A DNA stretch of 64,000 nt from Gamarada debralockiae (taxonomy: Eukaryota > Ascomycota > Leotiomycetes > Helotiales > Hyphodiscaceae): positions 1 to 64,000 of the forward strand of contig NXFV01001674.1 in NCBI GenBank assembly GCA_002803225.1. The letters are read 5' to 3'. How positions within the stretch are numbered: position 1 is the first letter of the stretch; each line of letters opens with the position of its first letter. The notes beneath the pieces were generated by a model. That model did not search any database. It was not told where the DNA came from and saw only the letters and a list, made by a program, of their open reading frames with translations. This document shows, in pieces, positions 1 to 64,000 of the stretch. The position numbers and the translations under genes were made by a program.

Positions 1-402
1 ACGGCAGCTCACCCAGGCACTGTAGTACAAGAAGATGGAGCGCCTGCTTACTCATCAAAGCACCAAGTGGCTGTGTTCAATCTCTTTGAAGTTGTAAAGC
101 TTTTATGGCCAGGCAACTCTCCCGACTTGAATGCAATTGAGCCTTGCTGGTGGTATATGAAGTGTTAGACTACAAAGAAAGGAGTATCTACTTCTAAGAA
201 GGAGCTGGAGAAGAAGTGGCTTAACTGTTGGAGGGACTTAGACCAAGAAAGAATAAGACGTTGGGTAAAAAGGATTCCAATCCATATTGAAGAGGTCATT
301 AGATTAGAAGGGGGCAATAAGTATATAGAAGGTTCAGAAGGGGTTTCCTGGCGTAACAGGTGGAAAAATGGGTCTTCTTTAAGTGTACAGGAGGAGGAAT
401 AG
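1..402 (+). pseudogene. Tc1/mariner-type transposase C-terminal remnant
   Basis: Frame 1 reads a DDE-transposase C-terminal end that enters from outside the window. Visible are the segment VQEDGAPAYSS (second catalytic Asp region) and the hallmark WPGNSPDLNAIEPCW, in which the third acidic residue is carried. A TAG at 166-168 interrupts the frame. Reading then continues in the same frame through a Lys/Arg-rich tail (WLNCWRDLDQERIRRWVKRI) to a natural-looking stop at 400-402. The element is therefore inactive at least through this nonsense codon. A CAG-to-TAG change would be the C-to-T type produced by repeat-induced point mutation, but that origin is inference. No terminal inverted repeat can be assigned because the 5' part is missing. 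Confidence 0.8.
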
Positions 403-3400
403 CTTTCAAATTGGAGTAACTTCCTGATTAGGACCCCGCTACGGTGGCCGAAATATTACGGTGACCTACGGTGACCTTTGACTAGCGTGTATTATGACTT
501 TTGGGCCGAACCTTCGTAAGGAAGGGAAACATGGAGCTGGAGAGAGCTCTGTCAGAATTTCTTGGGTCTAGTGGCTTACAGTGTGGGGATGTGCGAGAAT
601 TGTCAGGAAGGGAAATGATTTTCTCGCTATCGGTATCTTAGACGCCGAAAGACATTGAACGATTGTGGTGGTGGTGAAGAGTCATTACAGAGTGGCTTTA
701 ATATGACGACAATGGCCAGTTTCAAAGGGGCGAGTGCTGCTGCGAGCATCGTGTTCCAGAAAACATGTCACTGTAGTCCAAATGTGGAAGGTTCAACTTG
801 ATTAAAGAGGGGCTGATCTTTAAAGACGGTGTCTGAAGCGAAGGAAACGCAGAATGGTTCTGGCCTGCTGAACCAGCCTGAACCACTACTGTACCGGTGA
901 ACTCGGCGCAAAGTCTGTGAATAACAGAGATGGATGAAAATTGATGAAGGACTTCGTAACTTTGTCTAAGTTTCAAGAAAAACTGAGGCTTCGCTGGGAA
1001 GCGGCTGAGTCCTCCTTAATCACGCAAACAATCTGAAAATTTGGGCTGTCACTGTTTCATCGGAGATTCGAGAGTTGAGATTCAGCCTCCTGTCTAAGTC
1101 TGGGTAGAGATTGATGAGCCTCGAGGCATGGCATGAATAGGGGCAAAGTAGAAAGAGGGCTGGTAATGAAAATCATGAGGATCGCTACGAAGGAAGGGTG
1201 GTATGGCAACTAAAATCCTACGTTCAGGGTAGGGGCTGTCTGCATCCCGTTCCTTCGACACCCAAAAGGATTGATCGGAGGCATTCATACCGACCGAGGA
1301 GACCAGAAATTCTCAATTTATGACCAATCTGATGATATTTGTGTTGTCACCCTGAGGTGTTACATGATACGATCCTCGACTTCCTGTTCCGCCGCCGTAC
1401 CTCTCCCAGGACTGGCAACTTCTGCAGCCGAACTGTGTCTCCACACCTTCTGGAAGAACTTCGGATTCTGGAAACCACGTTCTTTTGGACCTGAGGTGAC
1501 CTGTTTGAATCGGAGATTGGTGCGCCATCGATGCAAGTGTTGCGAAAATGGGAACAGGGGGTGCTCCACCGTTTGATGCGACTGGATGTCTGACATCAAA
1601 TCCGGAATATCGTTGTTTAACTTTTCTATTAAGTTTCCGGGGAGTTATTTTCTTACAATTTATTGACAAGGAGTATTGAGAGTAGTATCGAGTCATCTGG
1701 GTAACTTTTAACCTGATACTGACTTGTCCCCCATAAATCTTCCTCATGAAGACAAAAAGGGTTCAGTATGAGGCCCTTTCAGCAATTGACACTCTTCGGC
1801 CTCGGCCTGCCCACAGCATTTACGGCGCACATGATTTCTCTTTGAAGGCTTCGGCAGTCAAAAATATGCACGACTATCCGGATAATACCTAAAATATACA
1901 GTTTGATCGACTTATGAAGCACGGCACGAGGGAAAGAAGATCCGCACTGACAACGTCGAGCAGTAAATTGTGGCTTGACATTTTTGTGGGGAAAGTCTGG
2001 AGAACAGGCAGGGTATGGATTGGCCGAGTCCGAATTGGAGGGTTTCACTCGAGCACTTAATATTGACTTGCTGACAAGGTTAGGATACACCTGGCAGACC
2101 ATGACCGTCGTAGAAGCTGGAGGCAAAGACGTACAGGACGCGGCGCAGTTTTCCTAACGTCTTCTGCATCGCATTGCAGGAAGTGCGATACGTCCACCGT
2201 ACTTCTGACTTGGCCGAGCGCCGAAAAGTGAAGGCCTTTCAGACACGAGCCAGGCCAGCGATTTGCTTGGAGCGTTTGATGCACTAGGCGGTTCGTTGTG
2301 AGAACGCCATGTTCAGGGGATCCTTACACACTGCGACCTTGCTCCCATTAGGCTACTATTTAGCACATCACATGAGGAACATGACTTTCTACTAGTGTGC
2401 GGCAATAAGCATGAACCCGAGGCCGCCTGGGGGATGTACACTTCCACATGGAAATGCATGAGTTTTGGAATTGGAACAGCGAATGGGATATCTTGGAATA
2501 CAAGTTCCTTGCACGTCCAGCATCATCGCCATCGTCATAGTAAAGTAAGGTACAGACAACACAGACTTTTCGTACCAGACTTTGGAGAGCTCAACTCAGC
2601 TTATCGAGTTATCGATACGCTCGGGCCATCCAGCGGTCTTCAGGGTTTCGTGGAGACCCCGGGGTATGGAGAAATTGAGAATAAAATAGGGGGCATTTGG
2701 AGAAAGGAACGAGAGAAACATAAAAGAGTACAACGTCAACTTGTACTTGTACCTCTACACATCTACCGCGAGCAGAGTCAGAGTTCTCTTGTCAGGATTT
2801 GTTAAGCAGTAATTTCCAGAAATATATCCGAGATAACCCCCAGGAGAATTTCTGTCCCACCTTTGCCAACTGGTATCGGCTCTCGGAAGGACTTTCTGAG
2901 CGATTGTGCATGAGGTGGGTACGCATCAATGTACTTGAGCTCCATAATGTCTGCAGCTTTTCCGCTGATGCGTGGTCCAATATTAATGTAAGAAGAAGGT
3001 ACAAACACCGATAGATACAAGTTGCAACGTATACGAAGGTAATTTGTACCCATGATTTGTGTCATCTGCCGCTTGGAGGCTGGGTTACTGATACCAACGA
3101 TCAAAGATCCAGACGCCTTATCATGGATATCTATGCACTGTAGATTCAGCAAGTCAAGCCGGACCGGTGCCGAAACACCTCGCCGTCGACCCTGCTCTAC
3201 TCTGCCCTGCCATGCCATGCCCTTGCCCTTGCCCTGTCATCGGATTAACCTGTCTTATGTTATTAATATCAAATTTAGCAGCGGCAGTCTCTCCACGATT
3301 GAGAAATAACCATTCACGGACCTTCCCTGGAATTGCCTCTTCTCGCTGGGATCATAAATCCCTCGAGTTTTGCCTTACCCTGTCCTGCGCTGTCCTGCTC

Positions 3401-4431
3401 GTCTCTGTCTTTCTTCCGTGCGCAGTTGTACATCGTGACTTCGTCTTTGACCTTGTCCCCGGAGGCCGGACCCAGACCACTCAAATCTCAACAAAACCCT
3501 CACAAATTATGTCGAACCCGAACCCACCAACAACCACTTCGATTTCTTCCTATCCTACCTAGCCTTCTCAAACTATCCTTCCCACTTGTCCGCCAGAGAT
3601 CGATCCACAATATTGACTACACTGAAAAGACTCAAGCGCCCCCCAGTCCCCACCAAGCTAAGGTCTGAAGCGTCTGAGACGGCCAATAACGACCCCTGCG
3701 TGGCCTCTGAAAGTGCAGCTTGACTTTCCGATCGTTGGTCATCCAGGTCACCCAGCCCCAGCCTGGGTTCGCGACAGTCTTGGCTCTCCATAATTTTGTG
3801 GAACCTGCTTCTTGTGCAAAGGTTGACGCTTTGTACTTTTGTGCTCTTCCAGTTTCGGAGACGGCTAGCTGCCACAACTGCGACGGCGTTAACAAAATTC
3901 AGACACACTCGTGGTGCGCGGAACCTTTCGCAGAGTACATCCGAACAACACCGTTCTCCGTCGCTTCGAAAGGGTACTTTCCTGTTGTTGTCAACCGCCC
4001 ATACCCATACCCTTCAACTCGAAAAAAAAAATCTCCCCAAAGTACCGTCCGGATATATTGGTCGGCCATACATATTACCTTAAAATCAACGGGGGCTGTT
4101 GAGCAGGAGCTCAAGATCGGCTCGGCTAAAGCATTGCGAATGGTGTGGGTGCAGGGAGAGGCAAGCGATAAGTGGCAGGAGGCAGGCAAAGCCGTGGTTT
4201 CTTTGATGCACCTGCTGCACCTCGCTGCAAGTCCCCAGTAACTGACCTGCCAGGCTCTGGCCACTGGAAAGCCGTAAGTCAGAACCTCCATTCCCAATCC
4301 TTTCCTGTCCATTGCCACGATCTTCGAACGTCAAGTTGGGAACGGGTGTAATGTTGAGAGTCCAATAGCATGCCAAAAAGGACTTCTGGAAGCTGTTTGC
4401 AGATTTCCTCCCGCAACGCCCTTCCACAACG
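403..4431. other. Gene-poor stretch, no supported gene
   Basis: About 4 kb between the transposase remnant and the C2H2 regulator. Only short open frames on both strands are present (longest about 170 codons at 3720-4241), without recognisable domains, splice-joined continuations or conserved motifs. The last several hundred bases probably serve as promoter and 5' leader of the downstream regulator. A pyrimidine-rich low-complexity patch sits near 3.2-3.4 kb. Confidence 0.5.
3190..3236. repeat. CTGCC/CTTGCC low-complexity patch
   Basis: Short irregular tandem units of the form CTGCC, CATGC and CTTGCC repeat here. A related CCTGTCCTG-rich patch follows at about 3370-3400. Simple-sequence DNA with no gene assigned. 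Confidence 0.6.
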
Positions 4432-7400
4432 ATGCTAAGTGAACAAACGATACATCAACATCAACAGCTTGTCATGCCTGCTACGACGTCATCTAGCGGC
4501 TCTGTGTCGAATGGGGGAGTGAATAATGGGGAGAATGGTAAGATATGACCCTAAGTTTCTACATTTGGAGGTTGGAAATGCGATATTTGATTGTTGAATT
4601 GCTTTTGCCTCGTCCTAGCAAGCTCAATGCTAATTCAACCTCGTCAGGCACCTCAGCAAACGGCAATTCCAAAGCTGCGAACAACTTTCCCCCACCAAAG
4701 ACCGACAAACCCAGACCTCACGTATGTGGAACTTGCCAAAGATCCTTCGCACGATTAGAACACCTCAAGCGTCACGAACGTTCACATACAAAAGAGAAAC
4801 CATTCGAATGTCCCGAATGTGCGAGATGTTTCGCCCGCCGTGATCTCTTACTACGGCACCAGCAGAAGCTACATATGACTACTACACCATCTTCAAGACC
4901 GAGAAATCGTCGAGAGAGTGCTGCAAGTAGTACAGCTGGGCCAGGTCGGGTTCGGAAAGGCTCAGTAGCCAATGGACATGGAGCGGCGACGATGAGACCC
5001 AGAGCAAATACAATCAGTCATGTTGATGGTGCTCATATGCAATTGATGGCCGCCGCAAATGCCAACGTGCCTAGGAATGGGCTTGCAGCAGCACAACCAC
5101 ACAGCCGCCATCCTAGTCTTGCAGGTCTGCCAATGCACAATGACTATCATTTTGGAGGCATGTCTACAGCTATGGGTCAACGTGGTATGAACCATGGATT
5201 ACCAAAATTGGAAACGCATGGATTTAACAACATGGATTTTGGAGGTGGTCTCAGAACTGCGCCGGTGGTAGGAGGGTTCAATGCGGATTTCGACTTTGAA
5301 GGACTCCTATTTGGGCCTGGTTCGACCATTAATCCAAACGCGCTGCATTACAGCGACTCGCCACAATCCATGGCAATTGACTCTACATCTCCATACCACC
5401 AGGCTTTTCCAGACATGTCTGCCAGCCAGACTCTGGAGGAAAACTTTGATTGGATGAATGGCTTTGAACATCAAATGTCCTTTAACGATGGCAACGAGAA
5501 TGCCATTGATGGATCTTCACCATCAGCTATCAGCACTGCCAGCCAGAGTGGAATCAGCGAAGTCATGCTTGATGGGTCAAACAACCCAGCTGCGTCTACT
5601 CAATCAATGTGGCAACAGTCAATGATGGCCCCTCCCTTAATGACACCGAATCCCTTTCATCTCGAACTTGGAAACCCTGGGTTTCCTGACCTGTTGAATG
5701 GTGGGCCGATTTCTCCTCAGAGCTTGCCGCAGAAAAATGCGAATGATCCTTATTTCTCGACTCCACCACCGTCAATGAGCTCCTTGAGCCCATCCATAAT
5801 GCCAGGAATTCCAACTCAAGGGTTTCATCCTCCAATGAATCTAGGACCTGAAACACCGGTCTCTATGAATGGCAGCTTGTATTCCAGTCTACCTCTGTCC
5901 ACGATCACAGATGCTACTCGCACATCTCTTTTGGCCGTCCTTGCTCAATGCACACCATTTGGAGGCCGAAAATACTCCTTCCCAGCGACGAGTTCTCCTC
6001 TCTCCCCACACTTTCCTGGCCGAAGCAACAGCGTCGATTCCGGTCGAAGTCTTCCAAGTACCCATGATCTACAACGTTATATCGGGGCTTATATACGATA
6101 TTTCCATCCTCATTTGCCATTCCTTCATATACCCACCCTTTCTTTCGATATTCCAGCTTATACAAGCGAGTCACGGCATGCAGGTTTGGTTGGCGGCCGG
6201 GGTTGCTTAATTCTTTCGATGGCCGCAATTGGTGCTCTCTACGAGATGGAACAAGTTCAGTCAAAGGATCTTTTTGATTCCGCGAAGAAGATGATCCAAT
6301 TGTACTTGGAGGAACGACGAAAGGCCGATGTTCGAAAGGCAGACCATCGAAAAGCCGGTGTTGATCATGGAGCTCGTGTCACCGAAAACTCGGTGCACAC
6401 GCCTGTCTGGCTAGTACAAGCGATGCTCTTGAATGTTGTGTATGGACATAACTGTGGTGACAAGACTGCTGGCGATATCGCAAGCACTCACTGCGCCGCT
6501 CTCGTGAGCCTTGCCCGAGCCGCTGAGCTGCTGAGACCGCAACCGTTCCATAGTTCGAACCAGCCCGACGTACGGATGACAGACGATGATTCGGCGTCAC
6601 CAGAAGCTTGGAACAATGGTACGAAGAGTGAAATCCCCGAGGATCATCAAGACTGGTACAACTGGAAGGCAATGGAGGAGCGGAAGAGGACTCTCTATGG
6701 TACGCAATTCTCGGAACTAAAAACTCGTGAAACTCTCTTATCTCGAATCTTTCACCTCTTTTTGAGCAATTGCTGACTCCCGGATTTTCACAGCTGTTTT
6801 TATCCTTTCCAGTCTTTTGGTGTCTGCATACAATCATACCCCAGCACTGACGAACTCCGAGATCATGCTCGATCTTCCTTGCGATGAAGAATTCTGGTCG
6901 GCAGAGACAGCGAGTAGCTTCTATGCCAAAGGCGGTGCTAGGATGGCTGACCACAACCAAATCACCTTCCACGATGCCCTTGGTGAGCTCCTGCGGACCA
7001 GTGAGAAGCAGCAACAACAGCATCACATGGTTCAAAGCCAGCCTTTTGGATCTAGTGTCAACACACAAGATCTTCCAAAGAGTGATCTTCGACCCAGTAC
7101 ATTCGGATGCCTTGTTCTTATCAACGCACTTCACAATTACATATGGGAAACGCGACAGAGACACCATAACAAGATTTGGACCAACGAGGAGACAGAAAAG
7201 ATGCACCGCCATATCGAGCCAGCTTTGAAAGCTTGGCAAGCAGCGTGGTATGTACCTCCCAGAGCACTCCTTTCTCGGAACTCATAGAACTCGCTTAGCT
7301 CTAATCTTTCGACCCTTTTGAGCAATTGCTAACTCCAACATTTCCACAGGGCGAGCAATCCTCATCACAGTCTAGAACGACCGAACCCTTACGGATTTGG

Positions 7401-8318
7401 ACCACTTTCAGCAGACAGCATTCCTCTCCTGGACCTAGCATATGTTCGACTATTTGTGAACCTATCACGGTCGAAAGAGAAGTTCTGGCAACGTGATTAC
7501 GACGGCATGGCAGAGGAACTCTCTCGCGGATCTGAGATCATTCAACATGCCGAGCATTCACCCGAGTCCAACGCTGAGTCTTCGGATCCGTCCGAAACCT
7601 CTGCTACTAGCTCTGCCTTTGTCGATTCGCCTCCTACATCAACTTCATCCCCGGACTTCAAAACTAACAGGTTACCGGCAAACGCGAATGGCCAGATATC
7701 AAGTCAGTCGATTTCAACATCCAAACGGGAACGCCACCTTCGAAAGGCTGCATTTTACGCTGCTGATTCGCTCTCGATGTCTGACAAATTGGGTGTAACG
7801 TTCGCCGATTTCACTTCTCGGGAGCTTCCTTTGCAGTCAGCTATGTGTGCATTCGACTGTGCTCAAGTCCTCGCGGAGTGGGTCGCCACAGTACAAGAAA
7901 GAGTTGGTCGGTATCTCGGTATTCTGGGCAAAGACGACATCGACCTCAGTCAAGTTCCCGGTATCATGCTTCTCGAGGAGGAGGATTGCAAGTTGCTCTC
8001 CAAGATTCAAGAGGTGTTGAACAGCGCTGAGATCAAGATGAATTATGAACTTGCTAGCATAGGTTCGGTTACCATGAATACCGCTGCTCAAAGACTCCCT
8101 GGAGGAGACTCTGGGTATGGAAGCAAGATTTTGAGAGTCACAGCTTACATGCTGGATAAAGCCGCTGTTTGGCCTGGTCAGTTGACATCAATTGCTCAAA
8201 TAGCCCTGTGTATTTACTAATGCTCAAAATAGTTACCCATCTTATGGCCAGATCATTAGAAACTCAGGCCAGCCATATGCGCGCCCGAGCTGAGGACTCG
8301 GTAGCTCAGCGCGAATAG
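4432..8318 (+). CDS. C2H2 zinc-finger / Fungal_trans transcription factor (Adr1/AmdX-like)
   Basis: Proposed exons are 4432-4537, 4648-6699, 6794-7247, 7350-8176 and 8233-8318, which join in phase to 1174 aa. If the in-frame ATG at 4474 is used instead, the product is 1160 aa. Two tandem C2H2 fingers lie near the N-terminus (CGTC..H..H and CPEC..H..H, with the linker TKEKPFECPEC and the Adr1-like finger core ARRDLLLRHQQKLH). A long Ser/Pro/Asn-rich region follows. From about residue 490 the sequence resembles the Fungal_trans regulatory domain (RYFHPHLPFLHIPTL; TLYAVFILSSLLVSAYNHTP spans intron 2). Adr1/AmdX-class factors bind DNA and regulate carbon or nitrogen source use; that role here is inferred from the family. 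Intron 1 uses the acceptor at 4646-4647, with a CTAAT branch site. Introns 2 and 3 are homologous to each other. The splice at 8177 uses a GTCAGT donor and is the least certain. Confidence 0.88.
6700..6793 (+). repeat. Intron 2 of the C2H2 regulator, introner-like copy A
   Basis: 94-nt intron that shares ordered blocks with intron 3 of the same gene: TTCTCGGAACT (6708-6718), AACTCG, AATCTTTC, TTTTGAGCAATTGCT (6760-6774), ACTCC and a TTCACAG end. The flanking exons are not similar, so the match is confined to the intron. Confidence 0.75.
7248..7349 (+). repeat. Intron 3 of the C2H2 regulator, introner-like copy B
   Basis: 102-nt intron that matches intron 2 in block order: TTCTCGGAACT (7272-7282), AACTCG, AATCTTTC, TTTTGAGCAATTGCT (7316-7330), ACTCC and TTCCACAG. 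The TGCTAAC branch-point motif lies inside the best-conserved block. Confidence 0.75.
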
Positions 8319-9859
8319 GACACTCTCACCAGTCAATTTTCACAACTACATATCCGAGACTCAAAAGCCCAGACAGAACTCAAAAATATACATATCAAAA
8401 GTGTTTCTGAGATACACGATATCGTTTCTGTAAAAAAAATTTCATATTGGGACTTGTTTCGGCCTCTCCGCGTTTTGATATTTCTCACTCGTATGCAAGG
8501 GTGGAAGACTGTTCCATGGAGTGTCAGAACAGTTTCATCTGGGGCGGGCGGTCTTCTTCGGGTTGGGGTTTACATGAGCGGACGACTTCATGATCCGATA
8601 CGAAAATTCCACGATGGTCAGCTGGCTCACGAGCTCCAACATATTTTAATATGCACGAGACGATACGTTCGACTTCAATCGATTTTTTATAGCCATGGCC
8701 ATCTACACATACATTCGTTGCGTTCTACATACCATTCTACATCGGCATCTGGCCTGTTCAACTACGGATTTTTCTTTGGTTCTGCTGGATTTTTTTGGTA
8801 ATATTTGCAGGAGCTGATGTTTACTGCTTGCTTCGCTGGGTTTGGGTTGCTACTTTGCACGGCATGGCGTGTGGTCGGTTGCTTGCTACTTTCTGCTTAC
8901 TTGATGATGATGAAATTCTGGGGTGATGGGCGAAAAGGAGTGGCTTAATTGATGGGCAAAAAGGTGGCATAGGCGAGATGGCTAAGGTGTTCATAGCAGA
9001 GGAAGGCGAGGGTAAAGGTTCAACAACGGTTGAACGAAGGATGGAATGGCTACTTGCAAGGTGCTTGAAAATAAGGGCATCGAAATCAATGAAAAATCGA
9101 TCTTCATGGATCATTGCAAAAGCACTTTCAGCCCCACCTCCTTTCTGCCTTCCACAATTAGTTCTGCCTGTGATACCACTGCCGGTCAGCCCATATTATA
9201 AGATAAATTGAACTGCAACGTCGCGGCTTCCAAGCATGGCAATTCTCCCACCAGTCCCATTGACGGAGGCATCCGCAGCACCGCGACAGGCTGAATCGGA
9301 TCAACGTTCATACGAGATGGATAAAATCATATATTCGCGGACCTTCCCTTATTATCAATTGCGAAGGCTAAATAAACTCAGCTGTACCCTTAATTCTGAC
9401 GTGCATAAAGGCATTTCCTTCATCCGCTCTCAAACAAGCAACTGACAAAGTGGTGGTATAAGACGAAAAGACAGCCCCTTTGCGGAACTGCACCTAGGTC
9501 GCGAGGCTGAGACAAGTTACATTCTTTTAGATCAATTTCTGCGTAAGGCGTCCGGGGGATGTGTCGGTGTAAGGCTGGCCACTTTGTCGGCGACTTAGCA
9601 ACTAATCAGAAAGAAGTGCTGGGGAAGAAGAAAGTTCGCTGACTGTGTTCCAGCGGTTGACGAGGCGTGATGTGAGAGGGCTGCACGGAAGGTGGGGTTG
9701 TGGGATGGTGGCTTCAGCCGCAGCCCTGTGTAAGCTGAGTGTTTTGTACGAGGTGGGAGATGAGTATATGATGCGGGGTTGTTCTGCTCTGATTCACTGC
9801 GAATACTCACTGTTTGATTCCCAAAAGGCGAAGAGCGAGTGACTGTAAGAGTTTCGTGA
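8319..9859. other. Intergenic, nothing recognised
   Basis: About 1.5 kb between two same-strand genes. Only small open frames without recognisable motifs. It should hold the 3' end of the C2H2 regulator and the promoter of the DUF2235 gene; no clear TATA box or repeat is visible. Confidence 0.5.
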
Positions 9860-11738
9860 ATGTTTTCTCTTACCGCCTTATTCAAAGCCCCGCTTACGAG
9901 GACGAACTTCAACTCTGGACGACGGATCTTACAAGTGAGAAGTCATCTTATTGCGCCAATTCCAATTCAAAGGAACTTCAGTATGGCTTCACAGCATGAT
10001 CTGAAGAGGCCAGTTGGCAAGAAATTTATCATTGCTTGTGATGGTTCGCTCTCCCAACCATACTTTGGTAAAACACTCCGCTAACTTTTCAAAGGAACTT
10101 GGTTGGTACGATCCAACAGCACGAGCTTAATTCTCCAAGAGACTCACGATTACAAATAGAATAGCGATGGGGGAACGAGTCAAGATCCAAGTAACGTAGT
10201 GCGCATTGTTCGAGCCCTAAAGCATTTCGACGACAACGGAGTCCCGCAGCTGGCCTATTATCAACGAGGCGTAGGAACCGACGGTGACTTGGAAGATGAA
10301 GTACTTGGCGGCTTAACAGGAAGCGATGTTTCCGAGCACATTCGTGAGGCATATAGCTTGCTTGCCGACAACTTCAACCCGGAGACACAACACGAATTGA
10401 AAGATGGAACTGGACAGGTCGATGATATTGTCCTTCTCGGATTCTCCCGCGGGGCTTTCACGGCCAGAGCTATTGCCAGTCTGATCTCAGACGTTGGGTT
10501 GCTGACAAAAGTTGGAATGGAAGACTTTTTTGGCATATTTGAGGATTGGAAGAACCAGAATATACCGACCCATAGAAGCGAATGGTTCAAGTCGAAATTT
10601 CCTGACGTGGGCAAGTATATTGCTTTCACGGATCCAGAATACAGGAAGAAATTGATTGACGTAAGTTTACTCGACAAGGTGCCTGCATTAAACTACTACA
10701 CGGTATGCTAACCGGACATAGGAAGGATTAACGAGATGGAGCGAGGAATTGAAAATTCGAGCTGTTGGTGTGTGGGATACGGTTGGTAGGTACAAATCTC
10801 TCTATGCAAAAACTAGTTACTGACAGTAATTCCCAGGTGCGTTGGGTATCCCACTCCCTTTCAACGGGAAGAACGTGAAGGAGTTCTCGTTCGTCAACAC
10901 CAAGGTAGCTCGACATGTTCAATACGCATTTCAAGCTCTAGCCCTCGATGAGTATCGAAACCTCTACACGCCCACACTTTGGGAACAGCCCGACGATACT
11001 AGAAATCTGAAGAAGCTTAAACAGTGCTGGTTTCCGGGAGTGCACTGCAACATTGGTGGCTCGTATCCAGACGCTGAAATATCAAATATCACTCTGGCTT
11101 GGATGATCAGTCAACTTGAGGATAACGATAACGGAATTCTCGTCTTCGATCACAACTACCTCGCCCAAGTTCAAGATTGGAACACCGAAGGATACGCAAA
11201 GCGCAAAGAGAACGTGAGACCTTGGGGGATGGGAAGAATCTACAACTCTGCCTCTCCAAACTCCATCCGCACAGCAGCGCAAGGCATAAATCCAATCACG
11301 AGGACCCCAGGGAGATATTGCAGGATTGATCTCAATACCGGGTCACAAGATCCAAAGGCCCCATTGACTGAAACTAACGAGTATATCCACCGTTCTGTTA
11401 GAGTTCGAATGGATGATGGTGGGCTCGGCACGGAAGACTATCCAGCAACTACGACAGCCAAGGTATGGAATGCGGGGAAGAAGATCTTTGAGGTCTTTGA
11501 ACACGACCCCCCCGCTCCTGAGACACAAAGTGCTCCAGCACCATATAAGAGTGCGGCATTGAGTCATTATAAGCTTGTACAGCCGAAGAGTATTGAGATG
11601 GAAGTCGATCACTCGGCTTCAGGGACTAGTGGAGTGTATTGGCAGTGGCAGGGGACGGATGAGGGAAAGGACTTGCCGGAAGATGAACTCGGAAGAACTG
11701 AAAGAGAAATGCTCAAGAGGAGTCTTAGGGCTGTGTAG
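9860..11738 (+). CDS. DUF2235 alpha/beta-hydrolase (T6SS Tle1-like phospholipase domain)
   Basis: Exons 9860-10043, 10095-10105 (11 nt), 10160-10660, 10722-10785 and 10837-11738 join in phase to 553 aa. The family marker near the N-terminus, CDGTW, is completed only when the 11-nt exon is included, and the conserved NSDGGTSQDPSNV follows. The nucleophile elbow is LGFSRGAF (GxSxG). A later block, GVWDTVGALGIP, and GVHCNIGGSY carry the remaining conserved Asp/His regions of the DUF2235/Tle1-like fold. Bacterial relatives are phospholipases; fungal ones are mostly uncharacterised, so the substrate is unknown. The first 40 residues contain several Arg/Lys and no Asp/Glu, like a mitochondrial presequence. 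A second in-frame ATG at 9983 (MASQHDL) would remove it. The splice donors at 10044 (GTTCGC) and 10106 (GTACGA) are weak, but a direct skip would give a stop. Confidence 0.88.
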
Positions 11739-12640
11739 GCATTTCGAAGGGTTTATTGAACGAGAATAGGGAGTTCGCGCTGCGGAGAACGTGTATTTCT
11801 TAGTCAAAATTGAATTTATACCACGTGTGCGAATGGATGGAGACTGCTCAAGGAGTACATGCTGTGAGGGTAACCCGCTCAGTACTTCTGGGTCCAGGAT
11901 GAGGGTGGTTCTATTCTGTGTTGCGGTCGACGACGATAAATCAGACATGAAGTCGATCCTGGCTGCTGCGGTGTGAAAGTCAACCAGGCAGGCAGGTCGG
12001 GGTCAGGGGTGCACGCCAGTGGTGTCGCAAGAAGACTCTCTTCCGATGATGGTCTTCGCATATTGCTGAAAGTGCGGTTGGCAGGGTTTTGAAGTGGTGT
12101 CGACTTCTCCCACGACGAAGGGGCACAAAGTGCCAAACTAGACCCAGTATAAACCACCCCTCGGATTCGAAATTTTGGCGAGCGGGATCTTTCCGCCATT
12201 TTTCGACACCAAAAAGGGAAGGACAGGAGGGAATTAACGACATCGTCTCGCAGGACAACTTCATATAGATAGATGAAACATTATGATAGATGCTTTCGCC
12301 CGCGGCTTTTATACGTTCATATCACGCTGTGCTCGTGATCTGTACAGATTGATCTCCATTGCCTCCACACCGTGTAACTACGTGTGATTGTGCCAAAACC
12401 TTCACAGGGCGTATGGAACGTCGAGAAGGAACAGTTGCACCACTTGCCTCGCTCCGTACAAATGTCCTAACACGCTGGGACGCAGCACATGCCTGAGTTT
12501 GGCATATGAATCCTCATCATTCAACTGATTTGAAATATCATCTATGATACGCATACGAACTTCGTCGAGCCGCCAGCATGTGGGTTTAGCAGACAGGATA
12601 TCAGAAATTCAGAGTACGATTGATTACGAGCACAACTCTT
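11739..12640. other. Convergent intergenic region
   Basis: About 900 bases between the convergent DUF2235 and DUF7053 genes. Short antisense open frames near 11.9-12.26 kb lack recognisable features. It presumably contains both 3' untranslated regions. Confidence 0.5.
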
Positions 12641-13287
12641 CTAACCTACCTTCTCCATCTCTTCCTCCCCCTCACCAGCAACCTCCCTTTCTACAACAGC
12701 CATGAAATCCTTCACAAGCTTCTCATGACTCTCCTGCAGCGTGGTCTTTATAAAAGTCATCAGCATCCGATTACTCGTAACCCTTCCCCGTTCTTCTAAC
12801 ACTAACCCTCCATTCTCCCCCCCTCTCACCTCCCACGTCGTCGAACTATGAACCCCCATGGGTGCATGCGTGATACTCAACAGCCCATCCTCTCGACACT
12901 CCATGCTCGTCTCGTACGTAATCGAATCAGGAATGAATCTCTTCGCCCACCCTCCTCTCCAGCTTCCACCTCCTTGTTCATCTCCGCCACCGCTCATATC
13001 CTCCGTTACTTCGTAGACGGGTATGGTTTCGGGGGATGAGGGCTTAGAGTCTGCGGACTCGGATTTGAAGAAGGCGATGGAAGAGGAGGAGGGGAGGCGT
13101 TTGTGCGACTTAACGATGGGGTTCAGAGCGATCATCTTGTCGTCGTTGTGGAGGACGGAGATGATCTGAGCTTTGGTTATGTGGGTGGGGATGGGTGTTA
13201 TAGTTAGGGTGTCGGTGCTGGCGTTGAGGACTGGATGTGTTAGCTTTCGTTCAATTCGATATTGCTGATGGGGGAGTTACATGACAT
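12641..13287 (-). CDS. DUF7053-like fungal protein
   Basis: Two exons on the minus strand: a 7-nt coding first exon (13281-13287, ATGTCAT) and 12641-13230. They are separated by a 50-nt intron with a CTAAC-type branch site and CCAG acceptor, and the joined product is 198 aa. The start is MSFLNASTDTLTITPIPTHI. The middle contains an acidic Ser/Gly-rich insert, and the C-terminal half has alternating beta-rich segments (AKRFIPDSITYETSMEC; RGRVTSNRMLMTFIKTTL). This pattern fits the small fungal family annotated as DUF7053, often thought to adopt a START/SRPBCC-like lipid-binding fold; that assignment is from memory of the family. The stop lies inside a GTAGGT motif at 12643-12648, so a further 3' exon is possible, but no convincing acceptor was found. 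Confidence 0.65.
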
Positions 13288-15067
13288 CTTGAGAGGCTGG
13301 GTGCCTGATTGCGGGGGTTGAGGGGGTTTGGAGAGGGGATTGGAAGTCTGCGAGGATTCAATTGCGAAAGATTATTGTTGTAGGGAGTTAGATACTTGAA
13401 TTGGTGAGTGTGAAATGTGCTCACGACCTGGAGGAAATGATTTGAATTATTTGAACACAAATGCGACACCACTGAAACACGACCTAGCGCTTAATCTGGC
13501 CATCTCCATGGCTATCGAGAATGCGCGCTTGCGAGAGCTTCTTCTCACGGAATTGTAAAGAAAATTGATCAAAATCCTAGGAGACGTCCATCGCTCTGAT
13601 CTGTAAGTACCCCTGAAGTGAGGAGGTAGTAGCTCTCCACACTTTTCAATGTCACTCGCACTGGCGACATCAATATCCGAAGAGACCGAAATCCTAAGCC
13701 GCCGCAAGTGTTTGTATGATGGAACGACTCCCAACGAGTGAGTGTTCAGAGTCTCAGACGGAATAGCATTTACTTCAATGTTCGAAGACAGCCTTGACGT
13801 TGGTTGAGATTGGCCGTCCTCTTCTGTGGAGACCCCCCCGCATCCACGTGAACCACCCCATCAGCTCGGTTTCATATAATTTTTGCATAAATTTGCATAA
13901 ATTCATTTTTATCGCTATGGTTTCTAAAAAGAGACGAACATTTGCGTGAAAAGTTTTGCCTTGCGACGTTACATTATTTCGGGCCGTTTGTGGTGCTGAA
14001 ATGCTGATCTTTCTTTAGTCCGTCCTTGATAGTTGTTAAGGTCCTGGGTTGTTAGGCACCGAGGAACCCGGAGATGGGCCCCACCTCCCCATCGGGGAAG
14101 GCATGAAATTCCCAGACCTTGAAAAGGGCATTCTAGAGTGGAGGTTGAGAAACATACTTTGCTTCAACCCAAATGCTCCCTCCATACTCGATACCATTTT
14201 GAGGCCGGACATCGTTGTCCGCCCAGCTACAAAGAATCGCGCCCGTGTATTCGGTACCCTTCCTACCGAATCGTCCCCTTTCCCATCCTCTTGAAGGAAT
14301 AATTTTCTTTCGTGTGGAAACGAGTTGACCGAAGCTGGGTCAAAGCCCCTGTTAATTTGATGGCTTTGAGGCGCTCGCTTGGGGGGCGGGAGGCGTTCTG
14401 GGCTTCTCGTCTCCTCAGTTCCAATCCTTGTCCTGCAAGCCTCCATCGTCATTTTATATTGCAATGATTCACAAGCATGGCCGTTTCAAGAATTCCGATC
14501 TGTAGATTATATGACGTTGGTCCTTACCGATTCTTGAGCTCATGGGAAAGTGACTTGCCAACAGATTTTTTCATTATATGAGGCTTTCCTGGAGGATTCT
14601 TTGAATTGTTGCGAGCGAACGATTGTTCTGGGGTTTGTCAAATCTCCAGTCCCCGCGAATTTCAACCCACCAACCCGCCAAACCATCCACTCAATAGCTT
14701 GAAATTAAATCTGACAGAAGGCCCTAAACATTAGAAGCTTACGATGGCGTGGAGACTGTCTCGCGGCTCGGCCGACGCCAGCCAAGGAGATTTCTCAGAA
14801 CAGAGACCGGCTTCTGTTAGCCACTTCCGTCATCCTTGTTTTGTGACCGACCCCTAGCCTGACATATGGCGCGAAGTCGTTGGACCCACTCGCGAATGCC
14901 CTCAAAGATCAGCACCACTAACGTCAATACGCCACATGATCAGCCAGACTAGAATTCCAGGGAATGAACCCGCCTGCTGATTGGAGAAAGAAGCTCTTCC
15001 TTCGTGGGAATCTGAAGCAGACTCAGTGATTCACAGCTCCTAATGTCAAGGTTTCCGAGTAACGGTT
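13288..15067. other. Intergenic, nothing recognised
   Basis: About 1.8 kb between the divergent DUF7053 gene and the sugar transporter. Short open frames on both strands (for example 14036-14464) show no domain. An AT-rich patch with two TTTGCATAAAT repeats lies near 13880-13905. The distal end should be transporter promoter. Confidence 0.45.
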
Positions 15068-15190
15068 GCGGGGTGGATCAAAGATGTCCCCTTCTCGTGA
15101 CCGGATTTGAGATGAATCCTCGTAAACGTTACTCACTGTTTATCGGTCCTCTTTCTCCAGCCTGTCATATAAACTCTCCACAACCCCCGC
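15068..15190 (+). promoter_or_regulatory. Sugar transporter promoter with CreA-like sites and TATA
   Basis: A TATAAA at 15168-15173 lies about 95 bases before the transporter ATG. GCGGGG on the plus strand at 15068-15073 and its reverse complement CCCCGC at 15185-15190 both fit the SYGGRG consensus of the carbon repressor CreA. Glucose control is inference from these sites and the gene product. Confidence 0.4.
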
Positions 15191-15264
15191 AATCATCTCT
15201 CTTTCTCCCATCTCTTAGGACTCCCCGAGTCGAATTCCTTCTTCATTGAAAGAACTCAGACACA

Positions 15265-16952
15265 ATGACTACCTTCACGGTTGGAAATGTGTACGTAATT
15301 GCGGCCGTCGCTGTGGTCGGCGGTGCGTTGTTTGGCTTTGATATCAGTTCCATGTCAGCTATTATCTCAACTGAGCCATACCTCTGCTACTTCAACCAAG
15401 GACCTCTATATTTGGATACAGATGGCAAATGTTCTGGTCCAACGGATAATGTTCAAGGTCAGTCATTCAACCCGCTTCTCTACTCAGCCGCCTTCTGATA
15501 TTGGGGGCAACAGGTGGAATCACTGCTTCTATGCCTGGTGGCTCATGGCTTGGTGCCTTGATCTCTGGTTACCTCTCCGATATCCTGGGAAGAAAAAAAG
15601 CCATTCAGGTCGGCTCTATTATCTGGTGCATTGGTTCCATCCTTGTTTGTGCTTCACAGAACATTGGCATGCTGATTGTCGGCCGTATCATCAACGGTTT
15701 GGCTGTCGGAATCTGCTCTGCTCAAGTTCCTGTATACATCACCGAGATCGCCCCTCCAAGCAAGCGTGGACGACTTGTCGGCTGCCAACAATGGGCCATT
15801 ACCTGGGGCATCCTCATCATGTTCTATATCTCCTACGGCTGCTCCTACGTCAAAGGAACTGCAGCTTTCCGAATCCCGTGGGGCCTGCAAATGTTGCCTG
15901 CCATCTTCCTTTTCGGGGCTCTCATGTTCTTGCCAGAGTCTCCTCGTTGGCTCGCAAAGAAGGATCGCTGGGAGGACGCTGTCAACGTTCTTGCTCTTGT
16001 TCACGCAAAAGGTGATCCAAACTCGCCATTCGTTCACAAGGAAATGGCCGAGATCCGAGAAGTCGTCGAATTTGAACGCGCCAACGCAGATGTCACTTAC
16101 CTGGAACTGCTCAAGCCAAAGATGATCAACCGCACACACATCGGTGTGTTCACTCAAATCTGGTCCCAACTCACTGGCATGAACGTGATGATGTACTACA
16201 TCACGTACATCTTTACTATGGCAGGACTCGGAAACTCTGTCCTACTCCCCTCCTCTATCCAGTACATCATCAACGTCGTCATGACTGTTCCCGCGCTCTT
16301 GTTCGTTGATAGATGGGGGCGTCGCCCAACTCTTCTCGTAGGAGCGTTCCTTATGATGGTCTGGCTTTTCGTAAATGCTGGTCTGCTCGCCACATACGGA
16401 ACGGTCCCTAAACACGGGCAGTTCTCCAGCGCTGCTGAATCCATCTCGATCACCGGGGCTCCAGCCAAGGCCGTTATCGCCTGCACCTATCTCTTCGTCG
16501 CCTCATTCGCACCAACTTGGGGTCCCGTCTCCTGGATTTACCCCCCAGAGCTTTATCCTCTTCGTGTTCGTGGAAAGGCTGTCGCCTTGTCCACATCCGC
16601 CAACTGGGCATTCAACTTTGCTCTGGCTTACTTCGTCCCTCCTGCGTTCGCCAATATCCGCTGGAAGGTATACATCGTCTTCGGCGTCTTCTGCGCATCC
16701 ATGTTCGTCCACGTCTTCTTCCTGTTCCCCGAGACCAGCCAGAAGCCTCTTGAGGAGGTCGAATACATCTTCGACGACTCTACTCCAGGAAGTTTCAAAT
16801 ACCTTGGAACTCCAGCATGGAAGACGCATGTTGATAAGAATACGGGACGACTTGAGCGTGGTGAGATGGATCTTGAGGAGAAGTTTGGTCAACGGGCTAG
16901 CCATGATAACTCACCGGAGAGAGTTGAAGCGGAGGTTCCTAAGGCCACCTAG
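15265..16952 (+). CDS. MFS hexose transporter (Hgt1/Rgt2-like sugar porter)
   Basis: Exons 15265-15457 and 15514-16952, with a 56-nt intron, encode 543 aa. All sugar-porter signatures are present: GGALFGFDISSMSA in TM1, GRKKA in loop 2-3, PESPRW after TM6, QLTGMN in TM7, DRWGRRPTLLVG in loop 8-9 and PETSQKPLEEVE after TM12. The length is usual for this 12-TM family. The N-terminus MTTFTVGNVYVIAAVAVVGG resembles fungal transporters annotated as high-affinity glucose or glucose/xylose permeases. The protein would sit in the plasma membrane and import hexose by proton symport. Which sugar it prefers cannot be told from sequence. The intron splits the conserved VQ/GGITASMPGGSW region and is phase-correct. 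The upstream region carries two SYGGRG sites. Confidence 0.93.
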
Positions 16953-18248
16953 GATGTCTCAATATCCTTGGCACAGAGGTTCGGGGGTAGAGTGGATGAA
17001 ATATGAAGGAGGTTGAGAGGACGGATTTTACTGGTATAAAGTGTCAATGTTGAGCCGTATGGATGATGATAATGAATATGACTTTTTCACACTATTGGTG
17101 CTGTTGACCATGTGACTGCGAAAGTGCTCGCTTTCATTTATCAGCAGTCCAAACTATGAAGTATCGACAAAATGGAAATTTTTCTGCCCGAGGAATGGAA
17201 TGTGATAAACCACAACTAAGACTCTCCCCATGACGTTGATAGTTCTGAAGCCATGGATCCGTCGAGTTCAGAAACAGTGTCCGTAACCACTCATGCTATC
17301 ATTATACGGGCGCGGAGCTTTGGAACAAACTTGTTCAACATTTATTTGCTCCCCGAAGGCAATAAAATCGATAACGGCAGTGTGTAATTTCAAAGTGCAA
17401 CTCGTCGAAACGGCTCAAGGAGGCTGGATATAGGAAACTAGCCGGGCACAATTTCTTCAATTTCTCGCAAATCATGGAGATCACTTCTCTTAAACCCCTC
17501 TCCGTCTTGGTAGCTAGCCCACTGAGGACTTAGCGGATGACGAGTTCGCTACAAATACGATAGGATAGCAGGCATTTTGTTGTCGTTCAATTAATTGGTG
17601 TCGTATACTTCTCGTCGTCGGAATCGTAACTACGACTAGGAAACGATCAGCAAGTACCTCAAAGTAATCTTACCTTGCAGAGCCCCAACACACATGCCGC
17701 CTCCGAGTATCCAACTAAACCTCGAATCTCGCCCTTTGCCGACGTCCCTCGGATTTTGAAAGTTCTCGTCATCCATTTTTGGCTGTGTGTCCTGCAAGGT
17801 CCGTGGGAAAGCATAGAGTGGAAACCTGATCCACATTAAACATCGCGATAGCTGATCTTGGAGAGTTATACTGTGATATCGGATGTTCCTTGGGACGCAA
17901 AAGCTAATTTGCTGTTATTGTTTTCTTGTTGATATGAGGAAGTTCCCTGCCTCAAGTACCAACTCCACTACTATGGCAGAATGCTCGGGAAACAAAGAGA
18001 TCACACTTGTTTTGATTGCCGTACAAACTCAGTAAACAACGGGTGAAATTGTAGTATGTAATACGATCTGAGATGTGCAGTAAAATGTTACCTATCTTCT
18101 CTAATCTTTAACTGTGATTGACCAGTAATAAGAGGGGTTGGGGCCGTGATAAGAAACGAGATGTGCAACGAAAAGCGATCCCTTCTAGTCCTTTGCTATG
18201 TTTGGCAGCCCTCCGGAGAGTAGCCAAAGACTGAGACACAAAATGAAC
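16953..18248. other. Intergenic, nothing supported
   Basis: Runs from the transporter stop to the weak membrane ORF. A small minus-strand frame at 17636-17836 ends in a plausible GTAAGA donor, but no partner exon or family was recognised. Confidence 0.4.
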
Positions 18249-18704
18249 TCACAAGCTCAAGGCACCCAAGTGCTCTGTTTCCTGGAAAAGAGATTTCTCG
18301 TGTATAAACTTAGCGCTCAGATCGATCACAGTCTGTCCAAGAAGCGACATAGTAGAAGACAATAAGGGATGAGACAAGATTGCTTTGGTTGTGAATCTTG
18401 GATCTGCTGAGAGTACCGAAACAGCGTTAGTAATTAAATCAAAATTTACCATGTAGTACAGAACTCCTTCCTCATCCTCTTGAAGCCCACGTGTAATTTG
18501 GCAACTATCTGTTTTGACAGGGAGCAGCACCCACCACACCTCTCTTCTCGGTTCAGTCCAATTAAACCCCAACTTCAGAGAAATGGCAAGGATAAATAGA
18601 ACAGCAGCGAGAATGAAAACGACAACAGTATTTCCTAGACACCTAGTAAGTTCTTTTGGGCAGTCGTTGACTGGGTGTTGATGCGAAAGGGTGTATTCGT
18701 TCAT
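18249..18704 (-). CDS. Possible small membrane protein, unrecognised
   Basis: A 151-codon open frame with one strongly hydrophobic stretch near residues 28-48 (VVVFILAAVLFILAISLKLG), followed by a soluble part with no motif I recognise. It ends in AGCTT/GTGAGT, a good splice donor in which the TGA stop lies, so the true gene may continue into another exon. The acceptor 58 bases downstream gives only a short tail. It lies in an otherwise gene-poor stretch between the transporter and Las1. It could be a real single-TM protein, a relic or chance. The hydrophobic segment and the length are the only support. Confidence 0.25.
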   Translation of the reverse strand: MNEYTLSHQHPVNDCPKELTRCLGNTVVVFILAAVLFILAISLKLGFNWTEPRREVWWVLLPVKTDSCQITRGLQEDEEGVLYYMVNFDLITNAVSVLSADPRFTTKAILSHPLLSSTMSLLGQTVIDLSAKFIHEKSLFQETEHLGALSL

Positions 18705-19883
18705 AGATCATGAGTCCGTGGCCCTCCTAACAATCTCCTCCGATGAAAGTTAACATTGAACGGCCTTAACAAACATCTTCTGCTCGCACTGATAATATCC
18801 TAGGTACTCTTAAGCTCCCCTCTGCAAATACCGAGCTATGCACCACTCCTTGAAGCTTCTCGATGTTCTGCTCTAGGCGAACCGGGACACTAGCGCTTCA
18901 AGTACTCAGATGATCGATATTCGTGCGAGGCAGTATAAGACAAGAGTGCTTCGCGGAGGTAGTCTTAAACTCCTGGATCTGTTAAGAGCTGAACAACGTT
19001 GCCGGATTTACACACAGAATATCGACTGTATGAGCAGAGCTGTAAACAACTGGTTCCATGTCTCTTCTTTGTTTCCTCTTATAAGTCGACTTAGAACCTA
19101 GCAAGCACGGTACGGTTTACAACACTGCAGCACCCAAAGTGGAATCTCAGTGCCGTTTATTTATTACTGTCTCGAATCTTCTCATTGTCAGAGCGTTCAA
19201 CGTAGTTGATTCTTCGTCTGAAATGAGCATTATCATGCTTGGCAGCCACTTGAATTAACCGTCTTGCATAATCCATTGAGGCTGTAAATGAGATAGCATG
19301 AAGGAAACCCCAGATCCGCGGTGAACATCACTGTGGTTGATCCGCGGCAGTTGCTATGTCATCGGCGAACCTGCACGCTCCTGCAACATACGTCCTTAGG
19401 TAAGACAGCTTCTGTAATGGTAGTCCAACATGGAATTAGAAAAGTCGTAATCGTGGACCTGGGAATAGACTTCGGGGTTCTCTAGCAAAAGCCTTGTTGC
19501 AATTCTGTGATAAACATTGGCTTGCGTGCAGGGACGATTTCAATGCCATGCATGGCATCGCTCAGGCGGCTCAAGGAATCACTCAAGTTCCAAGTCTCTA
19601 TTATTTCTCGTCACGAAAAGCTGCGGCGAGAGTTGAATGGGTAAGCTGATGTACATTCATTCCTAACACTCATCACTCGCTAGAGCGAAGGAATATGGGT
19701 TGTCACACTTGCGTGGGCCGGTTTTGGCAGTTGGCTGAGTTCGATCAAAAATTCGTTCAATCTTGTCCAGCATTCGGGAAAAACACAACAACCTGAAGAT
19801 TGGAATCCTATTCGCATCGAGAACTTCCATCGCCCAAACAGCAGGGCCAGTAGATCTTGAATTCATTAGGCCAAGCAGCGAGT
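18705..19883. other. Intergenic, nothing recognised
   Basis: About 1.2 kb without an open frame that shows a domain or splice-supported continuation on either strand. Confidence 0.45.
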
Positions 19884-21027
19884 TCATTGTATGCTTCCAA
19901 TTGGCCTTGGGACCCAAGACCCTTCCCACATACTCCAACCTTTGCCTCCTAAATTCGGTTCTTGGATAGCTGGATCTATCTTTGGTTCTTCGCCATCCAA
20001 AGTCTCCAGGTCAGCTTCCATTCTAGCTAGGTCCTCCTTCACCTCATCAATGCTCGTGACCTCTGGCTCCAACATACACTCATCATGCACCTCGAGCTTT
20101 CCACCCCAATTCATGACCTTCTCAGTCAGTCGAAGTGATCTCAGCAGCAGTTCCGGATCATCCGTCGCTTCGTCAATTTCCATCAAAGCACCCAGTACCT
20201 CGTCATTATCCCAACGAGTCAGTTGAGCTTCCATCCTTAGACGAGTTTGCTCATTCGTCTCCCCGAGTAGCTCTCTGACATACGTTTTGCAGTTTTCGGT
20301 ATCTGCTAAGTCCACAGATAGTTTCTCCCAGTAGTAATACCAGATCCATCGCAAGGCTTTTTGAGTCGCCATACGGAGCTTCGGGAGAGACGGGAGCTCT
20401 TCGTGCGTGGCTTGATGCCTAAGCTCAACATACGTGGCAGGGAGACCGATGGTCTTTGCTATCGAATACATGCCAATTTTCCTGCTCTTGTTTTGGAAGC
20501 CGTCTAGGAGACCAGTGACGAATCTGGCCCTGGGTTAGCCAACAGCCATTAATGAAAACTAGACTGAGGTTTAGAAAGAGGCCATAAGGAGCTGACTCGA
20601 CAGTGTCGCCCCTTATTGCAGAAGAGCTTGGGTTGGGAGCTTACTAGACCAGGATGTCTCAATAAACCAGAAAGCTGGATTGTGGAGCAAAAATTTTGGA
20701 ACTCCAAATAGCATATGAGACCCATAATTCTGAAAAACACTAAAACGTGGCAAATTTGTCAACTCACCGACAAAATGCTGCCGAATATGCCGCGCGAACA
20801 CAGTACGCCGAGTTTCCCGGTACATCGTTGAGGACTGCCGAAGTGAGAATTGCCGTTGACTCAACCAAATGCGGGCAATTACCCCTCTGCATCCATACTG
20901 AGACTTGAGCCACAGCGTGACGGCGACTGGAGTCGTCTACCGGCTTTCCAGTGCCTGGGTATAGCTGCTGACGAACACGAAGAAGTTCGCCGTGATTTCG
21001 CCAGGGAGTGATGACATATTGGACCAT
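19884..21027 (-). CDS. LAS1: Las1-like pre-rRNA processing endonuclease subunit
   Basis: Exon 1 is 20768-21027 and exon 2 is 19884-20523 on the minus strand. They join across a 244-nt intron (GTGAGT donor, GCCAG acceptor) to give 299 aa. The start [20 protein letters not shown], the segment [23 protein letters not shown] spanning the junction, and [20 protein letters not shown] are the classical Las1 N-terminal domain. The [12 protein letters not shown] motif contains the RxxxxH pair of the HEPN nuclease active site. In yeast, Las1 with the kinase Grc3 cuts ITS2 in 27S pre-rRNA in the nucleolus. The C-terminal third is acidic and ends with GSWVPRPIG, a tail typical of fungal members. The protein is shorter than many fungal Las1 proteins, and the intron is much longer than others in this window. 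Confidence 0.88.
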
Positions 21028-21566
21028 GTTTGCTGATATGGGAAGAAGAGTTTTTGTGTTGCTGTTGCGGGGCTATCACTGAGATGGCGGCCCTTTGTTG
21101 CCTAAAGAAATTTGAGTTGAAGAAAAATTCTTCCATGTTTGAAGTTGGCGACGCCAAGCTTTTGGGGCTCTGCGGGAACGTCACGCTAGTGTAAGCGAAT
21201 CGCTCGGGTAAACTTTAAAGCTTCCGTCAACTCGTGACTTCCCTTCTGCGCCTCGAAAGTGGTTCGAAAGTCTCCGTCATTCCAGTGTTTCTTTATTGCG
21301 CACTTCTACTCCAGGATCGTCTATTTTCATTCATTTTGATGAAATATCATGACAGAATTCAAAGGGATTTGCTTAAAAAGATGATGGAGATGTTGTAGTT
21401 TGACGTTCCTAATGTACAACTATATGGGTACAGCTGGTAAACGCTCACCCAATGTAATGCCCAATTCCAAACTCCATCGCTAAACCAAAACCTGACTTTG
21501 TCCCATCCATCCATCGCTATGCTAAAACTAAAAAAGATCTAAACCCCATCATCTAGTTCGTCATGT
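21028..21566. other. Intergenic between two minus-strand genes
   Basis: About 540 bases; promoter of the Las1-like gene is expected here. No repeat or open frame of note. Confidence 0.5.
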
Positions 21567-22772
21567 TCATAGCAATGAACAGTGCTGCAACCCATGATTC
21601 ACCCGCATCGCACCGGGTAGGAAGTTTGTTGCGTCCATGAGTCCATTGCGCCTTTGTGTAGAGGCATCCTTCGCGATCGAACCACTGGCCACTGCTACTT
21701 GAGTGGTGGGCTCGTCATCATCCTCCGCCTCGCCATCTTGCTCATCATTATCCTCGTCATCATCGTCATCATCGCTTGGAGGAGGGTTCCATGTTTCCTC
21801 AAGCTTCAAGCCCTTTCCTGTCGATTCTGGCTCGGCTTTTCTATAAGCAGGCCCAAGAAGCTGCGACATGATCAACGCGCGGTAGTTATCGAATTGAGGA
21901 GCGGATGGTAGGGGCTTGGAAATCTCTGGAGTATCGTAAAGCCCCAATCCTTGGAGTATCTCGCCTTCTTGTTCAGAATCTGATAAGGAGTGATATGGAA
22001 TTGCATCGTCGGCTGGCAATGAAGTCTCGGGGTGTTGAATTGGCAAGAAGTTCTCGGGAGTGGGTGGAGCAGTGGCGCTCTCGAAGCCGTTCGTGGCAAA
22101 ATCGTTCCAGTCGAAATGTGAGTACATGGACGAGTCCGTGTTTCCAGATTGTGTTGAACTGTAAGGTGTTGTTGCTTGCATTGCTGGTGGGTTCGATGGA
22201 TATCCTTGGTTTGAGTCATATGAAACAGAATTATCTGTGTAGGGATACTGTTGCTCGTACCCATAGGGCATCGATAATGGAGAGAAAGTCGAATCTGGAG
22301 AACCATACCCTGAGTATACTGCGGGGGTGGGAGGGAGGTCGAAGATATGGAAGTCGGATTGTGTCTGGAGAGTTGGGACCTGGTATGCCGAGTTATACTG
22401 AGGCTGTGGAGCCATTTGCGTTGAGGGATGCCAACTAACAGGTCGATTTGACCTGGTGGGGATTTGAAGGCCATCGTGGGAGATGAATTCACCCGCAGTC
22501 GCCATGTTTTGGTCTGCCATGGCAATCCTCCTTCGATCCGTCATCACAGTCCTCCGCCGACCCAGACCTATCGAACCTCGTGGACTGTTGCTCGTACTGT
22601 TTGGTTTGACAATACGCATCGAACCTCCTGTCCTTTGTCCAGTCGAACCCCGAGAATATTTTGTGAGGTTTGATGATGCCATCTGTCTTGATACGTCGTC
22701 TAGCAGTGTTTCAACAGTCGCATAGCCCATCATGTTCCCTCCATACGCCGGAGCGCCGTAGCCTGAATTCAT
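21567..22772 (-). CDS. Ser/Pro-rich acidic protein of unknown function
   Basis: Single exon of 401 aa from MNSGYGAPAYGG. An in-frame ATG at 22838 would add 22 residues. The first third is basic and Ser/Arg-rich (SPRGSIGLGRRRTVMTDRRR). The middle is Tyr/Pro/Gln/Ser-rich low complexity. It then contains PPTPENFLPIQHPETSLPAD and LQGLGLYDTPE, which look like short conserved linear motifs, followed by GKGLKLEETWNPP and a run of about 20 Asp/Glu residues near the C-terminus. No globular domain is evident and the protein is probably largely disordered. I recognise the layout as a conserved but uncharacterised fungal type, not a function. It ends in CSLL, which fits a CaaX geranylgeranylation box. 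The acidic run corresponds to the CAT/CTC-rich DNA near 21.71-21.78 kb. Confidence 0.72.
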   Translation of the reverse strand: MNSGYGAPAYGGNMMGYATVETLLDDVSRQMASSNLTKYSRGSTGQRTGGSMRIVKPNSTSNSPRGSIGLGRRRTVMTDRRRIAMADQNMATAGEFISHDGLQIPTRSNRPVSWHPSTQMAPQPQYNSAYQVPTLQTQSDFHIFDLPPTPAVYSGYGSPDSTFSPLSMPYGYEQQYPYTDNSVSYDSNQGYPSNPPAMQATTPYSSTQSGNTDSSMYSHFDWNDFATNGFESATAPPTPENFLPIQHPETSLPADDAIPYHSLSDSEQEGEILQGLGLYDTPEISKPLPSAPQFDNYRALIMSQLLGPAYRKAEPESTGKGLKLEETWNPPPSDDDDDDEDNDEQDGEAEDDDEPTTQVAVASGSIAKDASTQRRNGLMDATNFLPGAMRVNHGLQHCSLL

Positions 22773-25700
22773 CTTCGTATCGTGAGGGGTGTTATCGAAG
22801 TGTTGTGAGAAGATTGGGTAAGTAGAGACCAAGATCAACTTTGGTAGAGAAGAACAGAGAAAGAAGGCATGGCATAAGATGAGAGATGAATTCCAACCAC
22901 TATATTACGCAAAGGATCATCTCCACGTATAGGCTAGAGTACGGCAATACAAATATGAAAGGCACCATGCAAGTGAACTTTTAAGACTTACGGCATGTCG
23001 TCCGTGTCACCTGGCTGATGATGGATCCAACGAACGAACAGGGTTCTCCCAGTCCTATCTAAGGAATCTATCGGGTCTGAGCTTCTTCCTGGGGATGCAT
23101 GGCGGTCAAAGTCAAAATAGTGGCCGAGCCCCTGGCGTGCAACATGCAGAGTTCGAAAGCCAAGCGGTTCAGGGCCGCGCTGCATCCCGCGGCTGGATAC
23201 GTATCAACTATCAAAGGTTCGATGGATGATGGGGTGGTTCGATGAAGGTGAAGTTGGCGGATGGAGTGCGAGGCGTGGTGTGCGACGATCAATTAGAATG
23301 TCATGAAAAGGAGCGATTGATACACAGTAGTCAAATACCGGGCTGTAATCAACGTTAGTAGAGACAGAAGGGCTGGTCGGTCAGCCTAGACTAAATCAAG
23401 CAGGGATGATGGACCGATGGTACTGGTTTTGGCTACGCTGCATGTGTACTCACACCACGCCGAATCAAATTTAAATGCCAATCAGTTCGGGTGGTAAATA
23501 AGCGGAAAGAGAAGCGGAAGGGGTGGTTCCAAGTTTGGCGCAAGCAAAGTGTATTCAGTAGTTCTATTGACACCCCGGCCGAAGACAGACCTTTTTTGTG
23601 AAGTCGTGGAACAGACTTAGCTGGACATCAAATAAGGGGCTAAAGAAAGATTGAATTCCCCCGGCCACGCATTCACCGGAGACGGCAACATCCAGATTTG
23701 GAAACTTAATCGAATGTACATTCGTTTGAATCTTATGGAACAAGAAGAAGAAATGTGGCACAACCCCACCATAATCGGAGCCACCAAAATGGACCAATCT
23801 TAATATAAACGCACAATTTTTGATCAAGTTTATTAATACTACTACTTCAATAGGCATGGTGACGTCCGTATTATAAAACTTTGAACTTTGAAGACACCGG
23901 AAAAGTGGAGTTCATGGGGGTTTTTTCCATGCTTTAACTGCCCTGTACGGAATGCCAGCCCCATACCAAGGGTCCAGTCCAAAGTTGACCATCGTCACCA
24001 CCTACAAAACCCACGTATTGGTCAAGTCTACCTACGAGTACAAAACCACTACTAAAGGTCTTTAGCTTCCCTTTACAGTAAGGCTCAAAACTCGGGATGA
24101 AATATATGTCGAAGTCAGAAACAAGAATAGCACAAGACCAGCGGTTGTTTCTGCAAAAACATGGGGGCTGGCAAAACCCAAGTTGTCTCCTCCTCCGTGT
24201 ATTACAAGGGGGCTCTCGAAAATCACATTTTTGCTTTGAGCGGCAACGCCGTCACATATCTCGCGATTCAGGATTCAGCATGAAGCCCTGGAGCGCAATT
24301 GCCATGCATGCAATTAAGGCCGGGCGACGGCAGGCAGATCGTTCACCTGTTGGTGCTGTAGGACCCATGCTTGGTCGCTCGCAGATGAAAACGTTTTGGA
24401 CCCCTGCTTTGAAAACATGCCCTGAGGCTTTTGTTTGGTATTCGAAGCGGTCTCAAGCGGAGCCAAACTCAGCCAACGTGCCAAACCAGGCGACCCACGG
24501 GATTGCAGATGATCCATGGCATTTAGCGAGAAAAAGCTTCCACAGCCCCGTCATTCGAGCAAGAAGATCCTTGACAGTTGAGGCGCCGCTTCGACGTCGA
24601 TATCGGAAGGACACGAAAGATCAAGGATACTGCCATTCTCGTACTTTACCACAAACGGTCGAGTCATGCGTCACAAGCCTAGAGACTGGAAAAAAGCACC
24701 AAGGTCTGTACAATGGCGGCGCTGAAACTTTTCTTCAGCATCATCGACAATCTTAGCAACGGAGGACTAAGCAACTAACAAGCACCCATCAGCTTTGAGC
24801 GATTCGCAATTCAACGGCAAATTCGCATGACTTCAGGGCTACGCAAGCAATAGAGGCAACACCATCAGTAGTCAGCATCTCTGTCGATTTCATTCTGCCC
24901 ATCTGAAGATTTCTATTCTTCGTTTTCCGGAAGGTCATCCATGTTTTCCACCCCACAATAATCCTGGTAACACCGCTCCGTTGGAATTATTAACTGCAGG
25001 CCTGGGCTTTGGGTTGCACCTATTATTGATGAGGCTAGGCAGATTAGATTGAATCAGAGAATGACGCGCAACCCTCTTTTGGTTCGTTAAAGGTAACCCC
25101 TGACTCCATGCACATACTTAAGGCTAAGATTCGTGACGAAGAAGGTTGCCGGCGCATATTTTTTTTTGTGGACCATGGGAGCCGAAGACGTTGGCTCGCG
25201 GTCTGCCCCACCCTTCTCGAATTGTCGATCAGCGCTCAGATTCATGTTTCCCGCCGCGACCCCTCACAGCCAATGAGAAATTGCCATGAGGCTGGTTGAA
25301 TAGGTTTTCGGTCTCGAGACAGCTTTAGAGCCAATAACAGACGATCAACGCCAGATCTGCATAATATCCGACGTCTGGGTCTTACGAGCAACGAGCTCAT
25401 GGAAGCCTGGAAAGGTTGCTCGAAAGGTTTCCTGATGAAAACATCCGATCGTCACCCGCCTAATTCGAGACACCGTCGAGGCCCCCGGGCGCTGTGCAAC
25501 TTCATCAGCATGTTACTGTATCTCCTGACAAGGCTGGCTGGCCCCGGATTCTGAGCCTTCCATCCCACATTGCGTCTTGGGAAGGGCTGCGCGCTAAAGC
25601 TGACTGTGCAAAAATAAAATACGGTAAGCATGTATCATTCCTTTGTACAGCCTGATATGGATCGAAGGTCCCTGGCAATAATCACACCATATGCCGCCGA

Positions 25701-28700
25701 CCGCGAGGTTTCCTCCTTTTCTTGCCTCGTCATTTCTTGTTTGATTGGTTTCTAAACTGGTCTGACCACACAATCGTCCAAATCTTCGGCGACTCACAAG
25801 CAGTGTCATCTTGGTGGGAACCCAGACGTCCAAAGCCCGGCGGTCAGAGGGAATAAAGATGGGTGGTGTGTCCGATTATTGGCTCCGGAACAACTTGATG
25901 ATTTGCATGATCACAGCGGTACGGCTTCCACGCAAGGACCGCCTGTATCTAAAATACATGAGTGCCAATCCAGCTTTACAGATGATGGTGGCGGCTTCTA
26001 GCGTTGTGGGATAAATCGATGCGGGTGCGAATCTTGAAACCTTCAAATCCCTTATCCTCGTTGCGCCCGCCTTATGGGTGTATTTTATCAATTATCAGCC
26101 ATGCCCACACGTTGCAGACGCTTGCAGAATACCATTCCGGGTCATTCCTTCAACCCAGGTGAGAAACGGAAGGAGCAAGAGCAGCGAAGAAGTCCCGTGT
26201 TGAGGAAGGCTTGTGAAACGTAAGGCTGGCCCAACCACATCAGATCTAAAAGGAAGTACACGATCTTCACCATCTCAGCAACGCGGTCAAGAATAATCCA
26301 CAAGGCCGAATGTTATTTCTCGCCTCCTTTCTGGGGTCTCGCTGATCTGTTGGCATTTGAAGATTTAGCAGTTTGTCGGCAACTCAAGCCGGCGGGTTTT
26401 GGTCAGATCAGCCGCCTTTAGCGTGCGTTCCCGACATTCAGAATCAATTCCAACGGCAAGCATCGTGAGATTTCATCATTTCACCAAGGTAAACCTATCA
26501 CAATTAACGTTGAGACGGACCGTGGCGATGTGACCTTGTTATCCCTACAAACGCTGCTCGGGAATTACAACTGACAAGTCATCGAAAAAGGCTGATCCTT
26601 CCGCGCCTTGGTCAATTTCAAATAATTTACTTACGAGTAAAGTGGCTCATATCGTCGCTCACCACCCATCCCCTTGCTTCGGTTGATGCCTCGGCCGCTA
26701 TTATGCCACCCAGATTTCTGGCGACTCGGGGATAAGATTTCACGTATACAAGTAGTTTTTGGCTCAGGATCTTGATGACAGGGCTACGCTGGTGAGCTGC
26801 AAGCTGCGGAATCCTTGGCGTGTCGTTCACACTGGCTTTGCCCGACCTCCACAGCTGAACATACGTACATCTCCTATTCTCGTAACTATCTGCAAGACCC
26901 CAACTTCCTCGCACAGAAGACTCGATTTTGATCCTGCTGGCTGTTGTGCCCATGATAATGTAACCACCGCCCCTTGCGCCTGCCACAAGTTGATGAATTA
27001 TGGTACACGAATAGCTGGAACCTTGACCCTGTAGATATCGGAGATTCAGGAGCTTTGAACCCTTTAACTCTTGGAAACCGAGGATAGCTTTTTCAAGGGA
27101 TACAAACGCCCGATGGAATGTTTCCTTTCACAAACATTTATTGCATTGCATTAGCTGAATTAAAACTGCTGTGCGTTGGCCAGTGGTACCTGCCTTGACC
27201 GATGCGACGACTCTGTCTCTCAGGTGGGTATTTGAGTTCGAAACACCTCAGATTGAAGGTGTCATTGCACGGATTCATGGAATTTGCCCCTTTGTAGCGA
27301 CAGGAAATCATGCTGGCCAAACACTACGCACCGGCTCATCACAGGCAGGCTTCCCGTACGGCACAGGAGGAGATCATTTCACCAGCTCCAGACAAGGTCA
27401 GCGGTCAAGACACGGTAACTGGGGGGCGAACCTTCACAAGTTGCCAGCTACGCAACTTGGCTTTTGCCCTGGCCAATGCGTACACTCCGAGGCGCTTCAA
27501 ACTTCAGATCCACGTCGCAATATTGCTTACTACTGGTAGTAGATCTTTACGCAGTGCATCATATCTCGGAGAGATCGGAGGATTCTTCTTTTAAAAAAGG
27601 TCAGCAAAATAGAGATGTGCTGCGGTCCACAGACTGTGACATGCTTGAGCTGTTAGTACGCCGTGGCAGCTGCATAGAGGCACACACTACCAGGCATCTA
27701 GAACTTCAGCCACACTGAATGCGCTCTTGAATTTTGAGGCGTTCAATCATTCAACTTCTTAGAGATGGAAATGCGGCAGGTCAGCCAGGCATGAAGCCAT
27801 CGAACCATGTGCCAGGAAAAGCAAAAACGACTTGACTCCACAGGAGGAAGGTCGGGAATAATATCTCTTTAATATGCAGCAGCTTACACACGCATCCGTG
27901 AACTTACCGTTCGGGTACGACGTCTGGCAATGTTGATACAGTATTCCCTTGCCCTCAGAGCGAGGAGTGATTCCCTTATTCGGTTGCATGGAGAAATGGC
28001 CACCAACACCGATACTATCCGATACAATAACCGCGTGTGAAGGGGCGCTTTCTTTCTGATCATCAGGTCCTGGCGCTCATGGCGGTCTGACCTCGAATTC
28101 CATATCGATCTTGTCTTGCGAGACGAGGCCGATCCTTGGCTTTCCTCTTTCTGGATGCACCCTCCAACCATTTCTTATTGACGGCTCGCATGGGTCTCAA
28201 AAAAAAACTCACGATTACGACTCCTTGCCTAGTCAACCTCCTTCTCGGCAGCCTGCTTCTTGTGCTCGTCGAGTTGGGCTCGGTGTCAGATGAAAAGGTT
28301 GTGACGTTGCAGATGATGGTGGGAGTGGATCACTGCTGAATCCAACACGAGGACAGCTCAAACAAGTTCCCTTCGGTCTAATATGGAAGAAAGCCTATCT
28401 GTGTCTCGATGAAGTGCACTTCGTATTCTCATTCAGCCCCTTCCGAGGTTCCGATAGATCACATACCCCACACCCACTCGATGAGACTAGTGGTTTGACC
28501 CCCTGATTTGAAAAGGGAACAGTTGAGGAGCATTATCGATAAGACACAAATGTGGGGTATTCCTTTTTCAAGATCTGACTCCGATCTCATCTGAAGCTAT
28601 CCAGATCTCTCGAGGGAAGTGAATGATCGTGTATATTTGATTTATTTATTTGAAGGTATCTAACTGTATACAACTATGCCTGAACAATTTCTGTAGTAGA

Positions 28701-28852
28701 TAATGCGCAAGTGAATAAGCAAATTGCAGTATTAGTGACGCGAAATTCCACGGGCTTTGTTCTTTGCGCCGACAGACACCACTTCTGCAAGCGACCGTGA
28801 AATGTTCATGAATTGAAATCAAGTTCGAGACAGCTTTGAAGCTGCCACAAAC
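22773..28852. other. Six-kilobase gene desert
   Basis: No open frame here shows a recognisable domain, and I found no splice-supported multi-exon gene or transposase/reverse-transcriptase motif. The longest frame (24097-24756, 219 codons) has a Lys/Arg-rich composition without pattern. The first few hundred bases probably hold the promoter of the acidic protein gene, and the last few hundred that of NAD kinase. It could contain non-coding RNA genes or strongly decayed elements that cannot be seen by eye. Confidence 0.4.
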
Positions 28853-30762
28853 ATGGCTCAATCTGCCCCTTCAAAGATAAATCTCCCAAAGCGTGAGCAG
28901 AATGATGGACCTGGCCCTTTCAGCCCAGGAGAAGAGGTAGGAGCGTGCCAAAGGAAGCCTTCAGAGGTCAACCAATGACAAAACCAAACAGTGCAAGTCC
29001 AGCGCCAGCGATGATGAATACCAACATGCTCTTGAGGTAAGAATGGAATTTTTAAAAGCAGAATCCATTGCTAATGCGCATACGCAGGTAATCTTCGATG
29101 CCCAAAACGCGCACCGTCGAAAATCCTCCCTCGTCGCAACCGAGAACCCAGCACAACTATTTGAGAGAAGGAAGAACACAGAATGCTACGTGCATGCGCT
29201 ATTGGAGAATCAAAAAGCACACGGGGGAATTCCCAATGGCGGACTCGAGAACATCGCAGAATCGCTGGCGTCCAGCAGAATGGCACGAGGTTCATACGGC
29301 TCTCAGCAAAATGCAGGCTCTACAGTAGAGGCGAAGGGCTCGATTGATCGCAAGCAAAGCCATACACCTGGACAAGAAGACCAGACATCATGGCAAGAAC
29401 AACTTTTGGCACAACAATCGAAAGCATCGAAGGACGCTGATGAGGATACAACGAAGGTGGAAGTGGAGTCGGGAGAGGAACCCAATGCTGTGCATAGCCG
29501 GTTGCTCTCCAAGAAACAATTGTCAGAGATGGCCTGGGGAGTTAGGGAGTTGAGCAAGCGTCTGGGAAGCATAAGACTGAAGTTGAAGGTCCGGACTGTG
29601 TTTATTCTGACCAAAGCGCACGACGAGACGTTGATTGGGAATACGAGGGACATGGTCAAGTGGTTACTAAGCTCACAGCGAGAAGTCAGATATACGGTTT
29701 ATGTGGAGGACAATCTGAAAAAGAACAAAAAGTTCGATGCATCAGGACTTCTGGACGAGGTCCGAAAAGAATATACTCAAGGGAGCGACACGAACGGAGA
29801 TTATAAGAAACTGGAGCGGAAGCTGAGATACTGGGACGACGAAATGTGTAGAGCACGACCACATACATTCGATTTTGTAATCACTCTTGGCGGCGACGGA
29901 ACTGTGCTTTATGCCAGTTGGCTATTCCAGCGGATTGTTCCTCCAGTTTTGAGTTTTGCGCTGGGAAGTTTGGGCTTCTTGACAAAATTCGATTTTGAGA
30001 AGTATCAGGAGACCTTGATGAAGGCATTCAGAGAAGGCGTCACCATCAGCCTGAGATTGAGATTCGAGGGTACGGTTATGAGGAGTCAGAAGAGGAAGAG
30101 GTCTGTTGAGGATGGAAAGAACGACAAGGCCCAAGAGCAAGATGGAGATGAGAGACGTGATCTGGTTGAAGAGTTGGTGGGAGAGGAGAAGGAGGATGAG
30201 AAGACTCATCGTCCAGATGGGACGTATGAGATCTTGAACGATATTGTTGTTGATCGTGGTCCCAATCCGAGTAAGTATCCCCTTGTCACATAGCCGGATT
30301 TTACTGACATCTTCAGCAATGTCCTCGACTGAGATCTTCGGCGACGACGAACACTTTACTTCTGTCCAAGCAGATGGGGTCTGTGTCGCTACACCCACTG
30401 GCTCAACAGCCTACAACCTTGCCGCTGGCGGCTCTCTGTGCCACCCTGAGAACCCGGTCATCCTCGTCACTGCCATTTGCGCTCATACCCTCTCCTTCCG
30501 ACCCATCATCCTCCCTGATACGATTGTCCTCCGCATAGGGGTCCCTTACGACGCAAGAACAAGCAGTTGGGCAAGTTTCGATGGCCGAGAAAGAGTCGAG
30601 CTAAGACCAGGAGATTATGTTACGATCAGCGCCAGCAGATACCCATTTGCGAACGTGATGAGTGAAGGCAGAAGATCTGAGGATTGGGTCAACAGTATTC
30701 AAGGCAAGCTGGGATGGAATACTAGACAAAGGCAGAAGAGCTATAAGGAGTGGTCAGATTAA
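28853..30762 (+). CDS. NAD+ kinase (Utr1-like)
   Basis: Exons 28853-28936, 28992-29036, 29088-30270 and 30317-30762 join in phase to 585 aa. The enzyme phosphorylates NAD+ with ATP to give NADP+, the source of cellular NADPH. Signatures are the nucleotide-binding GGDGT (VITLGGDGTVLYAS), LGSLGFLTKFDF, and the second conserved block CVATPTGSTAYNLAAGGS. The TMSSTEIFGDDEHFTSVQ segment sits just after the last intron. The N-terminal 180 residues are variable and probably regulatory. A charged insert (KRKRSVEDGKNDKAQEQDGD) interrupts the catalytic domain, as in other fungal cytosolic NAD kinases. No mitochondrial presequence is evident, which favours Utr1-like rather than Pos5-like. Exons 1-2 are short (28 and 15 codons); their junctions are phase 0 and rest on splice signals, so the exact N-terminus is less sure than the rest. 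Confidence 0.92.
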
Positions 30763-31469
30763 TACTAGCCGCGTCTGAGATGGAATAGAAAGGAATATCC
30801 AGTCACTAGAAGTCTCCATGTCCAAGTGTATTGTGAATCGTTCACTCCATTTCCGAGATTCATAGGGCCTCTTAACCATGAAATCCCAGATCGATTTTGA
30901 ATCACTCAAGTTATTTTCGAGATTGGGCAACAGCTATGCTCAGAATTCAAGAAGTACTTTGAGTCATTGACTCCATCTCCGGCATTCTCGTCCTGCCCAA
31001 CATCCTATCCCGTGATTTACAGATCACCTGAAAGTCGCTAGGCTGGGTCCTCTGATTCACAGTCGTGTCTACAAGTCTAGTATAGTGCTAAGCAAAGGCA
31101 GCCTGTGATATAAGGCACCCCAATGCTAGCGCTTGCTATAGTGTTGAGCCAGTGATTTACGGCCTTTCGATTTCCAGCTTTCCCACTTTCCCAATCCGGA
31201 AACGCCCCCTGAATTATCATATTGACGAGTCACAACCTTTTCAACTACAACCACAGCTTTCCTCGTTTCCCAACTCTTCAACAACATCACACGACACAAT
31301 ACTCCGCCACTCCTGCCTTAGCAAAGCATCAGGGGCTTCTTCCTCTGTGGTCACAGCGCAAGGTACTCTCCCTCAACTCTCCCTCCTCATTCCAGGCTTG
31401 CTCTTTTAGGCGATCATCTCCTTTACGGCCATTTCACAACCACTCGAGTCACAGCTTGGGCGCTAGCGC
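30763..31469. other. Intergenic, nothing recognised
   Basis: About 700 bases with T/C-rich stretches leading into the minisatellite ORF. No gene supported. Confidence 0.4.
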
Positions 31470-32072
31470 TTGAGTCATCCCTATACCTATCAACACGACA
31501 TCGGGGTTCGGCATCTATCCTCCCTGTCTAATTACAAACTACATTATCTTGCTTTGGGTGTTCTCTCTCCTATTTTGAATAGGGCATCGGAGCTTGGCCT
31601 CTATCCTCTTTCAATTGAATCGCTAGACTACAGTCACTCGCCTAAGGATTCTGCTCCCCTATCTGGAATCAGGACATCAGAGATCGGCATCTATCTCTGC
31701 TTCTTCCAATCACCAAAAAATAGTCACTCGCTTAAGGACTCCCTCCCCTATTTGACTTGGGCATCAGAGGTGGACGTCTATCTCTTCGTATCTAATATCC
31801 AGACAGAAGTCACTCACTTAAGGTCTCCTTTCCCCTATTCATATCAAAGATTCACAACACATAACCTTCTCTCTTTCAACCACTTTCAACATACTCGAGT
31901 TGTCTCACTACAACAAGCACTAGGCTCATGCATAGCTACAATACAATATAGGACTACTGCCTATCTTCAGCTAACTGCGGTCAGGACAACCGCCTGTCTA
32001 GTCGCCGACACATCCCACCTCGAGATCAAGGCAGAGAATTTACTCTGCTGGGACCACTTGGAACATACCTGA
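31470..32072 (+). CDS. Open frame carrying ~29-residue tandem repeats, status uncertain
   Basis: A 200-codon open frame with no recognised domain. It is open across four degenerate 85-90 bp repeat units, and the encoded repeats are about 29-30 residues long. Examples of equivalent positions are ASELGLYPL, TSEIGIYLCF and ASEVDVYLFV, followed by YSHSPKDS, NSHSLKDS and EVTHLRSP. Unit lengths near multiples of three and the repeat frame agreeing with the open frame suggest coding, or at least translation-compatible, DNA. The frame ends 30 bases before the ATG of the RING-type gene, so it could instead be 5' leader of that gene. No signal peptide or TM segment is evident. Confidence 0.3.
   Translation: MSHPYTYQHDIGVRHLSSLSNYKLHYLALGVLSPILNRASELGLYPLSIESLDYSHSPKDSAPLSGIRTSEIGIYLCFFQSPKNSHSLKDSLPYLTWASEVDVYLFVSNIQTEVTHLRSPFPYSYQRFTTHNLLSFNHFQHTRVVSLQQALGSCIATIQYRTTAYLQLTAVRTTACLVADTSHLEIKAENLLCWDHLEHT
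31497..31845 (+). repeat. Degenerate four-unit tandem repeat (85-90 bp)
   Basis: Units start at about 31497, 31582, 31672 and 31759. Each opens with a GG(G/A)CATC(A/G)GAG-like motif followed by a CTATCT/CC-rich part. The later units share a CAGTCACTCGCCTAAGG-like block and then CTCCCCTAT. The units diverge by point changes and small indels. Confidence 0.75.
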
Positions 32073-32101
32073 CTCACAACTTCAGTGCGAAGGTCTGAGC
32101 C

Positions 32102-33652
32102 ATGGCATCTATGGTCGCGACTCGACGATCCCCACGATCCATCAAGAACCTCTGCGACATCACCACTATCCCCTTCCTCAACGATGAGCAGACAGCAACC
32201 CTCCTCTCCCTCGCACAATGTACTGGCTGGTCTGCCGATTATATAACAAACAAGCTCGCAAAGGCCACAGGCGCCGTGCTTTCTCTTGAGATAGTATGGG
32301 ATCATCACTGGAGCTGGACCTGGGGTCGAAACGAAGGTGCCGAAATCTCCGCTGCTGAGTGGGACATAATGCAAGTGTTGATGAGAAATATTGGAGTGAA
32401 GCTGGACAAGCCTGGAAGGCTGTTGAGTGAGACTGCGAAGCCGGCATGTGTGCTTTCAAGGGCCTTGAAGGATTTGCTAACTGATGATATGACAAACAGA
32501 AAACAATCAAGTTTGCTGAGCAATGGAGTGCGAATATATATTCTTGCTTCACGTCTTGGTTCATGACCATGATGTTCTGACATGCAATAGAATGCTGAAA
32601 GCCGCCCACTGTTTGTTGGCTACACTGCCGACTGCCGTGAAAGAAACAAAGCATGGCTATTCATTTAAAAGAGCTCAAGTGCCTATGGCCAATTGACACC
32701 AACCGAAGAAGAGGTTCTCCGCATATTCGGCGAGAACATACTCTACATCTTCAGAAAAACCTTGAAGCAATGGGCTCAAGCTATGCAGGCCAAAGTTCGA
32801 GAAGACCCAGGCTTACGGCCCATTCGAGAGAGAGACCATGTCGACCTCATCATGGAGTATTTGGAGGTGTTCCAGAAGTCGTATGAGGAGACATTTGGAA
32901 AGATGGAGAGTGGGAAGCCATCTTCTGTATTTGGCGAAATCAAATTAAACACTGTGTTCATCACGAGCACTGGATATGGCGTAAAGGTCGTCTTGGGTCT
33001 TCTCATGGCAGATCGAATGCATGTTGTTGAGAGAAAGCGAAAGCTGGAGCGAGAAATTGTTGGATTTATGGAGGTTGAAGTTGAGGATTTGGAGCACGGT
33101 GCGAAGGACTGCCCCATTTGCCAAGATCCGATGGGCACTGAGAGTCCAGAAGGAACAAAGGAAACTCCACTTCGGATAGTGATTTGTTGTGGACAGGTGA
33201 TTGGAGCTAGATGTCTGCGGGCTTGGTTGGGTGAGTTGGTTTATGAAAATGTCTATCGCGACACATGCCCGACTTGTCGATTCAAGTTCCCCGATTCCTT
33301 CTTGGAAACTCTCTTTTCAAAAGATGAGTATGCTGCACGCATTGGAAAGGAGAGAGTTGTGGTCGATCTTGTCAGTTCTACTCCCGAACCTGTCGAGACA
33401 ATGAGAGCTCAACAAGAGCAAGACGCCCTGCTGCTTGGTGGTGGTGGTGGTGATGATGAGTTACGTGGTGAAGGTGAACTCATGGATGTTGACGATGATA
33501 TGGAGCTCGGTCCTCCACCTCTCACGGGAATGAGACGAGTGAGGAGACCGACGGCTTTAGAACTGTTTGAGCGATCTGGATTCCCCCAAATAGAACTTGG
33601 TGAGCTTGCAAAAGATGAAGCAATGGAAGATGACTTTGATATGGAAGGATAG
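32102..33652 (+). CDS. Atypical RING-type protein, exon structure uncertain
   Basis: Two coding blocks appear to belong together. Block one starts MASMVATRRSPRSIKNLC at 32102. Block two is open from 32669 to the TAG at 33652 and lacks its own good ATG (it enters via SSAYGQLTPTEEEVLRIFGE). One phase-compatible join is donor 32396 to acceptor 32671, and a CTAAC plus ACAG signal near 32500 suggests there may be two introns instead. Block two has a long helical region, then CPICQDP, CCGQVIGARCLRAWL and DTCPTCRFKFPD. This is a RING layout in which the usual His of CGHxFG is Gln. Such proteins are usually E3 ubiquitin ligases, but the missing ligand makes activity uncertain. A Gly run and an acidic tail (MDVDDDMELG; MEDDFDMEG) end the protein. 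The tandem-repeat ORF lies just upstream. Confidence 0.6.
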
Positions 33653-33874
33653 CTTTGAGTTGAGTGTATTGAGGTTTGGATTTGTATGACAGCAACATTA
33701 GCGAAGCTTTAGGGATAGACAGGTCTGGAGAGGTTGGGATCTGTATGATAGCGGTATCAGCGATAGGTTCTATGTTGATCAATGAGCGAAGATTTCGGAA
33801 TAGATAATTTAAAAGCGCAAACCTCCTAATTCTATCCAAATTATTGATTAGAGTTGAGTGATTCAAAGTGATGA

Positions 33875-35000
33875 TTATTTAGCACCAACGGGCCATAACC
33901 TCCATCGACTCACCCAGGCCGTCACCATCTCACTAGTAATTGCAGGTAGACTCATCCTCTCGCTGCTTCTAACACCTTTCGCAGTTTCGAATTCAACACC
34001 TCCTTCCTCATCCACCTTCAGACCTTCAAAAAGTCCCAAATCTTCAAAGCCGGGAACCTCTCCAGAGCTTTCTCATCTATAGATCAAGTGACTTTCACCG
34101 CCTTGAGCCACGCCCTATACTCTACAATTCCAACCTCAATACCAAATTTCCCCTTGATTCCCTCAACAAGGCTCCGAAATGATTCGCGTCGGATTCACAA
34201 TGTTAAACGCCTTCGCCCCGCCGTCCTCTCCTACTTCAAAGCTCAGCTCCGAGTTGCAAGAGGTATGGACCAAATCAAGCATAACGTCAGCAAGTGCATC
34301 AACAGCTATCCAGTGAATCATTCCAAACCTGCCCAAAGTCCCGGGCAGCTTCTTCAGCTCCTTCGAAGCCAGGAGCAAAGACGGGAACCATTCGTTCTGG
34401 TTCCAGACTCCTCTCGAGTCCATTTCTGGTCTGGCAATCTGACTAACGCGCAAGATTGTGAAATTCTTCATTAAGGCAGATGTTGTGATATCATGAAGGA
34501 TGCGTTCACTGACGTATTTTAACTCTCCGTAGCCCATTGGGAAGCCAGGTCATAATTCAATTGTACAGTGTCTAGAACTAGCTGAGCGAATGACCAGTTG
34601 CCTATTGCGGATATTAGGAAACGAAGAATAGGTTGGCTGGCGAGGAGATTTTATACTAAAGGAGGCGAGATTGTGAACACCCGCAACCTGGGCGATGAAG
34701 CTTGTCAGAGCGTGGTTGAAGTCGACGTCGACCTAGGATCAAGCCTGTAACTATGATTTCAGATGTGGTGCCAACATATCTTCCATGCATTATGAATGAT
34801 AATATCGACATTCAGGAGGAAAGTGTCAAGATTTCATGTGGCAAGCCAAATGATGGCTCTGCGAGACCGACTTTCATCCACAACACTTTTGTTGCGGGAC
34901 CTTTGCTGATCTCTCCGTCGACGATTTTGGACTTGCCCGAAAATCGCTCTTGAGCATCCGCCGAACGATCAAGACAGTAGATCCTGCCAATCTATGAATC
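33875..35000 (-). pseudogene. Relic of an NRPS-like thioester-reductase (NAD-binding 4) domain
   Basis: On the minus strand an almost complete reductase domain can be followed through changing frames. In order these are: IYCLDRSADAQERF (34.97-34.93 kb), KVLWMKVGLAEPSFGLPHE, a stop and frame change, LLNVDIIIHNAWK, an intron-like gap, VDFNHALTSFIAQVAGVHNL, a frame change to RFLISAIGNW, another to GFPMGYGELKYVSERILHD (with the Tyr-x-x-x-Lys pair), then ILRVSQIARPE, VWNQNEWFPSLLLASKELK, AFNIVNPTRI, a frame change, LVEGIKGKFGIEVGIVEY, and finally MVTAWVSRWR before a stop at 33875-33877. In intact adenylate-forming reductases this domain releases a carrier-bound acyl group as aldehyde. At least three frameshifts and several stops make it non-functional. 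No adenylation or carrier domain was found upstream. Confidence 0.85.
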
Positions 35001-35551
35001 AGGCATATATATCTGGCCTTGCCCTCATGGTAAAGCGTCGTCGCACACCCAACGAATCTTGTGATACATCAGGTCGTCATTCGGGTACGTGTGCTCTTGT
35101 ACATCTAACGTACGCAGCCTCGACATCGCACAAGGCAAAGTCGAAAAGGGGGATTGACGGTGATGCGATCTGATGAAAGGAGGTAGAAGAGTTAGCCGGC
35201 AGCTGTCAACGAGTGCCGAGTGTCATGTGCGAGTCAGCTGATGCGTCGGAGCGAAAGATGCGGCAAGTCCTCATAAGACCGCTAACTCCGTGAACGAAAC
35301 AAGAAGGCCCTATCCCCAGAATGCTATGATTGGAGCTCTGGACGCGAAGACATAGATAGGTTGGCTGGCTCGTTTTCACTTCTTAATTGTCTTCATTGAG
35401 GAACACTGCTTCAAGAGGCCTATAAAGAGTTTGGACTCTTCGCAACTTGAATTGCTCGCGCTTCAAGTCAAAGAGAAGCACAACCTCCAAAGTTCTTGAG
35501 CACAATCCTTTAAAAATAAGCTCCTATCCTGCATACTTTCAAATAATTGCA
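35001..35551. other. Intergenic, promoter of the dehydrogenase
   Basis: Separates the reductase relic from the plus-strand dehydrogenase. A CTATAAAGAG element near 35420 is a possible TATA box about 130 bases before the ATG. No adenylation-domain remains were recognised. Confidence 0.4.
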
Positions 35552-36769
35552 ATGTCTTCCCCAACCAACCCTTACGCCGCAGCTCACGCCTCCCCTCAAG
35601 GTGAGGGTGACGCTCGTCCCACGGCTCTCCAAATCGTCCATGATGAAGACCTCGTTAACAAGATGACCGACAAAGTCATGCTAGTAACTGGTTCATCCTC
35701 TGGAATTGGTGCCGAAACCGTTAGAGCCCTTCATGCTACAGGAGCACATATCTTTATGCAAGTAAGAGACATGGCAAAGGGAGAAGCAGTCTTGAAAGAC
35801 ATCCTAGGTTCAAGTGAAGGCACAGGAAAGCTTGAGCTTCTCCATATGGAATTGGGATCTTTTGCTTCCATTCGCGCTGGTGTCGCTGAGTTTCTGAAGA
35901 AGAGCAATAAGCTCAATGTGTTGGTGAACAATGCCGGTATGTCCTCCGCCGCCTAATGATTGAATTTCGAGGAAGTGCTCACACTCAGAAGGAATCCGCA
36001 ACCCACCCGAAGGCAAAACAGCCGACGGATTCGAAATCCAATTCGGCACCAACCACCTCGCTCACTTCCTACTCTTCCAACTCCTGCGTCCCACCCTCCT
36101 TTCCTCGTCCACACCCGCCTTCAATTCCCGTGTCATAAACAGTTCGTCTCCTCACTTCTGCTTTTCACCTCCCAGCCCCGGGTCACCTGTCTTTAATGGC
36201 CTCAGGAAGAATTATATCTTGACGGAGACCGCTGACACAGAGATCCAACAGTAACATCCGGCGCCCACCGCATCGGGCCCCTAAATTTCTCCAACCTAAA
36301 CCTCCACGGCATCTACACTCCCCGCCTCGGCTACGCGCAATCTAAAACAGCCAACATCCTAATGGCCAACCACCTCGATCGCTTATACGGATCCCAAGGC
36401 CTGCACGGCCTCTCCGTTAACCCCGGAGTTTTTAGGAGTGGAGCGCAGCGGTATGATGATCCGAAGGAAACTGCGAGACGGATTCCGGAGCTGAAGAACG
36501 CTTTGAAGACCACGGCTCAGGGCGCTGCTACAACAGTTTGGGCTAGTGTAGGAAAGGTTTGGGAGGGGAGGGGAGGGGTGTATTTGGAGGATTGTAGAGA
36601 AGGGAAGGAATTTGCGCTGCCGGAAGCTTTGGATGGGAAGTCACTTGATGGAGAAACTGAGAGGAACTGGCTGATTTTTAATGGGGGATACTTCCCTCAT
36701 GCGTTTGATGAGGAGAGTGAGAAGAAGCTGTGGGAAGTTAGTTGTGAGATGGTGGGTGTGAGCGAGTGA
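35552..36769 (+). CDS. Short-chain dehydrogenase/reductase
   Basis: Exons 35552-35936, 35992-36141 and 36252-36769 encode 350 aa. The frame is also open upstream to an ATG at 35447, but MSSPTNPYAAAHAS is the likelier start. The Rossmann motif VTGSSSGIGAET binds NAD(P). NNAG is formed exactly across intron 1 (acceptor AAG at 35989-35991). NITSGAHRIG supplies the catalytic Ser region, joined across intron 2, which has a CTGAC branch site. GYAQSKTANIL gives the catalytic YxxxK, and LSVNPGVFRSG follows. The layout resembles retinol-dehydrogenase/WW-oxidoreductase-like fungal SDRs of unknown substrate. Its neighbour is a decayed reductase domain, so an old secondary-metabolite locus is conceivable but unproven. 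Confidence 0.88.
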
Positions 36770-36867
36770 TTAGTTCTTCATATTCCGTAACAGACAAGGG
36801 TGAAGTATCTTCTTAGCCCCAGCAACGCCAGCAACCTCGATATATCCTACAGCCAATTACCTTCCCT

Positions 36868-37614
36868 TCATCTTTCAGAGAGTGGCGTGATCACACCCGT
36901 GCTTTCCGCGACATCATCGACAGGGATATAATGCCTAGCAAACAGATCATTCTGAATCCAAATCACCTTGTTGAATGCCCTGAGAACTTTGCTCTTCATC
37001 GCCGTATCAATGGCATCCATATCCATAACTGCTGAGATGACAATGTCCACAACGTATCCGAGCAGAGCATTCATATGAATGTACTCGACTCGAAGATCGG
37101 GACGCTTTTCCCGATGCTTGAAGCCGGGTTTTCCGGTATGCATGATACCGACGTTGTTGAGGTACACCCAGAAGGGACTGGCTGGTGAGAGGTCCGCTGT
37201 TGAGACGAGTTTGACGAGGTAGTTCTAGAGCCAAATCAGCCCTGTTCTGTTGTCCCAAAACTTGTCCTATCGAATCGTTGATCAAGTTTAAGGCCATGAA
37301 ATACCAACCTTCAAAAAATCCTTCCTCAACGCAATTTGCGGGTGCTCAAGCGTCAACTCTTGAACATTTTTCACTATCTCTCCCTCATAATCCGTATTCT
37401 TAGGCACAAACGCTTGCGCCGTGATATCGAAAGAAAGAAGCTTGATGTATACAGCCTCTAAGATACTCGGTATCAAAGGAGCGACGAGTGGTTTTGCCGC
37501 TTGCAGAGCTTCTGCATCTGAGGTATTGAGGTCAAGGAAAGAGGATAGGTAGGCTATTCTTGAGGGGAGGTCTTCGAGGGATGAAGCTTCGATATGTTGC
37601 ATTTTTGCAGGCAT
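36868..37614 (-). CDS. Protoglobin-domain protein
   Basis: Exon 1 is 37309-37614 and exon 2 is 36868-37224 on the minus strand; they join in phase 0 to 220 aa (alternative start M5). The N-terminal segment SSLEDLPSRIAYLSSFLDL, then VAPLIPSILEAVYIKLLSFD, PFWVYLNNVGIMHTGKPG and LLGYVVDIVISAVMDMD, and the ending KVIWIQNDLFARHYIP, match the protoglobin family (Pfam PF11563). These are single-domain haem proteins related to globin-coupled sensors. Which His binds haem cannot be fixed without an alignment; HTGKPGFKH is a candidate region. Fungal members are common but functionally uncharacterised; gas sensing or NO/O2 chemistry are possibilities. It converges with the dehydrogenase gene, the stops being about 100 bases apart. 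Confidence 0.85.
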
Positions 37615-38202
37615 TATGATAAAGAAAATTGTGATTAGTAAGTGACTGATGGATATGGAAGAAAATGTTTTTGAGAGTGCGAACTCGACTTCGAGGCACG
37701 AACTTAAGCATATGTACTCTCGAGTCTCAATCATCAGACCATATGTGAAAGAGTACTTCCAAGGAGAACGCGGAGATAGCTAAAGCATGATGAGATATCA
37801 TAATCGAATGCGGGCCCTCCCACGTATCTGCAAACCTGGTCGTGTCGAATCGACGAATCAGCAAGCCGTCCGAAAATCGCCTTTTTTGCCGGGGTTTGAG
37901 TTTTTAAAATGGGGAATCGACTCTTTCCGGGTATAGGGGAAACTTATGTAATAGCTAAAAGTATACTGTATTCTTGCCTCAGCTGATTCAGCAATTGTAA
38001 TTGATAAAAGGTCCGAGATGAGTGGCCATAAAGCAAGCTCTGCTTTCGGGATGAGGTGACGAAACAGGTGATCTCGGGAGAGCAGACGATGACTGGCCTC
38101 CAAACACTAGATTCATTACTTCATCTACTCATCTTGGGATATAACCTGCGCCATCCAAACCGTATCGCTAACCCAGAATTGTTCGTTATACAAAAACACC
38201 AC
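37615..38202. other. Intergenic, protoglobin promoter side
   Basis: About 590 bases between the start of the protoglobin gene and the 3' end of the WD40 gene. No open frame of note. Confidence 0.5.
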
Positions 38203-41200
38203 TTATGCAAAATTCATTGTCCCGCATTTTGTACATACCAGCTTCTGGCCTTTTCCAACGACCTTCCGTGCCCTGAAATCCTTCCCTCCGCATTTTCTAC
38301 ATGATAAGGCTTCCCCCTCACTCTCATCATCCTCCAAGCTGCCGTCGCTACTCAGCTTACTGACATAGCTGGCTCCCTTTTCTAATGGAGGTCTGAGATC
38401 TCCGCCGAGCTTGCTGGGATCGCTTGGGGGATAGGTCACTTGACTCTTCCATTGAGACATATTCCAAAACTGATAACTCTTGCCTGATGGATCGAGCCTC
38501 AGTCCACCGTCATCGCTCGCGCTATGAATACTGAACCCTGGAGTCGGCGGCTGACTGATGTTGTTGCTCGGTGCCTTGTATATGCTTGCTGGTGGACTGG
38601 TCGTAGAGGCGCTGGATGTCGCAACGGTCAGGGGCGTCCCAGCGTATGGCTGTTGCCGAGCAGTGCTTGCAAGATTATTCTGGGAATTGGCGTTCGAGAG
38701 ATTTGGCAGGGAACCCCTATTGAACTTGCCAGGAGATATGCTGCGATCGCTACGAACCCCTCGAGCTCCATTTCGCATGCTAGTTTCGAGGCCGGTGTTG
38801 CTAGTGACCTGATTGCGCCATGAAAGAATGTGATCGGAATGCATAGAAGGTCCTGTGCGAGAGGTTTGCGATACCGAGTTGCGCCTCGAGTGGGAACCAT
38901 CACTGTGCCTCGTCATGATGCTGTTACTCCTTCCCAGCATTTTCTTTGAAAACAGGGATCCTGTCTCCCAATTATCGTGGCGACGCTTTTGAAAGGCGCA
39001 GTCTTGTCGAAAGACCTTTATGCCACCCAGGTAATCAGCAGTAATAACGATGTTTCCGTCCTTGTGATTACATCTCGCGAGGTATGCAGGAGATTCTTCG
39101 GGCTTCTTGACATGAGTTTCGCTGGTGGGATCTGAAAGGCGCTTATCCGAACCAATCACTGTATGTGGCATCGAAGAGGCATTCGATTCTTCCCTACTCA
39201 GTAGAGTCACAGGAGGTGGATTGCAAAGGTCATAGATAGGATCCCCTGAGGCACTAAGCAGTTGCCGTGATTTCGCAGGTGCCATCACCGCAGCAGTCAC
39301 CATATCCGAATGTGCTTCGAAAAACTCCACCGGCCGTTTGTCCTTGTTCTCCGCATCAATGGTCTCGGTGGACCAGATGTATGCTTTTCGGTCTTCGCTG
39401 CCGCAGATAATGTAAAGAGCATCATCACTGAAGCTTGCATTGATCTGACTGGAAGTATTTTCATGCCCTCTGAACTTCATCTCTAGACTCTTATCCCGCA
39501 GGTTATACATTCGAATTCTGGAGTCATTACTGGTAATGAGGACTTTCATCTCGCCGTTTGGATCATCAGGCGGGAATGTCATCGTCCGAATACCTGTGAT
39601 CTTGCTGCCTTTTGCGTTCTTTCCTCGAGAGGATCTTACGTGGATTTGTGTGTGATACTTCAAGCCCTCTGTCTCGTAGAACAAACATAATCCACTCAGA
39701 ACACCAGCCATGGCAGTTTTACCATCAGGGGTAAACGCTACAGCGGTGATCAGATCCGGTAACTGATTCCAGAAAGCTACGCTCTTGTCTGGAATGCTCC
39801 ATAATCGTAGGACCGAGTCCAAAGATCCCGCGAGGAAGAAACGATCATCTTTCGGATGAAAAGCAATCGAGGTGACAAAATCCTTGTGCTTGAAGGTGCA
39901 AAGACACTCTTCTCTGCTGATATGCCATAACCGTACCGATTTGTCCATAGACGAAGACAGTAAGAAGTTGTTTTTGCTCCAACTCAGGTCCAGGATATCT
40001 CCAGTATGACCTTCGAATTCGCGAACTGGCTTAGACCTGAAGACAGGTGCGCTCAACCTTTCCGAAGTATTCGAGTCCTCTTCCCGCTCATGAGCTTGCC
40101 TTTCCTCAGGGGTCGATATCACCGCCCATACCCGAACAACTTGATCTCTACCAGCCGCAGCAAAGTATTTTCCATCTTTGCTGAACTCAGTTGCCCAGAC
40201 CGCCCCACCAGTCTTCGGCATCTTCGATAGCTTATGCCCATTTTGTGGATTCACCTCTGATGTTGTCAGCCCAGGAACCTTCTCATTGCTCGCTTCATGT
40301 TTCGTGCCAGTCAATTCTTGAGCTAAGAACATGCGATTGAACTCTCTCTCCTTCTTGTTATGTGCCCGAACCTTGATGTACCTCGGCGGCTCTTTGTGCT
40401 GCGGTATGTATCCATTCGCGCCTATCGAGGAAGAGAAGACATGTGCGTTCATGCCTTCTGTTCGCGCGTCGCCCAGTTCCGATTCATCGTCGTCGGCATC
40501 GACGGACGGGTCCTTCTTCTTTCCACCGATGATACTGAAGCGACTTAGGAATGAGACTCCCTTTCTGTAGGCACACCATTAGCTATTGCACGAGACGTTA
40601 AATGATTTGTAGGTGTTGGCGTAAGCAAGCCACATTCTCTCAAGCGCTCAGTAAGCAGGCCCGCAAATCATGTCCAGCTCTTCGGATTCTGAGACACTTA
40701 CTTCTTCTCTTTGGTCGGATTAGTGTCGCTGCGAGCAATCTCAGGTGTCAATTGCCTCCCAGGTGATCCCAAGACGGGGCTGACTGGTCCTCCTAGATCA
40801 GGATTCGGACTATCCGGGACCCCTGCGTTTCGTAGCTTCTGAGGGATTGTGTTCTCGGTATTCGTTCGTTTGAGGATATGCTATGTCAAGATATTAGCAA
40901 ACGATCTGTAGCCTATTGAGGAGGTCACGTAAAGGCTGCAATAGGTTGTGTGCACGAGAGAAGACATACATGGGAGAGAGGATCGATAGCTGTTGAAGGT
41001 CGCGCTGGAGGTGATGATGGAGTTTCTCCATTGGTGTCTTTGCTGTTGGAGCTGTTTCGCATCAATTTGATTGGTGACTTCTTGCCATTCGATTGAGTGT
41101 TGCCTGCAATAAGAAACGTCTTTAGTATGAGCGCAACCACCAGAAGCAAGAGCCGTATCATCGGGTCATCTCTGAACCCATAGAAGGCTGTGTAGAGGAA

Positions 41201-41378
41201 ATCTGCGCAAAAAAAATTCAAGCAACAAACCTTCTGATGAGGTCGCAGACCTCGGCCTTGTAGATTGTCCGCCATCCGTCGTGGTGCTGGGAGAATCTAC
41301 ACCTGATGCCCCCGCAGCGGTCCCGTCCAGATTCTGTGCATCGGTCACTTTAATCTTCGGCAATGCGACGTCAGACAT
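38203..41378 (-). CDS. WD40-repeat protein with C-terminal zinc ribbon (WDR44/Dgr2-like)
   Basis: Four exons on the minus strand (41231-41378, 40970-41103, 40702-40880, 38203-40564) give 940 aa. The N-terminus is Ser/Thr-rich and disordered. HILKRTNTENTIPQKLR and KKGVSFLSRFSIIGGKKK are conserved in fungal relatives. About six or seven WD repeats follow; the clearest are GAVWATEFSKDGKYFAAAGR, GDILDLSWSKNNFLLSSSMD, DFVTSIAFHPKDDRFFLAGS and DLITAVAFTPDGKTAMAG. A long Ser/Arg-rich region leads to a C-terminal pair of CxxC motifs (SCRKCGG..VCTKCGTMNFA), which suggests a zinc ribbon. The layout matches yeast YKL121W/YMR102C and human WDR44-type proteins, linked to membrane traffic and lipid transport. 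The exact role in this organism is unknown. Confidence 0.9.
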
Positions 41379-42065
41379 GGCCTAGGAAGTTCCATGTGTC
41401 CTCTGGAATGTTTCTGAGGGATATCTGGCCAAGTAGAAGGGTTTGCGCGCGTGCGCCTTGTGTCTGCGCTTCTCGATCCGCGAATGCCGGACAGGAAAGT
41501 TTCGAGGCGCTGGGTGGAGTAGGTCTTATGGAGACGGGAAGAAATGCGTTCCGTGCCTTTTGTATAATTGCGCGCGGGATGCAATTGGAGCTCAAGGATT
41601 TGAAATGTACAGATTCGCCGCACATGGAGTAATCAGCATCTGGATTGGGGGATTTGAGGATTGTCGAATTGGCCTGCATCTGACATGCTTAGCCGCAGCT
41701 CCGTTGAAGAAGTGACGTATGAGAAGCCCTGTGTTAATAAACCGTCCCTTCCTAAACGGGCACAAAAAAGGCGGTCAAGAATGGCAGTCGCAATCAGATG
41801 AAGATTCGAAGAGTTTTGATGCACAACAATCATTGAATAATTTGCCAGGCCTTCGTCGGCCCATGAGGAAGTCAGGTACAGTTTCAACTTTTCACGGATT
41901 CACAGTTCATCCGAGTATCCACACCTTCGTACATCGTATTTTCCATCCGGACCCTCCTTTCAAAGCCAGGGTCATCCTTGAATCTGCCGAAGTCTGCGGA
42001 GGAAAGCATTGAGGAGCCAACAGAGTCACATAACAGGAACAGAAAGAGCGTTTCAACAACCTGTT
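41379..42065. other. Divergent promoter region
   Basis: Lies between the divergent WD40 and deaminase genes. Small open frames on both strands mirror each other and carry no domain. Confidence 0.5.
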
Positions 42066-42575
42066 ATGGACATCACTATAGCAGCCAATGACCACTTGGC
42101 CTACATGAAATACGCTCTCAGTCTAGCTGAGAAATCACCCCCGAAACCAACAAATTATCGCGTAGGCGCAATCCTCGTAAACGCCTCCACGAATACGATT
42201 CTCGCAACGGGCTACACACTCGAATGTGAAGGCAACACGCACGCCGAACAATCATGTTTCATCAAACTCTCCCAAAAACACAACATCCTAGAAAATCAAT
42301 TGTCATCCATACTGCCCCAAGAAGCTGTGCTATATACGACAGTGGAACCATGTTTCAAGAGGCTGAGTGGGAATCTTCCTTGTGTGCAGAGGATTCTGAA
42401 GTTAGGAGGGAAGATTGGGACGGTATATGTTGGTGTTAAGGAACCGGAAAAGTTTGTGGGTGAGAATACTGGGAGGAAGCAGTTGGAAGATGCTGGTATC
42501 AATGTTGTTCTTGTGGAGGGGTTGGAGAGGGAAATTTTAGAGGTTGCTACTGCAGGACATGTTCCTGAAGGCTGA
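42066..42575 (+). CDS. DRAP deaminase (riboflavin biosynthesis), stand-alone
   Basis: Single exon of 169 aa from MDITIAANDHLAYMKYAL; the frame is open upstream to 42009. The cytidine-deaminase fold is shown by the zinc ligands in NTHAEQSC (HAE) and EPCFKRLSGNLPCVQRIL, where the spacing between the two Cys is the longer one seen in the deaminase part of yeast Rib2. VGVKEPEKFVGENTGRKQLE and VVLVEGLEREILEVATAGH also match that family. The enzyme deaminates 2,5-diamino-6-ribitylamino-4(3H)-pyrimidinone 5'-phosphate in the riboflavin pathway. In yeast this domain is fused to a pseudouridine-synthase-like part; here it stands alone. A general CMP/dCMP-type deaminase is the main alternative but fits less well. 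Confidence 0.85.
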   Translation: MDITIAANDHLAYMKYALSLAEKSPPKPTNYRVGAILVNASTNTILATGYTLECEGNTHAEQSCFIKLSQKHNILENQLSSILPQEAVLYTTVEPCFKRLSGNLPCVQRILKLGGKIGTVYVGVKEPEKFVGENTGRKQLEDAGINVVLVEGLEREILEVATAGHVPEG

Positions 42576-42858
42576 AGGAAGTGGGATGGCATGAATCAAC
42601 GGATGAGTGAACGGGACATTGCTGGAGGAAGAAGCTTTTATGCAAGAATAGCTATTCAATCTTCCACTTTCCATCGATGTGACGAAATCATCACGTAACA
42701 GTTAGCACGAGGAGAAAAGCCCAAAGCCTCGGACACAAGGCTGAGAAAAAACCTCGCTTTGTCAGCGTCGGCGAATTCAATGCATCAAGATTCTGACCAA
42801 ACTGCCAATCGACCTCCACTCAACCACGAGAGCTTCCAACAGCTCCCAAAATCCCAAA

Positions 42859-44031
42859 ATGAAGCCACCACGCACCCTATCACGACTTCCCGTCCCATCC
42901 CCCTACATCTGCAACACCTGTCTCCATTCCCGCCCTCTATCCTCACGACTTTTCTCCACGACAATTCTGAGATCTAAAAACCCACCATCACCCCCCTCAG
43001 CAGCCTACACCCTCCTTCCCACCCGCCGCCTAATCTCAATCTCAGGCCCTGACTCAACGCACTACCTCCAAGGCGTCATAACAGCCAATATCTCCCCCTC
43101 AACACCACGAACATCAGGCTTCTACGCAGCGTTCTTAAACGCTCAAAGTCGTATCCTCAACGATGTTTTCATATACCCTGATATCGCTACTGACGCAGGG
43201 AAGAAGGGAGAAGGATGGCTGGTAGAAGTCGATGCGAAGGAAGCTGAGAAATTAGCGAAACATATTAAAAGGTATAAGTTAAGGGCGAAATTCGACGTCA
43301 GACTCCTTGGGGAAGGGGAGAGGGGCGTTTGGAGTATATGGAAAGACGAACATGAGGGATGGACGGCTCATGGCCTTGCTGGTGATCTACAAGAAGGGCA
43401 GGGGAGGGATGGAGAAGTGGGGTGCGAGGATAAGAGGGCGCCTGGAATGGGGAGACGTCTTATATTGGATGGGGGAAAGAAACCGGAGGAAGAAGTCGAG
43501 GAGACCTCTGAAGAGGTGTATAGGGTGAGGAGGTATTTGAAGGGTGTGCCGGAAGGACAAGATGAGTTGATTCGCGAGGCGGCGTTGCCGCAGGAGAGTA
43601 ATGTTGATTTTATGGGTGGCATCGACTACCGTAAGGGTTGTTACGTTGGCCAAGAACTCACTATCCGAACTCACCATACTGGTGTCGTTCGAAAGCGCAT
43701 CCTACCTATCATGCTATACGGGAAAGATGAGAAAGAGCCGGGGAAGCTGGAGTATAGACCTGGGGTAGAGTTGGGGGTTGAGGGGATACCTAGGGAAACT
43801 AGTATTGGGAGGTGGGAGAAGAGGGGCAGGAGTGCGGGGAAGTTTTTAACGGGTGTGGGAAATGTGGGACTGGGACTTTGTAGATTGGAGATTATGACTG
43901 ATGTACTGATTCAGGGGGAGGCTGGGGGGTATAAGGAGGGTGATGAATTTAAGATTGAGTGGGAAGGGGATAGGGGCGCGGGAATGGTGAAGGTTAAGGC
44001 TTTTGTGCCGAGTTGGCATCTCACGAAGTGA
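42859..44031 (+). CDS. CAF17: Mitochondrial iron-sulfur cluster assembly factor CAF17/IBA57
   Basis: Single exon of 390 aa. The first 40 residues (MKPPRTLSRLPVPSPYICNT, followed by Arg/Ser-rich sequence) look like a mitochondrial presequence. The body starts with LISISGPDSTHYLQGVITAN and FLNAQSRILNDVFIY, as in GcvT-like folate-binding proteins. The signature of the family, KGCYVGQELTIRTHHTGVVR, follows. IBA57 works with ISCA proteins to mature [4Fe-4S] clusters on aconitase, lipoate synthase and other targets in the matrix. The central linker (about residues 175-220) is Glu/Gly-rich. The gene converges with the J-domain gene downstream, with 303 bases between the stops. Confidence 0.95.
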   Translation: MKPPRTLSRLPVPSPYICNTCLHSRPLSSRLFSTTILRSKNPPSPPSAAYTLLPTRRLISISGPDSTHYLQGVITANISPSTPRTSGFYAAFLNAQSRILNDVFIYPDIATDAGKKGEGWLVEVDAKEAEKLAKHIKRYKLRAKFDVRLLGEGERGVWSIWKDEHEGWTAHGLAGDLQEGQGRDGEVGCEDKRAPGMGRRLILDGGKKPEEEVEETSEEVYRVRRYLKGVPEGQDELIREAALPQESNVDFMGGIDYRKGCYVGQELTIRTHHTGVVRKRILPIMLYGKDEKEPGKLEYRPGVELGVEGIPRETSIGRWEKRGRSAGKFLTGVGNVGLGLCRLEIMTDVLIQGEAGGYKEGDEFKIEWEGDRGAGMVKVKAFVPSWHLTK

Positions 44032-44334
44032 CTGATACTTGAACATAGATTGTATAGTAGTACATGTATATCAGACTTCTCCATCTCTTGGCGGCTCACG
44101 AGGAGAGACCTAAGAAGAAAAGAATGAGTCGGTACTGTTACCACTATGTCCTCAGCTGCTGAAAATGTCATCGTCCACATATTGCAAGACGGAGAGTATG
44201 GAATAAAGACGTTACTATTGGAAAGGCATAATCTGTATCTTGATACGAGATTCTAGAAAAGGGTATAGCAAATGGACTCCCAGTGTCCTTGATCCCCAAC
44301 GCCGCGCTGAAATCATATGCAACAGTCCTGACAT

Positions 44335-45246
44335 CTAATTTGCAGCTTCAGCTTCCTGCTGTCGTATCTGCTCCTCTAATCTTTGTTTCTCTGCAGCCTT
44401 TAACCTAGCCTTCGTGGTGGCAAAATCGTTCTTTTGTGGTGTATTCGTACCCGGCGAGAATGAGAATTTCGGTGATGCTGAAGACTTTTCGTCAGCTTTC
44501 AATCCTTTGAAGACGTCAGGACGTTTGATGGGTGTGGTTGTATCTCGATCTGCCAATTTTGCCTCTTCTCCAACAGACGGCGAATTTATAGGAACGAAGA
44601 TTCCACTCTTCCTAGCTTTCTTCTCTGCTTTCCGCTTCGCCTTCGCTGCCTCGGCTTCTCGTATCCTCTCCTCCAGCTGTCTCTCACGCTTCTCCATCTC
44701 GTCCTCTTCAGGTTCCTCCTTAGGTTTCTCTTCCATGACTGGGGGCGACTGCTTCCTGGGAGACGGCGGCGCAGGTGACGAAGTAGCAGCCCTGCCAATA
44801 CTATCACCCATCATCGAAGCCCTTTTTGCCCTCCTCTTCCTCCCCTCCTCCGCCAACTTCCTCAACATCTCACTCTCCGCATCCTCCTCCCTACTCCTCT
44901 TCATACCCACACCACTCCCTCGTTCCCTAGCCTCCAAATCCTCCTTCATCTGTCTCCTCTTCCCCTCAAACAGTTCATTCGCCCTCTGTCTCTGTATCTT
45001 CGCATTCCGATGATTATCATATTTCGCCTTCAGCTCCGGATCGCTCAGCACGTCATTTGCTGCTTGGAAGAGCTCGTACTTTTGGGGGTCGAAATCTTTG
45101 CCTACTTTGTCGGGATGGTATTTTAAAGCGGTTTTTCGATAGGCGCGTCGGAGCTCGGATTCTGAGCAGTTTTCGAAGGTGATTCCTAGCAGCTCGTAGA
45201 AATCGACGTCGCTGGTTACCCATTTTAGGAGGTCGTTGTTTGCCAT
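44335..45246 (-). CDS. J-domain protein, Cwf23/DNAJC17-like
   Basis: Single exon of 303 aa. A J domain at residues 15-80 (DFYELLGITFENCSESELRR, KYHPDKVG with the HPD triad, LSDPELKAKYD) is followed by a basic region (RNAKIQRQRANELFEGKRRQ, MKEDLEARE) typical of Cwf23/DNAJC17. Long charged coiled-coil segments come next (EMEKRERQLEERIREAEAAK) and a Ser/Pro/Lys-rich end with another helix. Cwc23/Cwf23 proteins associate with the spliceosome and help disassembly via Prp43/Ntr1. No RRM is evident at the C-terminus, so assignment within J proteins is tentative. An Hsp70 co-chaperone role follows from the HPD motif. Confidence 0.85.
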   Translation of the reverse strand: MANNDLLKWVTSDVDFYELLGITFENCSESELRRAYRKTALKYHPDKVGKDFDPQKYELFQAANDVLSDPELKAKYDNHRNAKIQRQRANELFEGKRRQMKEDLEARERGSGVGMKRSREEDAESEMLRKLAEEGRKRRAKRASMMGDSIGRAATSSPAPPSPRKQSPPVMEEKPKEEPEEDEMEKRERQLEERIREAEAAKAKRKAEKKARKSGIFVPINSPSVGEEAKLADRDTTTPIKRPDVFKGLKADEKSSASPKFSFSPGTNTPQKNDFATTKARLKAAEKQRLEEQIRQQEAEAAN

Positions 45247-46085
45247 GGTGAATTATCTCCTTGGGAGGAGAAGAGGTGAGCGAGAGGTTGTTTTGAGGTG
45301 GGGAGTTTGGAAATTGTATTTTATGGAGATGGCGGAAGTCCTTTTTTGGGTTAGCGCATGATGACTCAGCGTTGAAATTCAATCCGAGGCAACGAAACTT
45401 GACTTACTGAGTCTCCAGACCTTAACAACTCGTCCTTGAGTAAAGACCGATTTAAGTAAGGGTTCTTTACGAGATACAAAATAATAAAAGTTGATGCGAT
45501 ACTAACTCGACACCGGACCGGCTCTTATAGAGGGTCGCAAGAGGTTCGTAGTCATAGTTGGCGCGAAATCTGCAAAGGGTCGCGGGAGTCTCGTGACTCC
45601 CATCAAGAAAAGTGCCAAGGAGGGCGAAGCAGCACGGTGTCCAAAGGCTCTTTGCTGATGTCTATAAAATGACCCACGTGACCGTCTGTTTCTCCAGTAA
45701 GCCTTCTTACCACGAATACTACAAACATATGGAGTGAGGAAGTAGGTGCATGGAAGTTGTCACATAATTTCCGGCTCTCTAATGGCTTCCCACTCCGTCA
45801 CCTCTAGCTCGAGATTGACGTACGAAGATTTGATGTACGAAGTATTCATGGATCTGGCCGAGAAGGTGATGTGGGCAACGAGAACGATAATGTCGTCGAT
45901 AGCAAGATGAGGCTCGACAGTGATACTCTCTCCGGAAAAGAGTATTGGAAGAATTTTCAATTAGTCTATTTAGAAGTACAAAGGGAATATGTATGGTATG
46001 ATGCCACGCTCGCTTCCAACTCCAACGCTAATGCCAGGATCTTCGATCTCAGGATATAATCTTACACTCTCCTCTCCAACTCGTC
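45247..46085. other. Intergenic with an orphan promoter-like motif set
   Basis: Contains TATAAAA at 45663-45669 and a CACGTG box at 45675-45680, followed by only short open frames (for example 45871-46059, 62 codons). No gene can be assigned downstream on the plus strand. Confidence 0.35.
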
Positions 46086-47051
46086 CTATCTTTGCTGTTG
46101 CATCTCGACATCCCTATCCTTACTCGGTATCACAGCCATGACCAGCCTTCCGATGATGGTATATTTCGCTATTTTCAAAAACGGATTCTCCTTCTTCGGC
46201 TGTCCCACAGGAGCTTGTTCAGCTCCTGTATACTGATTCTGGATCGGCGCAGCGCTATCATGGCTAGGGATCTGCTGTGTAGCTTCGAAATGTTGCTCCT
46301 TGGGGACTTTCTTCAGCGTCAACCCCGTTCCCTCATACACTGCCACAACGATGAACTCCTCAATGAGTGCCACGCAAAGCACAACTGTGACGCTGCCGTT
46401 CAGGAGGTTGAAATCCTTGTTCTTGGTGAATGTGGATAGGATGGAGTAGATCAATCGGACGAGAATGAATGGTAACGAAATGACGACGGCCATAAAGAGG
46501 CGTTTCTCCCCTTTCTCAGCGTGGGATACGTGGAAGGACATGAAGACGGTAAAGGCGACAATGGCGATGTAGGAGACGATGAAGAGGGCCGTGCCAGCTT
46601 TGTTCAAGTCTGTAGGCGTATAGCTTTTGAAGCCGCTGGAAATGTACGCATCAGCCGCGTTGATACCGCCCACAATACCCAAAATGAGACCGACGATGAT
46701 GATCAAGTGGATGAGGTGGAACATGCTCGAGTGCAGCATAGTGCGTTTCGTCCTGTGGATGGAATCGAGAAGACGACTGAGCAGACCAATGCATGCCAAC
46801 ATCAAGGGTGAAAGGCCGACGTTCTGGAGAATCGCGGAGCCGGTGTACAAGCTAGTGTTATTGGGGTGGGCGATGGTTGAGAGCTGCATAGAGGGACCTA
46901 TGATTCTTGCCAGACAGAAGATAATTAAGAAGATCCAGCCTGAGTTCTGTCCCAAGCCATGACGAATGGCGAGGAATGCTGCGATGAGGAGACTGGGGAC
47001 GTAAACAGCGATTTCGGCGATTGAGACACCGTTGCGGTAGGTGAGCGTCAT
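46086..47051 (-). CDS. Seven-TM fungal membrane protein (DUF7702)
   Basis: From MTLTYRNGVSIAEIAVYVPS the single-exon product is 321 aa. An upstream in-frame ATG at 47150 would add 33 polar residues. Seven hydrophobic segments can be counted: IAEIAVYVPSLLIAAFLAIR, GWIFLIIFCLARIIGPSMQL, LQNVGLSPLMLACIGLLSRL, FHLIHLIIIVGLILGIVGGI, ALFIVSYIAIVAFTVFMSFH, LFMAVVISLPFILVRLIYSI and VTVVLCVALIEEFIVVAVYE. A soluble tail with Pro/Gln-rich sequence follows. This layout, with RxxGPSMQLS after TM2 and SLPFILVRLIYS in TM6, is the fungal DUF7702 family, sometimes automatically labelled family-C-like GPCR. Ligand and function are unknown. Confidence 0.82.
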   Translation of the reverse strand: MTLTYRNGVSIAEIAVYVPSLLIAAFLAIRHGLGQNSGWIFLIIFCLARIIGPSMQLSTIAHPNNTSLYTGSAILQNVGLSPLMLACIGLLSRLLDSIHRTKRTMLHSSMFHLIHLIIIVGLILGIVGGINAADAYISSGFKSYTPTDLNKAGTALFIVSYIAIVAFTVFMSFHVSHAEKGEKRLFMAVVISLPFILVRLIYSILSTFTKNKDFNLLNGSVTVVLCVALIEEFIVVAVYEGTGLTLKKVPKEQHFEATQQIPSHDSAAPIQNQYTGAEQAPVGQPKKENPFLKIAKYTIIGRLVMAVIPSKDRDVEMQQQR

Positions 47052-47151
47052 ATTGACTGAATATTCGGGGTTTGGACTTTTCCGACTTGAATATGGGTCC
47101 GGCGTTGCGGAGATATTGTGCGTATAACTCTCGACCTTTGGGCTGATCAAG

Positions 47152-48443
47152 GATTGCAGATAGAGTGCTGATGTGTATGAGAGACGAGTGGATGAGAAAA
47201 GTGAAGGAATGAGATGAATATATACCTCCTACCAACATCAGGCTGTCTCTTTCCATCATGTGTGCGGTTGTTACACATCGTGAAGCTACCCCGACACTTA
47301 TGGGCCACTTAGCCCAAAGCAGCATTCACGAAGCTCATATGGCTCAGCCTGACAGCCTCGTGCACTCTTTAATTTGATTAAGAGAGAAAAAAAGCCAAAA
47401 ACGTTTTGAATCGCAAGCAGATGTGGCTCATGCCCAATCTTATTTGAGTCCTAAGCGAATCACAGGTTAGCTTGCGCAAAGACTTCTTCATTCGAGCATA
47501 GCTTCGCACTAGCTTTCGTCCGTTTGGCGACAACCCCTGCAGCCGAACGCACAGCACTTAAATATCATACCACCATAAGATGACGTTTGAGAAGGCTGAA
47601 ATTGAGGGATTTGGGTGGGGTATTGCAAGCCTTGCTTCAGGAGTTACGGGTATGTGTTTCCGTTCAACATTCGCTGGAGTTGAACGCGCCGTGATTGACG
47701 GCGTCGCCTATTCGATGGTTCTAACTTCACTCTGATTTTCACTTGAACCGCACCGGGCTCCAAAGACAGGAGATCGTGAGCTTAAGACAGCAGCTATGAC
47801 TGGGGTAAAATGGCCGTTGAACGATTGAGGACTGTTTCACAATAAGGTATATCTCAATAGCCTTTTCAAAGCCTCGCCGTGAAGCCTTGTCTTCCCTCCA
47901 TAACCAAAGTTTTGGTTGAGCGGTCACGTTATCTAGATTTTCTGCTATTGTGTCAAAAGAATCAAAAGGGTTCATTTATCAAAAGCTTCTTAGCCAACAA
48001 GCATTTTGGGCTCTGCTTTAGGTGTGTTGTGAGGCGCAGGTCCTTTTTTCGGCGGAACCGAAAGGCCCCTTACACCCCACTCTCGGTTCTTTGGCTTAGA
48101 CCTGTACCCTTTGGGTATGCTGTGCGAACTTTCTCAACATCATCTCTCCTTTTTTGATATCATGGAAGACCAAGTTGACCAGTATTAAAGCTCCATTACC
48201 AACATCTAAGGTGACTTATTTGGAATAATATAAGGCGGTATTGACAGGTACTTTTCTGCGCAGCGTCGTGAGCTTTCGCGATGCATAGAAGCACGTGAAG
48301 GTTTGTTAAATTTCGTATATTTTTCCAAATTGGAGCACTTCCAGTCTTGTGTCATTGCGTTTGGTTCCTCTGCATTTGCCAATCGACCCAAATATCTTCA
48401 AGCTGATTGTCATCTGGTTCTTCGTTGTCGTTGCGCTTGTATC
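47152..48443. other. Intergenic, nothing supported
   Basis: About 1.3 kb. An isolated ATG reading MTFEKAEIEGFGWGIASLAS at 47580 ends in a GTATGT donor, but no continuing exon was found. Confidence 0.4.
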
Positions 48444-50778
48444 ATGGCCTACTGTGGGAAGCCGTCCATGGGATGCCGAAATTGCAGAGAAAGGAAAATT
48501 CGAGTGAGTGGGATACCCTGACCTTGAGTACGGGTACCTCGCATCCGCACTAAGACGACCAAAACGTCGAGTCTGCTTCGTATTAGGGTGTTGATAATCC
48601 CAGCCAGTAGTCAAGATTTGGTACTGAGAAGCCACAAGTGCGATACAGCAGTACCGACGTGTGGGCAATGCGCTAAAGCAAAAAAAAAAAGAGTGCTCCG
48701 GTTACCGCAACCAACTGGACCTGTCGTTTAGAAATGAGAGCAGTAGTGTAATCGAGAAAGCCAAGGCCAAATTTAGAAAGAGCCCTACCGCTACTGGAGC
48801 AAAAGAAAATCCTACGGTGCTTACTAAACGGAATACCTACCTGTAAAAGCTCAACTGAGATTAACGTGTCCGATCTCCTTACGAGATCTGTTTCATCCGA
48901 TTCCTTGCCTTCAACGCTTCTCGTCAATTACGCCGATCTGGACGATTATTCCACACATTATTTCAACAACTCGGATGTTAATAATGAGGATGCATTATCC
49001 ATATCACCGTCTGACTGGTCTACCTTCTCCATGTTCCCGACCATCGAGGAGCTTGGTACCAACCTCTTTCTGGACAACTTCGTTGCACAAAATACTGGAC
49101 CTTCTCGTAAGTTGGGACGCAGCAATATTCTCACACAATATGTCCACATTTCGATGAATTCGTCTTGCCAATCGTTCATCCCAGATGATTTCTTGTCGTC
49201 ATGTGGTTCTGACACCCAGATCTTCCAGGTGGCCACTTTAACTATCTGTACGACATGTGTCGCGAACAACAAGGCATAGACTTCACACTCAGAGCCAGCG
49301 TCGTTGCAGCCGGCCTTGCCGCATTTGCGAACGCCTCCAAATCATTCGAGCTGATGAGACAAGCTCGAAGAGAATACATGGTCGCCCTTCGAAATATCAA
49401 TGCAGCACTCAGGTCGCCAGCGGATGCCATCAAAGACAGCACTTTGGTTTCAATTATGGTCGTCAGCATTTTCGAAACGAAAACCAGCTCCACCCGGATA
49501 TCTCTCAAGGCGTGGACTGAGCATATCAATGGCGGTACGACACGTATGTATTTGGGAGTAATTCTTTTCCTTTCGAGACTGTTACATGAGTTGCAACTCT
49601 TGAGTCATATCTCAGGAGCAGTTTACTCCAAAATTCACCCAATGAAGTAATATACTGACTCCCCAGTGTTCTGCAGTGCTCAAGCTACGACGACAGTCAC
49701 AAATTCAGACAGTTACTGGCCTCCGTCTGTTTATACATGTCACTTCCCATCTCTTAGTCTCGTGCGTTCAGCGAGAACTGCCAATGCCTCCACAGTTGAG
49801 GGAACTCAGGCTAAAAGCCTTTCAACTCGTCCCGCCGGACCCAGCATGGCAATTCCTGAAAGTGATCGACGAATTCACCATCTTCTGCGCCGCAGTCCGA
49901 TACGGCACACTCTCGGGCTCTGAGACAATAATATCAATAGCTCTCAGATACGACAGCGATCTGATGTAGATCTTCTCCAACATTTGTTTTACGAGACAGT
50001 CTACAAAGACGAAGACCCTGAGATTGTCTGGAATGATTACCATGATATTTATTACGATTACTAGATAACCCAGATACAGAACAAAATACACTCAACGAAG
50101 ATCATGCTCAATGAGACGATTCGCTCACGGCTCCTGGAGGGCTTTACGTCTGTCCCCTCTAGTTTTACGACGAGCGAGTATACGGCTCAGTTCCAGATTT
50201 CTACTGATGTCCTGGTCAAAATGCGTGATGGAATTCGTCGGAGTATTCCCCAGCACATTGGATATGTGACTCGAAAGCCCTTCACTTACCCATATCAAAA
50301 CTACAGCCAAAGCCACTCTCCTTCGACAACACCACCGCCGCCCAACACTGGCTTCGAAGGGACATTATTTACAGATCTCCTCGAAGGAGCAGCCAGTTTC
50401 TCGACCCACGGCTCACCTCCCCCAGCCTAGCTTGGCACTTCTCCCAACTAAGATCGCACCTCTCCACCACGCACCACCCCACCTCCAACTCACCTGATTA
50501 CCTCCCATTCATCCGTCCAATTCCGTCAGTCATTAGCCCCGTCACCCGAAGTCTCAGCAATAGATGGCTACTTCCTCCTTTGGCCACTCTACGCTTCTGG
50601 CGCCACGAGAGTTTCCACCCCAGAGAACCACGCTTTCGTCATTAAACGACTTCGTTATGTGGGAGACACGATGGGGATTACGCAGGGGAATGCACTAGCG
50701 AATTTCTTGAGCATGGGCGCTGTTGCTGAGATGCATGAACAGGGCGGGAAAAAAGGATGGACGCTATCGCCGGTCTGA
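48444..50778 (+). pseudogene. Zn2Cys6 transcription factor pseudogene
   Basis: Exon 1 (48444-48503) encodes MAYCGKPSMGCRNCRERKIR and exon 2 begins CDTAVPTCGQCAKAK at 48639, so a normal Zn2Cys6 cluster is started. A run of 11 A at 48680-48690 then shifts the frame by one, and ECSGYRNQLDLSFRNESS continues in another frame. Further family blocks are GHFNYLYDMCREQQG (after an intron with a GTAAGT donor), RASVVAAGLAAFANA, KDSTLVSIMVVSIFETK, LKAWTEHINGG, LRLFIHVTSHLLVSCVQR and DPAWQFLKVIDEF. After these come a TAG at 49967-49969 plus a frame change to FYETVYKDEDPEIVWND, and a TAG at 50062-50064 where relatives have Trp. Then come IMLNETIRSRLLEG and finally AIDGYFLLWPLYASGA and LRYVGDTMGITQGNALA to the stop at 50776-50778. 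Multiple hits argue for decay, not sequencing error. Confidence 0.87.
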
Positions 50779-51532
50779 AGAGACAAGGGGGGTTGGAACT
50801 GTTTAGATCTACACTGGGGAAGGGAGAGATCGAGAATGGTGGGAAAGAAGGAAAACAGGATTAAGTGATGGACGAGAAGGAGGATATGGGTGGGATTAGG
50901 TTAGGTAGGAGGTTAGATAGTTTATCAGGCATCAGTGCGGGTCAGCGGGGGTGTTATTTGTGGGGGAACAAAGTCTTAGAGAACTTGTTGCCTTAGAGGA
51001 CTCGAAGGGAGTGTAGTCGATACTGGCCAATGAAGCTGCCTGCCAAGAGCGGACCTCGTCCTGACAACGATGCTACCAGTAATTGTTTTCGTAGCCAGCC
51101 ACCCACCACTAGCCGCCCACGGTGATTTCGGGTATTTGTGACCGGTGAAGGTCGGCAGAAAATTGGCAACTTTCTAACGCTTCGGAGAGAAAGGCTATTC
51201 AACGATTTCACACACAACGTCTACAAGTCTTACTATCCAACAAGGCATCAAGACCCGAAAACATACGCTCATAACCATGTGATTCTATTAAGACATCGGG
51301 CTCTGATTATTCGAGGCAAGGCGAGCTGTGCGGGCGTGTTGGCCCCATGGCTGAGACCTTGACTCTGTAAACGTTTGTGGCTTTGTGGCTGGACGGCGTT
51401 ATCAGCTCAGCCTGATCGCAATGAAGAGCATGTTTGCCCCATAGTCGCTCTTTCTACCCTTCCTCATGAATATTTGACGCTTTGCTGTAATCTCGACATG
51501 CCAACAAGTGCGTTGAGCAAGCGTTCACAGCC
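50779..51532. other. Intergenic, nothing recognised
   Basis: About 750 bases between the pseudogene and the unknown propeller gene. No supported open frame. Confidence 0.45.
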
Positions 51533-54217
51533 ATGTCGAATTCAGTAATTGTTGAAGTATGGACACTCCTTCAGTCGCGGCGGGACACGACCAACATCCT
51601 ACAGGAGATATTGGGCCATTACACACTCTCTGTTGTAGGAAAGCCTGCAGAGGCTGCTCTTGCGCTTTCCTTCCGCCTATTTGTCTGGATGAAAGTAATG
51701 TTTGACATGCAGCGCACATACTTGCAGAACGTCGACCATCCTTCGTCCGAATCCAAGTCCAAACTCATCGATCCGAATACCCTCTTCGCGACAATATGTC
51801 AAATCATAGACATTCAATCTCGAGTCTACGGCCGCCAGGTGGGAGTCACGGATGAATACTTGTCTCAGCGATGCTTCATTGCGGGTGTTGTGCTGTCGGG
51901 TCTTCGCGCGTTGCTGCTGCGAGAGGGCAGTTTTCCACCGAACGAGGTTGAAGACATGCGCGTCCACATATCAGACTGGCGCAAAAAGGCGGGGAGGCAA
52001 TCTTTAGAGAGGGCTATTTTAGATAAATGTCACTATGCGCTGGATAGTATACTTTCCTCTGGGGAAACAGTGGGGTCATCGGATGTGATGATACATAAGC
52101 CAGCGTGCGATGTTTTGGAGCTCCCTGATAGTGAAGAAATGGTAAGAAATATCACATAAGAAGCATTCTTAATAAATTGACCAACTTTTGTAGTTCCATC
52201 CGAAATTAACAACGGACGAATGTTTCGAGGGCGAGTTGCGAGAACTTCGAGATAACAACAGTGAGCGCTCGTTTTGGGTTTTGTTTGATATTATTTGGGC
52301 TGCCGAGGCAGCTCTCATTCAGAAAGCGGCGGTGGTTAATAAATATGCGGCACGTTTGGATCCACGGAGATTTGAAGAAGCGTGTTTGAAGGCTGTTCTA
52401 CTGGAGTGGTGCGGTGGATTTCATTATTTCCACGCAGAGGAGCTGGACAGGGCTCAGGACAGGGCTCTACAGACATACCTGGGTCATTTCAGAAACTTCT
52501 TGGAAGGCCGGAATACGAAGCTCCTAGCCTCTCAAGTGGAAATAAGTGGACTCTCATCTCGTCTTGGTGAGAGCATCGACTCTTGGTTCTTCCGAGCATC
52601 TGGTATCGATCACGAGGAGCTGAAGGGAAAGTCACGAACTGCATACGTACTGCACTGCCCGAAATTGCATGTTGTGCCTGTGCACGAATTGGAAGGCTTC
52701 ATGCCGAGATCAATGACAGACGAGAACCTGCTGGACGTTAACTTCAGATGCACTAAATGTGACGACTCACGGAATCTCGTTCGACGAGCAAGAAGAATCG
52801 AGCCCCTTGATGATTTATCAGAAGTAGTCAAGAAAATTATCGACAGATCATCGGAATCACAGTATTCGGCGTTTGGAGATCCATTACCTGAAGACATCTG
52901 TCGTACTGCCACTGAACCTTCCGTCGAGACCCGGCGATTATCTTCATTGAGTTTAATGCCACATCCCTCATCAGCAGACTCCCAGAGCACTCACGATACC
53001 ATCCCAAGCAACTCGGGCTCCAATGGGAAGAGATTTAGTATGACTAGAGTCCTCAGTCTTGGCCACAAAAGCTCCAACGTCGAGAATGCCTCGGAACCAT
53101 TACCGAAATCGCATCGCTTCTCGGCTGATGGAGGCACCCTCCTTCTATGGACGGAGGGCAGGAACTACATCTTTGCTTCTGTTGTTGCGGAGGTGGGTAA
53201 CAGCACAACCGATTCGACATTGACGGGGCGCAAATACGCAGTTGATGCCGTGCAACAAGTAGCGGGAGGCGGGGATCTAATTGCCGCAGTGTCTGGGGTA
53301 CGGTTCATTCGAAATATGTTGCCGTTGAGTGAGTCTCTGCTAATCATTATTTTAGAACCGCATGCTGCTAGTATTTTCGCAGTCCCAAGGCGATGTGGCG
53401 ATATTCGATACGGCAATCGGCGGGGACCGAGATGATGCAATCAGATGCATCGCAGTCTGCCCTAGGGGCAGATTTGTCGCTGTGGGACAGGATAAGAGAG
53501 TAATTATATGGGATCTTACGGACCTTGACGCAATCTCTTGCAATACTTTCCATTTGCGAGGGCTGTTAGGTAAAACCATTGACAGTCAAATGGCCTCTTT
53601 TGGGCAACATGGGAGTCAACTCATCATTGCAATCCTGGACAGCAAAGGCACAGTTGAATTGAGTGTCTGCGATCATACAGGTCAGAAAATTTGGTCCCGC
53701 CGCGAGAGATTGACCCGCTCTATGGTAAGCTTTCTTTTATATTCTGGCATCTATACTTACTTCCATTGCTAACACATATTGTCTTTTGCAGGCCGCGGAT
53801 AATCAGCTAGGTCTCTCTTCGGTATTTTATGACAGCAACACGAATTACGCAGTAGTGACAGCTTTCATCAACAAGGAATATTGCGTTGTTCAGTCAAATT
53901 CAGCGGGGTTGGAATTGAAGGGATGGCGTCGGGACTCCAAATTTCAGGGTGCAGCACAAAGCCCGTCCGGCTCAATCTTCACACTGGTAGACGGCAATGG
54001 CCAGCTGTATATTCTCGACATCCAGACACGCCACATCACTGAGGGTGTCAAGCTGCCTCATAGGTGTGCGGCAGCGAGAGATGAGATGATGGCACTTTCG
54101 ATACAAGACGATACTACCGTTCGCGCATGTTGGAACGAGGGTGGAAAGATAGTTCTTGCCACAGTCTTTAAAGGACAGAGGAAAGTAGACATTCTTAGAA
54201 TTCGCTCTCTGCAATAA
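51533..54217 (+). CDS. Large protein with C-terminal WD-like propeller, unrecognised
   Basis: Exons 51533-52141, 52194-53297, 53356-53724 and 53792-54217 all join in phase 0 to 835 aa, with good donors (GTAAGA, GTACGG, GTAAGC) and CTAAT/CTAAC branch sites. The N-terminal 400 residues are helical and match nothing I recognise (RDTTNILQEILGHYTLSVVG; LRELRDNNSERSFWVLFDII). FRCTKCDDSRNLVRRARRIE has a CxxC pair. A Ser-rich linker precedes beta-rich sequence with propeller-like strands: GGTLLLWTEGRNYIFASVVA, CIAVCPRGRFVAVGQDKRVI followed by IWDL, and AAQSPSGSIFTLVDGNGQLY. The C-terminal half is therefore probably a WD-like beta-propeller. No TM segment or signal peptide is evident. Function is unknown. 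Confidence 0.78.
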
Positions 54218-54427
54218 TAAGTTTTGAGTTAGAAATACTCAGGCAGTTTATCATCACATGACGTTCAAGTACCAGATGGTCTCATATCAACTCACAGATA
54301 TATAATAATAATGGATCCTAGAGTGTCAATCACTGTTGATGTTCTTGTCATCGGCAAATACTTGTACTATTCTACACAGAAGAATAATATTCATTATGTG
54401 GACATTCGCAAAACTTGATGCACCTCT

Positions 54428-56572
54428 TTACTTGAGCCAAGTCCAAATCCATCCTGCTAGCGCCTGAGAATTGTCTTTGAACGACGCAGTCCTCCCCCTG
54501 TCCCACTCCAACCTTCCTACCCTATTTTCACGTTCTACAACAACTGGCGGTGGACGCTGTAGCTCTTGATTGCGATTCCTTCTCCATTTGAGAGGGTTCC
54601 AGGTGTTATCAATCATCACGTGGTATGCCATAACGATGACGGCGAAGACAACAAACTAGAACTTGTGTCAGAATTTGTTTCTTATTCAAACGGGTAGGAT
54701 TGAACGGTCATGCTTACACTGATATAAGACGCAATGAAGTCGGGTAAGCTGAAGGGTCTGACACATGCTCGCCATCCGTTGAAAACTGCGAGCAAACTAC
54801 AACCTACGAGTCCATAGATCGCCTTTGCGCGCTGACCCCTGGATTTATAAGGATATCGACTTCTTCGGCGATCGTATGGCGTTCTAGTATACTGGGTGTC
54901 ATTGATTCTGTCGTCTCTTCCTCTTGCTGCGTTATCGATACTAAACTTGTAAGTAAAGTGCTTTTTCATGATGAGCTCGTACTTACCACTTATAGAATTC
55001 GAGATATGAAGCACAAACGATAGCGTAAACAATCAACATGGATACTACGGAGTTGGTAGCCATTCGACCCAATTCCTTGGACGTTTTAGCTGGCCGATCA
55101 TGACGAGAGCAGGAATGTTTAACTCACTATTGCCGGAAATGGCTTTGTTGCCAGGAAGGCCAAGAATCCAAAGAGCCAGCTTACGAAAACTGCACCATGT
55201 GGCACACCCCAAGTGGTTCGCTCCAGCTTAGCCTTGACCAGCTGGACAATGTAGAATTGGGGCCACACCTCGGGGATTGACGCAAGTGCATGCAAAATTC
55301 GAGAGGAGAGATAGAGCGAGTTGATTCCTGATGTTGTGGCTGAAAAGATGAAGACTCCGTTCAAAAGGTTTGGCCACCCGCGAATATGATTTCTGACGAG
55401 GGCAATTATGAAGATGCTGTTCTCTCCAGACCTAATTTCATTGATGGTGTAGTCGCGGAGGTTGGGATCTGTGTACGGCACATTCAAGCCAACGACGAAA
55501 ACAGACAGGGAATATAACAGGATGATCCTCAGCGATATCTTCCGCGTTCCCATCTTAATTGTCTCAGTGGTCTTGAGATCCAAATTCTCGGCCGCGGTGA
55601 TTGAGACCGTCTCAAACCCGATCAATGAGAATACAACTGTTGTCATGGCGGTCCACAAAGCCAAAAAGCGACCGGCACTGCCACCAAGGACCTCATCTTG
55701 GCCATCAGCCCCAACGCGGAGCGTGATATTCTGCGCGCTGAATGAATAAGGCTGGTCATACGTCCAGAATCGACCATTGGGATGAGGAACACGCTGCATG
55801 GCGTTGATGACGACGTTGAACAGGATCAATCCCACGATGAATATCATCTTAATGCACCCGAAGATGTACTCCAGTCTCCCGTACCAGAGAACTGGGAGGC
55901 AATTGATTGCCAGAATGAGTATCAAGAACAAGAAAACCCAAACGGCAGGACTAGTGCTCTGTCCGACTCCCCAGCCAAGGCTATTGTCAGGATAACCGAC
56001 ATCCTCCAGGTAGCCTGCACTAAAGCGGAAGTTCCAAAGTTGTGCTACTGCCAGGATTTCAGAAGCAATGATCACTACCCAAGAAAACCTTCGGAGAGTA
56101 AGTATTTCTCCACACAATATTCAAGAATCCTGCTTACCAAGTCATCCAACCTGCGGCGTAGCCTATTCCTTCGTCCAAAAAGCGACGCGGAAACACGAAA
56201 AGAGCTCCCTGGACCGGAAACAAGGCAGTCATTTCTCCCAAGGAACCCATCGTCGACCACATCAGTGATCCCGATATGAGGTATGCGATTACTGCCAGAC
56301 CAGGTGCTGCCAGCGACACGACTCGACCTGACTGAAGAAACAGTCCAACCCCGACGCAGGCCGAGAAGGCTATCATGTTGACATGGCGCTCTCGAAGAAC
56401 GGGCCTGTTACCTATTGTCAGCATCCATATTTTTCCGGGCGACATTATCTTTCGGTAACCTAAGTTCTGTCTCTGGTAATTCTGACGCTATGGATCTCCT
56501 GTCCTCGGACGGTGTATCAGAGGAGGGAGGCAGGTTAGCGTCTATAACGCCTAGTTTTACTGGCTCTGTCAT
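54428..56572 (-). CDS. Amino-acid permease (AAT/YAT family)
   Basis: Six exons on the minus strand (56460-56572, 56138-56404, 55128-56088, 54987-55075, 54718-54940, 54428-54655) join in phase to 626 aa. The N-terminal tail MTEPVKLGVIDANLPPSSDT is Ser/Pro/Glu-rich. RHVNMIAFSACVGVGLFLQS is TM1 of the amino-acid permease family. SLGEMTALFPVQGALFVFPR, EYIFGCIKMIFIVGLILFNV, FSLIGFETVSITAAENLDL and SATTSGINSLYLSSRILHAL are further family blocks, giving about 12 TM segments in a plasma-membrane proton symporter. The substrate cannot be told. Intron 1 uses a GTTACC donor and ends in GTAACAG. If the downstream ATG at 56445 is used instead, that intron is not needed and the product is shorter. Confidence 0.88.
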
Positions 56573-57353
56573 TCTCTTGGAGTTCTGGAATGAAATTCTA
56601 TTGAAAAGAGGCGCTTTGCAACTGGAATTAAGGTAGATAAAGCATTCGAAACTTCGTCTTGATACCAAAGAGAGAAGGCTACAACGGAGAGAATAGCAGA
56701 ACGCTTCATATATTCAAAGTACAGCCTTGCCAGCTCCGCAGGGCATCCACCTTGCATTCAGTATCTCGGTGAGCTGGAAATGAAAATGCAGGGGCGTCGA
56801 CAGTTAGTAGAAAAAGAGAATTTGTGTAGCGCAAGAAGACTCAAGTCAAGGCTGTAGGGTTTTTGACAGCCTCAGCTCGACTTGAGGCTGAATGTAAAGA
56901 ACATGATAGGTGGAGTTGTGAGACACACAACAGCCCTTTCAGAACAGACTACCGAACAAGTTTGCGGGCGTCAAGTCTGCCTGGCATCGGGCGTCAAGAA
57001 TGTGAATTCTGCCTCGAACACCAATATTGGCTTACAGATGTTCTGTTCAACTGCAGCAAAGGTCCCTTGTCCAGCTGCTCCGTATTATTTTGAGGTTCGG
57101 CTCGTCCCACAATCATCGTCGCATCTTCATCTGCCAATGACCCTCTCGCAATCTCAGACGGGGCTGAAAAGATGCACTTTGAGAACATGTGATGGTCCCC
57201 CGGGCTCGCCTGTGGCTGGTGTCTTTTCTTATCATGTTGACCTCTCTCTTCACTGCATTATGGATCGACGTTTTCAAATGCTTATCACTTCAGGGCTACT
57301 ATACGAAAGTTAATTTGAGGACTTCCTTTTTTGGCGAATGATTTGATTCCCAA
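56573..57353. other. Divergent promoter region
   Basis: Lies between the permease start and the start of the GTPase-RING-patatin gene. A 143-codon frame at 56882-57313 has no domain. Regulatory sites could not be identified. Confidence 0.5.
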
Positions 57354-60300
57354 ATGGTATGCACAGAAAATATTCCTCGTCAGATATCCATTAAATTTAG
57401 ACTAACATACGTTCAAATGCTAGGAATTGCCAGTTGAGTGGCAATGCTGGTGTTGTGAGAACCAAGTCGAGCTCCACGACTTACGGCAATGTTCGACCTG
57501 TGGTCCAAGAGGAAGCAATGATCGTCAACTCTATTGCATCAGCCTCTGTTCCACCTGCCGTCTTAAGAACTGTTCGGAGCCTGGCCATTTGACTTGTTGG
57601 GAGGAGCACTTACCCCAGAAAGAAAAGATGAAGAAGTCTCACACTCCAATTGATCCGCTGCCCTCGTTATTTGTGGATGCGATAACTTATTCCGAGTCTG
57701 ATCCCGCTCGTCAGCAAAGGTTGCATGAGCAAGATCGTGTCGCTCAATGGTTCACGATAAAAGTCGACAATTCGACAACCAGTCCTCCACGACTCTGTGT
57801 GACGGATCGATTTCGCCAGCTATGTGATCCAGGAGTATCGGGTTCAAAGTGGAGCAAGAGACAGTACCCTGGGTTTGTGTCATTTATCGGTAACACAGGG
57901 ATTGGAAAGTCCACTCTCCTACGAGCAATGATATTGATGGGACAAGTCGATCCATCTGGCGTAGCTTACGAGCTGGATGAGACGGAGGGAAAATGGAAGA
58001 CAAAGACCAACGGCCTTCGAACTCTCTTGGCTCAGAAAGTTCAGAGTCCGGTGTCAAGATCCGCTTGCCTTGAGCACATGACCGATCCGACGAGCTTTGG
58101 GGTCCATCTTTACAGAGACGTAGCAACTTCGACAGCAAGCGAAGATCAAATGGATGAACCCAAGAACTTTGAAGACACACCAATCCTATTCGCAGATTGC
58201 GAGGGTTTTCGAGCAGGCCATGCGACTACCATCACAGAGCGCTTTGATCGAAGTTCTAAAGTATCTCCGTTACCAAACTTGCTTTCCGAGTCTCCAATCA
58301 CTGCTGCAAGCTATGGAAAACATGGGAAAGAAGGAGTAGACCTGTTCTACGCACGGTTTCTGTATACCATCAGTGACGTTGTGGTATTTGTGGTGAACAG
58401 CGATACTCAGCTCAATCCTGCCATGCAAAGGTTAGTGGAGTGGGCTGCATCAGCTGTTCACAGGTCTGTCAATCATTTGGCTCATAAAACCCTTATTGTT
58501 GTCCGAAATATGGGTGTCCTTCACAATACCGAGCTCTACGACGCAAATACTCTAAGATCTAAACTCTTTCTCACCCTCAGGCCACTGTGGGAGGGATCTC
58601 CTATCCTTGAGAACTTTCGGAAAACCTTTAACGACAAACAATATGCCAATAGCCACATGATTCACGACAATGCTGATTTGATGGACAAATTTTTCTCTGA
58701 TATCCGGTTCTGCTACATACCCGATGCTTCAAAAGCAACCGTCCTATCAGATCAGATCTTCAAACAGTATCAAGCACTCAGGTACCAAATTGTCGAGGCG
58801 TCTCAGGAGAGTCAGAAACGCAGAGCAAAGGCTTGGATGCAATACAATGTGCCTACCTTGTCCCACATTCTCAATCGGGCTTTCGAGCATTTCAGAACCT
58901 CAGACCAGCCATTTGATTTTTACAAAGCCGCACGAAACGACAACCCAAATCCTGCAGCGGTATCGGACCACATCGCGAACTTCATCAGGCATCTATATCT
59001 AGCTCCGAGCTTCCCTCCTCGAATCATCCCCCAGGTAATTTCTATTTGCCTTGTGAGCTGGGCACTTCGGACTTTTAGTTCCGGTAAGTTCCTTTGCTTG
59101 CTGGTAGAAAACTCTACGCTGATATATAAATAGTTCAAGAGCCTCATGAAATGTTCAGTCGAAAGCTAGAGAATTGGTGCAGGGAAGGTATTGAAAAGTT
59201 TTCGGAAAGAGACCAAAAATGCGGGCAGATATTGAAGAGGGGAGGAGTATGCGTGAATCGACGAGCATCACATGTAGAACACTGCGACGAGAAAGGGAAC
59301 AGGTCGCCTGGGTCCTTCGACGAAGCATTGAAACTCCCCTCAAACACCTTGAACGAAATCAACAGTCTCTTTGTAAAGCAGTATGCGATGCTTTGCACAA
59401 GCACAGGACGGACGCACATGTTGCCCAGTGCTGAAGAATCACGTCACTTCAGGGAGAAAACTCTTCAGCAGTTCAAGACAGACTGGAGAATTATACAAAG
59501 CAACAAAACTTGCTTGGCATGTCTGCAAGCTGTGCCAGACCACGTACTTGAGTGTGGTCATAGCTTCTGTCCTCGTTGCGTACAGGAATTTGGGAGACCA
59601 TGCAACTACTTTGAAAGTAGCTGGGTGATGGATCACTGTGTTCTTTGTCAGATTGCTTGGCAAGATAGTAGACATCTGTTCCATTTCCTTCCAAAATGTG
59701 GGGGAGTGAGAGCACTGGCATTGGATGGTGGAGGGATCCGAGGGATTGTGGAGCTTGCGCTGCTTGAAAAACTCGACGGGACGATGGGACTTGAGATCCC
59801 TCTGCGAGATCATTTCGATATGATAGTTGGAACCAGCACAGGTAAGTCATCCTACTGTCTTTCTACCTTCCCCATGCAACCCAGAACTTCTGAATCTTAA
59901 TCTCTGCCACCAGCTGACCGTTCTCAAAATTGATAGGGGGTATTATTGCGCTTGGTCTTGCCACGAAAGACTTTTCCATCCGTCGCTTGAAAGCAGAATT
60001 CATGGCACTCGCTACAAAAACATTCGAAAAACGAAGGGAGGGCACACTCGTGACGATGCTAGACCCTTTCAAACTCACTTCCACCTTCTTTCTCGTGTTG
60101 CGTATTTGGGACAGCGTATACCGCACGTCGCCGCTGAGAGACGGCTTGAAAAGACTTTTTGGGCCCGACCAGAATCTGTTTTCGGCAGCCAGAAGGCCAG
60201 TCAGAGTGGCTGTTACCTCTGTGAAGGATAATGGAGCGGACAAATGCCTCATCGCCAACTACAACAGACCCAAATTCGGCACTGATCATGATTTCGAACG

Positions 60301-61258
60301 CGAGGATGACAGCAAGAAGGACATGAAGATTTGGGAAGCTGCTCTCTCAACCGCTGCTGCGCCTTTTTATTTTCGGAAATTCTGGAAGCCAGAAACGAAG
60401 AAGAATTATACCGACGGCGCCCTTCATGCCAACTTCCCCGTCCCCTACGCCTTGGAAGAGATAACTCGAATTTGGAATGGATCAGATGAAGAAAAGGTTC
60501 CTCTGGATATACTTCTTAGTGTGGGCACAGGAATACAGACAAAGGAAATCGCAATTCCGATGCCTCTCAAGATCGGCGGCTTCCAGGAAGTCTGTACCAG
60601 CTTCCACAACAGTCTCAACAGCCAAAAAAGTTGGGTAGAGTTTGAACGAGTCCGATTAAATGAAAGCGATATCCAAGGGCGGGTACACAGACTCAACGCT
60701 CCGATCGAGGGAAGCTATGTGGCTTTAGATCATTACAAGCGCATGAAGGACATTGATGCTTCAATCACTACTCTGCTTAAAGATCCCATCTTCACTTCAC
60801 ACCTGCGTAAGATTGCAGACATATTGATTGCAAATCTGTTTTTCTTTGAGCCGGATGTCAATGTTCGAGAGGTCATCTCACGGAGCCAACCAGAGCAACT
60901 CTCAGGGACTATTCGATGCCGCTTGGCGAGAGATAGCTATAATCTGAAAAATCTCATTGATATCATCGATAGCTTCTGGTACAAGGAATCTAGAAACGTC
61001 GACAAATTCCTAGACGAGAAGAGTCAGTGGACGGCAGTGCCACTGAGCGTGAAAGAACGCAATGGGGTCAAGACGCAAGGCCGTTGGCTCCGGGTAGAGT
61101 GTAAAATTACCCCAATGGAGCCTCGCGAATCAATGCAAATCCTCGCCATCACTCTTAGACGAACATCATCTGAATTCAGGTCAGGTTTTCCGGCTAGTCC
61201 AATCCCAATCAGCGGCTTTCCGATCAGTTTCCATTGTCTGAAGAAGAAGTCTAAGTAG
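57354..61258 (+). CDS. GTPase-RING-patatin phospholipase fusion protein
   Basis: Exons 57354-57356 (ATG only), 57424-59083, 59134-59841 and 59937-61258 join in phase to 1230 aa. Residues 9-59 hold ten Cys in CxxC-like arrangement, a likely zinc-binding module. A GBP/dynamin-like G domain follows: P-loop GNTGIGKST (157-165), DCEG as G3 (259-262), and TLIVVRNMG near 361, where GBPs have an Arg-Asp G4. CLACLQAVPDHVLECGHSFC and DHCVLCQIAW (about 681-727) form a RING finger, expected to recruit an E2. A patatin domain ends the protein: DGGGIRG oxyanion loop (752-758), GTSTG with nucleophile Ser789, and DGA with catalytic Asp950. So it combines nucleotide switch, possible ubiquitin ligase and lipid acyl hydrolase. 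Patatin effectors in fungal and bacterial immune-type proteins suggest a defence or incompatibility role, which is inference. The least certain splice is 59083/59134. Confidence 0.9.
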
Positions 61259-61997
61259 GTGGAGATCTGGCGAGTCTGTGGGTATCCCCGGGTGGCAGGA
61301 GAGATGGTTTCGGTTTGATGAGGTTTGGCGATGAGTATGGTGTTCATGGCTTCGGGACATGGTTGAGGGAAGGTGAGGTTGCTGCTGGCCTATTGCTCTG
61401 CGGTGGCCCGAAACGCGAGATCTCCCTCCTGTCCCTGCTTTGAGGCCTGAGTGGAGCTCCGCAAAAGAGAGAAGAAGCCAAGGACTGATAGTATTCAATT
61501 AAGCTATCTAAGGACAAGAATATGTAGGACTCCTCACCTCATCTAATATTAACTCCATAAGTTCCATGATGGGATCAAGCCTACTAGTGTTGGAAATTCA
61601 AGAAGCCCCGGTCCACATCGGTCCGCCTCAGCCGTTAGCCTCCATAAGCGAGCCCCTATCACGAGAACTTTACGGTCCGGAATATCAAAACGCCCAATCA
61701 ATGACGAGAGAAGTTGTGGACATTTCCATGTGAAGATTCTGATCCAAAATAAGAACCATGGAAGGAGCAAATATCGTCTCGAGGCGTCAAGATGCGGCAA
61801 TCACTAATGAACTCGGACCGTTGTCAAACCCACGAATAACCGATGCGATCAGTTCCGCAATGTCAGTATATATGAGGATTGACAAAGATTCACTTCTTGA
61901 CATCAATCAACGTTAGCGTACTGATACTCTTCCATTTACCCCTTCGCGCATTTCCACGTCCCGATACTTCAACTCAGAACGAAAACATCAATCCAAA
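61259..61997. other. Intergenic, dehydratase promoter
   Basis: About 740 bases. A TATATAT at 61867-61873, about 130 bases before the dehydratase ATG, is a possible TATA element. No gene is supported. Confidence 0.4.
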
Positions 61998-63051
61998 ATG
62001 CTGGATCCCTGGCAAAGAACTCCCTTAGTGGAATCCCTCCCCCTTTCCAGAGCAGCCGGATGGTATGTCCACCCCACAACCCCATACCCCCAACCTCACC
62101 TAACACGCCCCAAGCAGAATATTCCTCAAACTAGAGAATATGCAGCCCTCCGGCAGCTTCAAAATTCGGGGCATAGGCAATTTGATGAAGTCAGCTGTCC
62201 GACACAACAAAGGCCGACCCCTCCACTTCTACTGCTCGTCCGGCGGAAACGCAGGACTCGCATGCGCGACAGTAGCAAGAATGATCTCGCACGAAGCAAC
62301 CATCGCTGTACCTCGCTCGACGTCTCAATTGTTGATTAAGAAGTTGAGGGACTTGGGCGCGGAGGTCCATCAAGTGGGAGAAAACCTTGCTGCTGCGGAT
62401 CTGTATTTGAGGAAAGAGCTCATTGGCTGTGATCCGAATGGCTTCTACGTCCCTCCATTTGACCATCCATTAATCTGGGAAGGCCAGCAAACGCTCTTGG
62501 GTGAGGTGGAGTATCAGATGGCTGAAAAGGGTGGATATGATGCGGTTGTCTGCTCGGTAGGAGGAGGAAGCATGTTAATCGGGATCCAGCAAACGATTCT
62601 GAAACGTATAGCTTTATCCGGGGAGAAGCCACCAATGGTATTAGCAGTCGAGACTCGGGGCGCAGAGAGCTTGAACGCGAGTCTGTTAGCAGGCCAACAC
62701 GTAACACTCGACAAAATAACAAGTATAGCGACGAGTTTAGGCGTTTCCAAGGTGGCGGAGCGAGCGTATGAGTTGGCGCAGGAGAAGAATGTTAGGAGTG
62801 TTGTTTTGTCGGATGCTGAGGCTGCGATGGGGTGTGTGAGGTTTGCAGAGGATGAGAAGTTGCTGGTGGAGACGAGTTGTGGGGTTAGTTTGGCGGCTGT
62901 GTATAACGGGACTTTGAGGAAGGCTGTGGGTAAGGGGATGGGAGATGAGGAGTGGTCGAGGATGAAGGTTGTTGTCTCGGTTTGCGGTGGGAGTGATGTG
63001 TCGCTCGAGCGAATCAAGGAATATAGAGAACGGTATGGTGCGGAGGCATGA
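61998..63051 (+). CDS. L-serine (threonine) dehydratase, PLP-dependent
   Basis: Exons 61998-62062 and 62115-63051 encode 333 aa. The acceptor must be the AAG at 62112-62114, because the nearby CAG (62115-62117) would create a stop; this gives AAGCRIFLKLENMQPSGSFK. That segment holds the PLP-binding Lys, followed by IRGIG. SSGGNAGLACATVA binds the PLP phosphate, and VGGGSMLIGI and VSVCGGSDVS are further fold-type II signatures. PPFDHPLIWEGQQTLLGEV is typical of the catabolic serine dehydratase (SDS/Cha1) branch, which converts serine to pyruvate and ammonia. Its length equals that of the SDS family and no regulatory ACT domain is present, which argues against biosynthetic threonine deaminase. 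It converges with a transcription factor gene. Confidence 0.92.
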
Positions 63052-63172
63052 ACGGCTATCATTAGACATAGACATACATGATTAATGGAAGATAAGATAA
63101 TAACCCCTCAAGCCTTTTTCTCACCAGTTATCAACCGGAAGGGGTAAGTCGAGCTCCAGTGGTTCACAGAGA

Positions 63173-64000
63173 TCACCCCCCCAATCCGGAGTGATAGGCG
63201 CTCAGTGGCGCCCCGAACAAAGTCCAATCATCTAAAATCCATTCTTCAGGAAGATCTGAGAATGCCTCTGGATCAAAGAGCGTGCTATCTGCACCAGATG
63301 GCTGAGCATCCGATTGCGGGAGAGTGTTGCCGGGTACCTCTCTTGAGAACTCGTCATAGGAATTTCCAATGAAGGATTGCTCAGAAGGAAGCTGCTGACG
63401 TCCAGGACCAGATACTGTAGGACGGTTTGCTTCTGTAGGAGGTTTCTCGATTGCACCGGATGACTCAGCTGCCGCTTCTGCAGTTGAGATTGAAGCATAG
63501 TCGAAGACACTCCACATCAAATGTACATCGTCTGAACTGAGTTGGATGCGCTGAGACTCTATCGATGGCAATATGCCATTATAGTCATCCTGAGAGTAGT
63601 AAATCGTCGAGCGATTTCGAAGCCTTGTGGCGAGTTCTTCGACGATATGAAGCTGTTGTCATCAGTCTTGTCAGCTACAGCCATCTATGTTCCGAGCAAA
63701 GAAGGAGAAGAAAACAAACCAGATTTTCAGTGCTCCTCCAGTATTTCGACAACTTCCTCAAGTAACGCATAGCACCCTTGACACTAAGCTTCGCAGCCGC
63801 AGCAACATCAGAATGCTTGCTAACAGTATGTTCGAGCTGGATAGTCGCTGCAATTGCGACGAGATATCCGATAAACGGATCATACAGCATGAGACCAGCA
63901 TCTTCCATTTCTTCTATCAGCCTAATCACCCATCTTGAATGAATCAAGGAGCTCTTGTAGGATTTTTGGAGGAAACTTGGCGGGACCTTCCGATTGCGAA
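63173..64000 (-). CDS. Fungal transcription factor, C-terminal part (cut by window edge)
   Basis: Minus-strand coding runs in from beyond 64000. The last two exons seen are 63720-64000 and 63173-63652, separated by a 67-nt intron (GTTTGT donor, ACAG acceptor, CTGAC branch). The first reads VPPSFLQKSYKSSLIHSRWV, then DPFIGYLVAIAATIQLEHT, and RYLRKLSKYW, which resembles the C-terminal middle-homology region of Zn2Cys6 regulators. The second gives LHIVEELATRLRNRSTIYYS and then an acidic, Ser/Pro-rich tail ending DLPEEWILDDWTLFG, plausible as an activation region. The DNA-binding part is outside the window, so the class is inferred. The stop is about 120 bases from that of the serine dehydratase, in convergent orientation; joint regulation cannot be judged. 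Confidence 0.72.

Follow-up and report, generated by a model that had tools for sequence, protein, structure and literature searches.

A predicted GBP/atlastin-type fold, a RING finger and a patatin phospholipase on one polypeptide of Gamarada debralockiae: a candidate nucleotide-switched phospholipase of filamentous ascomycetes

Can a single fungal gene join a large-GTPase-like switch to a phospholipase, and what might such a protein do? The question is raised by a locus in contig NXFV01001674.1 of Gamarada debralockiae, of which a stretch of 64,000 nucleotides, hereafter the window, was analysed. A preliminary description had proposed one phase-consistent gene at this locus, and splicing returns its coordinates, its length and the positions of Ser789 and Asp950 exactly. 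The four exons yield 3693 nt encoding 1230 residues, with no internal stop and a single terminal one. The introns of 67, 50 and 95 nt are all GT-AG, each contains a CTRAY-like branch site, and codons 555 and 791 are interrupted by introns. The features are as follows.

57354..57356, + strand: exon 1, start codon only
57424..59083, + strand: exon 2, which codes for residues 2 to 554 and takes in the first base of codon 555 (zinc module at the N-terminus, NTPase domain, helical bundle)
57445..57642, + strand: B-box-like zinc module at the N-terminus, rich in Cys and His, roughly residues 9-74 (conservation; Midline-1 profile match, E 0.008)
57730..58911, + strand: predicted GBP/atlastin-fold NTPase domain, about residues 104-497 (AF2 model, Foldseek, VIA-align, conservation)
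59134..59841, + strand: exon 3, residues 555-790 (helices, C-C-H-H cluster, RING, start of patatin)
59220..59282, + strand: putative zinc site C584-C594-H601-H604 (91/91 homologues)
59511..59648, + strand: C3HC4 RING finger, residues 681-726 (ligand conservation; RNF141, TRIM21 and TRIM5 profile matches, E 2e-4 to 9e-4)
59715..60454, + strand: patatin phospholipase, residues 749-963, split by the intron 59842-59936 (PF01734, E 2e-26)
59937..61258, + strand: exon 4, residues 791-1230 and stop (remainder of patatin, conserved C-terminal domain with GTIRCRL and ISGFP)

An exon holding only the ATG is plausible, because P0001 of Cenococcum geophilum, the closest named relative among those listed (59% identity, 100% of the length aligned), begins MEIP where the window protein begins MELP. 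The other junctions were compared in 14 relatives. Eight align up to exactly residue 791, the site of the third intron; the matches of P0017 and P0018 open precisely at 555, and residue 554 is the last one aligned in P0121 and P0122. The relatives from metagenomes are taken to be unspliced ORFs. The alignment of P0041 runs on across 554/555 with two extra residues, and those of P0017 and P0018 are gapless across 790/791. Longer extra stretches occur at 554/555 in P0020 and P0012, which may read through an intron and carry less weight as junction evidence. A chance frame is excluded by the full-length identity to the Cenococcum protein together with at least 652 homologues at E ≤ 1e-3 (7991 candidates scored). 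The gene is real, and a single polypeptide is supported.

The patatin domain is the sole Pfam family above its cut-off (93.8 bits against 27.7). The catalytic residues proposed for it are intact, Ser789 in GTSTG (787-791) and Asp950 in DGA (950-952), and a DGGG oxyanion loop lies at 752-755. Among the 91 homologues of at least 1000 residues found in the best 120 listed, which served as the conservation set, Ser789 is kept in 89 (Gly in P0101 and P0108) and Asp950 in 90 (one gap). The domain is thus classed as a predicted patatin-like phospholipase. A profile of 74 sequences, exon 2 of the window and 73 relatives, matched CBASS CapV (1.8e-33), iPLA2beta (1.8e-30) and patatin-17 (6e-18) in the PDB. 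Among solved structures, CapV stands closest to the domain by sequence profile; when only structure is compared, plant patatin-17 and iPLA2beta rank equally high. CapV and CapE have the same Ser/Asp dyad and glycine-rich loop, but they are small bacterial proteins switched on by cyclic nucleotides, whereas the domain here is one part of a 1230-residue fungal protein. Three relatives compared with defence and NCBI libraries matched CBASS phospholipase models, under NCBI's curated cut-off of 200 bits. In the prokaryote and viral collections, the 80 + 80 matches kept all start at or beyond residue 608 of P0058, around patatin; the search patterns were derived from patatin motifs, so these results cover the patatin part. 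The C-terminal domain appears to be covered by PF28431, as suggested by precomputed matches of many relatives (P0017 and P0018, but not P0012 and P0020).

The preceding domain had been described as a GBP/dynamin-like GTPase. Its AF2 model (pLDDT 85.2) is given a large-GTPase fold of the GBP/atlastin type by Foldseek and VIA-align, and a G domain unrelated to nucleotide-binding folds is not what the model yields. The predicted fold is shared with RNF112 (Foldseek) and equally near atlastin and Sey1 in VIA-align, a comparison that decides neither for nor against families absent from its list. From the predicted structure we infer a GBP/atlastin-type G fold. Along with this fold, the domain has in common with animal GBPs, atlastin, RNF112 and fungal Sey1 a P-loop (GNTGIGKST, 157-165), a switch I Thr (Thr224) and a DxEG motif (DCEG, 259-262). 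Asp259 and Glu261 are present in 91/91 homologues, Thr224 in 88/91, and P-loop Lys163 in all 87 rows that cover it.

The label GTPase does not stand as well as the fold. TLIVVRNMG, listed among the GTPase motifs, is not a canonical guanine motif, and G4 is degenerate at Asn363 of the RNMG beginning at 362. Position 363, equated on the basis of motif and strand rather than of superposed coordinates with the guanine-binding Asp of GBPs (GBP1 Asp184 in the RD motif), is Asn in 84 homologues, His in 7 and Asp in none of the 91. The P-loop Arg of GBP1 is also missing: at the column that we take to correspond to Arg48, Arg occurs in 0/91 (Gly 56, Ser 16, Cys 5, Asn 5, others 5, gap 4). SMG9, which is part of the NMD kinase complex SMG1-8-9 and is not known to carry a RING or a patatin, is of the same G-fold class. 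In the excerpts cited, SMG9 uses rearranged G4 and G5 motifs to bind ATP (PMC7334022), a precedent for altered base-binding motifs, and GBP1 D184N is GTPase-deficient or diminished and serves as a dominant-negative mutant (PMC2714978, PMC5571548). In view of these two cases, NTPase switch is the safer label, and given the degenerate guanine motif the switch may be purely structural.

Sequence searches by themselves do not lead to this fold. PF02263 (GBP) is not listed for exon 2 at E ≤ 10, whereas the Sey1 exon of the host genome scores 5.7e-9 in the same Pfam scan; a PF02263 scan of the genome lists the Sey1 place only, and PF05879 (Sey1-type) has no match listed for the window protein. GBP and atlastin are absent from the best 60 of the 93 PDB matches of the 74-sequence profile. 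Membership of the GBPs by sequence was therefore rejected, PF02263 being unmatched and the guanine-specificity Asp missing; unlike GBPs, atlastin, RNF112 and Sey1, the protein is also fused to a phospholipase. An ABC, AAA or ECF-type ATPase was weighed and rejected too. Exon 2 against the PDB gave weak ABC-type P-loop matches only, the AAA/ABC P-loop matches in Pfam are all sub-threshold, and structure comparison points elsewhere. The host's own Sey1 is ruled out, since it sits on another contig (C42).

The putative zinc-binding parts flank this domain. The N-terminal module, described before as a ten-Cys module, is indeed Cys-rich and looks B-box-like; its Cys pairs, CW and His74 are kept where aligned, and a good many rows have gaps there. 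The proposed RING finger is present, with conserved ligands C681, C684, C695, H697, C700, C703, C723 and C726. Pfam RING models are not listed for the window protein, and those matched by relatives fall below cut-off. Between the G domain and the RING lies a C-x9-C-x6-H-x2-H cluster, invariant in the 91 homologues, which matched no named family here.

A close comparison is with the fungal patatin NLRs (patatin-NB-ARC-TPR) such as PLP-1 of Neurospora, which likewise combine an intracellular nucleotide-binding domain with patatin, an effector type known in fungal NLRs. The switch is of the GBP/atlastin fold here and NB-ARC there; the patatin is C-terminal here and N-terminal there; RING and B-box-like modules are extra, and TPR, ankyrin or WD40 repeats are not found in the window protein. 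NACHT reaches 12.1 bits on exon 2, below its cut-off of 26.7, and the repeat families TPR, WD40, ankyrin and HEAT have no match listed for the protein at E ≤ 1. A fungal NLR (STAND) by sequence was thus rejected, with neither NB-ARC/NACHT nor C-terminal repeats. The genome holds 43 NB-ARC matches, the locus in the window not among them. Separately, patatin and NB-ARC matches lie 0.5-0.7 kb apart on the same strand at contigs C101, C354, C528, C864 and C1005, which are probable patatin NLR genes. In the excerpts of the papers compared, patatin is counted as an NLR effector (PMC4986451), cell death by PLP-1 requires both patatin activity and the NB-ARC nucleotide motif (PMC12881547), and 95% of Sordariales patatin NLRs have NB-ARC (PMC12258605). 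Of the 9 non-NLR patatin genes in Podospora, 5, starred in the table of that study, are up against each of two bacteria (PMC4835503).

The domain order itself had been put forward as one of no characterised fungal protein, and searches of the open-licence literature returned no description of it, a result that covers that literature and does not thereby show absence from print; papers there on 'lysophospholipase-like protein' contain no identifiable member of the family. The novelty lies in the large family as a whole, of which this gene is a single member. The named organisms among the 120 homologues listed are Pezizomycotina as far as recognised, and nine that were looked up belong to nine classes. 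Broad conservation with a housekeeping role had been named as a result that would count against the immune proposal; the conservation is there, the housekeeping role was not found. Several species have two listed members, for instance Fonsecaea erecta, Cladophialophora yegresii and Coniosporium apollinis. In the host genome, tblastn of seven query proteins against 20 stretches shows the same domain order at contigs C993, C437 and C972. These putative copies all lie closer to the divergent clade. At C972 (L199:1921-6075) the N-terminal piece is matched on both strands, close together, which suggests an inverted duplication or a rearranged copy.

A further Pfam domain is found in only 4 of the 120 listed homologues (P0034, P0045, P0061, P0111), and with exon 2 alone as query, Pfam domains besides patatin occur in none of the 120 matches listed. 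P0034, P0045 and P0061 are annotated as fusions with PF00909, which we take to be the ammonium transporter; these are possibly gene-model fusions, possibly a shared neighbour. P0111 of Icmadophila ericetorum, a divergent relative, has C-terminal ankyrin and SPRY added, a possible sensor module.

The history of the family does not follow that of the species throughout. Sey1 of the host is 95% identical to that of Hyphodiscus hymeniophilus and 90% to those of Lachnellula cervina and Hyaloscypha hepaticicola, which places it in Helotiales. The closest named homologues listed for the window protein are from Cenococcum (Dothideomycetes, 59%), Glutinoglossum (Geoglossomycetes, 58%) and Oculimacula (Leotiomycetes, Helotiales, 52%), while members from Hyaloscypha variabilis and two from Cadophora have 36-39% identity. 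No Hyphodiscus or Lachnellula protein is named among the 120, although an orthologue should outrank 59%; unnamed rows are unassignable, and missing or split gene models could explain the absence. Two metagenome ORFs at 81% and 78% identity indicate that closer orthologues exist. A tree (LG+G4, SH-aLRT only) of the window protein and 40 of the 120 listed proteins, chosen mainly for having names, pairs Cenococcum with Oculimacula, Trichoglossum with Elaphomyces and Hyaloscypha with Coniochaeta across classes (100 each). Elsewhere the tree follows taxonomy (Fonsecaea with Cladophialophora, Immersiella with Cercophora, and the Orbiliomycetes), and the group of four containing the window protein includes the Helotiales member Oculimacula. 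Such discordance would follow from old duplications with loss, or from transfer; fungal non-self genes commonly show both, housekeeping genes less commonly.

What might the protein do? Its parts fit a switch and an effector, with an assembly domain adjoining a membrane phospholipase. We rate as about evenly balanced the chance that it is a nucleotide-switched intracellular phospholipase with an immune or cell-death role. The GBP/atlastin-fold domain would bind nucleotide and, upon a trigger, dimerise or oligomerise; assembly would release or cluster the C-terminal patatin, which would hydrolyse phospholipids of the fungus's own or an invader's membranes as a regulated cell-death or defence output. 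Such a protein would fill the role that PLP-1 and other patatin NLRs have in fungi, a GBP-fold switch replacing NB-ARC. Activation by assembly is proposed by analogy: the titles of the CapV and CapE structures, the nearest patatins, name filaments, and GBPs and atlastins operate as dimers or coats. More tentatively, and with doubt prevailing, the family may be another class of intracellular receptor for non-self in fungi, distinct from STAND/NLR proteins, in which a GBP-fold switch, possibly for a nucleotide other than GTP, assembles to activate a CBASS-like phospholipase and kill the hyphal compartment; it would be widespread and multicopy in filamentous ascomycetes, and overlooked as the G domain falls below Pfam thresholds.

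Several observations speak against the nucleotide-switched phospholipase. An evident sensor is lacking in 116 of the 120 listed homologues, sequence searches alone miss the GBPs, and the genes nearby are of ordinary metabolism: an amino-acid permease and a PLP enzyme are the closest ORFs tested in the window. An ORF of 791 residues with many WD40 repeats also lies in the window (38206-40578, - strand). In the excerpts of the Podospora study (PMC4835503), it is in incompatibility that the NLR genes respond; to bacteria they are themselves unresponsive. Strict conservation over nine classes fits lipid homeostasis as well. A second reading, which we judge less likely, is a regulated phospholipase that serves membrane homeostasis or the remodelling of organelles: the atlastin-like domain would target or tether membranes, and patatin would trim lipids there, like iPLA2beta or NTE-type enzymes. 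The equal nearness of the G fold to atlastin and Sey1, which are ER-fusion GTPases, the nearness of the patatin to iPLA2beta, the catalytic residues almost never lost and the want of a sensor all agree with it. Nevertheless, multiple copies, discordance in the tree and the lack of a listed homologue from the nearest named relatives are unusual for housekeeping, and the genome already has its own Sey1, NTE-like patatins and DUF3336 patatins.

Alternatively, the protein could mainly be a ubiquitin ligase or regulatory scaffold, with the RING, together with the B-box-like module, as output and patatin as a lipid-sensing or localising module. The conserved C3HC4 ligands and the RNF141/TRIM-like matches would suit this, and RNF112, of the same G fold, carries a RING. 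It is nonetheless improbable: the final RING pair usually carries Pro and here reads CVLC, in the divergent clade 30 of 40 members have His as the last ligand, and the catalytic residues of patatin are retained. A split locus, in which adjacent G-protein and RING-patatin genes were wrongly fused in the model, is barely credible: the intron 59084-59133, where a break between separate transcripts had been considered, does lie between the two halves, and exon 2 alone returned mostly short ORFs without patatin among the matches listed, but every junction is crossed by continuous alignment of relatives and the annotated relatives are full length, and separate genes were rejected.

Returning to the nucleotide-switched phospholipase, we note that the naturally altered G4 motif raises the question of which nucleotide such switches use. 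In the excerpts of the fungal-immunity papers compared, nucleotide-switched effectors are treated as NLRs. The family may represent a type of fungal cell-death or defence protein that has so far escaped recognition. If so, the union of a GBP-type fold, as in animal cell-autonomous immunity, with a phospholipase of the anti-phage type would be a second switch architecture in fungi.
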